Below, one piece after another: positions 1-64,000 of a stretch of DNA of 64,000 bases. Source of the DNA: Candidatus Wildermuthbacteria bacterium. Its GTDB lineage: Bacteria > Patescibacteriota > Minisyncoccia > Minisyncoccales > UBA10102. Within the stretch, counting starts at the first letter, position 1. Each line of letters starts with the position of its first letter. The stretch spans positions 1 to 64,000 of the forward strand of contig JACQMR010000014.1 of the NCBI GenBank assembly GCA_016203455.1, given 5' to 3'. The position numbers and the translations under genes are program-made. The notes under the pieces were generated by a model. The model was not told the origin of the DNA, did not search any database, and saw only the letters and a program-made list of their open reading frames with translations.

Positions 1-1
1 A

Positions 2-367
2 TTTGGCGCGGTCGCTTATCCTTCGCGGCAGACATTTCACGGAGTAGGTGCGACCAAAGAAACATTCGAAAATTTCGATACATGGATTTTATCCGTAACG
101 GAGAAGGGATTCAGACCGCTATTCGTTAGCGATAATCCGGCCTACGACTGGCAATTCATAAATTACTATTTCCATCTCTTTCTCGGCAGAAATCCTTTCG
201 GCCATTCAGCAAGACGAATCGGTGATTTCTATGCCGGACTCACGGGTGACTTCACGAATGCGAGCTCATGGAAAAAGCTACGAGTTACAGCGCACGATCA
301 CAATCCTGTTAATGATGCCATGGGCAACCTCGAAGCGTTCGAGAGGATATTAAACAGTGAAAGATAA
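2..367 (+). CDS. C-terminal part of a DEDDh-type 3'-5' exonuclease-like protein (5' end outside window)
   Basis: Open frame from base 2 to TAA at 365; translation ...RPLFVSDNPAYDWQFINYYFHLFLGRNPFGHSARRIGDFYAGL...TAHDHNPVNDAMGNLEAFERILNSER*; the H-D-x-x-P-V-x-D-A pattern resembles ExoIII of DnaQ-like exonucleases. Confidence 0.6.
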   Translation, partial: FGAVAYPSRQTFHGVGATKETFENFDTWILSVTEKGFRPLFVSDNPAYDWQFINYYFHLFLGRNPFGHSARRIGDFYAGLTGDFTNASSWKKLRVTAHDHNPVNDAMGNLEAFERILNSER

Positions 368-382
368 TCGCCAATAAAATAT

Positions 383-574
383 ATGCCAAAGGAAATCTCC
401 AATAAAACCACAGAAGAGACTTACTACAAATGCACTCATTGCGGAGATGAGATTTTTTGGAATACCCATAAAAAGCTCACCTACTGCAAATGTAAGAAAA
501 TCTCAATTGATGGTTGCGAGGATTATATCCGTATTGGTGGCAATGAGGGCGACTATATGGTGATCAAAAAATAA
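383..574 (+). CDS. Small zinc-ribbon-like protein
   Basis: 63 aa with CTHC...CKC cysteine pairs; sits 15 bp after the exonuclease stop and 4 bp before the next gene. Confidence 0.6.
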   Translation: MPKEISNKTTEETYYKCTHCGDEIFWNTHKKLTYCKCKKISIDGCEDYIRIGGNEGDYMVIKK

Positions 575-578
575 ATTT

Positions 579-2774
579 ATGCCGATCCAAAAAGGAAATT
601 TCTATAATACCCTCACTGCAAATCGTAAAGACGACGATGCTTTAAAAGCTTGTATTGAAGATACTGTCGAGAAATTGATGGCTTCAGATACTAGTACAAA
701 AAAGCCGGGCATTCTGCTTGGTAAGGTTCAAAGTGGTAAGACAAGAACTTTCCTCGGTGTGATGGCTCTTGCATTTGATAACGGTTATGACATTGCGATC
801 ATTCTTACAAAAGGAACGAAGCCACTCACTGAACAGACACTGAAGCGGTTGCATGAAGACTTCGGCCAGTTTGAGGAAGACAACAAGGCCCAAGTTTATG
901 ACATCATGTTTTTCCCGAAAAATATGGTGCCGTACGAACTAAGCCAGAAGCTTATTATCGTTGCCAAGAAAGAAATCAACAATCTCAAGCGGGTTCTGGA
1001 TGATCTCACGAATACTTACCCCGACCTTAAGAACAAAAAGATTCTTATCATTGATGATGAGGCTGATTTCGCAAGTATTAGTTTTCATAAAGAAAAAGAG
1101 AGCGGACTGGTTGAACAAGGGAAGATCGCCAAGCAGATTGATGAAATAAGAACCAAAGTCGAGCAGTCAGACTTTTTGCAGGTAACCGCAACACCATACT
1201 CTCTGTATCTCCAGCCGGATGATGACGAAAGTGAAGATGGACTTTTCCCTCCCAAGCGGCCAGCTTTTACAGTGCTTGTGCCTATTCATAAAGATTATGT
1301 GGGTGGAGACTATTATTTTATTGAAAGCGAAAAAGAAGGAACGGCCGCTTCTTATGTTTACGAGGAAGTCCCACCGGAAGAGCTCGAAATCTTGAAGGCT
1401 ACAAAAAAGCTAAAAAGAGCTGACCGCCGATCATTCAAAATCGAAGAGGTGTTTACTAGCCCGTCGACCAAGACGATCAGGAATTCAATCATGAATTTCA
1501 TTGTCGGAGGCTGTATCCGGCGCATTCAGCAGGAGGAATCCGGACAAAAACAGGAAAATTACAGTTTCGTTATTCATACAGAGCAATCACGAAGCTCACA
1601 CAATTGGCAGGAAGATGTTGTAAATAAGCTTAACGAAGAGCTGATAAAAATCGCAAAGGAAGACCGGACTCTCTTTGATCAGTTGGTTAAAGACGCATAC
1701 GACGATCTGAAAAAGTCTATTGAACTTACAGACATCAAACTTCCGGAATTTGCTACTGTTTTACAGAATGTATCCAAAGCATTGATCGATGGGATGCTTG
1801 TCGTTGAAAAGGTTAATTCCGACAAAGACGTTAAGGCACTACTCGACATCAAAGGACAACTTAGACTGCGAACTCCTCTTAACATTTTTATTGGCGGACA
1901 GATTTTGGACCGTGGTATCACTATAAAAAACATGATCGGCTTTTACTATGGCCGAAATCCGAAGAAATTTCAGCAGGATACGGTTTTGCAACACTCGCGT
2001 ATGTACGGTGCTCGATCCAAAGAAGATTTGGCGGTTACACGTTTTTACACCACGCGTGGTATTTACGAAATCATGCGCCGGATTCACGAATTTGATAACA
2101 CGCTCCGGGAAGCATTCCTGAATGGCTCGCACGATAAAGGAGTTTATTTCATTCGGAAAGACGCCAGTGACAAACTTGCGCCATGTTCTCCGAACAAAAT
2201 AATGCTTTCCAACATCACTACTCTAAAGCCATATAAGAGACTTCTACCGATCGGCTTTCAGACGGATTATAAAAGCAATATCAAGAAAGACATAGAAGAA
2301 CTCGATAAAGAAATTAATGATCTGAAGGTCACGGCATCATCTGATCACTTCATGATTTCGGTGGATCAGGCTCTCGGTCTGCTTGATAAGATAAAAAAGA
2401 CTTTTGTTTCTGAAGAACAAGGGTATGAGTGGGACGTAAAGGCGCACAAGGCAAGTATTGAACACTTATCAAAAAACTCCCTCGACGCTTCACAAAAAGG
2501 CAAGGTATGGGTGGTAATCCGAACCGACAGTAATATTAATCGGAAGAAAGCGGACGGACGTTTTTCCGATGGACCCGATGGTGGTAGCGGTGAGACCGCT
2601 CGTACCGTTGCAATTAGAATTGCGGAAGATATCCCGGCTCTTATTCTGATTCGGGTAAACGGAAATGAGTCGGAAGGGTGGAAAGGATCATCGTTCTGGT
2701 GGCCAATCGTTATGGCTCCCAAGAACACACTCCCGACAATTTTTGCGAGTGAGACCGTAAATAACAATCAATAA
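579..2774 (+). CDS. Z1-domain ATPase/putative endonuclease
   Basis: Walker A GKVQSGKT, Walker B ILIIDDEAD, TATP motif, and Z1-like IFIGGQILDRGITIKNMIGFYYGRNPKKFQQDTVLQHSRMYGAR. Confidence 0.8.
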   Translation: MPIQKGNFYNTLTANRKDDDALKACIEDTVEKLMASDTSTKKPGILLGKVQSGKTRTFLGVMALAFDNGYDIAIILTKGTKPLTEQTLKRLHEDFGQFEEDNKAQVYDIMFFPKNMVPYELSQKLIIVAKKEINNLKRVLDDLTNTYPDLKNKKILIIDDEADFASISFHKEKESGLVEQGKIAKQIDEIRTKVEQSDFLQVTATPYSLYLQPDDDESEDGLFPPKRPAFTVLVPIHKDYVGGDYYFIESEKEGTAASYVYEEVPPEELEILKATKKLKRADRRSFKIEEVFTSPSTKTIRNSIMNFIVGGCIRRIQQEESGQKQENYSFVIHTEQSRSSHNWQEDVVNKLNEELIKIAKEDRTLFDQLVKDAYDDLKKSIELTDIKLPEFATVLQNVSKALIDGMLVVEKVNSDKDVKALLDIKGQLRLRTPLNIFIGGQILDRGITIKNMIGFYYGRNPKKFQQDTVLQHSRMYGARSKEDLAVTRFYTTRGIYEIMRRIHEFDNTLREAFLNGSHDKGVYFIRKDASDKLAPCSPNKIMLSNITTLKPYKRLLPIGFQTDYKSNIKKDIEELDKEINDLKVTASSDHFMISVDQALGLLDKIKKTFVSEEQGYEWDVKAHKASIEHLSKNSLDASQKGKVWVVIRTDSNINRKKADGRFSDGPDGGSGETARTVAIRIAEDIPALILIRVNGNESEGWKGSSFWWPIVMAPKNTLPTIFASETVNNNQ

Positions 2775-2775
2775 T

Positions 2776-5292
2776 ATGCCAAAGAAACCATCTAAAAAAG
2801 AAAAAGAGATAAAGATCGAGGCATACTCCCATCTCGGTAAGAAGCGCAAGAACAACCCACCGATTGGTTTGGTCTCGAGCCAGACGGATAAGCTCAACGG
2901 ATACACCAAATATGCACACGATCCCTACATCGATCCTCACTTGAGCTGGGCTGGAAAAAAAGAGGGTCAAGAAGTGAATGTTCGCAACATAAGTTTACAC
3001 GTTCACGAACGCATCGACTCGACACGTGTCATTCGTGCATTTCTAAAAAAGAAAACCGAATCGCGTCAGCAACAGCTCTCACTTTTTCAATCGCAAGAGA
3101 ACGCATTGCCACTAGGCAAGGCCTTTGAATTTTATAGCCATGATCAAGACTGGACGAACCGCCTTATTGCCGGTGATTCTCTCCTGGTAATGAACAGTCT
3201 ACTCAAAAAAGAAGGTATGGCCGGTGAAGTTCAGATGGTCTACATCGATCCTCCCTATGGCATCAAATACAATTCAAATTTCCAGCCGTTCGTTAACAAG
3301 CGCGAAGTCAAAGACAACAACGATGCCGACATTCCGGCAGAACCGGAAACGATCAAGGCATTCCGGGATACTTGGGAACTTGGCATCCACAGCTATTTGA
3401 CGCACCTCAATGACCGGCTCCTTTTGGCAAAAGATTTGCTCAATGAATCAGGTAGTTGCTTCGTTCAGATTAGCGACGAAAATGTTCACCATGTGCGCGA
3501 GTTGATGGATGAGGTTTTTGGGAAAGAAAACTTTGTATCACAGATTTCTTTCAAAAAGACCGGTGGTCTTGGAGCAGATACTCTTGATAATGTCGCTGAT
3601 TATCTCGTTTGGTATGCGAAAGATAAAAAGAAAATAAAATATCGACAACTCTACCAATACAAGTTATCTACAGATGGCTACGAGGCTTACAACAAAGTTG
3701 AGTTGGAAGATGGTAGTTACCGGAACATGACCAAAGAAGAAGTGAATGATTGGTCGTTGGTCAAAGACGGAAAAATTTTCAGGTTACAAATTTTACAATC
3801 CTCAGGAAGTGGGGTTAAAGAACAACCCTTTGAATACGAAGGTAAAATATATAAACCATCTCCCGGCATGCACTGGAAAACAGACGTTGACGGCTTAAAG
3901 GAACTTGCTCGTGCGGGAAGAATTGTACCTGCGGGGAATTCATTTTCATACAAACGTTTTATAGATGACTTTCCAATTAGTCCTCTCATAAACATTTGGG
4001 ACGACACTGTTTCTGGAAGCGGAATGAATAAAGTATATGTAGTGCAAACCAACCAACTCGTTATTCAACGTTGTATGCTCATGACTACCGATCCGGGTGA
4101 TCTAGTTATTGACCCAACATGTGGCTCTGGTACTACGGCTGTCCTTGCTGAAGAGTGGGGTCGCCGATGGATTACTTGTGATACATCGCGTGTCGCCACT
4201 ACTCTAGCGAAGCAAAGACTAATGACCGCATATTTCGATTACTTCAAGCTCGCACATCCAACAGAAGGTGTTTCAAGCGGATTTGAGTATAAAACGGCTC
4301 CACATATTACACTTAAATCAATTGCAAATAACGAGCAAGCTCCGGTGGAAGTTTTATATGATCAGCCACTTGTTGATAAATCAAAAGTCCGCGTAGCGGG
4401 ACCTTTCACTGTTGAGGCATTGCCAAGTTTGCGTACCAAACCATTTGACGGCAAAGAGCCGAAGATCGCTACACAGGGAGACGAGATTGCCCGAACCGGC
4501 GAGACGGCTAATCAGACCGTATGGCGTGATGAGCTTAAAACCAGTGGTATCCGTGCGACTGGAGGTAAGGTGATTAATTTCTCACGCATTGAACCAATGG
4601 CCGGTACCCGGTTTATCCATGCCAGTGCAGAAATCCTCGACGAGAAAGGATCAAACAAAAAAGCCATCATCAGTTTTGGACCGGATTACGGTGCACTCGA
4701 GCAGAGGCATGTTGAAGAAGCGATAAACGAAGCACGTAAGCTGAAAGACACGCCCGACTTTGTTATTTTCGCCGCATTCCAATTTGATCCAGAAGCGGCA
4801 AAAGATATTGATCAGATTAAATGGCCGGGTGGGACTATACTTAAAGCCCAGATGAGTGTTGATCTCTTGACTGCCGATCTACGCAAAAAGCGATCCTCAA
4901 ATCAAAGTTACTGGCTTATCGGTCAACCGGACGTTGAGGTGGTAAAAAATAAAGACGGCACATACAAAGTTGTCGTTTGTGGTTTTGATTATTACAATCC
5001 GATAACTGGAGAAATTGATTTCGGTGACACACGTCGCATTGCCATGTGGATGCTCGACAGCGATTACGATGAGCAAAGCATCCTACCAGAGCAGATATTT
5101 TTCCCCATGAAAGACCCGAAGCATGACTGGAGCTCGCTTGCCAAAACTCTGAACGGTGCGGTTGATCAGGATTTGATCGAGCTCTTTACAGGAGTCGAAT
5201 CTTTGCCATTTGTTCCGGGTGAGCATAAAAAAGTGGCTGTGAAAATCATTGACGACCGTGGTATTGAATCATTTGTCATTAAAAATTTATGA
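2776..5292 (+). CDS. Type III-like site-specific DNA methyltransferase (Mod), beta-class
   Basis: VYIDPPYGIKYNSNF (motif IV) precedes VIDPTCGSGTTAVLAEEWGR (motif I); 838 aa with long C-terminal extension; stop overlaps next start (ATGA). Confidence 0.88.
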   Translation: MPKKPSKKEKEIKIEAYSHLGKKRKNNPPIGLVSSQTDKLNGYTKYAHDPYIDPHLSWAGKKEGQEVNVRNISLHVHERIDSTRVIRAFLKKKTESRQQQLSLFQSQENALPLGKAFEFYSHDQDWTNRLIAGDSLLVMNSLLKKEGMAGEVQMVYIDPPYGIKYNSNFQPFVNKREVKDNNDADIPAEPETIKAFRDTWELGIHSYLTHLNDRLLLAKDLLNESGSCFVQISDENVHHVRELMDEVFGKENFVSQISFKKTGGLGADTLDNVADYLVWYAKDKKKIKYRQLYQYKLSTDGYEAYNKVELEDGSYRNMTKEEVNDWSLVKDGKIFRLQILQSSGSGVKEQPFEYEGKIYKPSPGMHWKTDVDGLKELARAGRIVPAGNSFSYKRFIDDFPISPLINIWDDTVSGSGMNKVYVVQTNQLVIQRCMLMTTDPGDLVIDPTCGSGTTAVLAEEWGRRWITCDTSRVATTLAKQRLMTAYFDYFKLAHPTEGVSSGFEYKTAPHITLKSIANNEQAPVEVLYDQPLVDKSKVRVAGPFTVEALPSLRTKPFDGKEPKIATQGDEIARTGETANQTVWRDELKTSGIRATGGKVINFSRIEPMAGTRFIHASAEILDEKGSNKKAIISFGPDYGALEQRHVEEAINEARKLKDTPDFVIFAAFQFDPEAAKDIDQIKWPGGTILKAQMSVDLLTADLRKKRSSNQSYWLIGQPDVEVVKNKDGTYKVVVCGFDYYNPITGEIDFGDTRRIAMWMLDSDYDEQSILPEQIFFPMKDPKHDWSSLAKTLNGAVDQDLIELFTGVESLPFVPGEHKKVAVKIIDDRGIESFVIKNL

Positions 5293-7985
5293 GCCAGAAA
5301 CATATCGACAAACTGATAGTCAACGACGCATACGCTGAACCCACACAGCACTGGGCGTATTTGCGTGAGAAGCAGGAGTTTGAATTACGTGAAGGACGAC
5401 GCAAGGCCGGTTACTGGAAACTCTCCGGTGTTGGTCGCAGAGGTACGGATGATCAGGGTGAGTTTGTTCCGATAGAACTGGTCAATCAAATCCGTCCGCG
5501 CGTGCTGGAATGGAAGGCAAAAGGATATCCGAATGTTACCGGCACGACCCGCAAGCTTCTTGAATTCTGGAATGATACGACTCAACGTCAGTATCCGTTT
5601 TTCTGGTGTCAGCTTGAAGCTATTGAGACAGCTATCTGGCTTAACGAAGCAAGCCCGAGCGAAAAAACCGGCATAACTATTCCGATTGAGGAAGAAGGTT
5701 GGCAGAGACAGTGCCTCAAAATGGCAACCGGGACTGGCAAGACCGTGGTCATGTCCATGCTTATTGCATGGCAAGCCTTGAATAAAATCGCAAACAATGG
5801 CGATGCACGATTTTCAAAAAATATACTTATTATTGCTCCGGGACTTACTGTTCGTGACCGATTGCGTGTGTTGAAACCTGAACGAGAGGATAACTTTTAT
5901 CAGAAGTTTAATATCGTGCCGTCTTCGATGTGGCAGGAACTTCTGGATGCGAAGATTGTTATTGAAAACTGGCACACTCTGGCTCCGGTCAATGAAAACT
6001 ACGGACCTAAGGTGGTTAAGAAGGGACCGGAAAGCGACGAAGCTTTTGTTCGACGTGTGGTTCCTGATTTCGGCGGAGCTACAAATGTACTGGTCATCAA
6101 CGACGAAGCGCATCATTGTCACCGTCCAGCTGTCGATGAGGAAAAAGAGGAGCAGGAAAAAGCGACCATCTGGATCAGCGGTATTGATCGTCTCCACCGG
6201 GCCCGGGGACTGCTTCGCACATACGATCTCACCGCTACGCCATTCAAGCCGACTGGTAGTAATAATCAGGGCGAGCAGTTGTTTGGTTGGATCGTGAGCG
6301 ACTTCGGCTTGAACGATGCTATTGAGAGCGGTCTGGTAAAAACGCCGAAGGTGGCGGTACGCGATGACGCATCCATAGGGGATGATTTTAAATCAAAGCT
6401 TTTCCATATTTACCCTGAAATCAAAGACGATGTGAATCGCAATGTTGATCCACAGGAAGGACTGCCGGACTTACTCACCCAGGCAATCGATATTCTTGGT
6501 GCCGACTGGCTGAAGGAAAAAGAAGACTGGTTGAAATTGCGCCCGACGATAAAGACGCCACCGGTAATGATTATGATCTGTAACAAGACCAACACAGCGG
6601 CCAGAATAGAATACGCTATCAAGAACGGCCATGTCATTACACGCGAGTTGAGCGATAAAGAGGGTTTGCTTCGCATTGATCAGGACGCACTTGATAAAGT
6701 TGAGTCAGACGAAGCTGGAGAAATGACTAAAAATAAACGCGAGCTTGCCGAATCCATTCGTGAAAAGGTAAACACTGTTGGCAAAGAAGGAAAGCCCGGA
6801 GAAAAGGTTCAGTGTGTTATCGGTGTGAACATGCTCTCCGAAGGTTGGGACGCGCAGACTGTTACCCACATTCTCGGTATCCGTGCATTTACCAGCCAGC
6901 TCTTATGTGAGCAGGTTGTTGGTCGTGGGCTCCGCAGAATTTCCTACGATAATCTTTCCGAGCCGGAATACGTCACCGTGTTCGGTGTACCTTTTACCTA
7001 TCTGCCGGTTGAAGAGAAACCGGGACCGCCACGACCGCCGGTTGCTAAAACAAAAATTGAACCGATTCAAGAAAGAAAGACTCTTGAGATTCGCTGGCCA
7101 CATGTTTTGCGTGTGGATTATAAGCTCAATTATTTTCTAGAGCTGGACTGGGACAAGCTTACTCCCCTCGAGCTGTCAGCGGAAGAAACGAGAACAGTTG
7201 TTGAATTAGCCCCTGTCATTGATGGCAAGCCAGACCTATCCCGGCTTACAGAAGTTGATTTAAGAAGTATTGGTAGCGAGAAACGATTCCAAACCGTTAA
7301 ATTACAAGCGGCGGTTCGGTTGCGTGAACGGCTTGCCAAAAATTGGGATGGTGATCCGGCTAGTCATATCAGTCAGCTTCTACGGATGATTGAAGAATTT
7401 ACTGACTCAAAGAAACTGGTTATCAAAGTGCCAAAATTTGAACATACGGAACTACTTCGCCGGATTGTTGTTGCCCTTAATATCCAGCGTATTGTTGAGC
7501 ATCTATCAGCTTTCATAAAAAGCTCAAGCTCGGAAGATCCGGTCGCCATATTCGATTCTGTCCGTCCGGTGCGAAGTACGGCCACAGCTCCGGTATGGTA
7601 TACGAGTAAGCCAACACAGCCGGTCGAAAAAAGTCAGATCAGCCACATTGTGATCGACAGTAAATGGGAAGGCTCTGTCGCATTTGAGCTGGAACACGAG
7701 CGCATGCCGGGCCTTGTCTCGTGGGTGAAAAATGACCACCTCGGCTTCGAGATTTATTATCTCTGGAAAGGTAAAGTACATACATACTATCCAGACTTTA
7801 TTATCAAATTCGAGGACGACAGATACGTCATGCTCGAAGTAAAGGGACAGAAGACCGAGCAGGATGAAGCTAAATGGGCGGCCGCCAGGGAGTGGATTCG
7901 GGCAGTCAATCTTTCCGGTAACTTTGGCACATGGGACTTCCGTGCGATCGAGAAACCAAAGGATTTGTTTGAGGTGGTTGGATAA
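5289..7985 (+). CDS. Type III-like restriction endonuclease (Res), DEAD/DEAH helicase plus PD-(D/E)XK nuclease
   Basis: ATGTGKT, INDEAHH, LTATPF, VIGVNMLSEGWDAQTVTHILGIRAF..CEQVVGRGLRR; C-terminal YYPDFIIKFEDDRYVMLEVKGQ. Resembles the BPTD_3080-type restriction endonuclease family (recalled, not searched). Confidence 0.88.
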   Translation: MSQKHIDKLIVNDAYAEPTQHWAYLREKQEFELREGRRKAGYWKLSGVGRRGTDDQGEFVPIELVNQIRPRVLEWKAKGYPNVTGTTRKLLEFWNDTTQRQYPFFWCQLEAIETAIWLNEASPSEKTGITIPIEEEGWQRQCLKMATGTGKTVVMSMLIAWQALNKIANNGDARFSKNILIIAPGLTVRDRLRVLKPEREDNFYQKFNIVPSSMWQELLDAKIVIENWHTLAPVNENYGPKVVKKGPESDEAFVRRVVPDFGGATNVLVINDEAHHCHRPAVDEEKEEQEKATIWISGIDRLHRARGLLRTYDLTATPFKPTGSNNQGEQLFGWIVSDFGLNDAIESGLVKTPKVAVRDDASIGDDFKSKLFHIYPEIKDDVNRNVDPQEGLPDLLTQAIDILGADWLKEKEDWLKLRPTIKTPPVMIMICNKTNTAARIEYAIKNGHVITRELSDKEGLLRIDQDALDKVESDEAGEMTKNKRELAESIREKVNTVGKEGKPGEKVQCVIGVNMLSEGWDAQTVTHILGIRAFTSQLLCEQVVGRGLRRISYDNLSEPEYVTVFGVPFTYLPVEEKPGPPRPPVAKTKIEPIQERKTLEIRWPHVLRVDYKLNYFLELDWDKLTPLELSAEETRTVVELAPVIDGKPDLSRLTEVDLRSIGSEKRFQTVKLQAAVRLRERLAKNWDGDPASHISQLLRMIEEFTDSKKLVIKVPKFEHTELLRRIVVALNIQRIVEHLSAFIKSSSSEDPVAIFDSVRPVRSTATAPVWYTSKPTQPVEKSQISHIVIDSKWEGSVAFELEHERMPGLVSWVKNDHLGFEIYYLWKGKVHTYYPDFIIKFEDDRYVMLEVKGQKTEQDEAKWAAAREWIRAVNLSGNFGTWDFRAIEKPKDLFEVVG

Positions 7986-7992
7986 TAAAGAT

Positions 7993-9120
7993 ATGCAAAA
8001 TAAAAAGAATGAGTATGTAATAAAGAGCACTTTTTACGGCAAAAAGCTGAACGGCCTTAAGATTTATTATTTCGGCAATGAACAGCCGAAGATTTTACGA
8101 AAAGACGGCGGTGGATTTAATGGCGGCAAGCATATTCTTGAAGTCCTATCTCATAAACTTAAAAAGTTTGAATTCATAATCACAGGTGAAAAACGTAGTC
8201 AAATTAAGAAAATCGGCAAGAAGTATTTCGTATACTTTACTCTTACCGATATCAGATTGCTCAACAACTCAACTTTCCAGAAAAAACGAGAAGTCGGATT
8301 GAAGCTGACGAATAATTATCTGAGCTCGGTTTTCCCCAAGATTTTTACAACAAAAGAGAAGTTTTTTACTTACGAGCGAGGTATGATCGCCGAACTGCTA
8401 ACTAAAGACTTTAATCCGGCCATACTTTCACGAGATGATCTCAATGCACTGACTGCATTTCTCCCTAAGATTTATAGTCGTGCCAAGGGTAAAAATCTCG
8501 ATGTCACCTCCGTTTATAAAAATAAGCAGAGTATACAGCTACTCTACCTGGAAAAGTTGATCAGCGACTTTGACGATAGAACCAAGAAAAAATATGGGGA
8601 GAGCAACTGGCAGGACTATTTTAGAAAGTACATCCTGCTTTTTCAGGACGGCTATATTAAAAAATTAGAGAAAATTAACATCGGGGTGGATATTCGTTTT
8701 CCGGATTTTTGCGTAATCACCACCGATGATTATCTTGATGTCATCGAGATTAAAGTTCCGTCTGCCCGGTTGCTTCTGCAAGATAAGAGCCATAAAAACT
8801 ATTATTGGAGTGGCGAAATATCCAAAGCGATATCGCAAACCGAAAAATATCTCGATTCAATAACCAAGAATGCTGATCAAATTCGCCGTGTGTTGGCCGA
8901 TAAGCTTGGTATTAACCTACGGATCATCAAACCCCGCGGAATTATTATTGCCGGCACTACTGCCGAATTTGAAAAGAACAAAGAAAAAGCGGATGACTTT
9001 CGTTTACTTAACGAGGGGTTAAAAAATATAACTGTAATACCATACGACGAAATGTCCCGGCGCGTACGTAATACAATTCATGTTATACGTGACCTTAAAA
9101 ATATTAAAAAGAAAAAATAA
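7993..9120 (+). CDS. Shedu-like (SduA/DUF4263) nuclease
   Basis: ATG at 7993 within ORF 7864..9120; ESNWQDYFRKYILLFQDGYIKKLEK..., FPDFCVITTDDYLDVIEIKVPSARLL...YYWSGEISKAISQTEKYLD...RGIIIAGTTAEF resembles the DUF4263 D/E-x-K nuclease core. Confidence 0.72.
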   Translation: MQNKKNEYVIKSTFYGKKLNGLKIYYFGNEQPKILRKDGGGFNGGKHILEVLSHKLKKFEFIITGEKRSQIKKIGKKYFVYFTLTDIRLLNNSTFQKKREVGLKLTNNYLSSVFPKIFTTKEKFFTYERGMIAELLTKDFNPAILSRDDLNALTAFLPKIYSRAKGKNLDVTSVYKNKQSIQLLYLEKLISDFDDRTKKKYGESNWQDYFRKYILLFQDGYIKKLEKINIGVDIRFPDFCVITTDDYLDVIEIKVPSARLLLQDKSHKNYYWSGEISKAISQTEKYLDSITKNADQIRRVLADKLGINLRIIKPRGIIIAGTTAEFEKNKEKADDFRLLNEGLKNITVIPYDEMSRRVRNTIHVIRDLKNIKKKK

Positions 9121-9137
9121 ACTTAAAATATAATAAT

Positions 9138-9449
9138 ATGACAAATCTAAAACAACATTTGATTGACGAAATTGTGGGCGAGATTACCGTCAAGGACCGG
9201 GAAATTCAGGAGTCTGATCAGGAGATCACAATCCTCGGTGCAAAGCTCAAGGTTGAGAATAAAACCCTGGGCATGCAGGACTTAAAAGAGCACCTAAAAG
9301 AAGACTTTAAGTATTCGGCTCAAGCACTTGAGGGTATACTCGCCCAGGAACAGCAGAGAAACGCTGAGCTTAAGAAAGACCTGGAAATGCTCAAGTATCG
9401 CAAAGCAGTGATCGAAAGCCAGTTTTCCGATAACGAATTAGATCATTAA
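9138..9449 (+). CDS. Small coiled-coil protein
   Basis: 103 aa, charged, heptad-like; follows the Shedu-like gene in the same unit. Confidence 0.65.
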   Translation: MTNLKQHLIDEIVGEITVKDREIQESDQEITILGAKLKVENKTLGMQDLKEHLKEDFKYSAQALEGILAQEQQRNAELKKDLEMLKYRKAVIESQFSDNELDH

Positions 9450-9452
9450 TTT

Positions 9453-10460
9453 ATGAGTAATACTTTTAAATTGATCATCGCTATCGTAGTTTCCGAGCTA
9501 GCCGGTATTATCGGCTCGGTGTTTACGACTCCGTCCATTGCTGGCTGGTACGTAGGAATCGTGAAGCCGGCTCTCAATCCTCCGGCATGGGTATTCGGAC
9601 CCGTCTGGACAACACTCTTTGCGCTTATGGGTATCGCGGCATACCTTGTTTGGAAAAAGGGACTAGATCGCAGGGATGTAAAAATCGCCCTCGGTATATT
9701 CCTCGGTCAGCTCGTCTTAAACACGTTCTGGTCGATTATCTTTTTCGGTCTGCACAGTCCCGGTGGTGCGCTTATTGAGATCGTATTCCTCTGGCTTGCT
9801 ATTCTTGCCACGATCATCGTTTTTGCGAAAATCTCCAAACCGGCTGCTTGGCTTCTCGTGCCATATATTCTCTGGGTCAGTTTTGCTGGATATCTGAATT
9901 ATTCGATTTGGCAATTAAACACTTCGGATTCCAATCAGGTCGCTTGCACTCAGGAAGCCAAACAATGCCCGGATGGTTCATACGTCGGCCGCACCGGACC
10001 CAAGTGCGAGTTCACCGCATGTCCGGGTGGAAATAATGACTTTTGGAAAACCATGACGGACAGCAAAACCGGCATGACGTTCCAGTATCCGGAAACTTTG
10101 CTCACTACCTACATCCATACGCAGGACTGGCCACCACAAATTCAGGTTCTGAACGAACCATATACTTGTACTGAAGCTGGATCAGAAACCGCTCGGGCCG
10201 GTAAGACAGAAAAGCGTTTGGTTGATAATCGTGAGTATTGTCGCACAAGCATTGTGGAAGGCGCGGCCGGCAGTATTTATACGCAATACGCCTACGCGTT
10301 TCCGAAAGACAATAAGACTATTATTTTCACCTTTACCACTCGCGCTACACAATGCGGCAATTATGACGAAGCCGATCGTAAAGCGTGCGAGGGCGAACGC
10401 GAGACATTTGATCTTGATAGTGTTGTAGATCGCATGGCGCGAAGCATAAAACAGCAATAA
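9453..10460 (+). CDS. TspO/MBR (tryptophan-rich sensory) membrane protein fused to a C-terminal Cys-containing extracellular domain
   Basis: N-terminus GSVFTTPSIAGWYVGIVKPALNPPAWVFGPVWTTLFALMGIAAYLVW...NTFWSIIFFGLHSP is TspO-like; followed by CTQEAKQCPDGSYVGRTGPKCEFTACPGG and about 140 further aa. Confidence 0.85.
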   Translation: MSNTFKLIIAIVVSELAGIIGSVFTTPSIAGWYVGIVKPALNPPAWVFGPVWTTLFALMGIAAYLVWKKGLDRRDVKIALGIFLGQLVLNTFWSIIFFGLHSPGGALIEIVFLWLAILATIIVFAKISKPAAWLLVPYILWVSFAGYLNYSIWQLNTSDSNQVACTQEAKQCPDGSYVGRTGPKCEFTACPGGNNDFWKTMTDSKTGMTFQYPETLLTTYIHTQDWPPQIQVLNEPYTCTEAGSETARAGKTEKRLVDNREYCRTSIVEGAAGSIYTQYAYAFPKDNKTIIFTFTTRATQCGNYDEADRKACEGERETFDLDSVVDRMARSIKQQ

Positions 10461-10621
10461 TGAGAAAGAAGCGGAATCCAAAATTTAAGGTTGAGGTGAT
10501 TTATAAAGATGTCCCGGACAAGAAGGACAGGGTACGTCAGCTCTGGGATTTGATGGTTGCCTTACCTGATCCGGAGAAAGCAAATAATAAAAGCCATGAT
10601 TCCATCAAAAAAGAAAATTGA
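10460..10621 (+). CDS. Small hypothetical protein (53 aa)
   Basis: ATG overlaps the TspO stop (taATGa); MRKKRNPKFKVEVIYKDVPDKKDRVRQLWDLMVALPDPEKANNKSHDSIKKEN*. Confidence 0.5.
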   Translation: MRKKRNPKFKVEVIYKDVPDKKDRVRQLWDLMVALPDPEKANNKSHDSIKKEN

Positions 10622-10841
10622 TGAGCTAAAAGAATTGGTTAAGCGAGAATTCGGTGTTGAGTGGACTGATCGTGATGCCTCGGACGCCGCCTATAATCTC
10701 GTTAATTATTATGATGCCCTTATGCGTTTCGCAGGGGAGGATATCCAGAAGTATATCGACACCGGTGGTGAACCGAGTTTCGCAGGACCGGACTATGATA
10801 AGTGGCTTTCTGAGCAAGCGGAAATCGTCAAAAAGATTTAG
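10596..10841 (+). CDS. Small hypothetical protein
   Basis: Internal ATG of ORF 10557..10841; MIPSKKKIDELKELVKREFGVEWTDRDASDAAYNLVNYYDALMR...; overlaps previous ORF by 26 bp. Confidence 0.5.
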   Translation: MIPSKKKIDELKELVKREFGVEWTDRDASDAAYNLVNYYDALMRFAGEDIQKYIDTGGEPSFAGPDYDKWLSEQAEIVKKI

Positions 10842-10908
10842 GCGGATAGAAACTCTAAATCCAAAAAACCGAAAGATTAGAATTGTTAAGCAATTATGAC
10901 TCGATATA

Positions 10909-10939
10909 ATTTGCTTAATTTTTGAGAAGTTAAGCAAAT
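10909..10939. terminator. Hairpin downstream of the defence operon, possible terminator
   Basis: ATTTGCTTAA ... TTAAGCAAAT perfect 10-bp inverted repeat with T-rich loop. Confidence 0.4.
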
Positions 10940-11050
10940 CGTCCCACGCTTTCAAAATTCGTTTTACGGCTCGACTGGTTCGCAATTGGTGGCAAACTCT
11001 TACTCTCGGCACAAAGCTCGCCACAAGGGCACACGGTGGGCAAGAATTGG

Positions 11051-11212
11051 TTACTTACCGGCATTGAGGAAGTCATAGTTGTAAAACTTCGCAACTTTCT
11101 TGATATTGTTCATGTTTTCGCGTACCGTGATCATATACTGCTTGTCCTCGAGTACGGTTATGAGACCGGACAAGCCGCGACCCCAATCAGAGACCGAGCA
11201 AGGCGGAAAATT
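11051..11212 (-). pseudogene. 3'-terminal remnant of a minus-strand protein gene
   Basis: Minus-strand reading gives ...SDWGRGLSGLITVLEDKQYMITVRENMNNIKKVAKFYNYDFLNAGK*; open for about 53 codons with no obvious start. Confidence 0.4.
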
Positions 11213-11258
11213 TCATTGCCCCTGGGCCAAAGCGTTGCCGGCGTGTTATAATGAAACC

Positions 11259-11798
11259 ATGGAAGACATGGAGAGTTTTATTACCATAGCTGAAGCATCG
11301 CGGGAATTTTCAAAGACCGACGGGTTGATTATGCGCCTGGTAAAAGACGCGCTTTCTCAAGGCGCGCAAGAGCAAGATGTGTGCAAAAAAGAGATGAGAG
11401 GGGGAAGAATGATGTTTTTGGTGAACAAATCGTTTATTTCAGAGCTGATTTCAGGAGATGAGACGCGGATGCGAGAACCGCGCGAAGAACAGCGGGTTTT
11501 TGGTTCTGTGGCGCGCGCGGAACAAGGCGCGCCCGCGGAAGAGCCGGCATACGCAATTTCCGATCTCATTCAGGCGAAAAACGAGATGATCTCCACTCTT
11601 CAAAAAGTGGTTGATGTGAAAGACGGCCAGATTCAGGACTTGAGCCGGAAAATAGACCAGCTCATTGAGCGGGATCACGAAACGAACATTCTTTTAAAAG
11701 GATTGCAGGATAAGATTTTGCTTTTAGAGCAAAATCCCGAAGGTCAGCGGGCGCAAGACGCCACGAAGAGAGAGGATGCTGTGAAAGAGAAGAAATGA
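11259..11798 (+). CDS. Hypothetical protein, N-terminal helix-turn-helix-like region plus coiled coil
   Basis: In-frame ATG at 11259 (ORF 11100..11798); MEDMESFITIAEASREFSKTDGLIMRLVKDAL... then IQAKNEMISTLQKVVDVKDGQIQDLSRKIDQLIERDHETN. Confidence 0.6.
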   Translation: MEDMESFITIAEASREFSKTDGLIMRLVKDALSQGAQEQDVCKKEMRGGRMMFLVNKSFISELISGDETRMREPREEQRVFGSVARAEQGAPAEEPAYAISDLIQAKNEMISTLQKVVDVKDGQIQDLSRKIDQLIERDHETNILLKGLQDKILLLEQNPEGQRAQDATKREDAVKEKK

Positions 11799-12070
11799 TG
11801 GAGAAATTGCGCTGGTTCTTTGGGGAATTTCATTCAGGAGCGGTTAATCAGATAGCGCATTTTATAGGGTTTTTGTTGCTTGGTTTTGGCTTGGGAGCGG
11901 GGAGATGGGAGTTTGTGGGCGTTTCGGGGGTTTTTATGATGGCCGGAAATCTCTATAATTATGCTCGCGGGAGATACAGAAAAGAGTTCTGGGAAACTTT
12001 GCCTTTGCAGATAGTGAGTTGGGCTGCGTGCGTGGCCGGGGCTTTCTTTGCGGCGAATGCGTTGAAATGA
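11795..12070 (+). CDS. Small membrane protein
   Basis: 91 aa, three hydrophobic segments; start overlaps previous stop. Confidence 0.6.
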   Translation: MMEKLRWFFGEFHSGAVNQIAHFIGFLLLGFGLGAGRWEFVGVSGVFMMAGNLYNYARGRYRKEFWETLPLQIVSWAACVAGAFFAANALK

Positions 12071-12101
12071 ATATTGTAGAGCCGCGGGTTTGTATCAACA
12101 A

Positions 12102-12128
12102 TAAAACCCCTCTAAAAGAGGGGTTTTA
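12102..12128 (+). terminator. Rho-independent-type hairpin
   Basis: TAAAACCCCTC TAAAA GAGGGGTTTTA. Confidence 0.75.
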
Positions 12129-12164
12129 TGTCGCCCGGGGATGGGGCGCAAGTTCGGATGTAAA

Positions 12165-12311
12165 TTACTTCCAGTCGGTTGTTTCGTCTCCTTCTTCCTG
12201 TTCCTCCCCCGCCTCGGCCTCTTCGGTCTCCTCGTCTTCTTCCGCGGGCATTCCGGTTTCATCCTCGCCTTCAAAGGCGAACGCTCCCATGTGTTCTTTC
12301 TCTGGCATCAT
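12165..12311 (-). CDS. Very acidic mini-protein (48 aa)
   Basis: MMPEKEHMGAFAFEGEDETGMPAEEDEETEEAEAGEEQEEGDETTDWK*; internal start of the 12165..12566 minus ORF. Confidence 0.5.
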   Translation of the reverse strand: MMPEKEHMGAFAFEGEDETGMPAEEDEETEEAEAGEEQEEGDETTDWK

Positions 12312-12582
12312 AAAAAATAATGGATAAGTTTTTCTCGCGACCTTTTGGCGTATTCCTGTTTTCAGCGTAATACAAAAGCCATTATTGGAAATACAGAGAA
12401 ACTTGTCAATACGGGCAAGGCATGTTTTTCCACAGGGTAGCAGAATTGATTTTGGCAATGCGGTATCCGGCAGTTTAGAGCCAAGTCCCGCAGTATGCTT
12501 CGCGCCCTGCTTTTGGGTACAATTGGCATTGCCGTATCCCTTGTTTTGTGATATTCTATATGTCATGGCGGACTTCGCAAGA

Positions 12583-12656
12583 GTCCCTGTAGCTCAATTG
12601 GATTGAGCAGTTCCGTCCTAAGGAAAAGATTGGAGGTTCGAGTCCTCCCAGGGACA
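12583..12656 (+). tRNA. tRNA-Arg (CCT)
   Basis: Acceptor GTCCCTG/CAGGGAC; anticodon stem-loop TTCC GTCCTAA GGAA; T-arm GGTTCGAGTCC. Confidence 0.9.
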
Positions 12657-12657
12657 C

Positions 12658-12729
12658 GGGCCTGTAGCTCAACGGCAGAGCACCTGGCTGGCAGTCAGGG
12701 GGTTGTGGGTTCAAATCCCATCGGGTCCA
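12658..12729 (+). tRNA. tRNA-Ala (GGC)
   Basis: Acceptor GGGCCTG/CGGGTCC; loop CTGGCAG; T-arm GGGTTCAAATCCC. Confidence 0.9.
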
Positions 12730-12738
12730 CCGCGTCGT

Positions 12739-12825
12739 GGAGGCGTGCGAGAGCGGTTGAATCGGACAGTTTCGAAAACTGTTATGGCCGTAAGGCCATC
12801 GAAGGTTCGAATCCTTCCGCCTCCG
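12739..12825 (+). tRNA. tRNA-Ser (CGA)
   Basis: Acceptor GGAGGCG/CGCCTCC; loop TTCGAAA; long variable arm; T-arm GGTTCGAATCC. Confidence 0.9.
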
Positions 12826-13093
12826 CCTTCGGTCCGCCGAAGCGGACCTACGGCGTGACGCAGTCCGCCAGTAGGTGTGCGAAGGCGACCTTCGCCACGC
12901 TGAAGCGTGGCTACGGCGTGACGCAGTCCGCAGTAGATACGCGAAAGCGGGCTTCGGTCCGCCGAAGCGGACCTACGGCCTGGCTACGCCAAATGGCTAT
13001 GCCATGGCGAGCGTGACAAAGTCCGCCAGTAGGTGTGCGAAGGCGACCTTCGCCACGCTGAAAACTACACCGCGCTGAAAGCGGCTTCGCAAT
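12826..13093. repeat. Modular GC-rich palindromic repeat, copy C1, directly 3' of tRNA-Ser(CGA)
   Basis: Modules CTTCGGTCCGCCGAAGCGGACCTACGGC, GACGCAGTCCGCCAGTAG, CCTGGCTACGCCAAATGGCTATGCCATGGCGAGC; shared with 48451-48706 and 52668-52888. Confidence 0.85.
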
Positions 13094-13102
13094 CATAGTA
13101 TT

Positions 13103-13474
13103 ATGCTATCTATGTTTTCAAGAAATAAAGAGAACGCGGAGCTTTTGCCAAAAGAGCTTGAAAAGAGAGTAAAAGCTCTGGAGGGGCGCGCCGAAAAACT
13201 TGTTCAGGATATGCGCGTTCTTGAGGATGAGTTTAAAAGCGCGGTAACGAAGATCGGGATTGTGCGCTTCAATCCTTTTCGCGAGGCCGGAGGAGATCAA
13301 AGCTTTTCCGTGGCGTTTTTAAACAAAGAACACAGCGGCGTGGTGGTAACCTCGCATTACGGCAAGGATATCAACAGGATTTACGCCAAAGAAGTTCAAA
13401 CCGGCGCGTCTCCCTATGCTTTGTCCGAGGAAGAGAAAGAAGCCATTGAGAAGGCGATAGCGCGCGCAACATAA
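13103..13474 (+). CDS. DUF4446-like protein
   Basis: VRFNPFREAGGDQSFSVAFLNKEHSGVVVTSHYGKDINRIYAKEVQTG. Confidence 0.75.
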   Translation: MLSMFSRNKENAELLPKELEKRVKALEGRAEKLVQDMRVLEDEFKSAVTKIGIVRFNPFREAGGDQSFSVAFLNKEHSGVVVTSHYGKDINRIYAKEVQTGASPYALSEEEKEAIEKAIARAT

Positions 13475-13498
13475 CAGATAACCGATAACAAAAGACCC

Positions 13499-14968
13499 AT
13501 GGCAACAAGACCTCCTATTGTAGTTATGCTGGGACATGTGGATCATGGGAAGTCCTCTTTGCTTGAGGCGATTAAAGAAGAGTTTCGCATTACGGCAAAA
13601 GAGGCGGGAGGCATAACCCAGCGCATTGGCGCCTATGTCGCGGAAATCGGCGGGAAATCCATAACATTTTTGGATACGCCGGGACACGAGGCGTTTTCCG
13701 CAATGAGATCTCGCGGAGCAAAAGCCGCGGATATAGGGGTTCTGGTGGTCGCCGCGGACGACGGGGTTCAGACGCAGACCAAAGAGGCCATTCGTCAGGC
13801 AAAGGAAGCGCGCATTCCCTTGGTGGTCGCCATTAATAAAGCAGATAAACCCGGGGCGGAGCCAGAGAAAATAAAACAGCAGTTGGCCCAAGAGGAAGTG
13901 CTGGTGGAGGCCTTTGGAGGGCAGACGCCGTGCGTGCTGACCTCCGCGGTTTCAAAGCAAGGCATTCAGGAGCTTTTGGAAATGATTTTGTTGATTGCTG
14001 AAGTTGAAGACCTTTCCGCCGATGCAAGCGCGCCTGCCCGCGGACTGGTTATTGAGGCCTTCCTGGATCAAAAAAGAGGTCCCGCGGCCTCCCTTTTGGT
14101 GTTAGACGGCACATTGCGCGCGGGAGATATTGTGGGCACTCAAACGGCATGGGGCAAGGTAAAGATTTTGGAGGATTCCCGGGGTATTTCCGCGGAGAGC
14201 GCGCTCCCCTCTTTTCCCTGTCTTGTTGTGGGGCTTCAGGGAGTTCCCGGGGTGGGAGAAGAGTTTCATGTTTTTTCGCGCGAAGAAGATGCGGTAAAAA
14301 ATATTGTTCCTGTTGTGGCGCAAGAGTTTCACAGGCACAAGGCGGCGGAGGGCGTTCCCACTCTTGATATTATCTTGAAGGCGGATGTTCAGGGTTCTTT
14401 AGAAGTGGTGAAAAGCGTATTATTGAAGATTCCGCAAGAAAAGATTGCTTTGCGCTTCGTGAATGAAAGTGTTGGAGAGATTGGAGAGAGTGATGTGAGG
14501 ACGGCGGCAGGCACCAAGGCCAGGATTATAGCGTTTCGCGCCAAGTCGCAGGCCGGCATGGCGGATTTGGCGGAACGAGAAGGAGTGGTTATAGAGACAT
14601 TTGAAGTGATTTACGATCTTATTCAGCGCGTGCGCGACCTTATGGAAAAAGGCATGGCCGCCGAGACGGTAAAAAGGGAGCTTGGGTCTCTAAAAGTATT
14701 GGCCGTATTTCTCGCGGATAAAAACAGGCAGATTGTCGGGGGGAGAGTGGGGTCCGGAGAGATTTTGAAAGGCAGTAAACTTGAGGTTACGCGAGGAGAA
14801 CAGGTGGTGGGCCAGGGGAAGGTGGTAAACCTGCAAAAGCAGAAAAAGGACGCGGGCAAGGCAATCGCGGGTGAAGAATGCGGCATACTGTACGAGGGGC
14901 CAGAGAAGATTCAGCAGGGGGATATATTAAGGGCTTTTGTTATAGAAACTCAATTAGCGGTATTGTGA
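13499..14968 (+). CDS. infB: Translation initiation factor IF-2 (short form)
   Basis: GHVDHGKSSLLEAI, GGITQRIGAY, FLDTPGHEAFSAMRSRGA, NKADKP; C-terminal IF-2 domains. Confidence 0.95.
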   Translation: MATRPPIVVMLGHVDHGKSSLLEAIKEEFRITAKEAGGITQRIGAYVAEIGGKSITFLDTPGHEAFSAMRSRGAKAADIGVLVVAADDGVQTQTKEAIRQAKEARIPLVVAINKADKPGAEPEKIKQQLAQEEVLVEAFGGQTPCVLTSAVSKQGIQELLEMILLIAEVEDLSADASAPARGLVIEAFLDQKRGPAASLLVLDGTLRAGDIVGTQTAWGKVKILEDSRGISAESALPSFPCLVVGLQGVPGVGEEFHVFSREEDAVKNIVPVVAQEFHRHKAAEGVPTLDIILKADVQGSLEVVKSVLLKIPQEKIALRFVNESVGEIGESDVRTAAGTKARIIAFRAKSQAGMADLAEREGVVIETFEVIYDLIQRVRDLMEKGMAAETVKRELGSLKVLAVFLADKNRQIVGGRVGSGEILKGSKLEVTRGEQVVGQGKVVNLQKQKKDAGKAIAGEECGILYEGPEKIQQGDILRAFVIETQLAVL

Positions 14969-15306
14969 CCGAACGCGTTCCACAAGTAAATGAGTTATTG
15001 CGGAAAGAAATCGGGGCAATCCTCTTGAGGGAGTTGGATGTGGAAGACGGCGTATTGGCAACTCTTACCAGAGTTGAGGCAACTCCTAATTTGCAGTCAG
15101 CCCGGGTTTATATTAGTGTGATGCCAGAAGAAAAAGGGCTGGATTTCGTGAAGTCATTGAAGTATCAGGTGTATCAGGTTCAGCAGGAATTAAACAGGCG
15201 TTTGAAGATGCGCCCTGTTCCCAAGATAGAATGGCGTTTGGAAACAAAAACCGCTGAAGCGCACAAGATAGAGAAATTGCTGGATAGCATAAAAAAGGAA
15301 GGGTAA
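14965..15306 (+). CDS. rbfA: Ribosome-binding factor A
   Basis: GTG start overlapping infB stop (GTGA); VPQVNELLRKEIGAILLRELD...ARVYISVMPEEKG. Confidence 0.85.
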   Translation: MTERVPQVNELLRKEIGAILLRELDVEDGVLATLTRVEATPNLQSARVYISVMPEEKGLDFVKSLKYQVYQVQQELNRRLKMRPVPKIEWRLETKTAEAHKIEKLLDSIKKEG

Positions 15307-15307
15307 T

Positions 15308-15379
15308 GGCCGAGTAGCCAAGTGGTAAGGCAAGGGTCTGCAAAACCCTTATACATGGGTTCAATTCCCATCTCGGCCT
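15308..15379 (+). tRNA. tRNA-Cys (GCA)
   Basis: Acceptor GGCCGAG/CTCGGCC; loop CTGCAAA. Confidence 0.88.
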
Positions 15380-15403
15380 CACGAGATGCGCAGGAAAGCG
15401 AAT

Positions 15404-15487
15404 GCCCGGGTGTCGGAACTGGCAGACGAGGGGGACTTAAAATCCCGTGACCGCAAGGTCGTGTGGGTTCAAATCCCACCCCGGGCA
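15404..15487 (+). tRNA. tRNA-Leu (TAA)
   Basis: Acceptor GCCCGGG/CCCGGGC; GGGA CTTAAAA TCCC; long variable arm. Confidence 0.9.
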
Positions 15488-15490
15488 CAA

Positions 15491-15523
15491 AAAAACAGTC
15501 CGCCGTTGAGGCGGACTGTTTTT
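15491..15523 (+). terminator. Hairpin terminator
   Basis: AAAAACAGTCCGCC GTTGA GGCGGACTGTTTTT. Confidence 0.8.
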
Positions 15524-15545
15524 GTTCAAATGTCCTATGGTTGTC

Positions 15546-16049
15546 CTAGTCCTCCAGCACCTCAATATGGGTATCTTTTGCTCCAAATTCTTTGGCTTGT
15601 TCGTAGTTTGAGAACCAGACATCCACCATGTACTGTTTTCTCGGGTGCATGCGGTCTTCAACGACAAACACTTTTTCTCCGTATACTTCGGGCAACCTTA
15701 TCTTTGTGCCAAAAGGGAGGAAGTTTGCCGCCACAATTCCGTCTCGCACAAGTGTTCCGGATGCCGTAATGAACGGGGTGTCGTCTGTTTGTTCGGGCGT
15801 TGAGGAATATCCGGTCGCTATGATGTGTATGACTCGCTCCACGCGTTTGGGCGTGTCAAGGAGAGATACCGCCACCAACGCTCCCTGGGAGAAGATAAGC
15901 TCTTCCCCATGCGTTGTTTGAAAAAATGAAGTTGCGATTTCTGTCCTGGGAGACGGATCCCCTGCCGTTTCCGGCGCTTGAGCGGGAGAGAGCAGGGTGC
16001 CAAACATGGCTATTCCTGCAAGCATATTGCGCGTATTGCTTTGTTTCAT
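15546..16049 (-). CDS. Secreted 3D-domain protein
   Basis: GTLVRDGIVAANFLPFGTKIRLPEVYGEKVFVVEDRMHPRKQYMVDVWFSNYEQAKEFG; N-terminal signal-like segment. Confidence 0.8.
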   Translation of the reverse strand: MKQSNTRNMLAGIAMFGTLLSPAQAPETAGDPSPRTEIATSFFQTTHGEELIFSQGALVAVSLLDTPKRVERVIHIIATGYSSTPEQTDDTPFITASGTLVRDGIVAANFLPFGTKIRLPEVYGEKVFVVEDRMHPRKQYMVDVWFSNYEQAKEFGAKDTHIEVLED

Positions 16050-16173
16050 AAAAATATACCCTTTTCAGGGTATGGACATAAGTATACTATAGTTAGGACA
16101 AAAAGTCAAGAGCGGTCATTGATAGGACATCAATGCCTGGTATGGGGTGTTTGGAATTCTCCACAGCGGTTAT

Positions 16174-16201
16174 TTGACACGGGTTTTCCGAATGATAAAA
16201 T
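16174..16201 (+). promoter_or_regulatory. Putative sigma-70 promoter upstream of nrdR
   Basis: TTGACA - 16 nt - TAAAAT. Confidence 0.5.
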
Positions 16202-16272
16202 ACAAAGTGCGCGAAGGATTTTTCTTGTATGGTTTTTGATAATCTGTATACAATCTGTTGATTTGATATGGC

Positions 16273-16728
16273 ATGAAATGTCCTGTTTGCAGAAAGGAAA
16301 CGCAGGTGACAAATTCCAGATCGGCCGATCAGGAGCGCGCCATTAAGCGCCGAAGGGTATGTTTGGCTTGTAAGCGCAGATTCACCACATACGAACGGAT
16401 AGAATTATTCGGGTTGGAGGTTCAGAAGCGCGACGGTTCCAGGGAACCCTACGCCCGCCATAAGCTGGAATTGGGCCTCCGAAAGGCCTTGGAGAAACGG
16501 CCGGTATCAGAGGAGCAGTTCCAGAAGATGGTTGCCATGATTGAGAATGATATTTTCAATTTGGAAAAAGAAGCCGTCTCTTCAGAGGAAATCGGGCATA
16601 GTGTTCTTTCGCGTCTTCAAGATGTTGATAAGGTTGCGTATTTGAGATTTGCTTCCGTGCACCGTAATTTCAGGAGTCCAAAAGCGTTTGAGAAAGAGAT
16701 TCAAAAGTTAGAAAAATCAGGTCGTTAA
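16273..16728 (+). CDS. nrdR: Transcriptional repressor NrdR
   Basis: MKCPVCRKETQVTNSRSADQERAIKRRRVCLACKRRFTTYERIE zinc ribbon plus ATP-cone. Confidence 0.95.
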   Translation: MKCPVCRKETQVTNSRSADQERAIKRRRVCLACKRRFTTYERIELFGLEVQKRDGSREPYARHKLELGLRKALEKRPVSEEQFQKMVAMIENDIFNLEKEAVSSEEIGHSVLSRLQDVDKVAYLRFASVHRNFRSPKAFEKEIQKLEKSGR

Positions 16729-16769
16729 TTCCATTTATTAGCCCCGCGCGCGGGGCATCCCTCTCGCTT

Positions 16770-19199
16770 ATGCTCAAACTCTCAAAGAAGGAAAAAGAAT
16801 CCGTAAACAGCCGGTTTTCAGAGAACGCGCTCAAGATGATGAAGAAGCGTTATCTCGCCCAAGATCGGGAGGGAAATCCAGAAACCCCGGCGGATATGTT
16901 TTTGAGAGTCGCGAATTCCATAGCTGAAGTTGAAAAAAAATACGGGAAAGACGAACGGGCCGCGGAGGCGGTTGCGCGGGATTTTTTTGATGTTATGGCG
17001 AGCAAGGAATATACCCCGGCTGGGCGCACGCTCACGAACGCGGGGTCTGACACCCCGCTTATCGCCAACTGCATTGTTCTGCCCATTCATGACTCCATGG
17101 AGAGCATTTTTCAGACATTGCGAGACGCCGCCCTGCTCCAGCAGGCGGGATCCGGTTTGGGTTTTGACTTGTCTGAAATGCGTCCGGCCGACTACCCCAC
17201 GAAGAAGTCGCGCGGAAAAGCGTCCGGACCCGTTTCTTTCTTAAAGGTGTATGACGCGGCCTTCGCGACCATAAAACAGCAGGGCCGGCACGGGGCAAAT
17301 ATGGCCATGATGCGCGTTGATCATCCCGATGTTTTGGACTTTATCACCGCGAAAACCGTGGAGGGGGAGCTTCGCAATTTTAATATCTCCGTCACGGTGA
17401 CGGACGAGTTCATGGAACAGCTCCAGAAGAATCCCGACAAACAGTGGTACTGCTCGTTTAACGGCAAAAAGGTAAAGCCGCGAAAAGTGTTTCGCCATCC
17501 CAATGGAGCGGTGGACAGGGCCGAAGACATGGAGATCACCGCTCAAGAACTTTTTGATAAAATTGTGGATTACGCCTGGTTAAACGGAGAGCCGGGTATT
17601 GCCTTTATAGACACCATTAACCGCACCAATCCGTTGCCGGATATGGGTCCCATAGCGTGTTCCAACCCTTGCGGCGAACAGTTTTTGCACCCGTATGATA
17701 ATTGCAATTTGGGATCCATTAACCTTGCGTTGTTCGTAAAGGACAAGAAAGTGGACTGGAAGCGGCTGAAGTTTGTTACCCGTTCTGCAACCCGGCTTAT
17801 GGATAATGTGATTGATAAGTTTGATTTTCCCGTTCAGCAGGTAACGGATCTTGCCATGAACAACAGAAGAATCGGTTTGGGCATTATGGGGTTCGCGGAT
17901 ATGCTGTACCAAATGGGCGTGCGGTACGACTCCAAAGAAGGATTCGCCACGGCGGAAAGAGTAATGGGATTCATCAACAAGGAGGCATACGGCATGTCTC
18001 AAGAGCTGGCGAAAGAAAAGGGTTCCTTCCCTAACTATGAAAAAAGCGTGTTCGCCAAAAAGAAAGCTCCGCACGCCACAGCTCAAGAGTGGGGCATTGG
18101 AAAGCCCATGAGAAACGCCGCGCTGACAACCGTTGCTCCCACAGGGTCAATTTCCATGATGTTTGATGTGTCTTCCGGCATTGAGCCAAATTTCGCGCTG
18201 GCGTATATCAAACAAGATAAGGACGGCTTGCAATACAAGTATTTCAACTCGCATTTTAAAAAGTCGCTTGACGCCCTGAAGTTCTCCAAAGAAGAGCAGG
18301 AGAGCATCTTAAAGGAGGTTATTGATAAAGGCACCATTCAGCATTTGGAATATCTGCCCAAAGAATTGCGCGAGACATTTGTGGTTGCCATGGATATTTC
18401 GGGGCTCAATCACATGAAAATGCAGGCCGCGTTTCAGAAGCATGTGGACAATTCAATTTCCAAGACCGTGAACTTTCCCAACTCTGCCACCAAAGAAGAG
18501 ATTGCCGACACTTTTGTTCAGGCCTGGCGCATGGGATGCAAGGCGTGCACGGTGTACAGGGATGGCAGCAGGGTTATTCAGATTCTCAATGTGGGAACCG
18601 GAGAGAATATCATTGCTCCAACCGAAACCCCGGTTAAAGGATTGAAAGAAAAAGAAGTTCCGATGGTGCCGCAAATTGGGACTCCCCGTCCCAGACCGGA
18701 GATTATGTCCGGCAAGACCTATCGCATTAAAACCGGATACGGAAAGCTGTATATCACCATTAACAATGATGAAAAGGGCGTGCCGTTTGAAGTGTTTGCC
18801 ACCATTGGAAAATCAGGCGGATTCTTTCAGGAGCAATCAGAGGCGATTTGTCGTTTAATCTCGCTTTCTTTGAGATCGGGCGTGAGGCCTCAAGAAGTAG
18901 TTGGCCACTTGAAAGGAATCAGAGGCCCCATGCCGGTCTTTACCGACAAAGGCACCGTACTTTCTTTGCCGGATGCCTTGGGTAGAACTTTGGAACAGCA
19001 CATAGGAGCGGTGACTCAAGTAGAAGATGTGCTTGCCCGGCCTGAAAAGCAGGAAGTACTCCCGTTCGCGGGCGCGGGAGAAAAAATAGATATGGCGGAT
19101 TTTGGTTTTATGCCAGGATGCCCGGAGTGCGGTTCGCAACTGGTCATGCAGGAAGGATGCATTTCATGCAAGAGTTGCGGGTTTAGCAGATGCAGTTGA
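16770..19199 (+). CDS. nrdJ: Adenosylcobalamin-dependent (class II) ribonucleotide reductase
   Basis: NCIVLPIHDSMESIF, GSGLGFDLSEMRP, SNPCGEQFL, TVAPTGSISM, C-terminal Cys-rich PECGSQLVMQEGCISCKSCGFSRC. Confidence 0.92.
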   Translation: MLKLSKKEKESVNSRFSENALKMMKKRYLAQDREGNPETPADMFLRVANSIAEVEKKYGKDERAAEAVARDFFDVMASKEYTPAGRTLTNAGSDTPLIANCIVLPIHDSMESIFQTLRDAALLQQAGSGLGFDLSEMRPADYPTKKSRGKASGPVSFLKVYDAAFATIKQQGRHGANMAMMRVDHPDVLDFITAKTVEGELRNFNISVTVTDEFMEQLQKNPDKQWYCSFNGKKVKPRKVFRHPNGAVDRAEDMEITAQELFDKIVDYAWLNGEPGIAFIDTINRTNPLPDMGPIACSNPCGEQFLHPYDNCNLGSINLALFVKDKKVDWKRLKFVTRSATRLMDNVIDKFDFPVQQVTDLAMNNRRIGLGIMGFADMLYQMGVRYDSKEGFATAERVMGFINKEAYGMSQELAKEKGSFPNYEKSVFAKKKAPHATAQEWGIGKPMRNAALTTVAPTGSISMMFDVSSGIEPNFALAYIKQDKDGLQYKYFNSHFKKSLDALKFSKEEQESILKEVIDKGTIQHLEYLPKELRETFVVAMDISGLNHMKMQAAFQKHVDNSISKTVNFPNSATKEEIADTFVQAWRMGCKACTVYRDGSRVIQILNVGTGENIIAPTETPVKGLKEKEVPMVPQIGTPRPRPEIMSGKTYRIKTGYGKLYITINNDEKGVPFEVFATIGKSGGFFQEQSEAICRLISLSLRSGVRPQEVVGHLKGIRGPMPVFTDKGTVLSLPDALGRTLEQHIGAVTQVEDVLARPEKQEVLPFAGAGEKIDMADFGFMPGCPECGSQLVMQEGCISCKSCGFSRCS

Positions 19200-19203
19200 A
19201 CGA

Positions 19204-19746
19204 ATGGGCTTTTTCTATACAGGCAAAGGGGACGCCGGGCAGTCGCTGATTGGCGGTAAAAAATACCCCAAAGACTCTCCCATTGTTATGGCTTTGGGGG
19301 ACCTGGATGAGCTGAATTCTTTTTTGGGATTGGCACGAAGTTCTTGCGAGTCAAAGACGCTAAACAAAAAATTGTTTGCGGTTCAAGAAGATCTCTTTAT
19401 CATTCAAGCGCGGGTTGCCTGGCTTATGTTCCAAAAGTTCCGGGCCCCGCAGATGACCCAAGAGAAGGTGAGCATGCTTGAGCAAGCGATTGAGGAGATG
19501 GAAAAACAGATTGACCCTGAACGCGGCTTTGTTGTTCCGGGCGAGCACGCGGTTTCTGCGTGGCTGGATGTTGCCAGGGCTGTCTCCAGAAGGGCGGAAC
19601 GCAGTATTGTCGCCCTTTCTGGAAGGCGGAAAATTCCCCGGGAAATTCTTGCATACATGAACCGGCTCTCCAGTTATTTATACGCCTTGGCGAGAATGGA
19701 GATCGCGAAAGCAAAGATACGAGAACGAAAACCACACTATCTGTAA
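19204..19746 (+). CDS. PduO-type cob(I)alamin adenosyltransferase
   Basis: Internal ATG at 19204: FFYTGKGDAGQSLIGGKKYPKDSPIVMALGDLDELNSFLGLARS...VVPGEHAVSAWLDVARAVSRRAER. Confidence 0.88.
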   Translation: MGFFYTGKGDAGQSLIGGKKYPKDSPIVMALGDLDELNSFLGLARSSCESKTLNKKLFAVQEDLFIIQARVAWLMFQKFRAPQMTQEKVSMLEQAIEEMEKQIDPERGFVVPGEHAVSAWLDVARAVSRRAERSIVALSGRRKIPREILAYMNRLSSYLYALARMEIAKAKIRERKPHYL

Positions 19747-19750
19747 TTGT

Positions 19751-20296
19751 ATGAAAGAAAAGGCATTTTGGATATTTTTGTTGGTTGCCGCGGCTGGGGC
19801 AATCGGAGCGCGCTTGCTTCCCCACCCGCCTAATTTTGCCGCTATTGGGGCTTTGGCCTTGTTCGCGGGGGTGTATGCCCCGCGGGGGGCAAGATGGGCT
19901 GTTTTTGCGCCATTGGGCGCGATGTTCGCGAGCGACCTCCTTCTTGGTTTTGATGAAGTCAGGGTAACGCTTTTTGTATACGGGAGTTTTCTTTTATATG
20001 GGTTGCTTGGGATGCTGGCAGGCACATATAAAGGGGCGTGGGGCAAGATTTCCGCGTGTCTGGGAGGATCTCTTTCTTTCTTTGTTATAACAAACTGGGC
20101 TGTCTGGGCGTTTTCTTCGCTCTACTCTCATACCGCAAGCGGTCTTTTGCTTTCATACGGCATGGCTCTTCCCTTTTTTAAGTATACTTTGCTTGGGGAT
20201 ATGTTTTTTTCCGCCGTGTTGTTTGGCGCGTATTATCTTGTTTTGAAATTATTGCCACAAAAGGGGATATTCAAAACTACATCGGTTGAGTTTTGA
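19751..20296 (+). CDS. DUF6580-like membrane protein, possible ECF S-component
   Basis: RLLPHPPNFAAIGALALFAGVYAPRGARWAVFAPLGAMFASDLLLGF, multiple TM segments. Confidence 0.65.
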   Translation: MKEKAFWIFLLVAAAGAIGARLLPHPPNFAAIGALALFAGVYAPRGARWAVFAPLGAMFASDLLLGFDEVRVTLFVYGSFLLYGLLGMLAGTYKGAWGKISACLGGSLSFFVITNWAVWAFSSLYSHTASGLLLSYGMALPFFKYTLLGDMFFSAVLFGAYYLVLKLLPQKGIFKTTSVEF

Positions 20297-20340
20297 GATT
20301 TAAGAGGATAAAAACTAATCCCGGCTTAGTTTTGCGCGGA

Positions 20341-20410
20341 GCGGGTAAGGGGAATCGAACCCCTATACTCTGATTGGCAACCTGATGCACTACCACTGTG
20401 CTATACCCGC
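20341..20410 (-). tRNA. tRNA-Gly (GCC)
   Basis: Reverse complement GCGGGTATAGCACAGTGGTAGTGC...TTGCCAA...GGGGTTCGATTCCCC; anticodon stem has an A-A mismatch. Confidence 0.82.
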
Positions 20411-20419
20411 AATATCTGT

Positions 20420-20490
20420 GCCGCGGGAGTGAATTGAACACTCGACGCCAGCCTCTTCAGGGCTGCGCTCTACCACTGAGCTACCGCGGC
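20420..20490 (-). tRNA. tRNA-Phe (GAA)
   Basis: Reverse complement stem CAGCC CTGAAGA GGCTG; acceptor GCCGCGG/CCGCGGC. Confidence 0.88.
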
Positions 20491-20513
20491 CTGTTTATGG
20501 ATTTCGTTCGTGT

Positions 20514-20586
20514 GGGCGGTATAGGATTCAAACCTATGGCCTACTGTGTGTAAAACAGTCGCTCTAATCAGCTGAGCTAACCGCCC
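20514..20586 (-). tRNA. tRNA-Val (TAC)
   Basis: Reverse complement CTGT TTTACAC ACAG; acceptor GGGCGGT/ACCGCCC. Confidence 0.9.
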
Positions 20587-20685
20587 CTATCCGCCTCATT
20601 TCTATGAGGATTGTAGCACGGATAAAGAGAAAACGCCAGAGTGGATTAATCTGTTTTGAGCGTATCCGTTTTTTGAAAGGAGTGG

Positions 20686-21957
20686 TTACCAACCCAGGAA
20701 GAAAAACTCAAAGAGCCACACGCCAATGGCCGCAAAAAATCCAAGAAGGGCCGGTATAAAAGCAATGCGGAAATATTTCATAAAGGTGAGCTCTTTAACC
20801 ATGCCCATGGCAATGACCCCCGCGGCAGAACCTATAACCAGCAAAGATCCTCCGGTTCCTACGGTAAGGGCGAGGAGAATCCAAAGAGAATCAATCGGTG
20901 TGTGCATAATATCAATCGCGATCGCGGTAAGGGGAATGTTGTCTACAATCGCCGAAAGCATGCCGAGGGCCGCGTTTGCTCCCACCATGCGCCAGAGCGA
21001 GGGTTCTTGTCCGTAGAGCATGTGCGAGACATTCTCCAGTACGCCAATCGCGTTAAGGGCCGAAACGGCAAGCAGTATTCCCATGAAAAACTTGATGGAG
21101 GCAATATCAATGCGCTTGATAAACTCTTCTATGCTTGCCTGAAGATGCGTGTGTCTTGGATTTTTGCCATGCTTTAGGAGATCAACCGTAAGCCATACTA
21201 CTCCTAATCCAAAAAGGAGTCCCATATAGGGCGGCAATCCCATTAAGCTTGCCGTGAGCGGCAGAAGGAAAGCGGCGAATGTTATGGCGATGACGAACTT
21301 TTCGGAAGGGTGAAGTTTTTGGACTATTTCAGTGGTAATATCTTGCGTTTCTTTTTTTATAGTCCGGGCGATAAGGAACGCGGAAACCCCGAACAGGGCG
21401 AGAGCGGGAAGGAATGCCTTGTATATGATTTCAAGGGTTCCGAATTTTCCCGCCAGCCAGAGCATGATGGTGGTGATATCTCCAATGGGAGAGAACGATC
21501 CGCCCGCGTTCGCGGCAATAACCACAAGAACCACCGCTTTTAGCAGGTTTTGTCCTTTGAAAAATTTTGTGGAGATTTGCGTCATGACAATGGATGTGGT
21601 GAGGTTGTCAATAACCGCGGAAAGCAAAAATGCCGTACCCCCCACAATAACAAGCTGGGCGCGCTCCCCTACTTTTAGGGCGAAAAGTTTGCCTCGTATG
21701 ACATCAAAAAATCTGTAATGCAATAGAATCTCCACGAGAGACATGGCCGCGAGCAGGAATCCGATAAGGCCAAAGATTTCTCCTCCGGTTTCGGCTATCT
21801 CGTGGCCGAGAATTTCGGGTTTTGCAATCGCCACCATGGTCCATAACACCGCCCCTGTGATAAGGGCGAATGCCGCCTTGCTTATTCTAAATGTGCTTTC
21901 CATGGCAATGCCGATATATCCTAAAACGAAAATGGCGGAAGCGATAAATGAGATCAT
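20686..21957 (-). CDS. nhaD: NhaD-type Na+/H+ antiporter
   Basis: AVIDNLTTSIVMTQISTKFFKGQN, NAGGSFSPIGDITTIMLWLAGK, AIVDNIPLTAIAIDIM. Confidence 0.88.
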   Translation of the reverse strand: MISFIASAIFVLGYIGIAMESTFRISKAAFALITGAVLWTMVAIAKPEILGHEIAETGGEIFGLIGFLLAAMSLVEILLHYRFFDVIRGKLFALKVGERAQLVIVGGTAFLLSAVIDNLTTSIVMTQISTKFFKGQNLLKAVVLVVIAANAGGSFSPIGDITTIMLWLAGKFGTLEIIYKAFLPALALFGVSAFLIARTIKKETQDITTEIVQKLHPSEKFVIAITFAAFLLPLTASLMGLPPYMGLLFGLGVVWLTVDLLKHGKNPRHTHLQASIEEFIKRIDIASIKFFMGILLAVSALNAIGVLENVSHMLYGQEPSLWRMVGANAALGMLSAIVDNIPLTAIAIDIMHTPIDSLWILLALTVGTGGSLLVIGSAAGVIAMGMVKELTFMKYFRIAFIPALLGFFAAIGVWLFEFFFLGW

Positions 21958-22120
21958 ATAGTTCTCTGTTTTTATTGATTTTGTTTTTTAACAAGGAAAA
22001 CAGCATTCGCAAGCGATTGCGAGTTTCGGATTGTTGCGCCGTATTGAGTTGTAGCGTGAGCCGGAAAAACGGGATACTTTTTCATACAAAAACCGAGTGC
22101 GATGCAAAACCGAGCTGATA

Positions 22121-22256
22121 CGCCGGTGGAGTACTCTTCACCGGTCTTGAGGTCATATAAGGAGAACAGGCAGTGCGCCGGTTACGCATCGCGCGTTTTC
22201 TTTTGAAAAAGCGGGATGCGTAACTGTCTCACATGCCGAGAGGACTCCTTATGTGG
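22121..22256. other. Structured intergenic region (candidate ncRNA or leader)
   Basis: CGCCGGTG/CACCGG hairpin; outer arms CATATAAGGAG (22154-22164) and CTCCTTATGTG (22245-22255); inner arms GTTACGCATC (22181-22190) and GATGCGTAAC (22215-22224). Confidence 0.45.
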
Positions 22257-22374
22257 CCCGCGGGTCTTGAATTATCCTTGTTTATACTGCTTATTGATTA
22301 CCGTATCGCGGGTAACAAAGCAACAATAGGATACCCAAGAAAGAATGTCAATCGCAGGATCAGTAAAAATAAAG

Positions 22375-22458
22375 TGCGCGAGAGAGGAGTTGAACCTCCA
22401 CGAGCTTGCGCTCACTACCCCCTCAAAGTAGCGTGTCTGCCGTTTCACCACTCGCGCA
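22375..22458 (-). tRNA. tRNA-Leu (GAG)
   Basis: Reverse complement TGCGCGAGTGGTGAAACGGCAGACACG; CTACT TTGAGGG GGTAG; long variable arm. Confidence 0.88.
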
Positions 22459-22466
22459 GGGGAATA

Positions 22467-22904
22467 TTAACCAGCAGAAAGTTCTTTTTCCGCGAGAGTA
22501 TCATGCTCCGCAACGGGCTCTTCCGCGATCTGTTGTTTTTGCGGCGTTTCTATATTGAATTCTTTTGCCTTAAGGCGGGCGTTTTTCCCTTTGGCTTCCC
22601 GCAAATAGTAGAGCTTTGCTCTGCGCACTTTGGATCTTCGCATAATCTCAAATTTCTCTATCATGGGAGAATGCAAAGGGAAAATCCGCTCAACGCCTAT
22701 GCCTTGGGAGATTTTTCGCACAGTGATTGTCGCTTCAACTCCTTTGCCGTGTTTTCTGGCGAGAACAACTCCCTCAAACACTTGGATGCGCTCTTTGTCG
22801 CCTTCTTTGATTTTCTGGTGTACGCGAACAACATCTCCGGGCCGTGTTTCCGGGATGTCTTTTCGTATTGTGCTTGTTCTGACTGCCTCTAAAGCGTGTA
22901 CCAT
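22467..22904 (-). CDS. rplS: 50S ribosomal protein L19
   Basis: [35 protein letters not shown]...[34 protein letters not shown]. Confidence 0.93.
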
Positions 22905-22945
22905 AACAGTATTAAGGGTATCACAGAGGCGGAGGAATTGCAAGA

Positions 22946-23620
22946 TTATTCTGGCGATTCGGTGAGCAGAGAAAGAACGGCCCCAAGGTCTTTTGGGAGA
23001 GGGGCGGTGTAAGAAGTTTTCCCGGGAATGGTTATGGAAATCGCATGCAGAAATTGTCTTTCCAGTCCCGTGGGCGGTTTGTTGCCCTTAAAGCCGTACA
23101 GCGCGTCCCCCGCCAAAGGGAATCCTTTGTGAGCCAGATGAGCCCGTATTTGGTGTTTTCTGCCTGTCTTGGGAAACAGGCGCAGAAGCGTGAACCCTTC
23201 CGCGTAGCGTTTTTGAACTTCATACTCGGTAACCGCGTCTCTGGCGGTTTCGTATCCTTCCTGTCCCAAGAGAAATCCCCTTTGCTTTCTGCGGTCTGCC
23301 GGAGATCTATTGAGCCGGGCATCCATGAGTCCCCCGGGTTCTCGCATGATTCCGTGCGCCAAAGCAATATATTCTTTTTGTATCTCTCTGTTTTTGAATT
23401 GCGCCTGTAGCAGTTCCAAAGATTCTTTGTTTTTTGCCACAAGCAAAACGCCCGAAGTGTCTTTGTCTAGGCGATGAGCGATGCCGTATCGTAATTCCGG
23501 CCCAAAGATATTAAGCTCGGGGCGCTCTTTTGCAAGCGTGGGCCCCAGGGCTTCAATATCCAAGCCAGCCGGTTTATCCACAACCAGCAAATCCGCATCT
23601 TCGTGGAGTATGGGTATCAT
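22946..23620 (-). CDS. RluA-family pseudouridine synthase
   Basis: [58 protein letters not shown]. Confidence 0.92.
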
Positions 23621-23627
23621 GTCAAGT

Positions 23628-23700
23628 GGGCGGTACAGGGGTCGAACCTGTTACCTTCACAATGTCAATGTGACGCTCTAACCAGTTGAGCTAACCGCCC
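23628..23700 (-). tRNA. tRNA-Val (GAC)
   Basis: Reverse complement CACA TTGACAT TGTG; acceptor GGGCGGT/ACCGCCC. Confidence 0.9.
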
Positions 23701-23710
23701 TTTTGTTTGG

Positions 23711-23783
23711 TGGGCCAGAAGGGATTCGAACCCCCAACCACCCGGATATAAGCCGGATGCGCTAACCGTTGCGCCACTGGCCC
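23711..23783 (-). tRNA. tRNA-Ile (TAT)
   Basis: Reverse complement TCCGG CTTATAT CCGGG; acceptor GGGCCAG/CTGGCCC; T-arm GGGTTCGAATCCC. Confidence 0.88.
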
Positions 23784-23786
23784 TTG

Positions 23787-24449
23787 TCATTTTACGCTAT
23801 TATGGATTACTTTGATGCTCATTGCGACTACCTCCGCAAGTTTTGTATTGTACGCAATTACATTGCATGTGCCATGTCCAAAACTTCCTTTGTGATTGAT
23901 GCGTTTTTGCAAACTTTCTTTAAAATAAGGAGTAGTAAACTGGGCTTGGGGGATATTGAGTATCGTTGCCCAATACTCAATTTCTTTTTTAGCTGTCATG
24001 TCTCTGTATAGCTGGAGTCTTATCTTTATTTTTTCTTTTGGAACGCACAGAGCCTGCGTTAGCCAGCAGATATAAAATCTAATCATCCCGGGGTCTGTGT
24101 TTGACAGAATGATGCTGTTGGTTTGCGATTTACTTCCTTCTCCCCAATGTAGACAGAGTCCGCTCAACAGGAGTTCTCGTGTGCTTAAGGGAAGAAGATA
24201 TTTTTTCTGCGCGGAGTAAATCGTTTCTAATCTTTCTTCTCGTTTACCGCGCATTGTTGCGCGAAACCTTTCAATTCTTTGTTCATTCCAATCACGCAGT
24301 TCTCGGATCCTTTCTTTTGATAAGGGATAGTTCCGTAACCATATACTTAATGTACCCTTGCTTACTCCTAATATTTTTTTGATTTGACTATAGCTTTCTC
24401 CTTGTTGCCTTCGTCGCAACGCTTCTTCGCGTTCTTTAAGTTTGGCCAT
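23787..24449 (-). CDS. HTH-domain protein with possible LAGLIDADG-like C-terminal region
   Basis: EEALRRRQQGESYSQIKKILGVSKGTLSIWLRNYPLS (HTH) then LSGLCLHWGEGSKSQTNSIILSNTDPGMIRFYICWL. Confidence 0.55.
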   Translation of the reverse strand: MAKLKEREEALRRRQQGESYSQIKKILGVSKGTLSIWLRNYPLSKERIRELRDWNEQRIERFRATMRGKREERLETIYSAQKKYLLPLSTRELLLSGLCLHWGEGSKSQTNSIILSNTDPGMIRFYICWLTQALCVPKEKIKIRLQLYRDMTAKKEIEYWATILNIPQAQFTTPYFKESLQKRINHKGSFGHGTCNVIAYNTKLAEVVAMSIKVIHNSVK

Positions 24450-24524
24450 AGATGAACCAATGAATTAGGAAGTTCTCAAGGCAGTTCACTAGTTTAATAT
24501 AGCAAAAAGATTCTCAAAGAGCAA

Positions 24525-26360
24525 TTATGTTTTGTTTGGTTTCTTTCCCACAATCCGTTCAAACTCCTCTTGTTCTATCGTTTCTTTTTGTATCAGAATA
24601 TCGGCTATCTTTTCAAGTGTTGCCCGCTTTTGGCGCAGGATTTTCTCCGCCGCCTTTTTTGCGGTTTCCAAAAGCGTAGTTACTTCTTTATCTATTTCTT
24701 CCGCCGTCTTTTCAGAGTAGTTTTTGATTTCTCCCCCGAATCCTCCGGGGTATTCTTCGCGTCCTTCCCCGCCAAAAACGACGGGTCCGAGTTTGGCGGA
24801 CATGCCGTATTCTCTTACCATTCCGCGCGCAACCGCGGATGCTTTCTCCAGGTCGTTTGAAGGACCCGTGGAAACATTTTTGAAGATCAGCGTTTCCGCG
24901 GCGTATCCGCCCAAGAGCACCGCGAGTTCGCCGGCAAACTCCGTTTTTGTTCTCATGTGCCGGTCTTCGGAAGGAAGCTTTAGGGTGTATCCTCCGGCCC
25001 TGCCGCGAGAAATAATAGAAACCTTGCGCACCGGATCTCCAAAAGGCATGGAAGCGGCAACCAGGGCGTGTCCGGCTTCGTGGTACGCCGTTACCCGTTT
25101 TTCCTGCTTTGAAAGGGCATGGCTTTTGCGCTCGGGCCCCAGGAGCACTTTGTCTATGGATTCCAGCAGTTCCGCCTGGGAGATACTTGTCTTGTTGCGC
25201 CGCGCCGCGAATATGGCCGCTTCGTTCATCAAGTTTTCAAGGTCCGCTCCGGAAAACCCCGGCGTTCGTTCCGCGACTTCCCGCAGGTTTACTCCCTGGG
25301 CAAAAGGTTTTCCTTGCGCGTGCACTTTTAGTATGGCGTCTCTGTCTCCCACATCCGGAAGATCCAGGGTTATTCTGCGGTCAAATCTTCCGGGGCGCAA
25401 AAGCGCGGCGTCAAGGACATCCGGCCTGTTTGTCGCGGCAATGACAATGCAGGTGGAATCGCGCTCAAACCCGTCCATTTCCACGAGTATCTGGTTGAGC
25501 GTTTGTTCTCGTTCATCGTGTCCTCCGCCATACCCGAATCCTCTGTGTCTTCCTATGGCATCCAGTTCGTCAATGAAGATAATGCTTTTCTCCGCTTTTT
25601 TGGCTGTTGCGAAAAGGTCCCGCACCCTTCCCGATCCAACTCCCACGAACATTTCAATAAATTCAGAGCCGGACGCTGAAAAAAACGGCACTCCCGCCTC
25701 GTTGGCAACCGCCCGCGCGAGCAAGGTCTTTCCCGTTCCGGGAGGGCCTATGAGAAGCACGCCTCTGGGTATTTTTGCTCCCATGAGCAGATATTTCTTG
25801 GGGTTTTTCAGAAAATCCACAACCTCTTGCACTTCCTCTTTTGCCTCTTTGAGTCCGGCAACATCTTTGAACATTACTTTGTTCTTGGTATTGCCGTCAG
25901 CCCCAAAGAGCTTTGCTTTAGCTCGGGTAAAATCAAATGCCTGGCCCAGGCCTGTTTTCGCTTGGCGAAAGATAAAAAAGAAAAACAGGACAAAAAACAA
26001 AATAGGCAGAATAATAACGGAGAGAGGCGTTATCCACGCCAAGAATCCGGTTTCCGCCTTGCTTTGTATGTTTGCCCCGCCCAGTTTTTCTTGGGTTACC
26101 CCCAAATTAAGCAAGGTTTGCGAAAGCGCGGCATCCTGCTCTTTGAGGGATTCTTTCTTGGTTTCATCTTGATACAGAATTTCAATGCGGCCGCCAAGCA
26201 CCGCAATTTCTTTTACGGCCCCTTTTTGAATGTCCGCGGCCAGTTGCGTAAGAGAAATTTGCTCTGTTTTTTGAAACGGGCGCGCGAACGCCGAAAAAAG
26301 CGCGGAAACTCCCAGCAGAATGACAACGACGAGAAGAAAATTCTTTCCCAAATGTTTCAT
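24525..26360 (-). CDS. ftsH: ATP-dependent zinc metalloprotease FtsH
   Basis: GPPGTGKTLLARAVANEAGVPFF, SRH motif, HEAGH. Confidence 0.96.
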   Translation of the reverse strand: MKHLGKNFLLVVVILLGVSALFSAFARPFQKTEQISLTQLAADIQKGAVKEIAVLGGRIEILYQDETKKESLKEQDAALSQTLLNLGVTQEKLGGANIQSKAETGFLAWITPLSVIILPILFFVLFFFFIFRQAKTGLGQAFDFTRAKAKLFGADGNTKNKVMFKDVAGLKEAKEEVQEVVDFLKNPKKYLLMGAKIPRGVLLIGPPGTGKTLLARAVANEAGVPFFSASGSEFIEMFVGVGSGRVRDLFATAKKAEKSIIFIDELDAIGRHRGFGYGGGHDEREQTLNQILVEMDGFERDSTCIVIAATNRPDVLDAALLRPGRFDRRITLDLPDVGDRDAILKVHAQGKPFAQGVNLREVAERTPGFSGADLENLMNEAAIFAARRNKTSISQAELLESIDKVLLGPERKSHALSKQEKRVTAYHEAGHALVAASMPFGDPVRKVSIISRGRAGGYTLKLPSEDRHMRTKTEFAGELAVLLGGYAAETLIFKNVSTGPSNDLEKASAVARGMVREYGMSAKLGPVVFGGEGREEYPGGFGGEIKNYSEKTAEEIDKEVTTLLETAKKAAEKILRQKRATLEKIADILIQKETIEQEEFERIVGKKPNKT

Positions 26361-26398
26361 GGTATTGCCATTGTAGCAGAGATATTATCAATTTCAAC

Positions 26399-26448
26399 AA
26401 AACCGCTTAATCCTTAACCCCGTTAAGGTGGGGATAACTAGGCGGTTT
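26399..26448. terminator. Nested inverted repeat between convergent-side ends, containing repeat family A
   Basis: AAAACCGCTTA...TAGGCGGTTTT enclosing CCTTAACCCCGTTAAGG. Confidence 0.6.
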
Positions 26449-27919
26449 TCGGGTCTGGTGTCTGTTGATCTTTGCGCAGTCCCGCAGAAATAGTAGATAT
26501 AATCTCTGCAATGTGCGGACGAAGGGTTTCTGAAGAAGTTGCTATGGATTGGCGGAAGATAAGCTTGAATAAGCTGGGAACATTACCAATAACCGGCTTC
26601 CCTGGGCGTGGCATGGAGTCAAGCATAAGAAATTCGGAATCGTTCTTTATTTCCCATGGGAATGCCTGTTCTCTTTGGAAAGTTAATTCTTTATGTTCCG
26701 CGTTAAAAGAATATATGCCAGGGCGCAGAGGGATATTCATTTTGTATACGCCTTCTCTGGATATAAAGATATGAGAAATGGGTACGCGTTTTTGAAGCGC
26801 GGTATTTGCCGAGTTAAAATCAAAGCGATATTCGCCCGCGAGATGTTCTGCGATGTGGAAAAAATCCATGGGAGGCGTTTCTCTTTCTCCCAATATGCCT
26901 AGAGAGTAGATATGCAGGTCTTCCGGGGACTGGGGCACGCATTCTTTCGCGTATATGAGCTTTGTTTTTTGATCATACATGAATGAAACGCCAAAGATTC
27001 CTTTGTATCCGTTTTTTGCAAGCGTCTCCCCGGTTTTTTCTACGATATTTCTTGCGGCAAGTTCAATGTTTTCTTCCCAGGAACAAAACCCAAGATCATG
27101 CCCAACTTGTAATCCCCCGGGTTCTTTACCGGCGAGCGTTTCTTTTATATCCATAAGCTGGAGTTGAAGCGAAGAAGAAAGTATGCCTTGACGCGTAACG
27201 CACCCTGCCATAAAAAGCGTAAGGCCTTGGAGTATTCTGGTAATATGCACCTCTTCAAATTTTTGGTTTAGGGAAAGAGCGGTCATCATGTCTTCCCAAT
27301 CGTCTTCGTTTTGGATGATAAAGGGGGTTTGTTCAATGCCGGTATTGGAAAAAGCGCGCTGCACTAGAAAGGGCATTTTATGTTGGTCTATAAATTGTTG
27401 AAAGGTATATGCGAGAAACTGTTCTCTGGGTACGCGCATGCTCCCCATATTCGGCAGGTGCATACTCCCCAGAAGATTATGAAAGTCGGTTTTAAGCCAT
27501 ACAGCTTGAAATGTTTCTGGCTTATTGCCTATCCATTCAATGTTTTGCTCCTCAAGTTTTTTAACGATGTCCGGGGTTATTCTGTGAAGAAGTAAACGAA
27601 CAGGCATTTTTCGCGACTTAAGAAAAGCGTGGAAGGCGTAGTTTCCAAGAAGATAGCTTGCGGAGTGTATTTTCTCTGCCGCTTTTGGAAACTTTTCTTC
27701 CATGCAGAAGATTGAAGAATATCCGTACGCGCGGAGAATATCTACATCGGCCGTATCTTTGGCGGTATATATGGTGTAGTTCTGGAGAAAAAAAGAAGGC
27801 ACAACGCGGGGGTAGGGAACCATGCCAAAACCAATAAGCGTTTTCTCTTGCATAAGAGAAAGCGTTTCTTTGAGATTTGGCACGATTCTCTGCCATGATG
27901 AGGGGAGGTTTGAATGCAT
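26438..27919 (-). CDS. Large conserved-looking hypothetical protein, possibly ATP-grasp-like
   Basis: 493 aa; MPFLVQRAFSNTGIEQTPFIIQNEDDWEDM..., GGLQVGHDLGFCSWEENIELAARNIVEKTGETLAKNGYKGIFGVSFMYD resembles ATP-grasp organisation. Confidence 0.5.
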   Translation of the reverse strand: MHSNLPSSWQRIVPNLKETLSLMQEKTLIGFGMVPYPRVVPSFFLQNYTIYTAKDTADVDILRAYGYSSIFCMEEKFPKAAEKIHSASYLLGNYAFHAFLKSRKMPVRLLLHRITPDIVKKLEEQNIEWIGNKPETFQAVWLKTDFHNLLGSMHLPNMGSMRVPREQFLAYTFQQFIDQHKMPFLVQRAFSNTGIEQTPFIIQNEDDWEDMMTALSLNQKFEEVHITRILQGLTLFMAGCVTRQGILSSSLQLQLMDIKETLAGKEPGGLQVGHDLGFCSWEENIELAARNIVEKTGETLAKNGYKGIFGVSFMYDQKTKLIYAKECVPQSPEDLHIYSLGILGERETPPMDFFHIAEHLAGEYRFDFNSANTALQKRVPISHIFISREGVYKMNIPLRPGIYSFNAEHKELTFQREQAFPWEIKNDSEFLMLDSMPRPGKPVIGNVPSLFKLIFRQSIATSSETLRPHIAEIISTISAGLRKDQQTPDPKTA

Positions 27920-27963
27920 AGGCGTTGAGTTATTATACGATTTTTGACTAATAAAAACAGTTG

Positions 27964-27994
27964 AGGCCCGGGAAAGTATGAGTTTCTCGGGCCT
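27964..27994 (-). terminator. Hairpin terminator downstream of 28012..28893
   Basis: 12-bp stem AGGCCCGGGAAA ... TTTCTCGGGCCT (one G-T pair). Confidence 0.65.
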
Positions 27995-28011
27995 TTGTTC
28001 GCCTCCTTAAT

Positions 28012-28893
28012 TCAGGAAATTTTTAGAACTGGGCGGAACTCCCCGGGTTTCCGGGGGGTCCCGATTTGCGTGGCTCGCACCCAGGTCATGGGCGCGAGCG
28101 AGATCCGGGGATTACCTTCTTGGCGTTCCAATGCCTTGAAGTGAATGAACAGGATTTCGTTTTTTTCCACCTTGCCCGTGGCGAGGTACTTGGTAACGCC
28201 GTGCGTTGTGAGCGCGTGGCCAACCCCTGCGATTGGGGAAAAGTAGAGTATGGCGGCCCCCTGGTCGCCGTAAGGGTTGGGGCCGGGATTCCACCGGCCC
28301 GTGGAGCGGGGTGCCGTGGCCGGCACCACAATCCCCTGGTCTTTGAAGACCTCGGGGAGGTGTTTAGCCACTCCGCCCCACAGCTTTTCGTACCCGGCGC
28401 AACCCGGATACGCGAACCGCGCCGTGGGCGTGAATGCCAGACCCTCGGGGGTCTGGCTTGCCCAGCCCTGCCATTGTCGCTGGGCAACGACAAAGAATTT
28501 TTTCCCACGGGTGGCGATCCCGATCTCGGTTTGGGTCATCAACCCAGACCGGCCGAAGGCCACAACACGGAAGTTGTCCACAGGTTCTTCCCGAGTGAAC
28601 GGGAAGCCGTTATTTTGCCAGGTCACCGGGACCTGGAAAAGAAACGGGTTTCCGGGGGTAAGGGGGCGGTGTTCCGAGTTTTGTTGCTCGGAACTTTTTC
28701 CGCTCTTCCCCCAGAAGACCACCTGGGGGAGCTTGGAGGTGGCAGTAGGTGCTACTACCACATCCACGGAATCCGGGTGGTGCGCTAGCAACTCGGCGAA
28801 CACGCCGAGGTATGGGATTCGCACGGTCCCCTGCTGTTCCAGGAAGACCGCGCTGATCTCCAGACCCGCCGTTTTCATGTCGGCCATAGCCAT
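28012..28893 (-). CDS. Hypothetical protein, GC-rich outlier
   Basis: 293 aa; strong Shine-Dalgarno GAGGAGG before ATG on minus strand; own terminator. Confidence 0.65.
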   Translation of the reverse strand: MAMADMKTAGLEISAVFLEQQGTVRIPYLGVFAELLAHHPDSVDVVVAPTATSKLPQVVFWGKSGKSSEQQNSEHRPLTPGNPFLFQVPVTWQNNGFPFTREEPVDNFRVVAFGRSGLMTQTEIGIATRGKKFFVVAQRQWQGWASQTPEGLAFTPTARFAYPGCAGYEKLWGGVAKHLPEVFKDQGIVVPATAPRSTGRWNPGPNPYGDQGAAILYFSPIAGVGHALTTHGVTKYLATGKVEKNEILFIHFKALERQEGNPRISLAPMTWVRATQIGTPRKPGEFRPVLKIS

Positions 28894-29086
28894 GATCCTC
28901 CTCTGTGTGAAGCAAAACTGCCATATCTATATCACCTTTTTGCTCCAATGTCAATACTATGTTCTTGTACCGATTTTTTACCGAAAGCCGGCTTCTCTTG
29001 CCGCAGTTCTGTTTCTCGCAATCTTTATCTCCTAATTCTTAACCTTTTGACTCGTGTGTAACTTAGTTATGTGTAACTTAGTTAAA

Positions 29087-29131
29087 CTAAACTGTGGATA
29101 ACTTGGTCGGGCCAAGTTATCCACAGTTTAG
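29087..29131. repeat. 20-bp perfect palindrome with inverted DnaA-box sequences
   Basis: CTAAACTGTGGATAACTTGG TCGGG CCAAGTTATCCACAGTTTAG; TTATCCACA in both orientations. Confidence 0.85.
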
Positions 29132-29172
29132 GCAGACTAAGTTTAAGAGAGAAATGGTGGTACTATGGGCGT

Positions 29173-30060
29173 ATGGTGTACGGGATAAAAAGGGTAAAAC
29201 GCGCAAAAAAGGGTTTAGCGGGCTTACTTCTGTTTTTTCTTCTATTTCCTTTTGTTGTTTGGGCGCAGATGGGGAATGTTGCCGTTAATGAGATTGTTTT
29301 GCCCGCGGGGGTAGCTGGAACTGCACAGGGGTTATACGGGGATGCGGTGATAATCAACGAGATTGCGTGGATGGGAAGTTTTGCGCCTGGCGTGGATGCA
29401 AAGCAAGGTTGGAGATATGAATGGCTGGAATTGTATAATGCTGGGGCGAAGGAACAATCGCTGGAGGGGTGGGACATAGAGCTAATACAAGGCGAGAAGA
29501 TCATGTTTTCCATATCTCTTTCGGGTGTCATTGGTTCAAACGGGTTTTATCTTGTTGGGGCGTCCAAAAAGATCCCGGATATTGATATAAGTTATGAAAA
29601 TTTGGCGGGCAAGTTTGCCAACTCTGGCATGGAGGTTGCGTTAAAAGACGGGTCGGGTTTAGTGGTTGATGCCGTTGATGCTTTGAAGGGCTGGCCTGCC
29701 GGAGATAACGAAACCAAGCGCACCATGGAACGAAAAAGCGTAGTGGGGTCAGACCCCACTACGCAGGGCGGGTGGATTACGAGTGAGAATCCGGGAGGCA
29801 CGCCAAAGGCAAAAAATAGCGCGGGGTTTAAGGATAACTCCGCGGCAGGAAAATCCGAGAGAGAAACGGAGGCGGGTTTTGGCGTTGGCAATGTTTTTCA
29901 AAACAAGAAAGACGCCAGCCAAGCGTCTTTCTTGAATTTCTCTACTATAAAGAGTTCGCCTATTCTGCCGGCTTTGTCTCTGGCTCTGGTGTTTTGTCTG
30001 GCTCTGGTTTTTCTGCGGAGGCGTTTGGCGCGGCAGGCGACCCGGCGGATTGGAGTTTAA
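29173..30060 (+). CDS. Lamin-tail-domain (LTD) surface protein
   Basis: DAVIINEIAWMGS...YEWLELYNAGAKEQSLEGWDIEL...GSNGFYLV; N-terminal signal and C-terminal TM with RRR. Confidence 0.75.
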   Translation: MVYGIKRVKRAKKGLAGLLLFFLLFPFVVWAQMGNVAVNEIVLPAGVAGTAQGLYGDAVIINEIAWMGSFAPGVDAKQGWRYEWLELYNAGAKEQSLEGWDIELIQGEKIMFSISLSGVIGSNGFYLVGASKKIPDIDISYENLAGKFANSGMEVALKDGSGLVVDAVDALKGWPAGDNETKRTMERKSVVGSDPTTQGGWITSENPGGTPKAKNSAGFKDNSAAGKSERETEAGFGVGNVFQNKKDASQASFLNFSTIKSSPILPALSLALVFCLALVFLRRRLARQATRRIGV

Positions 30061-31150
30061 GAGACATGCGGTGTTCTTCGGGGCTGATGTCTATGATATA
30101 AAACGGATATGTTTCTCCGGCTTTTAAGGCGTCTTCCATTGCTTTTCTGGAGCCGAACTCTGAAATGTGGCACAAGCCCTGGATTTTTGCCTCTATCTCC
30201 ACGAATGCTCCAAAGGGATTGATCTTGGTAACTTTCCCTTGCACCTTGTCGTCTTTTTTATATTTTTTACTCGCTTCTTTCCACGGGTCTTCCTTTAGGG
30301 TTTTTAAGGAAAGCGAAGCTCTTCCGTTGGAAACATCAATGATTTGGGCTTTTACCCTATCTCCAACTTTCAGGAAATGAGAGGGATTTTCAATAATTTG
30401 CCAGTCAATTTCTGAAATATGAATGAGTCCTTCAATCTCGTCTCCCGGGCCCCCAAATTTCACAAACGCGCCAAAATCAACCACTCCGGTAATGGTTCCT
30501 TCCACAACATCTCCCGCTTTGTATTGGGCGAGAATCTCCTTGATTTTTCTGCGTTCTTTTGAGCGTTCAGACAGTATGATTTTTTCTTCTTTCGGGTCCA
30601 GGTCAAACACTTCAACCTCCAGTTCTTCGCCCATGAATTTTTGCAGGGCCTGTAAAATGCGGGAAGAATCCCCGTCTTCCACCTTTGGGTAGTGTTCCTG
30701 GGAAAGCTGGGATACGGGCAGAAATGCCTGCTGTCCTTTGATTTCAGCGAGCAATCCGCCTTTGTTGGCCCCTATGATTTTTACCTTGATAAGTTCTTCT
30801 TTTTCTTTAAGGGATTTGAGCGTGTCCCAGGTGAGTTCCCTGCCCGCTTCTTTGAGCGAGAGTTCAATGTATCCGTCTTCGTTTTCCAATTCTGTGATTT
30901 TTGCCGCCACGAGATCTCCTATTTTTACATTTTTGAGCCGCGCTTTTTCATCCAGGAATTCTCTGCCGTAGATAATGCCCACTCCTTGAGGGCCCAAATC
31001 AAAATAGAGGGCGGATCTTCCAATGCCGACTGCTTTTCCTTCCACAATTTCCCCCACGCGATAGGGGTGCAGGGCATCCGTCCTGGCGGGAGCTTGCGCT
31101 AACATGGTTTGCATATTCTCTACCTTATCCGCCGTTGCCTTTTTTGTCAA
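29960..31150 (-). CDS. rpsA: 30S ribosomal protein S1-like (four S1 repeats)
   Basis: GDVVEGTITGVVDFGAFVKFGGPGDEIEGLIHISEIDW; GKVTKINPFGAFVEIEAKIQGLCHISE. Confidence 0.9.
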   Translation of the reverse strand: MTKKATADKVENMQTMLAQAPARTDALHPYRVGEIVEGKAVGIGRSALYFDLGPQGVGIIYGREFLDEKARLKNVKIGDLVAAKITELENEDGYIELSLKEAGRELTWDTLKSLKEKEELIKVKIIGANKGGLLAEIKGQQAFLPVSQLSQEHYPKVEDGDSSRILQALQKFMGEELEVEVFDLDPKEEKIILSERSKERRKIKEILAQYKAGDVVEGTITGVVDFGAFVKFGGPGDEIEGLIHISEIDWQIIENPSHFLKVGDRVKAQIIDVSNGRASLSLKTLKEDPWKEASKKYKKDDKVQGKVTKINPFGAFVEIEAKIQGLCHISEFGSRKAMEDALKAGETYPFYIIDISPEEHRMSLKLQSAGSPAAPNASAEKPEPDKTPEPETKPAE

Positions 31151-31203
31151 CGAACAGCGAGCTACAAACTAGGCAGTTAGCTTGTAGGATTTTCGCACTT
31201 AAT

Positions 31204-31245
31204 CCTTAACCCCGTTAAGGTGTGGATAACTTAAAGGGGTTAAGG
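31204..31245. repeat. Repeat family A palindrome, DnaA box in loop
   Basis: CCTTAACCCCGTTAAG GTGTGGATAA CTTAAAGGGGTTAAGG. Confidence 0.85.
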
Positions 31246-31298
31246 ATGGAAATTTTATGATGGTTGAAACAGGTTTTTTTGCGTGGTAGTATGCGGGT

Positions 31299-31958
31299 AT
31301 GCAGATACTTTGGAAAGGGCAATCGTGTTTTTATGTAACCTGCGCTCCCGTCAAACAAGATCAGGCGCGCGTGTTAATGGACCCGTTTGATGAGTCGGTT
31401 GGATTAAAAATGTCTCCGGTTGAGGCGGATATTGTTACGGTTTCTCACGGCCACGCGGATCACAGCAATGTGAAAGCCGCTAAAGGCGCTCCTTTTGTCA
31501 TAAACACTCCGGGCGAGTATGAGGTAAAAGGCGTGTTTATCCAGGGCATTCCAAGCTATCATGACGATGCAAAAGGGAAAGAGCGCGGGGCAAATACCAT
31601 ATTTACCGTAACTGTTGAAGGCATAACTCTGTGTCATCTTGGAGATCTTGGCCAAAAAGAACTCGCGGCAGACCAGCTAGAGAAGATTGGATCCGTGGAC
31701 ATTCTCATGATCCCCGTTGGGGGCGTGTATACGATAACAGGGGAAGAAGCCGCCAAAATAATTGGGCAAATAGAGCCAAAGATCGTTATTCCCATGCATT
31801 ACGCGCTTCCGGGGTTAACGCCAAAGCTGAATTCGGTTGATGAGTTTTTGCGCACCATGGGAAAAAAGGGATTGGAGGCCCAGCCAAAGCTTGTGGTGAA
31901 AGAGAAAGATATCGCGGCAGAGCGAGATGAGGTGGAAATTGCGGTTTTGCAGGCATGA
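31299..31958 (+). CDS. MBL-fold metallo-hydrolase
   Basis: VSHGHADHSN, GDLGQKELAADQLEKIGSVDILMIPVGGVYTI, IPMHY. Confidence 0.85.
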   Translation: MQILWKGQSCFYVTCAPVKQDQARVLMDPFDESVGLKMSPVEADIVTVSHGHADHSNVKAAKGAPFVINTPGEYEVKGVFIQGIPSYHDDAKGKERGANTIFTVTVEGITLCHLGDLGQKELAADQLEKIGSVDILMIPVGGVYTITGEEAAKIIGQIEPKIVIPMHYALPGLTPKLNSVDEFLRTMGKKGLEAQPKLVVKEKDIAAERDEVEIAVLQA

Positions 31959-32058
31959 TGTAGATGTTTTGAGTTGTGGGCGTCGCTTAGCTCGCGGTTT
32001 TTTGTGGAACCGCCCCCCGCGTTCTTTACTGCTAAGCAAAAGGTTTCCATGCTCGGCA

Positions 32059-32194
32059 TACTGTTTTTACGCGACCACCTTGTTCCGCCCCCGGCGGGGC
32101 GGACGGGTTGCGCTCTCGGTCTGCCACCCCTTGTCCCGCGGGGACTTCGGGGACCATGCTGGCAGACCTCCGAGAGCTCGCTCTAAAAACAGTA
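32059..32194. other. Highly structured intergenic element (candidate ncRNA or MITE-like element)
   Basis: Outer arms TACTGTTTTTA/TAAAAACAGTA; internal TCCGCCCC CGGC GGGGCGGA; CGCGACC/GGTTGCG; CTCTCGGTCTGCC/GGCAGACCTCCGAGAG. Confidence 0.6.
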
Positions 32195-32268
32195 CCGCCT
32201 CGCATTTCCCCGTTTAGGCATTCAGTTATTGGGATTGGGCATTGATTAGAAATTAGGAATTAGAAATT

Positions 32269-32505
32269 GTGGCGCGATTCATTAAAAAAGTGCAAAACCT
32301 TCCCGAGAGTTCCAGGCGGGTTATCCTGTGGAGCATTATGGGTGTTTTAGCGGCAGGGTTGGTGTTTTTTTGGGGCAGGGATGCTATACAAACAATACGG
32401 GGATTGGGCGCGTCAGCCGGTCCGGCCGATGGGAAAGAATCATTGGATCAAGTGATTCAAAAATTTCAACAAGAATTGGAATATGCCCGACAACAAGAAC
32501 AATAA
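32269..32505 (+). CDS. Small single-TM hypothetical protein
   Basis: 78 aa; [19 protein letters not shown]; overlaps gyrA start. Confidence 0.55.
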
Positions 32506-34993
32506 AAATAAAGATACGGCGGAAATCTCCACCATGGGCGAGGTGCGCCCGCGCGAGATTTCGGAAGAAATGCGTTCTTCGTATCTTGATTACGCGATGT
32601 CTGTTATTGTGGCGCGCGCTTTGCCGGATGTGCGAGACGGGTTAAAACCCGTGCACCGCAGGATTTTGTACGCCATGTTTGAAGACGGCCTCACGCACGG
32701 GGCAAAATACAGAAAGTCAGCCACGGTTATCGGATCCGTGCTTGGGCGCTATCATCCCCACGGGGATATTGCCGTATACGATGCCTTGGCTCGTTTGGCG
32801 CAGGATTTTTCAATGCGCTATACGCTTATTGACGGCCAGGGAAACTGGGGGTCCATAGACGGGGATTCTCCCGCCGCGTACAGATACACCGAGGCAAGGA
32901 TGTCTCGCATGGGCGAGTTTCTTTTGCAAGATATCGGGAAAAACACGGTGGATTTTCTGGACAACTACGACGGCACCAGAAAAGAACCCACGGTTTTGCC
33001 CGCGCCTGTCCCCCAGCTGTTGCTAAACGGAACTTTGGGCATTGCAGTGGGCATGGCAACAAACATTCCGCCCCACAATATTTCAGAACTGGTGGACGCT
33101 TTAGAGCATCTCATTAAAAATCCCAAAGCAACCACGGAGGATCTTTTTGAGTTTATCAAAGGGCCTGATTTTCCCACCGGCGGCATTATTTTTAACAGGA
33201 AAGAAATCATTGAGGCATATTCCCAGGGGAAAGGCCCCATTGTGATGCGAGGCAAGGCGGATGTCGCGGAGGACGAGAAAAAAACGCAGATTATCATAAC
33301 CGAGATTCCGTATCAGGTGACAAAATCCACCCTTGTGGAGCAGTTTGCCAATCTGGTGCAAGAGAAAAAAGTGGAAGGCATACGTGACATTAGAGACGAG
33401 TCGGATAAAGACGGCATGCGCATCGTGTTTGATTTGCAAAAAGACGCGTATCCCCAGAAGATTTTGAACCGTCTGTACAAATTTTCAGACCTGCAAAAGA
33501 CATTTCACTTGAATATGCTCGCTCTTGTTGACGGCATTCAGCCCAAGGTGCTGTCTTTGGTTGAGGTGCTTTCCGAGTTTATAAAGCACAGAAGGTCTGT
33601 GGTAACAAGGCGGGTTCAGTATGATTTGGATAGAGCAAAAGAACGAGAGCATATTTTGGAGGGGTTGCATAAGTGTCTTGCAAACATTGACAAGGTTATC
33701 AAGATTATTCGCGGAGCGAATGATCGGGATGACGCCAGAGTGAAATTAATGGCAGAATTTCGTTTGTCTGAAATTCAGGCAAATGCCATTTTGGATATGC
33801 GCCTGGCGCAACTGGCGCGTTTGGAACGCCTGAAAATTGAAGATGAATTGAAGGCGATTCGCGCCATGATTCAAGAACTTACGCTCATTTTGGGTTCTCC
33901 AAAAAAGATTGACGAAGCAATTATGCAAGGGTTCAAGGAGGCCAGGCAGTTGTTCGGGGATGAGAGAAAGACCAGGGTGCAGATACAAGGAGTGAGCGAG
34001 ATTGCCGAAGAAGACCTTATCCCGCAGGAGGAAACCGTTATCGTGTTGACGCAGGGCGGATATGTAAAGCGCATCAATCCGGCAACATACAAGCTCCAGA
34101 AGCGCGGCGGCAAAGGCATTGTGGGCATGAAAACCGTCGCGGAAGACATTGTGGAGCATTTTTTGTATTGCAATACGCACGATTCTTTGATGGTGTTTAC
34201 CGACTCTGGCAAGGTGTTTCAGATTCCCGCGTATGAGGTGCCGGAAGGCACCAGGGTTGCCAAGGGCAGAGGCCTCCTGAATTTTGTGGAATTAGCTCCT
34301 CAAGATAAGGTGCTTAATCTGTTTGCTTTGGGCAAAAAAGACGACGAGAGGGGAATACGGTATATGGTTATGGCGACAAAGAACGGGGTTGCCAAGAAAA
34401 CCCCGCTTGAGGATTTTAAAAATGTGAGAAAATCCGGCCTTATCGCCATTTCTTTAAAGAAAGGAGACGCCCTATGCCAGGTGCGAAAGAGTACCGGAGA
34501 GGATAATATAATCGTAACCACTCAAAAGGGGCAGTCCATCAGGTTTGAGGAGGCGGATGTGCGGCCCATGGGAAGAACGGCTTCCGGCATTAGGGCGATT
34601 CGTCTCAAAAAAGGAGACGAGGTGGTTGGCATGGATGTTATCGCGAAACAATCCAAGGTTCAGAATCCAAACGCCAAACAGGAAGCGGAGGCGGATTATC
34701 TTTTGGTGCTTTGCGAGAATGGGTACGGTAAAAGAACTCATCTAGATGAATACAGGACGCAGACAAGAGGGGGCAGCGGCATTAAAACCGTGCAGGTTAC
34801 TCCAAAAACCGGAGAGCTGGTATACGCCAAGGCGCTTTCTGGCGCCGAGGAAGACCTTATCGTTATTTCACAGCAGGGGCAGGTAATTCGCACGCCTATA
34901 GCGGATATTGCCAAAATAAGCAGATCCACCCAGGGAGTGAGAGTTATGAAGTTAGATGAAGGGGATAAAGTTGTATCCGCGGCGTGTTTGTAA
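32483..34993 (+). CDS. gyrA: DNA gyrase subunit A
   Basis: [34 protein letters not shown]-terminal GyrA beta-propeller repeats. Confidence 0.94.
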
Positions 34994-35001
34994 TACAGTA
35001 T

Positions 35002-35475
35002 ATGAATATGCGCGAAAGCACGGCAAAGACGATGGTGGCGGGTGCGTTGGCGCTTTTATTCGCGCTGGCGTTCTTTTCTGTCGCGTCTGCCGAGAATCCG
35101 GACGGTTCATGCAGGCCATGTGAAACCGACGCGCAATGTCGTGATGGTTTCCAATGCGTAGGAGATACGGATATTACAGACGGCAAAGCCCAGGGGGTAT
35201 GCCAAAATCCAGACAGTATTGCGATATGCAATCCTTTGCGGGCCCCCGGTTTTACAGACATTATTAAAAATATCCTTACCATAATTTTTAACCTCGCATT
35301 GGTTATTACCCCCGTTATCATTGTTGTTGCCGGAGTCATGTTTCTTACCGCCGCCGGAGATCCGGCAAAAATCAGCAAGGCAAAGCAGATGTTGCTGTGG
35401 ACCGCCGTTGGACTTGTCGTCATTCTTTCTGCGCGCGGGGTTGCGCTGATTGTGCGCGCGATCATAGGATTTTGA
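35002..35475 (+). CDS. VirB2/TrbC-like two-TM small membrane protein (pilin-like), paralogue 1
   Basis: NILTIIFNLALVITPVIIVVAGVMFLTAAGDPAKISKAKQMLLWTAVGLVVILSARG. Confidence 0.7.
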   Translation: MNMRESTAKTMVAGALALLFALAFFSVASAENPDGSCRPCETDAQCRDGFQCVGDTDITDGKAQGVCQNPDSIAICNPLRAPGFTDIIKNILTIIFNLALVITPVIIVVAGVMFLTAAGDPAKISKAKQMLLWTAVGLVVILSARGVALIVRAIIGF

Positions 35476-35569
35476 CAAGGGCATTTGTATGCTATACTTA
35501 TGAAAGGTCGTATGTATGATAAGTTTTGAGCGCAGAGTACTACTTAATAAATATAAATCGTAATTCATA

Positions 35570-36037
35570 ATGAAAAAACTATTGGGAGTTTTGTTAGTAG
35601 CAGGTCTTTTTTCTGTAATGGGGTTTTCTAGTGTTTCCGCTACGATAGGTGTGGAATGTTCAAGCGATGCGGGATGTAATAATGGTGAGTTTTGCGATAC
35701 CGGTAGCACGCCAAATGTATGCGCGGCAGAAGTGTCGGGTACTCCCGGCAATCTTAATCAGCCCGCGGATTCTTTGCCGACAACCGGTATTCCCACAAGC
35801 GGTACTGACTTGATTGATCGCATTGCTCTTATCGGCAATTGGATATTCGCCATCTTTTTGGCAATTTCCGTTATTTACATTGTTCTTGCCGCGTTTGAGT
35901 TTGTTACGGGCGCCGGAGATCCGGCAAAGGTGTCCGGAGCCAGGCAAAAACTCATTTATGCCGCGGTTGGAATTGGCGTGGCTCTGCTTGCCGCCGGAAT
36001 TGATGACATTGTAAGAAGCATTGTTGTTGGTAGCTAG
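35570..36037 (+). CDS. VirB2/TrbC-like small membrane protein, paralogue 2
   Basis: Cys-rich CSSDAGCNNGEFCDTGSTPNVC then GNWIFAIFLAISVIYIVLAAFEFVTGAGDPAKVSGARQKLIYAAVGIGVALLAAGIDDIVRSIV. Confidence 0.72.
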   Translation: MKKLLGVLLVAGLFSVMGFSSVSATIGVECSSDAGCNNGEFCDTGSTPNVCAAEVSGTPGNLNQPADSLPTTGIPTSGTDLIDRIALIGNWIFAIFLAISVIYIVLAAFEFVTGAGDPAKVSGARQKLIYAAVGIGVALLAAGIDDIVRSIVVGS

Positions 36038-36073
36038 CGCACGCCCGCAAAGAGAATATACATTTATGCCTTC

Positions 36074-36454
36074 ATGAAGTTCTCTATTATTAACTTTGCT
36101 CTTGGTTTTCTTTTTGCGGGCGTATTTGCTCCTCTCTCTGTGTTTGGAGATACGCCGACAAACCTGCCTCCAACAAATTTTAGATTCCCCTCCATTAGCA
36201 AGCTTCCCGTAACGGGGAGCGATCTTCTTGACAGAATAGGCCTTATTGGCAACTGGATATTCGCCATCTTTTTGGCAATCTCCATCATTTACATTGTCCT
36301 TGCCGCGTTTGAGTTTGTTACGGGAGCCGGAGAGCCGGCAAAGGTTTCCGGCGCCAGAATGAAGCTCATCTATGCCGCGGTTGGAATTGGCGTAGCTCTG
36401 CTTGCCGCCGGAATTGATGACATTGTAAGAAGTATTGTCGTGAATACTCCTTAA
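36074..36454 (+). CDS. VirB2/TrbC-like small membrane protein, paralogue 3
   Basis: Near-identical C-terminal half to paralogue 2; short N-terminal region without Cys cluster. Confidence 0.7.
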   Translation: MKFSIINFALGFLFAGVFAPLSVFGDTPTNLPPTNFRFPSISKLPVTGSDLLDRIGLIGNWIFAIFLAISIIYIVLAAFEFVTGAGEPAKVSGARMKLIYAAVGIGVALLAAGIDDIVRSIVVNTP

Positions 36455-36483
36455 TGGCTGTTTGCATGGAGATGATCATACAT

Positions 36484-37143
36484 ATGGCATATCGTAAAAA
36501 GATAAACGCAGTCATTCTTGGTATTGGTTTGCTTATTTCTTTGGCTGGCATTCCATTTAGTGCATTCGGATTAGCGGAGACGACAAATGTGTTTTTTACG
36601 TCCTGCGAGGTTTCAGATACTACTGCTCTCCCCCAATGCACTGGGGGTCTGGTGTGTGAACCTTTTGAAGGAACATCTCGTTGCCTCTTGGTAATTGGGG
36701 CGTCTTGTGGTACTGATAAACCGGTATGTCAAAGTGGTTCTCGGTGCGTTGTTAAGGAAACTGGAGCTGATCTTGATGAATCCGGGGGGACTACGGCAGA
36801 AAGCGGTGATAATGAATGTCGTGTAGGGAGTTCTGCCGGCCCAGGTCCAGGAGGCGGTTTGCCAGGCGGCAATTTTAGATTGCCAAACGAAACCGAGATC
36901 CCCATCTCTGGCACGGCCCTTTTGGAAAAAGTGGGCGTGATTGGCAACTGGGTTTTCGCCATATTTCTTGCCATTTCTCTTATCTACATTATTCTTGCCG
37001 CGTTTGAGTTTGTTACGGGCGCAGGAGAACCCACCAAAGTTTCAGGAGCAAGGCAAAAACTCATTTATGCCGCGGTTGGAATTGGCGTGGCCCTGCTTGC
37101 CGCCGGAATTGATGACATTGTAAGAAGCATCGTTACCACATAA
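36484..37143 (+). CDS. VirB2/TrbC-like small membrane protein with long Cys-rich ectodomain, paralogue 4
   Basis: CEVSDTTALPQCTGGLVCEPFEGTSRCLLVIGASCGTDKPVCQSGSRC... followed by the conserved C-terminal half. Confidence 0.7.
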   Translation: MAYRKKINAVILGIGLLISLAGIPFSAFGLAETTNVFFTSCEVSDTTALPQCTGGLVCEPFEGTSRCLLVIGASCGTDKPVCQSGSRCVVKETGADLDESGGTTAESGDNECRVGSSAGPGPGGGLPGGNFRLPNETEIPISGTALLEKVGVIGNWVFAIFLAISLIYIILAAFEFVTGAGEPTKVSGARQKLIYAAVGIGVALLAAGIDDIVRSIVTT

Positions 37144-37151
37144 AGAGCCGC

Positions 37152-37619
37152 ATGAAGATGAGAGGTTTATTTGCGATTGTCGCTTTGTTTGGGATATTGA
37201 TGGCGGCCGGGAGCGTTGGTTTGCCGCAATCTGTTTTTGCGGCTGGGCTAGTTACGGAAGGCGGTGAGTGCTCAAGGGCCGCGGGTGCGGTTGATGCGGA
37301 AAAGTGCGCGGAAGGTCTTGTATGCATTGGAGGCACCGATACCGCTCCAGGCGAATGTTTGCCCGAGTTGCCGGAGGGTCCACAAACCCCCGGGGAGGTG
37401 TTAGATACCATTGAGGTTATCGCGAACTGGGTGTTTGCAATTTTTCTTGCCGCATCGGTTATTTTTCTTGTATGGGGGGCGTTTGAATTTATGCTGGCGC
37501 AGGGAGATCCCGCAAAGATTTCCGCCGCCAAACAGCGGCTTCTATACGCGGTTGTGGGCATTGGACTTGCAATGCTCGCGAATGGCGTAGACGATATATT
37601 GAGAAGCATTCTTACCTAA
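37152..37619 (+). CDS. VirB2/TrbC-like small membrane protein, paralogue 5
   Basis: IEVIANWVFAIFLAASVIFLVWGAFEFMLAQGDPAKISAAKQRLLYAVVGIGLAMLANGVDDILRSILT. Confidence 0.7.
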   Translation: MKMRGLFAIVALFGILMAAGSVGLPQSVFAAGLVTEGGECSRAAGAVDAEKCAEGLVCIGGTDTAPGECLPELPEGPQTPGEVLDTIEVIANWVFAIFLAASVIFLVWGAFEFMLAQGDPAKISAAKQRLLYAVVGIGLAMLANGVDDILRSILT

Positions 37620-37636
37620 AACGCCGCCGCCGGCGC

Positions 37637-38701
37637 TTGATGATGTTTTTGCGAACGCGCGTTTCATGGCTTAATATCTGCATTGTATTGCCGATTGTTT
37701 TGTTTGGTTTTTTGTTTTTGGCCTTGAGTTTTAATAAAGCAAAAGACGGAGGCATTTTTTTGTATTACGCGAATATCGCCGGGGACTCGGGCGCGAGCGT
37801 CTTGCGCTGGGCCTGTTTGTTTTTAGTTGTCGTGTTCGCGGTGCGCCTGGCGTTTCTTTTGCTGTATTTTGGGCTTCGTTCCAGGCCTCTTGGCGAGTTT
37901 TTGGCATCCGTGTTTTCGTTTCAAAGCGTTTGGATTTACGCAAAGGCCCGTTTGTTTCTTTTTGGCGCGCTTTTTTTTGGCATTGCGCTGTTTGGTTTGG
38001 CGATCGGGCAGGTAAATGTTTTTAGCGCGGACCATTTGCAGGACGCTTTGCTTGTGAAAGCAGACCTCTTTTTAACCGGAACATTCCCCGCGTTTGAGCT
38101 TGCCAAGATTTCTTATCCCGCGGCATTCGCGCGTTTGGTGGAGTTTTCTTTCTTTTATCTTGGCATTGGCATGGTGTTTTTTGCCGCGTATGTTTTTTTG
38201 CGGAACAAGGAGTTGTTTCGGGAAATGCTTGCCGCGTTTTTTTTGGCCAACCTTTTTATGCTGGCAGGATGGATAGCGTTTCCCGCCTTGAGTCCGCATG
38301 ACAGGTTTTTGGATAATGCGTACGCGCTTCCCGTATCTGCCGAGATGCAAGCGCGAGTTAGCGCGTATCGCCCGCAAGCCGAGATTCAAAGCGTGCTGGA
38401 AAGCGTGCGGAGCACGAAAGACGCGACTTTAAAAACTCTTCCCACCACAGCCATGCCAAGCGCTCATGTGGTATGGTCGCTTATGTTGTTGTTTTTTGCG
38501 GCGCGAGTTTCTCTTGTTGCCGGGTTGATTGCGAGTCCGTTTGCGTTCATGTCTTTGTTTGGCACGGTATTTTTTGCCCAGCATTATTTTGTGGACATAC
38601 CTGCCGGTATTTTGGTGTTCGCGGTTGTCATGCTGTGCATCCGCGCGTTGAAACGCGCGGACGAACAAAATCTTGCCCAAGGCGGCAATCCTGCTGTTTG
38701 A
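37637..38701 (+). CDS. PAP2-superfamily membrane phosphatase/phosphotransferase
   Basis: TTAMPSAHVVWSLMLLFFAAR...FFAQHYFVDIPAGILVFAVV. Confidence 0.8.
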   Translation: MMMFLRTRVSWLNICIVLPIVLFGFLFLALSFNKAKDGGIFLYYANIAGDSGASVLRWACLFLVVVFAVRLAFLLLYFGLRSRPLGEFLASVFSFQSVWIYAKARLFLFGALFFGIALFGLAIGQVNVFSADHLQDALLVKADLFLTGTFPAFELAKISYPAAFARLVEFSFFYLGIGMVFFAAYVFLRNKELFREMLAAFFLANLFMLAGWIAFPALSPHDRFLDNAYALPVSAEMQARVSAYRPQAEIQSVLESVRSTKDATLKTLPTTAMPSAHVVWSLMLLFFAARVSLVAGLIASPFAFMSLFGTVFFAQHYFVDIPAGILVFAVVMLCIRALKRADEQNLAQGGNPAV

Positions 38702-38925
38702 CATTGCTTTTTTGGGAACGCAACGATACAATGCGTCTGGAATATAAATACAGCATCGTCTTTATGATGTTTTATCCCCATTACCTGGTTGTGCTAGAAA
38801 AAGGCAGAGAGTGATGGTTTCCGCCCTCTTGGGCAGACCCCGGGAAACCTTCGTATGCCGTCCGCTCAAAGCGGACATGGCATAACAAAGTAGGTTTCCC
38901 CGCAAAAAACAAGCAGTTGTTTTTT

Positions 38926-39007
38926 GCGCCCGTGGTGGAACTGGCAGACACGCCAGCCTTAGGAGCTGGTGCCGCGAGGTATGGAGGTTCAAATCCTCCC
39001 GGGCGCA
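38926..39007 (+). tRNA. tRNA-Leu (TAG)
   Basis: Acceptor GCGCCCG/CGGGCGC; CCAGC CTTAGGA GCTGG. Confidence 0.9.
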
Positions 39008-39025
39008 CAGAGTATAATGGTAAAA

Positions 39026-39057
39026 CAAAAAAAGTAGGCGATTCCGCCTATTTTTTT
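39026..39057. terminator. Hairpin between tRNA-Leu and convergent hsp20
   Basis: AAAAAAGTAGGCG ATT CCGCCTATTTTTTT. Confidence 0.7.
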
Positions 39058-39064
39058 GGTTTTG

Positions 39065-39613
39065 TTATATTTTAACCTTGATCTTGCGCGTTCTTTGCCG
39101 TTCAATCTTTGGAATGCGCAAGGTAAATATTCCCTCTTTCATGCTTGCTTCCGCCCTGGAAGCGTCCACTTCTTCTGGCAGAATGATCTGGCGGGAGAAA
39201 GCTCCCCAGTAACATTCTTGGTAGTAATAGTTTTTTCCTTGCTCCTCCGCTACATTTTTTCGTTCGCCCGCAATGGTAACCGCGTCATTTTCTATGGTAA
39301 TATCTAAATCCTCCGGCTTTACTCCTGCTACGGTGGATTGTATGACAATATCTTTGTCTGTTTGGTACACATCAACCGCGAGTTCGCCCTCGGGCTCAAA
39401 CCACTCCGCGTTCCCCCCCTCTTTTTTGGGCAGGGGTTTTTCTTCGGTTTTTGCGACAGACGCTTTTACGGTTATTTTCTTTGTTTTTCCATCCATGGTT
39501 TTTTGTTGCGCGCGGGGTTCCGCCGGTTCGTTCTTTGATGTTTCTCTGGCATCTCCATCTTCTTCTATGCCCATGCTGTTTCGCAATTTTTCAAAAAAAG
39601 AAGCCATGCTCAA
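39065..39613 (-). CDS. Hsp20/alpha-crystallin family protein
   Basis: LAVDVYQTDKDIVIQSTVAGVKPEDLDITIENDAVTIAGERK...EGIFTLRIPKI. Confidence 0.92.
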   Translation of the reverse strand: MSMASFFEKLRNSMGIEEDGDARETSKNEPAEPRAQQKTMDGKTKKITVKASVAKTEEKPLPKKEGGNAEWFEPEGELAVDVYQTDKDIVIQSTVAGVKPEDLDITIENDAVTIAGERKNVAEEQGKNYYYQECYWGAFSRQIILPEEVDASRAEASMKEGIFTLRIPKIERQRTRKIKVKI

Positions 39614-39627
39614 TGCGGTGTTGTTTG

Positions 39628-40329
39628 TTATCGTTTTTTTTGCAATGCCTTAAACGCGAATGAAAGGAAGATCGCGGTCCCCAGGACAATGGCAAGGGGA
39701 ATAAAAATCTGTCTCGCGCCTTCTGTTTTTAGTATATAGAAGTTAAAGAGGTAGTGCAAGGTTCCGGCCGCGCCAATACCCAGGGTAAAATAGAGCAGTT
39801 TTTTCTTTGGATCAAAAATGGTGAGCGCCAAAAAGAAGCCAAACAATCCCGAAACCAAAGCGTGCAGAAAAGTCGCCCCCACGAGCCGCATGGAGCTTAA
39901 AAAGAGGATGTCTGTGGTGAGGGCAAGGGGGCCAAGGCGAAAGAGCATGAGCATGTTTTCCGCGGCGGCAAATCCCAGGGCGGCGGCAATCATGTAGACC
40001 ATGAGATCCACGGGTTCGTCCATGTTTCTGTTTTTGTAAACCGTAAGCCGCACAACCAGGAATTTCGTGAATTCTTCAATGATTGCTATGCCAAAAAACA
40101 TGTATAAGAAAGTTTCCGCCGGGTTGGGGAGAGAAAGCGCGGAAAACAGGGATTTGGACGAAAGTTCAAGAATGACCGCCGGGATCGTGGAGGCCATGCC
40201 CCAAAAGAAAACCTTGCGTATGAGAGAGCCGGGTTCCGGATGTCTGTCTTTGCGAAGGTAAAAAGCAAGCCAGAGAATGCTTGGAGCGAATCCAAACAAG
40301 ATAAAGAGCGCGTAGTTTATTATTTCCAT
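39628..40329 (-). CDS. PrsW-like intramembrane metalloprotease
   Basis: FGIAIIEEFTKFLVVRL, GFAAAENML, ATFLHALVSGLFGFFLA. Confidence 0.82.
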   Translation of the reverse strand: MEIINYALFILFGFAPSILWLAFYLRKDRHPEPGSLIRKVFFWGMASTIPAVILELSSKSLFSALSLPNPAETFLYMFFGIAIIEEFTKFLVVRLTVYKNRNMDEPVDLMVYMIAAALGFAAAENMLMLFRLGPLALTTDILFLSSMRLVGATFLHALVSGLFGFFLALTIFDPKKKLLYFTLGIGAAGTLHYLFNFYILKTEGARQIFIPLAIVLGTAIFLSFAFKALQKKR

Positions 40330-42617
40330 GTTTCCACGAGCAAAAGATCTTTTTTATTTTGAAAAGGCATTTCCCGATAGATTGCTTCCGTTACAAACGG
40401 AGTAAAAGGATGCAGGCATGTGAGCAGTCCCCGCATGACTTCTTTAAGAACGAATTGTCTGCCGGCTTTTTTTTGCGCGTTTTGGAGAACGGTTTTGGAA
40501 TCCTCCAGCACCTTGTCGGCGAATGCGTGCCAGGCGTAATGGTAGAGTTCCTCGGCGGCCTGGGAAAGCCGGAATGCTTCAAGATGTTTTGTGGCGCTTT
40601 TCCGTATGTTCAAAAAATCAGCAAGGATTTTTTTATCTTCTTTTGAAAGCGCGGGTTTTTTTTCAAGATCAAGATCTCCCGCGTTCATTGCCACAAATCT
40701 GCCGATATTCCAGAGTTTATTGGTAAAATTCCGGTACCCGCGCACCCGGTCTTCAGAGAGCTTGAGATCGTTGCCCGGGCCCGCTCCGATAATCAAAGAA
40801 AGCCGGGTGGCGTCCGCTCCGTATTTGTCTATCATGTCTAAGGGGTTGATGATGTTGCCCAGCGATTTTGACATTTTTCTTCCCTGGTTGTCCCGCACCA
40901 GGCCGTGCAGGTACACGGTCTTAAAGGGAATCTGCCCCGTAAGATATGTTGACAGTAAGATCATGCGCGCGACCCAGAAAAAAAGAATGTCGTATCCGGT
41001 TTCCAAAACACTGGTAGGATGGTAATTTGCAAAATCATTCTGTTGCCCTGGTTTACCCTGAGCGAGGCCGTGTTTTGTGGCCGAGTCGAAGGGCCATCCA
41101 AGAGTTGAGAATGTCCAAAGTCCGGAGGAAAACCAGGTATCCAAGGTGTCCTGGTCTTGTTGCGGAGTGCATGACCCGCAGATTGGGCATTTCGTTGGTT
41201 TTTCCGCCGCGACAAACATATTGATATTTTGGTCATTGGGATTTTGAATTTGTTTGGAAATTGGAAATTGGGAATTGGAAATTTCTTGTGTACAGTAGTA
41301 AACGGGTATCTGGTGTCCAAACCATATCTGCCTGGAAACGCACCAGTCGCGCAGGTCATTGATCCAGTGGTAGTAAACTTTTTCAAACCGTTTGGGCAAT
41401 ATTTCTATTTGTTTTGTTTTTACCGCATGCAACATGAGTTTCTTGAGCGTGGTTTTCTCTCCTTTGCGTATTCCTTTGAGTCCCGCGTGCGGGAAAGAAA
41501 ACTCTTTTGTAACCGCCACAAACCACTGCCGCATGATTTGCGGCTCAATAACTCCTCCGCCTCGGGAATTGGTGGCGACCCGATGGATGTAGGTTGCGTC
41601 TGTGCTTGCCAGGAGCCCTTTCTCTTGGAGCCGTTGTACAATGAGAGGCCGCGCCTTGGAAATATGCGTACCCGCCAGGGTCCCCGCTATAGGCAGAAGT
41701 TTTCGTTTAAGATCTATAATCTGCTCTTTTTCCAGGTTGTGCCGCGCCGCTATCTCAAAGTCAACGCGGTCATGCCACGGGGTAATGGTCATTACCCCTG
41801 TCCCGAATTCCATGTCAACCGCCGTGTCTTTAATAACGGTTGCCGTTATTTTCCCGTTCAGCCAGTCAACTTGAAGGGTTTGTCCGTGCGAATATTGCGC
41901 GTACCGCTTGTCTTTTGGGTGCATAACAACGAATTTATCCCCAAACTTTGTTTCCGGGCGCGCGGTTCCAATAATAAAGGGTCCGTATTTGAGGTAATAA
42001 AATGGGGCGGTTTCTTCTTTCCATTCTATTTCGTCGTCAGACACGGTGGTCTGCATTTTCGGGTCCCAGTTTACAATGCGGTCTCCGCGGTATATAAGCC
42101 CCTGATCATACATGGTTTTAAACGCCGTTCGCACGGCTTTGTTTCTTGGTTCGTCCAGCGTGTACGCTTCCCTGCTCCAGTCAAGCGAAGCCCCCATTTT
42201 TTTTACCTGATGCACAATGGTGTCGTGGCTTTCTTTGGCGAATTGTTGCACGAGCGCCAGGAGTTTTTCACGGCCCACATCGTATCTCGTTTCTTTTGTT
42301 TTTTTGTATAAGTCGCTTTCTACTTTTGCCTGCGTGGCAATTCCCGCGTGATCCGTCCCCGGGATCCACAGGGTTTTCTCGCCCTTCATTCTGTGATAGC
42401 GAACGAGCGTATCTTCAATGGCAAGCATTGACGCGTGTCCCATGTGCAGAGTTCCGGTTACATTGGGGGGAGGCAGAACAATGGAAAACGCTTTCGCGTT
42501 TTTTTGGCATACGCCTTTTTTGATGCACTCGTCCGGGTTGAAATATCCGCTCTGTTCCCAGAGTTTGTATATGTTGTCTTCGGTTTCTTTCGCGTTGTAT
42601 GCTGTAGGCAGTTCCAT
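40320..42617 (-). CDS. valS: Valyl-tRNA synthetase
   Basis: PPPNVTGTLHMGHA, KMSKSLGN, WFVAVTKEF; probable ATG at 42617 (ORF extends to 42671). Confidence 0.94.
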   Translation of the reverse strand: MELPTAYNAKETEDNIYKLWEQSGYFNPDECIKKGVCQKNAKAFSIVLPPPNVTGTLHMGHASMLAIEDTLVRYHRMKGEKTLWIPGTDHAGIATQAKVESDLYKKTKETRYDVGREKLLALVQQFAKESHDTIVHQVKKMGASLDWSREAYTLDEPRNKAVRTAFKTMYDQGLIYRGDRIVNWDPKMQTTVSDDEIEWKEETAPFYYLKYGPFIIGTARPETKFGDKFVVMHPKDKRYAQYSHGQTLQVDWLNGKITATVIKDTAVDMEFGTGVMTITPWHDRVDFEIAARHNLEKEQIIDLKRKLLPIAGTLAGTHISKARPLIVQRLQEKGLLASTDATYIHRVATNSRGGGVIEPQIMRQWFVAVTKEFSFPHAGLKGIRKGEKTTLKKLMLHAVKTKQIEILPKRFEKVYYHWINDLRDWCVSRQIWFGHQIPVYYCTQEISNSQFPISKQIQNPNDQNINMFVAAEKPTKCPICGSCTPQQDQDTLDTWFSSGLWTFSTLGWPFDSATKHGLAQGKPGQQNDFANYHPTSVLETGYDILFFWVARMILLSTYLTGQIPFKTVYLHGLVRDNQGRKMSKSLGNIINPLDMIDKYGADATRLSLIIGAGPGNDLKLSEDRVRGYRNFTNKLWNIGRFVAMNAGDLDLEKKPALSKEDKKILADFLNIRKSATKHLEAFRLSQAAEELYHYAWHAFADKVLEDSKTVLQNAQKKAGRQFVLKEVMRGLLTCLHPFTPFVTEAIYREMPFQNKKDLLLVETWK

Positions 42618-42814
42618 GGGGCCAGTTTTTAGTTGATAGTTTTTAGTTTTTATAAAACCGGCAGGATGCATTATTCAATGGCTGAATGGTTATATGGCTC
42701 AAAGGGTACGCCATTAAGTCATTTGACCATACAACCACAGAACCACTTTTTTCTATTCCCGATCTCTTCTGCAAGATACAAAATACTAGATACAAGCATG
42801 GTTTGAGCTTTTCT

Positions 42815-43936
42815 TTATCCTATCCTTACATTGGGTTGAGCTTCAATAGTGTCGGGGTTTTTGGGGTATAATCCCTTACGGAACAAAAAATATCCGGATA
42901 CCGCGGGCATTATTCCGTTATCCGTGCAGAGAAACGGGGAAGGCGCGAAAAGTTTCGCGCCGGATGCGCGTTCTTTCATGGATTTTTGCAATCGCGTTCG
43001 CAATTCTTGGTTTGCCGATACGCCTCCTCCCAGGAGAATACTTTTCGCGCCGTATTGTTCCGCGGCTTTCATCGTTTTTACAATAAGCACATCCGCGATG
43101 GCCTGCTGAATTTCACGCGCCATTTCTTGGATATATTCTTTTGACTGCCGCGTTTTTTCGTCTGTTTCTTTGTGTTTGTAAAGCACCGCGGTTTTAAGTC
43201 CTGAAAAGCTGAAATCAAAATCCTTTGTGTGCATCATAGGCCTTGGTAAAACAATTTCTAATTTAGAATTTAGAATCTTCTTTGTCGTTTGAGCGGCAAG
43301 GAGGGTGGGCCTGCCCGCCATAGCCGCTTTGGCTATGGCGGGACCCCCGGGATACCCAAGCCCCAGGATTCTGGCGGTTTTGTCAAACGCTTCTCCGGCC
43401 GCGTCATCTCGGGTTTCTCCGATTACCTTGTACTCCCCCATTGCTTTGGCGACTATGATTTGCGTGTGGCCCCCAGAAACCAAAAGAGCTATGGCCGGGA
43501 ATACGCGCTTTGCGCTTTGCAGGCGGAATGTTTTTGGCTCTGTTTCTTTAAGCAGGGCGCAAAGCAGGTGCCCTTCCATGTGATTTGCTGGAACAAGAGG
43601 GATGTTCCAGCTCCGCGCGAGGTCTTTCGCAAAGTTGACTCCCTCCCAAAGGCACGGAGAAAGCCCGGGGCCATAAGTAACGGCGATTGCCCGGATGCCC
43701 GGGTTTTTCCTTGGGAGGCGCGCTTTTGAAAGAACAGCGGAAAGCGCGATGGGGAGATTTTCTTTATGCGCCCGTTTTGCCTCGTTGGGGTATACTCCGC
43801 CATACTTTTTATTAAGCTCCGTTTGCGAAGAAATGGCATGGGCAAGAATGTTAAAGAGGGGCCGTACCGTTCCGGTTGCTTCCAGGACGGCTATGCAGGT
43901 GTCGTCGCACGAAGTTTCAATGCCGAGGATTTTCAT
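42815..43936 (-). CDS. tsaD: tRNA N6-threonylcarbamoyladenosine synthase TsaD
   Basis: LGIETSCDDTCIAVLE, VTYGPGLSPCLWEG, NHMEGHLLCAL, LLVSGGHTQ, DFSFSGLKTAV. Confidence 0.93.
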   Translation of the reverse strand: MKILGIETSCDDTCIAVLEATGTVRPLFNILAHAISSQTELNKKYGGVYPNEAKRAHKENLPIALSAVLSKARLPRKNPGIRAIAVTYGPGLSPCLWEGVNFAKDLARSWNIPLVPANHMEGHLLCALLKETEPKTFRLQSAKRVFPAIALLVSGGHTQIIVAKAMGEYKVIGETRDDAAGEAFDKTARILGLGYPGGPAIAKAAMAGRPTLLAAQTTKKILNSKLEIVLPRPMMHTKDFDFSFSGLKTAVLYKHKETDEKTRQSKEYIQEMAREIQQAIADVLIVKTMKAAEQYGAKSILLGGGVSANQELRTRLQKSMKERASGAKLFAPSPFLCTDNGIMPAVSGYFLFRKGLYPKNPDTIEAQPNVRIG

Positions 43937-44010
43937 GTTCGTATGTTTTTGAGCATAGCGGACAGGTTGATTTTTTGCAATTTTCTGGTATACAATACAC
44001 AGCAGTATTT

Positions 44011-44086
44011 GGTCCCATCGTCTAGTTTGGTCTAGGACGCCGGGTTTTCATCCCGGAAATCAGGGGTTCAAATCCCCTTGGGACCG
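44011..44086 (+). tRNA. tRNA-Glu (TTC)
   Basis: CCGGG TTTTCAT CCCGG; acceptor GGTCCCA/TGGGACC. Confidence 0.9.
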
Positions 44087-44201
44087 CAGTACCAAAGCAA
44101 GCAACCTGCGTTGCTTGCGTGGGGATTTGAAGGGTTTGAAGTTATGCCGGCAGGCATCTGAAAACCCCGGGTCAAACAATCCCCTTGATCCCCTTTTTTA
44201 C

Positions 44202-45767
44202 ATGAACACCCTACCCGCGTCTTATCTCCATATCGGCAAGGCCGCCGATCTCGCGGACCCGGGCGACCGGAGATTGTTTCGGTTTTTTGAAATATTGCCG
44301 GGCCTGTTGTCTTGGGGCACCCTATTGGGTTCCGTGATATTTTCGTGGCTGTTCCCTTCGTGGACGGCGTTTTTTATGATGGCCTTTGTGGTGTATTGGG
44401 TATTGAGAATGTTGTATTTTCTTTTCTATCTTGCCGCGGGGTATAGAAAAATGCGCCGGCATGAAAAGAAAGATTGGTTGCGGGAGCTTTCCCGTTTGAA
44501 CGCGTCCGTGAGTCCTTTGGGCATTACATCCTGGAAGGATGTGTATCATTTGGTGATTATGCCTTCGTACAAGGAACCCCTTGAGGTTTTGCGGGCGAGT
44601 TTTTCCGCGCTTGCCCGGACGCGGTACCCAAAAGACAGAATTATTGTCGTGTTGGGCATTGAGCAGAGAGAAGGTCAGGAGGCGAGAGACAAGGCCGCCG
44701 TTCTTTTGCGCGAGTTTGGCTCTTCTTTTTTTCATTTTCTTGTAACCGAGCATCCGCAAGATATTTTGGGAGAGATCACGGGCAAGGGCTCAAACGAGTC
44801 ATTCGCGGCGCGCGCGGCAAAAACAGAAATCATAGACGCTCTGAAAATCCCGTATAACCGGGTTATTGTTTCATCTTTGGACGCGGATACCGTGGTATTT
44901 CCCCAGTATTTTTCATGTCTTTCCTGGCACTATATTGCCGCCAAACATCCAACGAGAACGAGTTTTCAGCCCATTCCTTTGTATATTAACAATATCTGGC
45001 AGGCGCCCCCAATCTCCCGCGTGTTCGCGTTTTCTTCCACATTCTGGCATACCATGAATCAGCAAAGGCCCGAGAAACTTATTACCTTTTCCTCGCACGC
45101 GATGTCGTTTTCCGCGCTGGTGGATGTCGGTTTTAAGGCGGTCAATGTGGTGAGCGACGATTCCCGTATTTTTTGGCAGTGTTTTTTTAAATATCACGGA
45201 GATTATCGCGTGGAATCTTTGCATTACCCCGTTTCCATGGACGCGAATGTCGCGCCGCGATTATTTGGAACCATGAAAAACATTTACCGCCAGCATAGGC
45301 GATGGGCATACGGATGCGGGGAGATCGCGTACGCGTTTTTTGGATTTGTAAAAGACAAAAGCATATCGCGCTCGCGCAAGTTCTCTTTGGGTTTTGAGCT
45401 TCTGGAGTCGCACTGGTCGTGGGCAACATCTTCCATATTGCTGTTTATGTTGGGGCATTTGCCCTCTATTCTGGGAGGCGAGGAATTCTCCAGAACGCTT
45501 TTGTCATACAATCTTCCACGCTTTACCAGCGATATTCTTACGATTTCCATGATTGGCGTTGTTATGGTGGCGGCATTGAGCATATCTTTGCTTCCGCCGA
45601 GAAAACCTTCGTTCGGGAAATTAAGGGTTATATGGTTCGGGGCGCAGTGGTTCATACTCCCTTTCGTGATGATCTTTTTTATGGCCCTTCCCGCTTTGGA
45701 GGCGCAGACCCGCTGGATGCTGGGCAGGTATCTCGGTTTTTGGGTTACGCCAAAAACGAGGAGGTAA
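44202..45767 (+). CDS. Family 2-like membrane glycosyltransferase
   Basis: VIMPSYKEPLEVLRASFSALART, SSLDADTVVFPQYFSC, YRQHRRWAYGCGE; ATG at 44202. Confidence 0.8.
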   Translation: MNTLPASYLHIGKAADLADPGDRRLFRFFEILPGLLSWGTLLGSVIFSWLFPSWTAFFMMAFVVYWVLRMLYFLFYLAAGYRKMRRHEKKDWLRELSRLNASVSPLGITSWKDVYHLVIMPSYKEPLEVLRASFSALARTRYPKDRIIVVLGIEQREGQEARDKAAVLLREFGSSFFHFLVTEHPQDILGEITGKGSNESFAARAAKTEIIDALKIPYNRVIVSSLDADTVVFPQYFSCLSWHYIAAKHPTRTSFQPIPLYINNIWQAPPISRVFAFSSTFWHTMNQQRPEKLITFSSHAMSFSALVDVGFKAVNVVSDDSRIFWQCFFKYHGDYRVESLHYPVSMDANVAPRLFGTMKNIYRQHRRWAYGCGEIAYAFFGFVKDKSISRSRKFSLGFELLESHWSWATSSILLFMLGHLPSILGGEEFSRTLLSYNLPRFTSDILTISMIGVVMVAALSISLLPPRKPSFGKLRVIWFGAQWFILPFVMIFFMALPALEAQTRWMLGRYLGFWVTPKTRR

Positions 45768-45901
45768 CCCAGAAACCGAATTTCTAATTTTTCAATTTTT
45801 AATTTCCAATGAATGAGTTAATGTCTTAATTTTTTAAACATTAGGTCATTGGAATTTGTTTGTAATTTGGTGCTTGGAATTTTTCTGCTTTCGGCAGTCA
45901 T

Positions 45902-48082
45902 TTATTCCATGTGGAGCCGTTCTCTGTAATGTTGCGTGATTTCTTTGAGCAAGGGATGGCGCGCCAAAGAAATATCGCTGTCCAGAACTGATTTTGCCGC
46001 TTCCCTTGCTTTTGCCACAAGCTTAAGATTGGTGAGATTTGCCATGGCAAAATCGGGAATCCCCCACTGTTTGGTTCCGGCAAAGTCCCCCGGCCCCCTT
46101 AATTGCAGGTCTTTTTCCGCAAGGAGAAATCCGCTGTTTGACTCAACAAGGGCGCGCAGGCGCGCTTGGGTTTGGGCGGATCTGGACTCTGTAAACAAAA
46201 AGCAGTATGACTGATGGTCTGATCTCCCCACCCTTCCCCTAAACTGGTGGAGTTGAGCCAGCCCAAAACGGTCAGCGCCCTCTATCATCATGACGCTCGC
46301 GTTGGGGATATCCACGCCCACTTCAACCACCGAGGTTGAAACCAGTATGTCTGTTTTTCCGCGCTTGAATTTTTTCATAACTTCTTCTTTCTCTCTCGCG
46401 GGCATTTTTCCGTGAAGCATGGCGACGCGCAGTTCCGGAAACACTTCTTTCGCGAGTTTCTCGTATTCTTCTTTCACTGTTTTTATTTCTGTTACTGGTT
46501 GCGTGTTATTTGTGGAGGGTTCTATCCTTGGGCAGATTACAAAAACCTGTCGTCCTTTTTCAACTTCTTTTTTCATGAATACATAAGCGGCGCCGCGGTC
46601 TTTGGGAGCTATGACTTTGGTTTCTATGGGTTTTCTTCCTATTGGGAGTTCGTCTATAACCGTGGGGTCTAAATCCCCGTACAGCGTCATGGCGAGAGTT
46701 CTGGGTATGGGGGTCGCGGTCATGGAAAGAAAATGAGGAGTTAAGATAGTTTGCTTGCCCCGAGCTTTGTCGAGGGGTAGTTTGCTTGCCCCGAGCTTTG
46801 TCGAGGGGTAGTTTGCTTGCCCCGAGCTTTGTCGAGGGGTAGTTTGCAGGTGGGCTCTTTGCCTAACTCCAAAGCGGTGCTGTTCATCTACCACCACAAG
46901 GGCAAGGTTGGAAAATCGCACTTTGTCTTGTATGAGGGCGTGCGTGCCAATGAGGATGTCTATGGCCCCTTCTTTTGCTTTTTGGAGGAGTTTGGCGCGC
47001 GAGATTTCAATGGAATCGTTTGGGAGTTTGGGAGATATGAACAGGTCGGAAGATCCGGTGAGCAGGCCAATGGTCGCCTTGAAAGGAGCAAGAGAGGAGC
47101 CAATGGTTTTGAAATGCTGGCGCGCCAAAATTTCAGTGGGCGCGAGGAACGCGGCCTGAAAGCCGGCTTTCACGCACGCGAGAGCGGCCATGGCCGCCAC
47201 GACGGTTTTGCCTGATCCCACATCGCCCTGCAATATCCGGTTCATGGGCCTGGGTTTTTCCATGTCTTTAAGAATGAGCCACGCGGCTTTTTTTTGGCCG
47301 TCCGTAAGGGTAAACGGGAGTTTCGCGATAAATCGCTTCATCATGTCTACGGACAATGGGATGGACGGCGCTTTGATCTCCGCGAGTTTTTTTCGTTCCG
47401 TGAGTATGAATAATGAAATATAAAAAAGTTCTTCAAATGAAAAGCGTTCTCTCGCGAGATCCGCCTGTTTTTGAGAGTCGGGAAAATGGACTTGCCGCAG
47501 AGCGGCGGCAAACGGCAAGAGATTGCATTCTTTTTGAACGGATTGAGGCAGAGCGTCCTCCAGAGCATTTCCAATCGCGTTAAGAATTGAGTGGATGATA
47601 AATCGGAGCCATTTTGAAGACACTCCCTTTGTCTCCGCGTACACGGGAGCGATACGCCCTATATGAATGGGGCTGGGGCCTTCTTTTTCATGCGCGGGGT
47701 TAGACACAAAAATTCCGGTTTTGTCCCGGAGCACTTTGCCGCAAAGCAATATTTTTTCGCCGGCCCCGAATGTTTGCGCCAGATACGGCTGATTGAGCCA
47801 TACGACGCGCGCGCTTCCGGTCGCGTCAGAAAATATCCCTTCAACCACGGACACCTGCTTTATGAATGTTCTTTTTTCTTGAACATTTGCGATCGTGCCG
47901 GAAAGGCAGAATTCCTTGCCCTCCGTAATCTTTGAAACGGGGGTAATGACGGACAGGTCCCGGTATGTTTTGGGAAAATGAAACAAGAGATCTCGCGCCG
48001 TTAAAATTCCCATGCCTTTCAGCCGTTTTTGATACACCGGCCCCACGCGGGGTACTTCAGATAGAGGAGATGAAAGGTTCAT
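45902..48082 (-). CDS. recG: ATP-dependent DNA helicase RecG
   Basis: LQGDVGSGKTVVAAMAALACVKAGFQAAFLAPTEILARQH, DEQHRFGVRQRA, SMTATPIPRTLAMTLYGDLD. Confidence 0.94.
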   Translation of the reverse strand: MNLSSPLSEVPRVGPVYQKRLKGMGILTARDLLFHFPKTYRDLSVITPVSKITEGKEFCLSGTIANVQEKRTFIKQVSVVEGIFSDATGSARVVWLNQPYLAQTFGAGEKILLCGKVLRDKTGIFVSNPAHEKEGPSPIHIGRIAPVYAETKGVSSKWLRFIIHSILNAIGNALEDALPQSVQKECNLLPFAAALRQVHFPDSQKQADLARERFSFEELFYISLFILTERKKLAEIKAPSIPLSVDMMKRFIAKLPFTLTDGQKKAAWLILKDMEKPRPMNRILQGDVGSGKTVVAAMAALACVKAGFQAAFLAPTEILARQHFKTIGSSLAPFKATIGLLTGSSDLFISPKLPNDSIEISRAKLLQKAKEGAIDILIGTHALIQDKVRFSNLALVVVDEQHRFGVRQRAHLQTTPRQSSGQANYPSTKLGASKLPLDKARGKQTILTPHFLSMTATPIPRTLAMTLYGDLDPTVIDELPIGRKPIETKVIAPKDRGAAYVFMKKEVEKGRQVFVICPRIEPSTNNTQPVTEIKTVKEEYEKLAKEVFPELRVAMLHGKMPAREKEEVMKKFKRGKTDILVSTSVVEVGVDIPNASVMMIEGADRFGLAQLHQFRGRVGRSDHQSYCFLFTESRSAQTQARLRALVESNSGFLLAEKDLQLRGPGDFAGTKQWGIPDFAMANLTNLKLVAKAREAAKSVLDSDISLARHPLLKEITQHYRERLHME
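46747..46847. repeat. Three tandem 31-bp palindromic units plus a partial fourth inside recG
   Basis: (TAGTTTGCTTGCCCCGAGCTTTGTCGAGGGG)x3 then TAGTTTGC. Confidence 0.95.
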
Positions 48083-48091
48083 TGTGTTGGT

Positions 48092-48162
48092 GTCCCCACG
48101 AGGAATCGAACCTCGATCTCAAGCTCCGCAAGCTTGCGTCCTGTCCGTTGGGCTATGGGGAC
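48092..48162 (-). tRNA. tRNA-Arg (GCG)
   Basis: Reverse complement CAAGC TTGCGGA GCTTG; acceptor GTCCCCA/TGGGGAC. Confidence 0.85.
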
Positions 48163-48241
48163 ATGAGTCGGTTATATCATATATCCGCAGGGAGTTCCAC
48201 ATTTGAAAATATACGAGAAATGAGATATACATATGTTCAAG

Positions 48242-48330
48242 GAGAGGTGGCTGAGAGGGTTGAACGGAAGCGAGCGCCCCGTTCAACGGGAATCAAAAGA
48301 TTCCCGGGCGGCCTATCAGCACAATTTTTA
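48242..48330 (+). pseudogene. tRNA-Ser-like 5' fragment or degenerate tRNA
   Basis: GGAGAGGTGGCTGAGAGG matches the 5' end of the tRNA-Ser at 48364; followed by GTTGAACGG..CCGTTCAAC and GGGAATC AAAA GATTCCC hairpins but no T-arm. Confidence 0.5.
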
Positions 48331-48363
48331 TCCGCTCTTGTTGCACAAGAGCATTATAGTAAT

Positions 48364-48450
48364 GGAGAGGTGGCTGAGAGGCCGAAAGCGGCACGCTGCT
48401 AATGTGTTAGGGGAGAAATCCCCTCGTGGGTTCGAATCCCACCCTCTCCG
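48364..48450 (+). tRNA. tRNA-Ser (GCT)
   Basis: Acceptor GGAGAGG/CCTCTCC; loop CTGCTAA; long variable arm. Confidence 0.9.
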
Positions 48451-48706
48451 CCTTCGCTCGCCGAAGCGGCGAGCTACGGCGGACGCAGTCCGCCAGTAGA
48501 TCGTCGCGAAGGCGGGCTTCGGCCTGGCTACGCCAAATGGCTATGCCATGGCGAGCGGACGCAGTCCGCTAGAAGCCCCGAACTTTGCGAAGGCGGGCTT
48601 CGCCACGCCGAAGCGACGAGCTACGGCCTGGCTACGCCAAATGGCTATGCCATGGCGAGCGGACGCAGTCCGCCAGTAGATCGTCGCGAAGGAGAGATTC
48701 GTAAAA
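48451..48706. repeat. Modular GC-rich palindromic repeat, copy C2, directly 3' of tRNA-Ser(GCT)
   Basis: CTTCGCTCGCCGAAGCGGCGAGCTACGGCGGACGCAGTCCGCCAGTAGATCGTCGCGAAGG...CCTGGCTACGCCAAATGGCTATGCCATGGCGAGC (module appears twice). Confidence 0.88.
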
Positions 48707-48709
48707 ATT

Positions 48710-48946
48710 ATGTACACCGTCTATATTCTGAAATGTGCCGATGGAAAACCCTACACCGGTTGTACTGAAAATCTTGAAGAAAGATTGGAGCGTCATAATA
48801 ATGGATATGTACCAGCAACGGAGAATCTACGCCCCATAGAACTCGTTACTCATATAGTTTTCAGCGACAAATATAAAGCTTTTGAATTTGAGAAGTATCT
48901 AAAATCAGGATCTGGCCGAGCGTTCTTAAGCAGGCATTTAATCTGA
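48710..48946 (+). CDS. GIY-YIG nuclease-domain protein
   Basis: MYTVYILKCADGKPYTGCTENLEERLERHNNGYVPATENLRPIELV. Confidence 0.88.
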   Translation: MYTVYILKCADGKPYTGCTENLEERLERHNNGYVPATENLRPIELVTHIVFSDKYKAFEFEKYLKSGSGRAFLSRHLI

Positions 48947-48987
48947 AAAGTGATAAAATGTAAGAATCTTGAAGGAATCCGAACTAT

Positions 48988-49401
48988 ATGAAAATAGGCA
49001 TAATTGGAAGCATGCAATATACAGAGAAAATGCTTGAAGCTCGTGACGAGCTTATTAAGCGTGGGCATGATGCGTTTGTGACGAATCTTGCCTCTCCTTT
49101 CGTTGGCAAGACTGACGAAGAGAAAGAGAAAATAAAAATAGATCAGAAAAATAACTTAGACGCTATCCGAGAATTTTGGCGTCTCATGCAGGGTGCCGAT
49201 GCAGTCTTGGTTATGAATTTTGATAAATATGGAGTCAAAAACTATATTGGCGGAAACACTCTCATGGAAATAGGATTCGCCCATGTTCTAGATCAAAAAG
49301 TATTTTTATACAATCCAATCCCTGAAATTCCTTATTACAAGTCTGAGATTGAGGCAGTAAAGCCAGTGATAATCAATGGTGATTATTCTTTAGTGAAATA
49401 A
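48988..49401 (+). CDS. Nucleoside 2-deoxyribosyltransferase-like protein
   Basis: MKIGIIGSMQYTEKMLEARDELIKRGHDAFV...ADAVLVMNFDKYGVKNYIGGNTLMEIGFAHVLDQKVFLYNP. Confidence 0.65.
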   Translation: MKIGIIGSMQYTEKMLEARDELIKRGHDAFVTNLASPFVGKTDEEKEKIKIDQKNNLDAIREFWRLMQGADAVLVMNFDKYGVKNYIGGNTLMEIGFAHVLDQKVFLYNPIPEIPYYKSEIEAVKPVIINGDYSLVK

Positions 49402-49403
49402 CT

Positions 49404-49552
49404 ATGGCAAAATCAAAGACAATCAAAAAGCATCTTGGTATCTCGCCAGAATGTCTGGTAGGGCCGTCCTATTGGTTCAAAGTTCCGGGCATCGCCACTG
49501 CCTTCGCCACGCTGAAAACTATGCCCTGCTGAAAGCGGGCTTCGCTTTTTAT
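49404..49552 (+). pseudogene. Truncated ORF running into repeat family C fragment
   Basis: ATG at 49404: MAKSKTIKKHLGISPECLVGPSYWFKVPGIA then CTTCGCCACGCTGAAAACTATGCCCTGCTGAAAGCGGGCTTCGC. Confidence 0.5.
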
Positions 49553-49622
49553 CCCCCTTAAATGTTTGGGTTACTTGGTAAACTTAGTTAAAATAAGTTT
49601 ACGCGCGCCTTGAAATAAATTT

Positions 49623-50318
49623 ATGAAAAGACCATACACAACATTGTTTCTGTTGGTTTCGGTAGACGGGAAAATTTCTACCGGAGATACCGATATTATG
49701 GATATTGATAAGGATTACAAACTTATTAATGGAGTTAAAGAGGGCAATAAGCAGTACTACGATCTTGAACAGCAGACCGATTTATATTCTCTCAATTCTG
49801 GGAGAGTTTTTGAAAAGATTGGGATGAATGAAAAAACGGATGAGCCGCAGAAAACTCCCGTGAGTTTCATTGTTATTGATAATAAGCCCCATTTGAATAA
49901 AAAGGGCACGACTTACTTAGCAAAGAAAAGTAAGACACTTTATGTCGTTACAACGAATCCTGATCATCCGGCTTTTGAACTTAAAAAAGAATTCCCTAAC
50001 ATTGAAATACTTAAATACGAGGGAAAAATTGATTTAGCGGATACGCTTAAAAAACTGAAACAGGAGTACGGCGTTGACCGCATTACAATCCAAACTGGTG
50101 GCACAATGAACGCCTCGTGGGTTCGCGAGGGGTTGATTGATAGGTTGTTGCTTGTGGTTGCTCCCGCTATGGTTGGCGGTAAAGATACCTCTACTTTAAT
50201 GGATGGCGAATCATTACATTCCGAAGATGAACTTTTCAAAATAAAATCGCTTGAACTTGTTCAAGCAAAGCCATTGGAAAATTCATATTTGCTTTTAGAG
50301 TACAATGTCAAAAACTGA
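49623..50318 (+). CDS. RibD C-terminal/dihydrofolate-reductase-like protein
   Basis: TTLFLLVSVDGKIS..., TIQTGGTMNASWVREGLIDRLLLVVAPAMVGGKDTSTLMDG. Confidence 0.82.
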   Translation: MKRPYTTLFLLVSVDGKISTGDTDIMDIDKDYKLINGVKEGNKQYYDLEQQTDLYSLNSGRVFEKIGMNEKTDEPQKTPVSFIVIDNKPHLNKKGTTYLAKKSKTLYVVTTNPDHPAFELKKEFPNIEILKYEGKIDLADTLKKLKQEYGVDRITIQTGGTMNASWVREGLIDRLLLVVAPAMVGGKDTSTLMDGESLHSEDELFKIKSLELVQAKPLENSYLLLEYNVKN

Positions 50319-50413
50319 AAAATAAGTATGGATGTTCCAGCGTAACGCCATACCTTGACGCGCAAATTGGTTTTGGTTGTCAAAAACTCAACGAACAATA
50401 TGCAAAAAATGGA

Positions 50414-50442
50414 GCGTAAACTTAGTAAAACTAAGTTTACGC
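50414..50442. repeat. Perfect 12-bp palindrome (family B)
   Basis: GCGTAAACTTAG TAAAA CTAAGTTTACGC. Confidence 0.8.
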
Positions 50443-50713
50443 GCCACCCAACCCCACCCGCTCGCCTCGCCTGCCCGCAGAAGTTTCAACGCAGGCGGGG
50501 CCCAGCCAGTGGAAAAACTAAATCCGATGTAGTTTTGCGCTTTGAGCTTGCATTGTATTATAAGAGTGTAATTATGTATAATAAGAGCGCAAGCTCTTCT
50601 CTCTTAGAAATTGATTTGCCTTAGTTGCGGATAAGGAGCATATGTTTTTCTTTTAACCTGTATTTCCAAGCAAGAAACCAATATAGTGTAAGAATTCTGG
50701 AAAAGGTTGAGCT

Positions 50714-51307
50714 ATGGACGAAAAAACAATACAAACTTACAATCAAATGGCAAAAGAGTACGATGACGAGACCATCGACTTTTGGCAAAAATTTCCTAGA
50801 ACATTTTTTGACAAATTCGCGGCGCTTGTAAAAGGCAAGGTACTGGATGTTGGAAGCGGGCCAGGAAGAGACGGTCTTCTGCTCCAAGAGAGAGGACTTG
50901 AAGTGATATGTCTCGATGCCTCCGAAGCGATGGTTAATCTTTGTAAAGAAAAAGGACTGCAGTCGGTGGTTGGAGATTTCATCTCCATGCCGTTTGAGGA
51001 TAATTCGTTTAATGGTGCATGGGCGTACACATCGCTTCTTCATGTTTCAAAGGCAGACATATCTCGTGCCTTGAATGAAATACGCAGGGTGTTAAAGGAT
51101 GGGGGGATTTTCGGATTGGGCATGATAGAAGGAGATACAGAAGAGTACAGAGAGAGTGCGGGTGTGAATATGCCGCGATGGTTTAGTTTTTATCGGAAAG
51201 AAGAATTGGAGAAGTTGCTGGAAAACCACGGTTTTCGGGTTTTATATTTTGAGGAACTTAAGCCCCGCGCCAAAAACTATCTGCATTTTATTACTCAAAA
51301 GCAATAG
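50714..51307 (+). CDS. Class I SAM-dependent methyltransferase
   Basis: GKVLDVGSGPGRDGLLLQERGLEVICLDASEAMV...NGAWAYTSLLHV. Confidence 0.85.
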   Translation: MDEKTIQTYNQMAKEYDDETIDFWQKFPRTFFDKFAALVKGKVLDVGSGPGRDGLLLQERGLEVICLDASEAMVNLCKEKGLQSVVGDFISMPFEDNSFNGAWAYTSLLHVSKADISRALNEIRRVLKDGGIFGLGMIEGDTEEYRESAGVNMPRWFSFYRKEELEKLLENHGFRVLYFEELKPRAKNYLHFITQKQ

Positions 51308-51618
51308 GCAGTAGTTTTCAGCCGCTGGGTAGTGTCGCTATAATCGGCATGAGCGCGATTATTCCCAATATGAAGCTGAAAACCGCGAATTTTGACAGAG
51401 GTCTGTGTGATTGGTTTAGCATATTTTCATTATATCATAATATCATATTGTGCTCCCGGCCTTTCTAGAACTTACTTTGCCTAATCTGTTCTGAAAAGTG
51501 ATAAAATGTAAGAACCCCGAAGGGAACAGAATGCCATTTGTGGTGTCCGCCCGTAGTTCTTGACGGGCGCGAAGAAGCGTGAGAGTATATGATTGTAATA
51601 CAAATAACTACATTCCTT

Positions 51619-51837
51619 ATGCGTTCTATTGTTAATATTTCTCTTCCGCGCGAACTCAATAAAATTGTGGAACGGTTAGCAAAGAAAGGGAATTATGCCA
51701 CGAAAAGCGAATTTTTACGCGAGGTGATCCGCGAGAGAATCGAGGAAGAAAATGTACTTTCCCAGATTCAAAAAAGCGAGGTTGAATTTAAAACAGGCAA
51801 GGGCAAAGTATTGCGTTCATTAAAGGAGCTTCGTTGA
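51619..51837 (+). CDS. Ribbon-helix-helix antitoxin-like protein
   Basis: MRSIVNISLPRELNKIVERLAKKGNYATKSEFLREVIRERIEEE. Confidence 0.82.
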   Translation: MRSIVNISLPRELNKIVERLAKKGNYATKSEFLREVIRERIEEENVLSQIQKSEVEFKTGKGKVLRSLKELR

Positions 51838-51850
51838 ATCTGTTCTTTGA

Positions 51851-52114
51851 ATGGAAATTCTTTACTCGCCGGAGTTTAAGCGAAGATACCAGCGACTCTC
51901 CCCTCTCGTTAAGAAAAGAGCCGAAGCAAAAGAAAGAGTTTTTCGCAAAGATCCTTTTCATCCCCAACTCAAAACCCATAAACTGCGCGGGCGTTTGGAT
52001 AATTTTTGGGCATTTTCTGTTGATTATCAGTTCCGCATTGTCTTTGCATTTTTTGGAGAGAAAGAAGTGCGATTTTACGCGATAGGAGATCATTCGCTTT
52101 ATAAGAAATTTTAG
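51851..52114 (+). CDS. RelE/YoeB-type toxin
   Basis: MEILYSPEFKRRYQRLSPLVKKRAEAKERVFRKDPFHPQLKTHKLRGRLDNFWAFSVDYQFRIVFAFF; directly follows the RHH protein. Confidence 0.85.
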   Translation: MEILYSPEFKRRYQRLSPLVKKRAEAKERVFRKDPFHPQLKTHKLRGRLDNFWAFSVDYQFRIVFAFFGEKEVRFYAIGDHSLYKKF

Positions 52115-52193
52115 AGCGGTACGGTAAAAAATGTGTGAGCTTTTAGCGCGGTGTGTCTTGCGTTTTGGGTAAAATGTCTGTACAAGGGAAGCT

Positions 52194-52571
52194 ATGAGAG
52201 CAAACTACACCAAAACCTACCACATTATCTTTGACGCTTTTGGGGTGGCAAAAGAGCTGTTAAACAGCGAGGAGTTCGCGTTAAAGATTCTTTTGGAAGT
52301 TCCAAAACTCATCGGCATGAAAATTCTTTCCGGGCCCAATTTGGTGCGGGATTACGACCGGGGGCATGAGGGAGTTACCGGATTTGCCATTGTGGATTTT
52401 TCCCATGTTTCTTTGCATACTTTTGTGGCAACGCAAGAAATTTTTCTGGATATATTTTCATGCAAGCCGTTTGACTACGCGGCCGTGAGAGAGTATTTAT
52501 ACGGCGCGTTGCGGGTGAATCCGGATCAGGTGGAAACGGTTGAGGTTGCGTATCCGTGGGAAAAAGAATAG
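52194..52571 (+). CDS. S-adenosylmethionine decarboxylase-like protein
   Basis: DFSHVSLHTFVATQEIFLDIFSCKPFDYAAVREYL resembles the SpeD catalytic region. Confidence 0.7.
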   Translation: MRANYTKTYHIIFDAFGVAKELLNSEEFALKILLEVPKLIGMKILSGPNLVRDYDRGHEGVTGFAIVDFSHVSLHTFVATQEIFLDIFSCKPFDYAAVREYLYGALRVNPDQVETVEVAYPWEKE

Positions 52572-52580
52572 TTAATGAAG

Positions 52581-52667
52581 GGAGGGGTGCCTGAGTGGTT
52601 GAAAGGGACAGTCTTGAAAACTGTTAGGGGCGCAAGTTCCTCGTGAGTTCGAATCTCACCCCCTCCG
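52581..52667 (+). tRNA. tRNA-Ser (TGA)
   Basis: Acceptor GGAGGGG/CCCCTCC; ACAGT CTTGAAA ACTGT; long variable arm. Confidence 0.9.
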
Positions 52668-52888
52668 CCTTTGCTCGCCGAAGCGGCGAGCTACGGCGGA
52701 CGCAGTCCGCCAGTAGATCGTCGCGAAGGCGGGCTTCGCCCGCCGAAGCAAAGCTTCGTCGGGCTTCGGCCTGGCTACGCCAAATGGCTATGCCATGGCG
52801 AGCGTGACGCAGTCCGCAGTAGATACGCGAAGGCGGGCTTCGCCATGCTGAAAGCTACGCCCTGCTGAAAGCGGGCTTCGCCGATCTT
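52668..52888. repeat. Modular GC-rich palindromic repeat, copy C3, directly 3' of tRNA-Ser(TGA)
   Basis: TTTGCTCGCCGAAGCGGCGAGCTACGGCGGACGCAGTCCGCCAGTAGATCGTCGCGAAGGCGGGCTTCG... nearly identical start to C2. Confidence 0.88.
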
Positions 52889-53534
52889 ATTTATCTCCCG
52901 CCACAATTTGCGCCAGTCCTTTATAGTAGGTTTTCTTTGAGATGTTTTTAAACCCGATTTCTGCGAGTTCGTTTTGCAGGTCCTCTGCAAAAATGCCGTA
53001 GGCGTCTTTGTTCTCCACAAGAAAAAATTGAATGAAAAGAGGAACGCGAAAGATAGGGTTTTTTGGCATGTGGTATTCATATATGGCGAATCTCCCGCCC
53101 GGCTTTAGAATCCGGTATGCTTCTTTCATCACTTGTATTCTTTGCGCGTGGGGCAGGTCGTGTATGGCAAAAGATATTGCCGCAAAGTCGGCAAATGCGG
53201 AGGGATAGGTTGCGCGGGTTGCGTCTTGCAAAGAAAACTCAATACGCGCGTTGAGTGTTCTTGCTTTTGTTTTTGCCACGGAGAGCATTCGTTCAGAAAG
53301 GTCCGAGGCGTGTATAACGGCTTCGGGAAAAGTGTCGCGCATGGCAAACGCGTTTTCTCCGGTACCTGTGGCAAGGTCAACCAGCGCACGGGCATTTTTT
53401 GGTATCCATTCTATTATGTTGCCGCGCAATTTTCTCGGATTTCCAAACGAGGCGCAGAAAACCCACGCGTCGTATATCTTTGGAAAAAGCCAAGAGTCAA
53501 ACAGCGAGCGAAAATACTTTGGTTTTCTTTCCAT
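52887..53534 (-). CDS. Class I SAM-dependent methyltransferase (UbiE-like)
   Basis: ALVDLATGTGENAFAMRDTFPEAVIHASDLSERML...AYRILKPGGRFAIYEYHMPK. Confidence 0.82.
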   Translation of the reverse strand: MERKPKYFRSLFDSWLFPKIYDAWVFCASFGNPRKLRGNIIEWIPKNARALVDLATGTGENAFAMRDTFPEAVIHASDLSERMLSVAKTKARTLNARIEFSLQDATRATYPSAFADFAAISFAIHDLPHAQRIQVMKEAYRILKPGGRFAIYEYHMPKNPIFRVPLFIQFFLVENKDAYGIFAEDLQNELAEIGFKNISKKTYYKGLAQIVAGDK

Positions 53535-53591
53535 GTGTTCTATGATAAATGAAATCTCTCCGTATGTGAAGTTTCTCTATATGATATTACA

Positions 53592-54689
53592 ATGACACCG
53601 GGTTCTTTTAGAGTTTTGCCCTCTTCTTGCCTTGGGATTGATATTGGCACTTCCGCGCTTAAGGTGATGGAGCTTTCCCGTTGGGGGAAACGGTTGAGCG
53701 TAAAAAATTACGGGGAAATGCAGGCGGGGTCTTTGTATGACAGGCCGTTTCGCACGGCCGAGAAGAATTCTCTGTCGCTTTCCAGCAAGGATTTGGCCAG
53801 GGCTTTGCAGGGGATCATTGAGGAGGCAAAGATGCAAACGCGCCGCGCTGTATTTTCCATACCGGATTTTTCCAGTTTTTTCGCGCATTTTGAGCTTCCT
53901 CCCATGGCAGATGAAGAAATTCCGCAGGCGGTGCAATATGAAGCCCGAAAGTTCGTGCCGATTCCTTTTTCCGAAGTAACTTTTGACTGGCAGATTATCA
54001 ACAATCGCAAAGGCGTGAGAAAAAATGATCCCGCCAAGATTTTGCTGGTCGCGGTGCCAAATGAAGTCATCAATCAATACAGAGAAATCGCCGAACTCGC
54101 GAAACTTCGGCTTCTTACCCTGGAAGCGGAGGTGTTTTGCGTTATTCGCTCTTGCGCGCGCGAAGCGAAAGGTTCAGTAATTTTGCTTGATATGGGCGTC
54201 CAAACAACAACAATCAATGTGGTGACAGACGGCATATTGAGAAATTCCCGGAGCGTGGATTTGGGTGGAGGCAGTTTCGCGGAGCGCGTCTCCCAGTCGT
54301 TTTCCATAGATAGAAAGCGCGCCGAAGAACAAAAGAATCTCAAAGGGCTTGCCGACCCCCAGATTTTTCAAATTCTGGCGCCATTGCTGGATGAGGTTGT
54401 AGCAGACATAAGGCGCGTTGAGGAGGGGTTCCGGTCTGAAGGCCCCGTTGTAAACAGAGCGGAAGTAAACGGAGAGCATCAAAAAAAAATAGGGAAAATT
54501 TTGCTTGCCGGAGGATCCGCCTTGCTTCCCGGATTGGCCCCGTATCTAAAAGATGCTCTGGGCATAGAAACGCAAATCGCCGATCCTTTTCGCGAGATCT
54601 TTTATCTTCCCGCGTTAGAGAGTAGAATAAAAAGCATGGGGCCGGCATGGGCGGTCTCGGCGGGCGCGGCGTTAAGAGGACTGGAGTAA
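53592..54689 (+). CDS. pilM: Type IV pilus assembly protein PilM
   Basis: CLGIDIGTSALKVMELSRWGKRLSVKNYGE...ILLAGGSALLPGLAPYLKDALG. Confidence 0.88.
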   Translation: MTPGSFRVLPSSCLGIDIGTSALKVMELSRWGKRLSVKNYGEMQAGSLYDRPFRTAEKNSLSLSSKDLARALQGIIEEAKMQTRRAVFSIPDFSSFFAHFELPPMADEEIPQAVQYEARKFVPIPFSEVTFDWQIINNRKGVRKNDPAKILLVAVPNEVINQYREIAELAKLRLLTLEAEVFCVIRSCAREAKGSVILLDMGVQTTTINVVTDGILRNSRSVDLGGGSFAERVSQSFSIDRKRAEEQKNLKGLADPQIFQILAPLLDEVVADIRRVEEGFRSEGPVVNRAEVNGEHQKKIGKILLAGGSALLPGLAPYLKDALGIETQIADPFREIFYLPALESRIKSMGPAWAVSAGAALRGLE

Positions 54690-54854
54690 CGAATAACCGA
54701 TAACACATAACGAATAACCAAACTCTCGCCTCTTATTTCCCGTTTGAAAATTAGAGCATTGAAAATTGATTAGGAATTTTGTACCAGGTTTTCTAAAAGC
54801 TATCCTTCCACGCTGGTCAGGACAAGTAAACTACATACTAAAAACTGATTTTTC

Positions 54855-55400
54855 ATGGAGATTATTCCAAAAATACCCCAGAAACATTCTCTCGTTTCAA
54901 GCGTTCTTTTTTTCGTTTCCATAGCGGGATTCGCGGCCGCATTGGGCGGGTTCTGGCTATTCTTTTTTCTTGAAGCGAGAGGGCAGGGCGATGTTGAGCG
55001 GTTAACCGCGGCTTTGGGAGCGGGGAAAACCCAAGAAGAAATCGCGCTGGAAGATTCCGTGGGGGGGCTTAAGAAAAAACTGGATGATTTTACGGGCGTT
55101 ATTTCCAGCCGCAAGGACTTTGCTCCCGCTTTCGCGTTCTTGGAAAACGCCGTTCATCCCGCCGTGGTGTTTAGCTCGGTGTCCATGGGATCTGAAAGTT
55201 CCAGGGTTCAGTTGCGCGGAACGGCCGATTCGTATGTGTCTTTGGAGGAACAGCTCGCGGTTTTTAAGGCCAGACCGGAAACGAGGAGCGTATCCCTTAC
55301 GGATTTTCAGGGAGGGGAAAGTTCGGGCGTTTCTTTTCAGGTTGAACTGGAATTTCCGGCGGATTTTTTTCAGGATACATTAGAGCGAGAAACTCCATGA
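54855..55400 (+). CDS. PilN-like pilus assembly protein
   Basis: Single N-terminal TM followed by coiled region; position after pilM. Confidence 0.6.
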   Translation: MEIIPKIPQKHSLVSSVLFFVSIAGFAAALGGFWLFFFLEARGQGDVERLTAALGAGKTQEEIALEDSVGGLKKKLDDFTGVISSRKDFAPAFAFLENAVHPAVVFSSVSMGSESSRVQLRGTADSYVSLEEQLAVFKARPETRSVSLTDFQGGESSGVSFQVELEFPADFFQDTLERETP

Positions 55401-55918
55401 ACCGGACTTTTTTCACGGTGATTTTATTATGTTCCGCCCTGGGAGTAGGCATCTTTTTAACCTGGCCAAAGTTTCAGGAATACTCGGTGGTTGCGGAGCA
55501 ATCCCAGAGTAAACGGAAAGAACTGCAAAGCAGAGAAGAATATTTCGCGCGTCTTCGCGAGGTGAAAGAAGGCCTGGCGGCGTACGCGGACAAGATAGCA
55601 AAAGTTGACGCCGCCGTACCCGCGGATTCCCAACTGCCCGCTTTGTACGATTCTTTGCAGAAAGAAGCGTCATTTTCCGGCCTTGTTCTTAGAGGGTTAT
55701 CCATCTCTCCCCAACCTGGGAGCGAGGCGGGATCCGCGCAGTTGCGCTTGATTCCCGCAACCATGAATCTTACCGGTTCTTACGGGGCGATAAAGCAGTT
55801 TCTTTTGAATATAAAAACCGCTTCCCGCGTTGCGAGCATTCAGTCGGTTGCTTTTGGAGGAGATCAGGCGGGAACGACATTTTCCTTGAGCGTTGGCCTT
55901 ACGGCGTATTCTTACTAA
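55397..55918 (+). CDS. PilO-like pilus assembly protein
   Basis: N-terminal TM, coiled coil, then LTGSYGAIKQFLLNIKTASRVASIQSVAF. Confidence 0.7.
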   Translation: MNRTFFTVILLCSALGVGIFLTWPKFQEYSVVAEQSQSKRKELQSREEYFARLREVKEGLAAYADKIAKVDAAVPADSQLPALYDSLQKEASFSGLVLRGLSISPQPGSEAGSAQLRLIPATMNLTGSYGAIKQFLLNIKTASRVASIQSVAFGGDQAGTTFSLSVGLTAYSY

Positions 55919-55924
55919 CTTTTT

Positions 55925-56212
55925 TTGGCTATTTTCATGGCGCGTACAATTCTTGAACAAAAAAAAATACAGCGGTATCTTATCGCGGCTTTGGTAGCTG
56001 TAATGTTTATAACCGCGGTTGTTTTATGGCTGGGATTTTTTAAGAAAACTCCGGCGGCGCCGGCGTCCGGAGGGGCCGCCGGTATTCCCATGAGAACCAT
56101 TGATATTGATACCCGTCTTTTTGAGAACCCCATTTTTGATATTTTGAGAAGTCCCCGGGAAGCGGTGAGGATTCCAGAATCGGTGGGAAGGGAGAATCCT
56201 TTTGTAAAGTAA
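55925..56212 (+). CDS. Small membrane protein of the pilus operon
   Basis: 95 aa, one TM; between pilO-like and pilB. Confidence 0.6.
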   Translation: MAIFMARTILEQKKIQRYLIAALVAVMFITAVVLWLGFFKKTPAAPASGGAAGIPMRTIDIDTRLFENPIFDILRSPREAVRIPESVGRENPFVK

Positions 56213-56214
56213 CC

Positions 56215-57951
56215 ATGGACATCGTAAAGATTCTTATTCAAAGAAATATCATAGACCGCGCAACGGCTTTGCTCATTGAGGCGGAGGCAAAAAAGAACCA
56301 GGTGCCGGTTGACGATCTTTTGCTTGCCAAGAAAGCGATAGACGAAGAAATGCTGTTTTCCGTGAAGTCGGAGGTTTTGGGCATTCCTCTCCGCTATCCT
56401 AACGCCAAAGATATTCCTCTTAAGGTTTTAGAACTCATTCCGGAAGATTCAGCCCAGCATTACAGTATGATTCCGGTGGCGCAAAAGGGGGGTGTCGTGG
56501 AGGTGGGCATGATCCATCCCGAGGATTCTTTGGCGCAAGAAGCCCTGAAGTTTCTTTCGCGAAGAGGAGCGTTTTCGTGGAAAGAGGTGCTTGTGACTCC
56601 TTCGGTATTTGAGGCCATACTGCGTTCGTATCGCAATCAAAAAGAAGAATCGTCCGGAGCGTTGAAGGATTTACAGGAAGCGCTGGATGAAAAGCAGGAA
56701 GCGGGCAAAAAATCGGAAGCAAAGTTTCAGCGGCTGGTTGAGGAGGCGCCCGTAACCAAGATGGTCGCCGTGGTTTTGAGGAACGCCGTGGAAGGCAAGG
56801 CGTCAGACATTCATATAGAGCCGGGCAAAGAGCAAAGCAGGGTGCGGTTCAGATTTTTGGGAGAATTGTTTTCTTCCCTGTTTTTGCCAAAGAGCGTGCA
56901 TAACGCGGTGGTGGCGAGAATCAAGATACTTTCGCAGTTAAAAATAGATGAAACGCGGATTCCCCAGGACGGACGGTTTTCCATGGTTATTGACGAGCGC
57001 GGGGTTGATTTTCGCGTGTCTACCTTTCCTACCGCGCTTGGAGAAAAGGTGGCGATCCGCGTGCTGGACCCCGATATAGGCATGAAAAGTTTGCAGGATT
57101 TAGGTCTTCGGGGCGATTCTTTGCAAAAGGTTGAGCGGGCGGCGGGCAAGCCCTTTGGGCTTGTGCTGGTTACTGGTCCAACGGGTTCCGGTAAAAGCAC
57201 AACGCTGTATGCCATGTTGCAGAGCGTGCGCCGCGATTCGTTAAATGTGGTAAGTTTGGAAGATCCGGTGGAGTATTTAATGGATGGCGTGAATCAGTCG
57301 CAGATGAAACCGGAGATTGGGTATGATTTTGCCCAGGGTTTGCGCCAGATCTTGCGTCAGGACCCCGATATTATCATGGTTGGAGAGGTGCGAGATAAAG
57401 AAACCGCGACCCTGGTGGTGCATGCCGCGCTTACCGGCCATGTGGTGCTTTCCACATTGCACACGAATAACGCGATCGGGGCGATCCCGAGATTGCTTGA
57501 TATGGGAGTGGATAAATACCTGATTGCCCCCACCATAAGCGCGGCGCTTTCCCAGCGTCTTGTGCGCAGATTATGCGATAACTGCAAAGAGAAAGTTGAA
57601 CCGCAAAAAGGCATTAAGGAACTTATTCTGCAAGAACTTCAGCGCATGCCTCAAAAGAGATCGGGTCCCGAATTGGAATACGCGGCAACCGGAGGCAAGG
57701 ATCTTGCGATTTTTGAACCAAAAGGATGCAGAGAATGTTCCAGCATAGGATACACGGGGCGTATTGGCATATTTGAAGTTTTGGAGATGACAGATGAACT
57801 CGCGGGAATTGTTATCGGAGCTCCGTCGGAGGCGGAGATAGAAAAGGAGGCGGTCCGGCAAGGCATGATGACAATGCGCCAGGACGGCATTCTCAAGGTT
57901 TTAGACGGCATGACAAGCATGGCGGAAGTGATTCGCGTAACCGAAGAATAA
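56215..57951 (+). CDS. pilB: Type IV pilus assembly ATPase PilB/GspE
   Basis: GLVLVTGPTGSGKSTTLYAML, SLEDPVEYLMDGVNQSQ, GEVRDKETATLVVHAALTGHVVLSTLHTNNA. Confidence 0.93.
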   Translation: MDIVKILIQRNIIDRATALLIEAEAKKNQVPVDDLLLAKKAIDEEMLFSVKSEVLGIPLRYPNAKDIPLKVLELIPEDSAQHYSMIPVAQKGGVVEVGMIHPEDSLAQEALKFLSRRGAFSWKEVLVTPSVFEAILRSYRNQKEESSGALKDLQEALDEKQEAGKKSEAKFQRLVEEAPVTKMVAVVLRNAVEGKASDIHIEPGKEQSRVRFRFLGELFSSLFLPKSVHNAVVARIKILSQLKIDETRIPQDGRFSMVIDERGVDFRVSTFPTALGEKVAIRVLDPDIGMKSLQDLGLRGDSLQKVERAAGKPFGLVLVTGPTGSGKSTTLYAMLQSVRRDSLNVVSLEDPVEYLMDGVNQSQMKPEIGYDFAQGLRQILRQDPDIIMVGEVRDKETATLVVHAALTGHVVLSTLHTNNAIGAIPRLLDMGVDKYLIAPTISAALSQRLVRRLCDNCKEKVEPQKGIKELILQELQRMPQKRSGPELEYAATGGKDLAIFEPKGCRECSSIGYTGRIGIFEVLEMTDELAGIVIGAPSEAEIEKEAVRQGMMTMRQDGILKVLDGMTSMAEVIRVTEE

Positions 57952-57955
57952 CACT

Positions 57956-58336
57956 ATGAAGATATTTTTGGTGGAAGACGATCCTTTGTTGATAGATATT
58001 TACGGCACAAAATTTCGCAACGCGGGTTTTGAGGTGGAGAATTCAGACAACGGGGAAAAAGCGGTGGGCGCGATTATGAAAAGCGATCCGGACGCGATTG
58101 TGCTGGATTTGGTTTTGCCCCATTTAGACGGCTGGGGCGTATTGTCCGCTTTGCGGAAGCAAAAAAAACTGGACAAGGTAAAGATTATGATTCTTTCCAA
58201 CCTTGGGCAAGACGAGGAGATTAAAAAAGGATATGATATGGGAGCAAACGCGTATTTGGTAAAGGCGCATAACACGCCGAGTCAGGTTGTTGAAGGCGTG
58301 AGAAAAATGCTTGCCGGAAAAAGGAGCAGTAAATAA
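57956..58336 (+). CDS. Stand-alone receiver-domain response regulator
   Basis: MKIFLVEDDPLLIDIYGTKF...DAIVLDLVLPHLDGWGVLSALR...KVKIMILSNLG. Confidence 0.9.
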   Translation: MKIFLVEDDPLLIDIYGTKFRNAGFEVENSDNGEKAVGAIMKSDPDAIVLDLVLPHLDGWGVLSALRKQKKLDKVKIMILSNLGQDEEIKKGYDMGANAYLVKAHNTPSQVVEGVRKMLAGKRSSK

Positions 58337-58344
58337 CCAAAACC

Positions 58345-59412
58345 ATGTCTGTTGAAAACTCTATAGAAGAATTGCTGGAGCTTACCATGCAAGAGAAGGC
58401 GTCTGACCTCCATGTTTCCGTTGGGCATCCTCCTGTTTTGCGCATTGAGGGGAAACTGGTCCCGCTGATAAAAAAGAAGGTCGTGAACGAGGAAACCGTG
58501 GTTGATCTCCTCTCTCCCCTGCTTTCCCAAGAACAGCGCGCGCGCCTGGATAATGAAAAAGAGGTGGATTTTTCGTACAGTTTTAAGGGAGAGGCAAGAT
58601 TCAGGGTTAACTTGTTTTACCAGTCGGGGTCTTTGAGCGCGGCTTTGCGCCTGGTTCCAACGGAGATTAAGACGGTGGAGGGGCTGAATCTTCCTCCGGT
58701 GCTTCATAAATTCACCCAGGCGAATCAGGGATTCGTGGTTATTACCGGGCCTTCCAGCCACGGGAAATCCACGACGCTGGCGGCGTTGATTGACGAGATC
58801 AATCACACAAGGGCGGATCATATTATTACAATTGAAGACCCCATTGAGTATATTTTTAAAGACGACAAGGCGGTGATTGATCAGCGCGAGGTGCACCAAG
58901 ATACCGCAAGTTTTTCTTCCGCTTTGCGCGCCACTTTTCGTCAGGACCCCGATGTGATTATGGTGGGGGAAATGCGGGACGCGGAAACCATAGCCACCGC
59001 CATTACGGCGGCTGAAACGGGGCATCTGGTGTTTGCCACTTTGCATACCAATTCGGCTTCCCAGACCGTGCACAGAATCGTGGATTCTTTCGCCCCGGAA
59101 CAGCAAGCCCAGGTGCGTGCCCAGCTTTCCGGATCCTTGCTTGGCGTGGTTTCCCAGCGGCTGGTTCCCAGCATTAAGGGCGGGCTGGTTCCCGCCGTGG
59201 AGGTGATGATTTCAAATCCGGCGGTTGCCAATCTTATCAGGGAGAACAAGATTCATGAACTGCCTTTGGTGATTGAAACATCCGCGGAGATGGGCATGAT
59301 CTCTTTGAACCGCTCTCTCGCGAATCTCGTGAAAGCAAGGCAAGCCACATTGGAGAATGCCCTTGCCTATTCCTTGAATCCCGTGGAGTTGCGCGCCCTT
59401 GCCAGAAATTAG
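58345..59412 (+). CDS. pilT: Type IV pilus retraction ATPase PilT
   Basis: LLELTMQEKASDLHVSVGHPPVLRIEG, ITGPSSHGKSTTLAALIDEIN, VGEMRDAETIATAITAAETGHLVFATLHTNSA. Confidence 0.93.
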   Translation: MSVENSIEELLELTMQEKASDLHVSVGHPPVLRIEGKLVPLIKKKVVNEETVVDLLSPLLSQEQRARLDNEKEVDFSYSFKGEARFRVNLFYQSGSLSAALRLVPTEIKTVEGLNLPPVLHKFTQANQGFVVITGPSSHGKSTTLAALIDEINHTRADHIITIEDPIEYIFKDDKAVIDQREVHQDTASFSSALRATFRQDPDVIMVGEMRDAETIATAITAAETGHLVFATLHTNSASQTVHRIVDSFAPEQQAQVRAQLSGSLLGVVSQRLVPSIKGGLVPAVEVMISNPAVANLIRENKIHELPLVIETSAEMGMISLNRSLANLVKARQATLENALAYSLNPVELRALARN

Positions 59413-59451
59413 CAGTTTCTAAAAACTAAAAACTACAAACTAAAAACTAGT

Positions 59452-60657
59452 GTGAAGTTTAATTATCAGGGACGGGACAAAAAGGGGCAGACGCAAGCAG
59501 GCACGGTGGAGGCCTCTTCACAAGAGGCGGCTTTGCGCGTGCTGGGGACAAACGGGCTGTTTGTGACCATTTTGGAAGCCGCCGGAGAGCGGCCCATATA
59601 CGCCAGGCGCATAAAACTGTTTGACCGAGTTGGCGCCAGGGAGTTAATGATGTTTTCCCGCCAGCTGTCCGTGATGTTTCAGTCGCGCGTGTCTTTGGTG
59701 GAAGCGCTGGAGATTTTGGGTTCTCAAACCAGGAGCCCCATGTTTAAAGAAAAGATCTTTCAAATTTCCTCCGCCATTGAGGGCGGCACGCCTTTTTCTG
59801 ACGCCCTGGCAAATCATCCCGATGCCTTCTCCTCTTTTTATGTGAATATGGTGAAATCCGGAGAGGCGTCCGGAACATTGTCCGATGTGTTGAATTATCT
59901 GGCAGAGCACATGGAGCGGGAGTACCAGCTTTCAAGCAAAATCAAGAGCGCCATGATTTATCCCGCGTTCGTTTTGTTTCTGTCTTTCGCGGTGCTGTTT
60001 TTGATGATGTTTTTTGTTATTCCCAATCTTACGCGCGTGCTTGAAGAAACCGGCCAGGAGCTTCCCGCCGTTACCAAAGCGGTTATGGGCCTTGCCGCGT
60101 TTACAAGGGGATTTTGGTGGCTTATATTCCTTGCAATCGGGGGGAGTATGTTTGGGATCTTGCAATGGAGAAAGACCAAAGAGGGGCGGAGATTTTTTAG
60201 CGAATTTTCCCTGCGCGTTCCCTTGCTTGCCCCGTTTTTGCGCATGGTGTATCTTTCCAGGTTTGCGGAAAATCTCGCCACCCTTATAGCGGGCGGCTTG
60301 CCCATTGTCCAGTCCCTGGATATTACTTCGCAGATTGTGGGGAACGATGTGTATCAAGATATTATTCAGGAAGCAAAGGTTGAGGTGCAGAAAGGAAACA
60401 GTATCAGCGCGGTGCTTCAACAGCATCCTCTTGAATTTCCGCCCGTGTTTACGCAAATGGTGTTTGTGGGAGAGAAGTCCGGCACCATGGACAAAACTTT
60501 GGCTAATATCGTGGGGTTTTACCAAAAAGAAGTTGAGCGGCAGGTGGACGCTTTTTTGAGCATTTTAGAGCCGTTGTTTATAGTGATTTTGGGAGTGATT
60601 ATCGGGGGTCTTATGGCTTCGGTGCTTCTGCCTTTGTACCAGATGAGCGCGGCGTGA
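59452..60657 (+). CDS. pilC: Type IV pilus inner-membrane protein PilC/GspF (GTG start)
   Basis: RELMMFSRQLSVMFQSRVSLVEALEILG; FVGEKSGTMDKTLANIVGFYQKEVERQVDAFLSILEPLFIVILGVIIGGLMASVLLPLYQM. Confidence 0.92.
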   Translation: MKFNYQGRDKKGQTQAGTVEASSQEAALRVLGTNGLFVTILEAAGERPIYARRIKLFDRVGARELMMFSRQLSVMFQSRVSLVEALEILGSQTRSPMFKEKIFQISSAIEGGTPFSDALANHPDAFSSFYVNMVKSGEASGTLSDVLNYLAEHMEREYQLSSKIKSAMIYPAFVLFLSFAVLFLMMFFVIPNLTRVLEETGQELPAVTKAVMGLAAFTRGFWWLIFLAIGGSMFGILQWRKTKEGRRFFSEFSLRVPLLAPFLRMVYLSRFAENLATLIAGGLPIVQSLDITSQIVGNDVYQDIIQEAKVEVQKGNSISAVLQQHPLEFPPVFTQMVFVGEKSGTMDKTLANIVGFYQKEVERQVDAFLSILEPLFIVILGVIIGGLMASVLLPLYQMSAA

Positions 60658-60703
60658 TGAGCTCGTATTGCGCGGATATAGCGTGTAGATATAATAAAAG
60701 AAC

Positions 60704-61180
60704 ATGAAGAAAGGGTTTACATTAATTGAATTGCTGGTTGTTATTACTATTATAGGAATCTTGTCTTCCACCATTCTGGTTTCTTTGGGGTCTGCGCGCG
60801 CGAAAGCGAGAGACGCCAGAAGGCAGTCAGACCTGCACCAGATCGCGCTCGCCTTGGAGCTTGCGTATTCTGATGCCGAGAAATACACCCAATACAATGC
60901 CGCCACGGTGCCGCCAAAGATTCCCTGCACAAACACGGGGTGTACCGGCATTGGGGACGGGCAGTATTTAGACCCGGTGCCGCAAGATCCGCAGGGAGTT
61001 CCCTACCAGTGGCTCAATAATGTGAATACTCTGCTTACCAACTGCGGATCGCAGAATTTTTGCGCGTATACTCCCCTGGAATCGGGCGGATGGTTTGCCG
61101 GTTCTGAAAAGGGCACCAGAAAACTGGACTATGACCCTGCCACAGGAGGACCAAGACCGGGAAAATGCCCTTGCTGGTAG
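60704..61180 (+). CDS. Type IV prepilin
   Basis: MKKGFTLIELLVVITIIGILSSTILVSL. Confidence 0.92.
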   Translation: MKKGFTLIELLVVITIIGILSSTILVSLGSARAKARDARRQSDLHQIALALELAYSDAEKYTQYNAATVPPKIPCTNTGCTGIGDGQYLDPVPQDPQGVPYQWLNNVNTLLTNCGSQNFCAYTPLESGGWFAGSEKGTRKLDYDPATGGPRPGKCPCW

Positions 61181-61245
61181 CGCTTGAAAAGAGATATGCT
61201 ATAATAAAACAATTATGAACGGTCGAAAACAAAACAGATACGCGT

Positions 61246-61779
61246 ATGAATATATTTGCAACATTGCATAAAAATAAGAATAAGAAAAAAGGATTCACGC
61301 TCATTGAGCTGTTGGTTGTTATTGCCGTCATTGGAATGTTGGCTTCCATTGCGTTGGTTTCTTTTGGTCCCGTAAGGGCAAAAGCCCGGGACGCAAAGAG
61401 AATTACGGATTTGGGACAGATGATGACTATTATTTTGTCTGAACAAGCGAGCGGACAGGAGGGCAATTTTCTTGGTTGCGATACCGCCGATGAAGGTCTT
61501 GAAGCTTGTACCGGCCCCGGTCTTCTTTCTGAATTTTCCAAATTTAAAGATCCGGTAACCCCCGGGACACCATGTACATCCGGGAGTACGAGCACTTGCC
61601 AGTATTCCGTTAGCAAGAAAGATGGAAGTGCTGGCAATCCAACGCTTATTGATTTTCAGATTTGTTTTTCTCTTGAACAGCCAGCTCCCACGCTTGGAGG
61701 TGGCATGGCGCAATGGAAAAATAGGATAGTTTACGATGCGACAAGCGGCGCAAAATTCGAATCAGGAGTATGTAATTAG
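61246..61779 (+). CDS. Type IV prepilin
   Basis: KKGFTLIELLVVIAVIGMLASIALVSF. Confidence 0.92.
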   Translation: MNIFATLHKNKNKKKGFTLIELLVVIAVIGMLASIALVSFGPVRAKARDAKRITDLGQMMTIILSEQASGQEGNFLGCDTADEGLEACTGPGLLSEFSKFKDPVTPGTPCTSGSTSTCQYSVSKKDGSAGNPTLIDFQICFSLEQPAPTLGGGMAQWKNRIVYDATSGAKFESGVCN

Positions 61780-61882
61780 TTGTCCGTTAGTTTTTTTGGA
61801 AGCTGGATTAGCGGGATAAAATATGCAAAAGGTCGATTGATAAAATGACAGATAAAGAGATTGAATAAACATATATACAAGC

Positions 61883-62368
61883 ATGATAAAATTCAAGCAA
61901 AAAGGTTTTACGCTTATTGAGTTATTGGTGGTTATTGCCATTATCGGTATTTTGGCGGGAATCGTGCTGGTATCTTTGGGAGGCGCGAGAGCAAATGCCA
62001 GAGACGCCAGAAGACAGTCAGACATGAGGCAGATAAATACCGCCATGGAATTGTGCTATCAGGATGCCGCCTGCGAGGGTTCTGCGGCAGACGAATATCC
62101 TATTGCCGATGTTACGGGGACTGGCATTGGAACATATTTGGCAACTGTGCCTACTGACCCGTCCGGTGATGTTTACACATGGATTGATAACAGCGCTGAC
62201 GATCAGAGCTATTGTATTTTCGCCATCTTGGAAGCAAACGCTCCCGCAGATACGGTAACTATTATTACCGCGGGGCCTGGTGGCGTGAAGCAGAAAGATG
62301 TTGCGGACACCGCGGCAGATATCGATGTGCCCGATGTGTTGCCAACTCTTGCAAACTGCACGGATTAG
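61883..62368 (+). CDS. Type IV prepilin
   Basis: KQKGFTLIELLVVIAIIGILAGIVLVSLGGARANARDARRQSD. Confidence 0.92.
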   Translation: MIKFKQKGFTLIELLVVIAIIGILAGIVLVSLGGARANARDARRQSDMRQINTAMELCYQDAACEGSAADEYPIADVTGTGIGTYLATVPTDPSGDVYTWIDNSADDQSYCIFAILEANAPADTVTIITAGPGGVKQKDVADTAADIDVPDVLPTLANCTD

Positions 62369-62377
62369 TTGTGTCTG

Positions 62378-62454
62378 CCTTAACTGAGTTAAGGATTTAG
62401 TGAAACTTAGCCGAGCTAAGTTGTATAAAAGCAGAAACTTAGTTTAACTAAGTT
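62378..62454. repeat. Cluster of three short palindromes (family B)
   Basis: CCTTAACTGAGTTAAGG; AACTTAG CCGAG CTAAGTT; AACTTAGTTTAACTAAGTT. Confidence 0.8.
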
Positions 62455-62520
62455 GTAGCCGAGCGGTTTCTATATCGCGAGTTCTAAACCGGGTTTGGAT
62501 TTTCCAAGCCCGGTTTAGTT

Positions 62521-62572
62521 AATTTCCTTAACCCCGTTAAGTTATCCACACCTTAACGGGGTTAAGGAAATT
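62521..62572. repeat. Repeat family A perfect 21-bp stem palindrome, DnaA box in loop
   Basis: AATTTCCTTAACCCCGTTAAG TTATCCACAC CTTAACGGGGTTAAGGAAATT. Confidence 0.92.
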
Positions 62573-62643
62573 TTGAAATTGTTTTGGTTATTCGTTATTT
62601 GTTTATAGTTATTTGTTGCTCACGCCGTGGTATAGTTAAAAAA

Positions 62644-63570
62644 ATGGAATATATTATTGTAGGAACGGTGTTTTTGTTTGGTCTTGCCGCAGGGAGTTTT
62701 TTGAACGCGTTTTTGTACAGAATGGCGCTGGCGGACGGGTTAGAAAATGGCCCGAAAGACGCAGAAACGAGCATATCAAAAGGCAGATCGTATTGTCCCA
62801 AGTGCGGGCACAAGCTTTCCTGGCAAAACCTTATTCCCCTTGTAAGTTTTGTTTTGCTGGGCGGGAAATGCGGACATTGCAAAAAACCAGTTTCTTTTCA
62901 GTACCCTTTGGTTGAATTGGCCGTTGGCCTGGTATTCCTGCTTGCTTGGTATCTTGCCGCTTCCGGTGAAGTTATCCACACCTTAACGGGGTTAAGGATT
63001 GGGTATTTGGCGGCTGTGGGGAGTTTGCTGATTGGGATTTTTGTCTATGATTTGAAGCACTTTATTATTCCCGATAAGCTTATTTTCTCCGCGATTGGCC
63101 TGGCAGTACTTTGGAGAATCTTTGAGTTTTTGTTTGCCCTGACCAGCGTGGAAGGGTGGCTTGAACCCTGGGATTTCATTAGAAATTTTGAATTAGGAAT
63201 TAGAAATTCCGCCCTTTTTATAAATCCATTGGCAAGCGCTTTGGGAGCGTCCTTTTTCTTTCTTTCTATCTATGTTTTGTCAAAAGGGCGGGCTATGGGC
63301 TTTGGCGATGTAAAGCTGGCGTTTTTCATGGGTCTGTTTTTGGGCTGGCCGAATATCCTTGTCGCTTTATTTTTTGCCTTTTTCTTGGGCGCTGTGGCCG
63401 GTGTTTTTCTGATACTGCAAAAAAAGAAGGGCTGGAGATCGCAAGTTCCTTTTGGCCCGTTTCTCGTAGCGGGCGTTCTTTTCGCGCTGCTGTTTGGGGA
63501 TACACTCGCGCGTTTATATCTTTCCTTGATTGGCTGGCAGGTGTATAATGATGTAATAATAATTTTATAA
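62644..63570 (+). CDS. pilD: Prepilin peptidase
   Basis: ATG at 62644; GSFLNAFLYRMA, SYCPKCGHKLSWQNLIPLVSFVLLGGKCGHCKKPVSFQYPLVE, GFGDVKLAFFMGLFLGW. Confidence 0.92.
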   Translation: MEYIIVGTVFLFGLAAGSFLNAFLYRMALADGLENGPKDAETSISKGRSYCPKCGHKLSWQNLIPLVSFVLLGGKCGHCKKPVSFQYPLVELAVGLVFLLAWYLAASGEVIHTLTGLRIGYLAAVGSLLIGIFVYDLKHFIIPDKLIFSAIGLAVLWRIFEFLFALTSVEGWLEPWDFIRNFELGIRNSALFINPLASALGASFFFLSIYVLSKGRAMGFGDVKLAFFMGLFLGWPNILVALFFAFFLGAVAGVFLILQKKKGWRSQVPFGPFLVAGVLFALLFGDTLARLYLSLIGWQVYNDVIIIL

Positions 63571-63579
63571 CCAATTTGT

Positions 63580-64000
63580 ATGTTTAGCATGGAAAAATCG
63601 GGTTCTTCAAAGATGATTATCATGGGAGTTATCGGGGCGGTGGTTTTATTGGGGGCGGTGTTGTATTTCGCGGGCGGGTCAAAAAAAGTTGGGCAGACAG
63701 CAACGCCGCCGGCGAGCCAGACCGCCGTTCCTCCGGTTGAGGTTCGCAGTATCGCGGGGCGCGTAACCGCCGTGGATGCCGCGGCAAAATCGTTTACCTT
63801 GCTTCAGGCAAGAGAAAAAAGGGAGATAAAGATTCAGCTTGGGGAAGCCACAAATTTTGTGCGCCTGGTATTTCCGTTTGACATAGCAAATCCTCCGGCA
63901 GACGCCACCTTTACTCCGGAACGCCAGCAGGTAACAATTGCTAACCTAAAAGTGGGAGACCAGGTGTTTGTAAGAGCCGCCGAAGTCATACAACCTGCAG
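63580..64000 (+). CDS. N-terminal part of a single-TM hypothetical protein (runs off window)
   Basis: ATG at 63580, open to window end; MFSMEKSGSSKMIIMGVIGAVVLLGAVLYFAGG...VEVRSIAGRVTAVDAAAKSFTLL. Confidence 0.7.
   Translation, partial: MFSMEKSGSSKMIIMGVIGAVVLLGAVLYFAGGSKKVGQTATPPASQTAVPPVEVRSIAGRVTAVDAAAKSFTLLQAREKREIKIQLGEATNFVRLVFPFDIANPPADATFTPERQQVTIANLKVGDQVFVRAAEVIQPA

Follow-up and report, generated by a model that had tools for sequence, protein, structure and literature searches.

The stretch of DNA we analysed, referred to here as the window, comprises 64,000 nucleotides of contig 9 of a Candidatus Wildermuthbacteria assembly (519 kb in 15 contigs, 83% complete; G000 in our numbering of genomes). 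Near its end, at 62521-62572, lies an exact 21-nt inverted repeat enclosing the 10-nt loop TTATCCACAC (62542-62551). The initial annotation had described a perfect 21-bp palindrome that presents a consensus DnaA box in its loop, and the description holds to the letter: the arm at 62521-62541 is the exact reverse complement of the one at 62552-62572. Since each arm contains a 15-bp palindrome in its own right, the element amounts to two REP-like units facing each other, in the arrangement 15 + 10 + 15. The element, its other copies in the window and the neighbouring gene are as follows.

62521-62541, plus strand: left arm, with an inner stretch of 15 nt, CTTAACCCCGTTAAG (62527-62541), that is palindromic in itself, a REP-like unit
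62542-62551, plus strand: 10-nt loop or spacer, with the exact DnaA-box consensus TTATCCACA at 62542-62550
62552-62572, plus strand: right arm, the reverse complement of the left
62584-63570, plus strand: prepilin peptidase gene (Pfam A24_N_bact, Peptidase_A24), containing the in-frame copy at 62969-63000
62969-63000, plus strand: single-arm copy, AAGTTATCCACAC + CTTAACGGGGTTAAGG + ATT, in frame within the prepilin peptidase gene
62378-62394, no strand assigned: lone arm CCTTAACTGAGTTAAGG, without a box
62406-62420, no strand assigned: lone arm CTTAGCCGAGCTAAG, without a box
62438-62452, no strand assigned: lone arm CTTAGTTTAACTAAG, without a box
31201-31247, minus strand: second complete copy in inverted orientation, box at 31221-31229 (minus), between divergent genes
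29089-29129, no strand assigned: box-arm-box composite, boxes at 29093-29101 (minus) and 29117-29125 (plus) with the arm CTTGGTCGGGCCAAG (29102-29116) between them
26409-26440, minus strand: single-arm copy, box variant TTATCCCCA at 26429-26437 (minus)

Two of these copies had been noted before. The same architecture was said to recur in the other orientation at 31204-31245, where there is indeed a second copy with one stem mismatch, and a degenerate copy was placed at 26412-26438, which proves to be a single arm with the box-like TTATCCCCA. Two others had been overlooked, the box plus right arm at 62969-63000 and the composite at 29089-29125. The window also holds repeats of other kinds. Mosaic repeats (GCGGACGCAGTCCGCCAGTAG..., GGCCTGGCTACGCCAAATGGCTATGCCATGGCGAGC) follow the tRNA genes and are common to three tRNA loci (12583-13062, 48361-48701 and 52578-52881), a 31-bp unit, TAGTTTGCTTGCCCCGAGCTTTGTCGAGGGG, stands in three exact tandem copies at 46747-46847, and four 238-nt direct repeats, 60-85% identical, run across successive short open frames at 35790-37615.

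As single-stranded DNA, 62521-62572 folds at -21.4 kcal/mol (z = -9.8; none of 200 shuffles equalled it), and the folding is strong in both strands. A separate terminator-like hairpin, CTAAACCGGGTTTGG-ATTTT-CCAAGCCCGGTTTAG, lies directly upstream at 62484-62518. As RNA, the element itself would form a very stable hairpin of -30.6 kcal/mol, and several copies of the family sit 10-60 bp after stop codons, both of which would suit a bidirectional transcription terminator or an mRNA-stabilizing hairpin. The initial annotation had put terminator function forward for testing. A scan of 62300-63100, covering loops of 3-8 nt only, calls the hairpin at 62484-62518 and not the one at 62521-62572; a terminator would not be expected to conserve its loop; and copies lie between divergent genes and inside the genes for KsgA, ArgS and prepilin peptidase. 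Because of where those copies lie, termination is unlikely to be the main role, and we regard it as very improbable.

How far does the family extend in G000? Our genome-wide counts there come from pattern searches, and the scans blind to the loop from sampled stretches, some of them picked for containing boxes. The genome-wide count of stem family A that the initial annotation had proposed gives about 16 near-identical loci of the stem CCTTAAC-SSS-GTTAAGG, mostly as inverted pairs around TTATYCACA. Further stem families (CTTGGTCGGGCCAAG, CTTAGTCTGCCTTAG, CTTATCCTGCCTTAG) surround the same loop. Most copies are intergenic, some between divergent genes, and others fall within genes; with its roughly 16 loci, family A is thus repetitive, dispersed and mainly extragenic, as a REPIN should be. 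TTATCCACA itself occurs 33 times (19 + 14) genome-wide, against none for its reversed control, and it outnumbers its control in nearly every one of the family's 25 genomes, G007 being the exception. Inverted pairs of self-palindromic arms came up in 42 rows from real sequence (some elements counted twice) and in one from 810 kb of Markov-shuffled sequence. In 244 kb of G000, 17 of 30 TTATYCACA sites adjoin a palindromic 15-mer, compared with 3% of random positions. Had the loop varied freely among copies, its match to the DnaA box would have looked incidental, as the annotation recognized; in the loop-blind scan of the same 244 kb, the eleven double-arm elements all had TTATYCACA or, in one case, GTATCCACA. 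Single-arm copies in G000 retain the box beside the arm.

Several familiar kinds of repeat were considered and set aside. A DNA uptake signal would call for hundreds of copies where there are tens. The GTTAAG/CTTAAC of the stem resembles the core sites of attC in integrons but, judged by eye, fails at the RYYYAAC end. Rfam matches only tRNAs in the window and nothing at eight element or box loci. Nor is this a classic REP: the conserved GTAG/CGTC at the foot of the hairpin is absent, the outer bases vary (AT, AAA, TG) and the box lies inside.

The architecture is family-wide, arm(15)-loop(10)-arm(15), with every arm a palindrome of the form CTNNN-NNNNN-NNNAG. Among 93 elements found through their loops, both arms are self-palindromic in 59, and these hold 61 different arm sequences, spread over about a dozen related genera, that carry the DnaA-box loop. 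The two arms pair with each other at 14-15 of 15 positions in 41 of the 59 two-arm elements, giving the hairpin doublet that characterizes REPINs. Changes are compensatory within arms (TA/AT/CG at pair 3-13; GC/AT/CG at pair 5-11) and also between the two arms. The loop is therefore the part conserved across genera whose self-palindromic arms are quite different. The 150 listed sites fitting AGTTATNCNCANCT divide into 105 with TTATCCACA, 16 with TTATTCACA, 21 with TTATCCCCA and 8 others; TTATYCACA accounts for 121 of the 150. Identical arms also surround other loops in the relatives, such as AGCT, AGTC, GATTC and AAAATC, and the G002 cases, which include AGCT, AGTC, AACT and GATTC, indicate that loop and arms are modular.

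The elements are spread within genomes of one Parcubacteria family, the one that holds Ca. Wildermuthbacteria. When a strict pattern was run against 380 genomes of the phylum, matches came from G000 and a single further genome. The pattern hit 20 stretches in 257 Gb of sequence from GTDB, 17 of them in Patescibacteria-type or other MAGs (Ca. Wildermuthbacteria, Parcubacteria groundwater MAGs and other MAGs); the remaining three, in Neobacillus, Mucilaginibacter and Colwellia, are isolated and chance-like, their flanks forming no element.

A transposase partner emerges from the relatives. Genes of the Y1_Tnp (RAYT) type are present in 16 of the 25 family genomes; neither a Y1_Tnp search nor one using a related protein as query detected any in G000, an assembly 83% complete. 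We examined 48 RAYT-like genes, and six, from five genomes in three genera, lie less than 500 bp from a box element. Both RAYT genes of G018 are flanked on the two sides, by elements 43 and 88 bp upstream and 28 and 83 bp downstream, and one-sided elements lie 38-86 bp away in G003, G014 and G017 and 410 bp away in G004. Elements thus flank what would be their cognate RAYT gene in five relatives, as in REPIN systems; G000 itself has no RAYT. In a maximum-likelihood tree of 47 of these proteins all six box-flanked RAYTs fall within a single seven-member clade, a clustering that needs two changes (none of 500 label shuffles came as low), and the seventh member has the same kind of arms ahead of its gene around a GCGC loop. 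Three members score above the Pfam Y1_Tnp cut-off, and the flanking proteins carry HFH and Y..YFN.KY motifs, in keeping with the HUH motif and catalytic Tyr region of a Y1 transposase. Their matches to the NCBIfam REP transposase model fall far below its cut-off, and comparing the RAYT with PDB sequences gave no match.

Copy number follows the clade. Genomes that encode it hold 11-21 elements, and the others 0-5, except G011 (9), G002 (18) and G000 (21); leaving G000 out, the difference gives a Mann-Whitney p of 0.0004, in a test that shared ancestry among these related genomes keeps from being fully independent. Within one genus, two genomes with the clade have 21 and 13 elements and two without any near member have 2 and 1. 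G011 has its nine without a RAYT, and in G002 the only RAYT is a sister one that contains an internal stop. The idea that any RAYT could be the partner was rejected: other RAYT clades have their own box-less, short-loop (CCG/CGG) hairpins, and a degenerate Y1 relative in G002 (L248, G002:C1:359508-360203) has arm pairs around 4-nt loops on its flanks, but these are mostly missing at its orthologues. L248 falls below Pfam detection in G002, where its HUH motif reads RYH, the first His being lost (it is HYH in G014). Its orthologues are conserved in G001, G004, G005, G008, G014, G016 and G024, and it may be a domesticated form.

We consider it likely that these are miniature mobile elements of a REPIN-RAYT family with a DnaA-box spacer, two inverted REP-like 15-mers around a 10-nt TTATYCACAN. 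Their movement would most likely be driven in trans by the one clade of RAYT (TnpA-REP, Y1/HUH) transposases that has these elements beside its genes. Single-stranded at the replication fork, one strand would fold into a long hairpin or two small arm hairpins, the RAYT would bind the folded element and cut it at the foot of the hairpin, and the cut element would be pasted elsewhere. The stems would then drift and be homogenized within each genome, with the spacer retained.

For the spacer itself there are two candidate roles: a DnaA site that serves the element or its host, or a recognition tag of the RAYT that coincides with a DnaA box. TTATCCACA fits the DnaA consensus TTWTNCACA (PMC12371093) exactly. 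G000 encodes a canonical DnaA (Pfam DnaA_N, Bac_DnaA, Bac_DnaA_C), and just upstream of its gene stands TTATCCACAGGTTATCCACA, with two TTATCCACA boxes. In addition, TTATCCACA directly adjoins the hexamer TTGACA, accompanied by an AT-rich, -10-like stretch, at four loci, three in G000 (L016 at 1503, L060 at 1501, L067 at 1501) and one at L153 (5618). Taken together, these lead us to infer that TTATCCACA is very probably recognized by this lineage's DnaA. At L016, L060 and L153 the next frame encodes a tiny lysine-rich peptide (for example MPAKKKKKAAAKKKKK), and such loci are possibly DnaA-controlled promoters of small basic peptides. The roughly 110 bp preceding ksgA (L182, G000:C3:6419-6525) also contain five DnaA-box-like sites: two TTATCCACA, TTGTCCACA and two TTATTCACA.

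With such a DnaA at hand, the host might maintain the dispersed hairpins as DnaA-binding sites for titration or regulation, the stems merely presenting the box; this is compatible with mobility. The exact consensus is kept across genera through complete replacement of the stem, TTATCCACA is over-represented in the majority of the family's 25 genomes, the box stands just upstream of dnaA, and the variant TTATTCACA still fits TTWTNCACA. Dispersed copies mostly keep the exact box, which is gone from the old copies inside ksgA. Against this, 23 of 150 loops (about 15%) have C at position 7, outside the consensus of PMC12371093, as in TTATCCCCA, and related species with 0-2 elements manage without them. 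The distribution relative to the origin, which the initial annotation had suggested checking, speaks against it too. The 18 elements of G002, a complete relative, are uniform in their distance from dnaA (KS p = 0.59, taking oriC to be at dnaA) and show no bias in direction, 7 of 18 being oriented with the fork, whereas E. coli DnaA boxes cluster near oriC (PMC12371093). In that one genome, then, there is no clustering or enrichment of boxes near the origin of the kind expected of datA-like titration. We find host maintenance rather unlikely.

An exact strong box kept through changing stems nevertheless argues for constraint on the loop, and the C at position 7 together with the lack of origin bias means that the loop may be the tag of the RAYT. 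The spacer would then serve as a recognition or guide tag, the counterpart of GTAG, and its match to the DnaA box would be coincidental; this too is compatible with a mobile element. TTATCCCCA occurs in 4 of 10 RAYT-adjacent copies (Fisher p = 0.05), as if the neighbourhood of the RAYT keeps something that is not strictly the DnaA consensus. The conserved part of REPs is likewise a tag 5' of the hairpin, with stems that vary (PMC8266576), and in G000 the box stays beside the arm even when only one arm is left. But that a 9-nt tag should coincide by chance with the exact strong DnaA consensus is improbable, of the order of 1e-5 before allowing for the choice of motif, and many elements in the relatives have the same arms around other loops (AGCT, GATTC, AAAATC), which indicates that elements can spread without the box. 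We take a RAYT tag to be a real possibility that falls short of probable. A fuller role for DnaA can be imagined within the mobile reading: DnaA would bind the spacer box and open or mark the DNA, making it single-stranded for the RAYT, or else the elements would spread sites for DnaA, tuning initiation in a genome of some 0.6 Mb. Homogenization within the genome would turn over the arms, and selection would hold the box. We offer this as a tentative proposal. The initial annotation had suggested either selection or a mobile family carrying DnaA sites. The mobile half is well supported by dispersed near-identical copies, copies in frame within genes, a flanked RAYT clade and a copy number that follows it; for selection the evidence points both ways, the loop being kept across differing stems yet reading TTATCCCCA about 15% of the time, with no bias toward the origin.

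Some copies lie within genes. G000 has them in frame within KsgA, ArgS, prepilin peptidase and a 470-aa protein of no Pfam family. In KsgA, hairpins of this architecture occupy one site in six genera with six different stems, and their loops have decayed (GTATCCACAC, TTTTCCACAC, TTATCCCCAG, TTTCCCCCGC, TTTCCTAGAA, GATTTCTTTC); none of the six retains the exact box. In ArgS, the loop TTATTCACAC is common to G000, G002, G004 and G006 at one site with four different stems, which largely match each host genome's own type; the G000 arms there are of two types. The simplest reading is that these sites represent an old shared insertion whose arms would have been rewritten through homogenization within each genome, the alternative being repeated insertion at a hot spot. 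Each of the two genes (L222-L245 for ArgS, L156-L178 for KsgA) has one such hot spot, where most of the family's genera carry in-frame palindromes and microrepeats, including AAATTCC, AATTCG and hairpins. Might the added peptide itself be what is maintained, in the manner of Rickettsia palindromic elements? SLTPLSYPHLNGVKD, or a close variant of it, is present in both KsgA and a further protein, and a related peptide is found in ArgS. Orthologous sites do not share a conserved peptide, however, the inserts lie in hypervariable loops and most copies are intergenic, and we give this reading very little credence. With their stems differing across genera, the in-frame insertions in ksgA and argS offer a natural record of palindrome rewriting over time.

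A search of the open-access literature, which leaves out most subscription journals, turned up neither REP elements with DnaA-box spacers nor RAYTs in Parcubacteria. Our reading would extend REPIN-RAYT systems to bacteria of the candidate phyla, with a spacer that matches an initiator site and is kept as the stems are replaced. A link between a domesticated transposase, the initiation of replication and the spread of repeats becomes directly testable.

The nearest known system is REPIN-RAYT of Pseudomonas fluorescens SBW25 (PMC3116915), in which two inverted short palindromic units likewise form one dispersed hairpin element, found beside one cognate RAYT gene family with one element type per RAYT clade. 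The spacer is the less conserved part of those REPINs (PMC3116915); here it is fixed at 10 nt between 15-nt arms and is conserved as a DnaA box while the arms differ between genera. Copies are also far fewer than in SBW25, about 10-20. Linkers of some E. coli BIMEs are binding sites for a host DNA protein, IHF for example. Enterobacterial REP/BIME elements and TnpA-REP (PMC8266576) share the inverted palindromic units with a linker and the Y1/HUH REP transposase. Our elements differ in having no GTAG tag and a linker that is a DnaA box rather than an IHF site. Rickettsia palindromic elements are not known to have a RAYT partner. Those palindromes, too, are kept in frame within housekeeping genes (PMC10969869), but they are about 150 bp long, whereas the elements here are 40-46 bp and mostly intergenic. 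MITEs that carry host sites, such as Correia elements with their IHF sites (PMC10969869), are similarly small, non-autonomous spreaders of a site for a host DNA-binding protein; the host protein, the ends and the type of transposase are all different here. Set beside these systems, REP/REPIN elements that are specific to a lineage of Parcubacteria and combine a DnaA-box spacer with a cognate RAYT clade represent a new variant, one whose sequence and gene context strongly suggest mobility by the RAYT.
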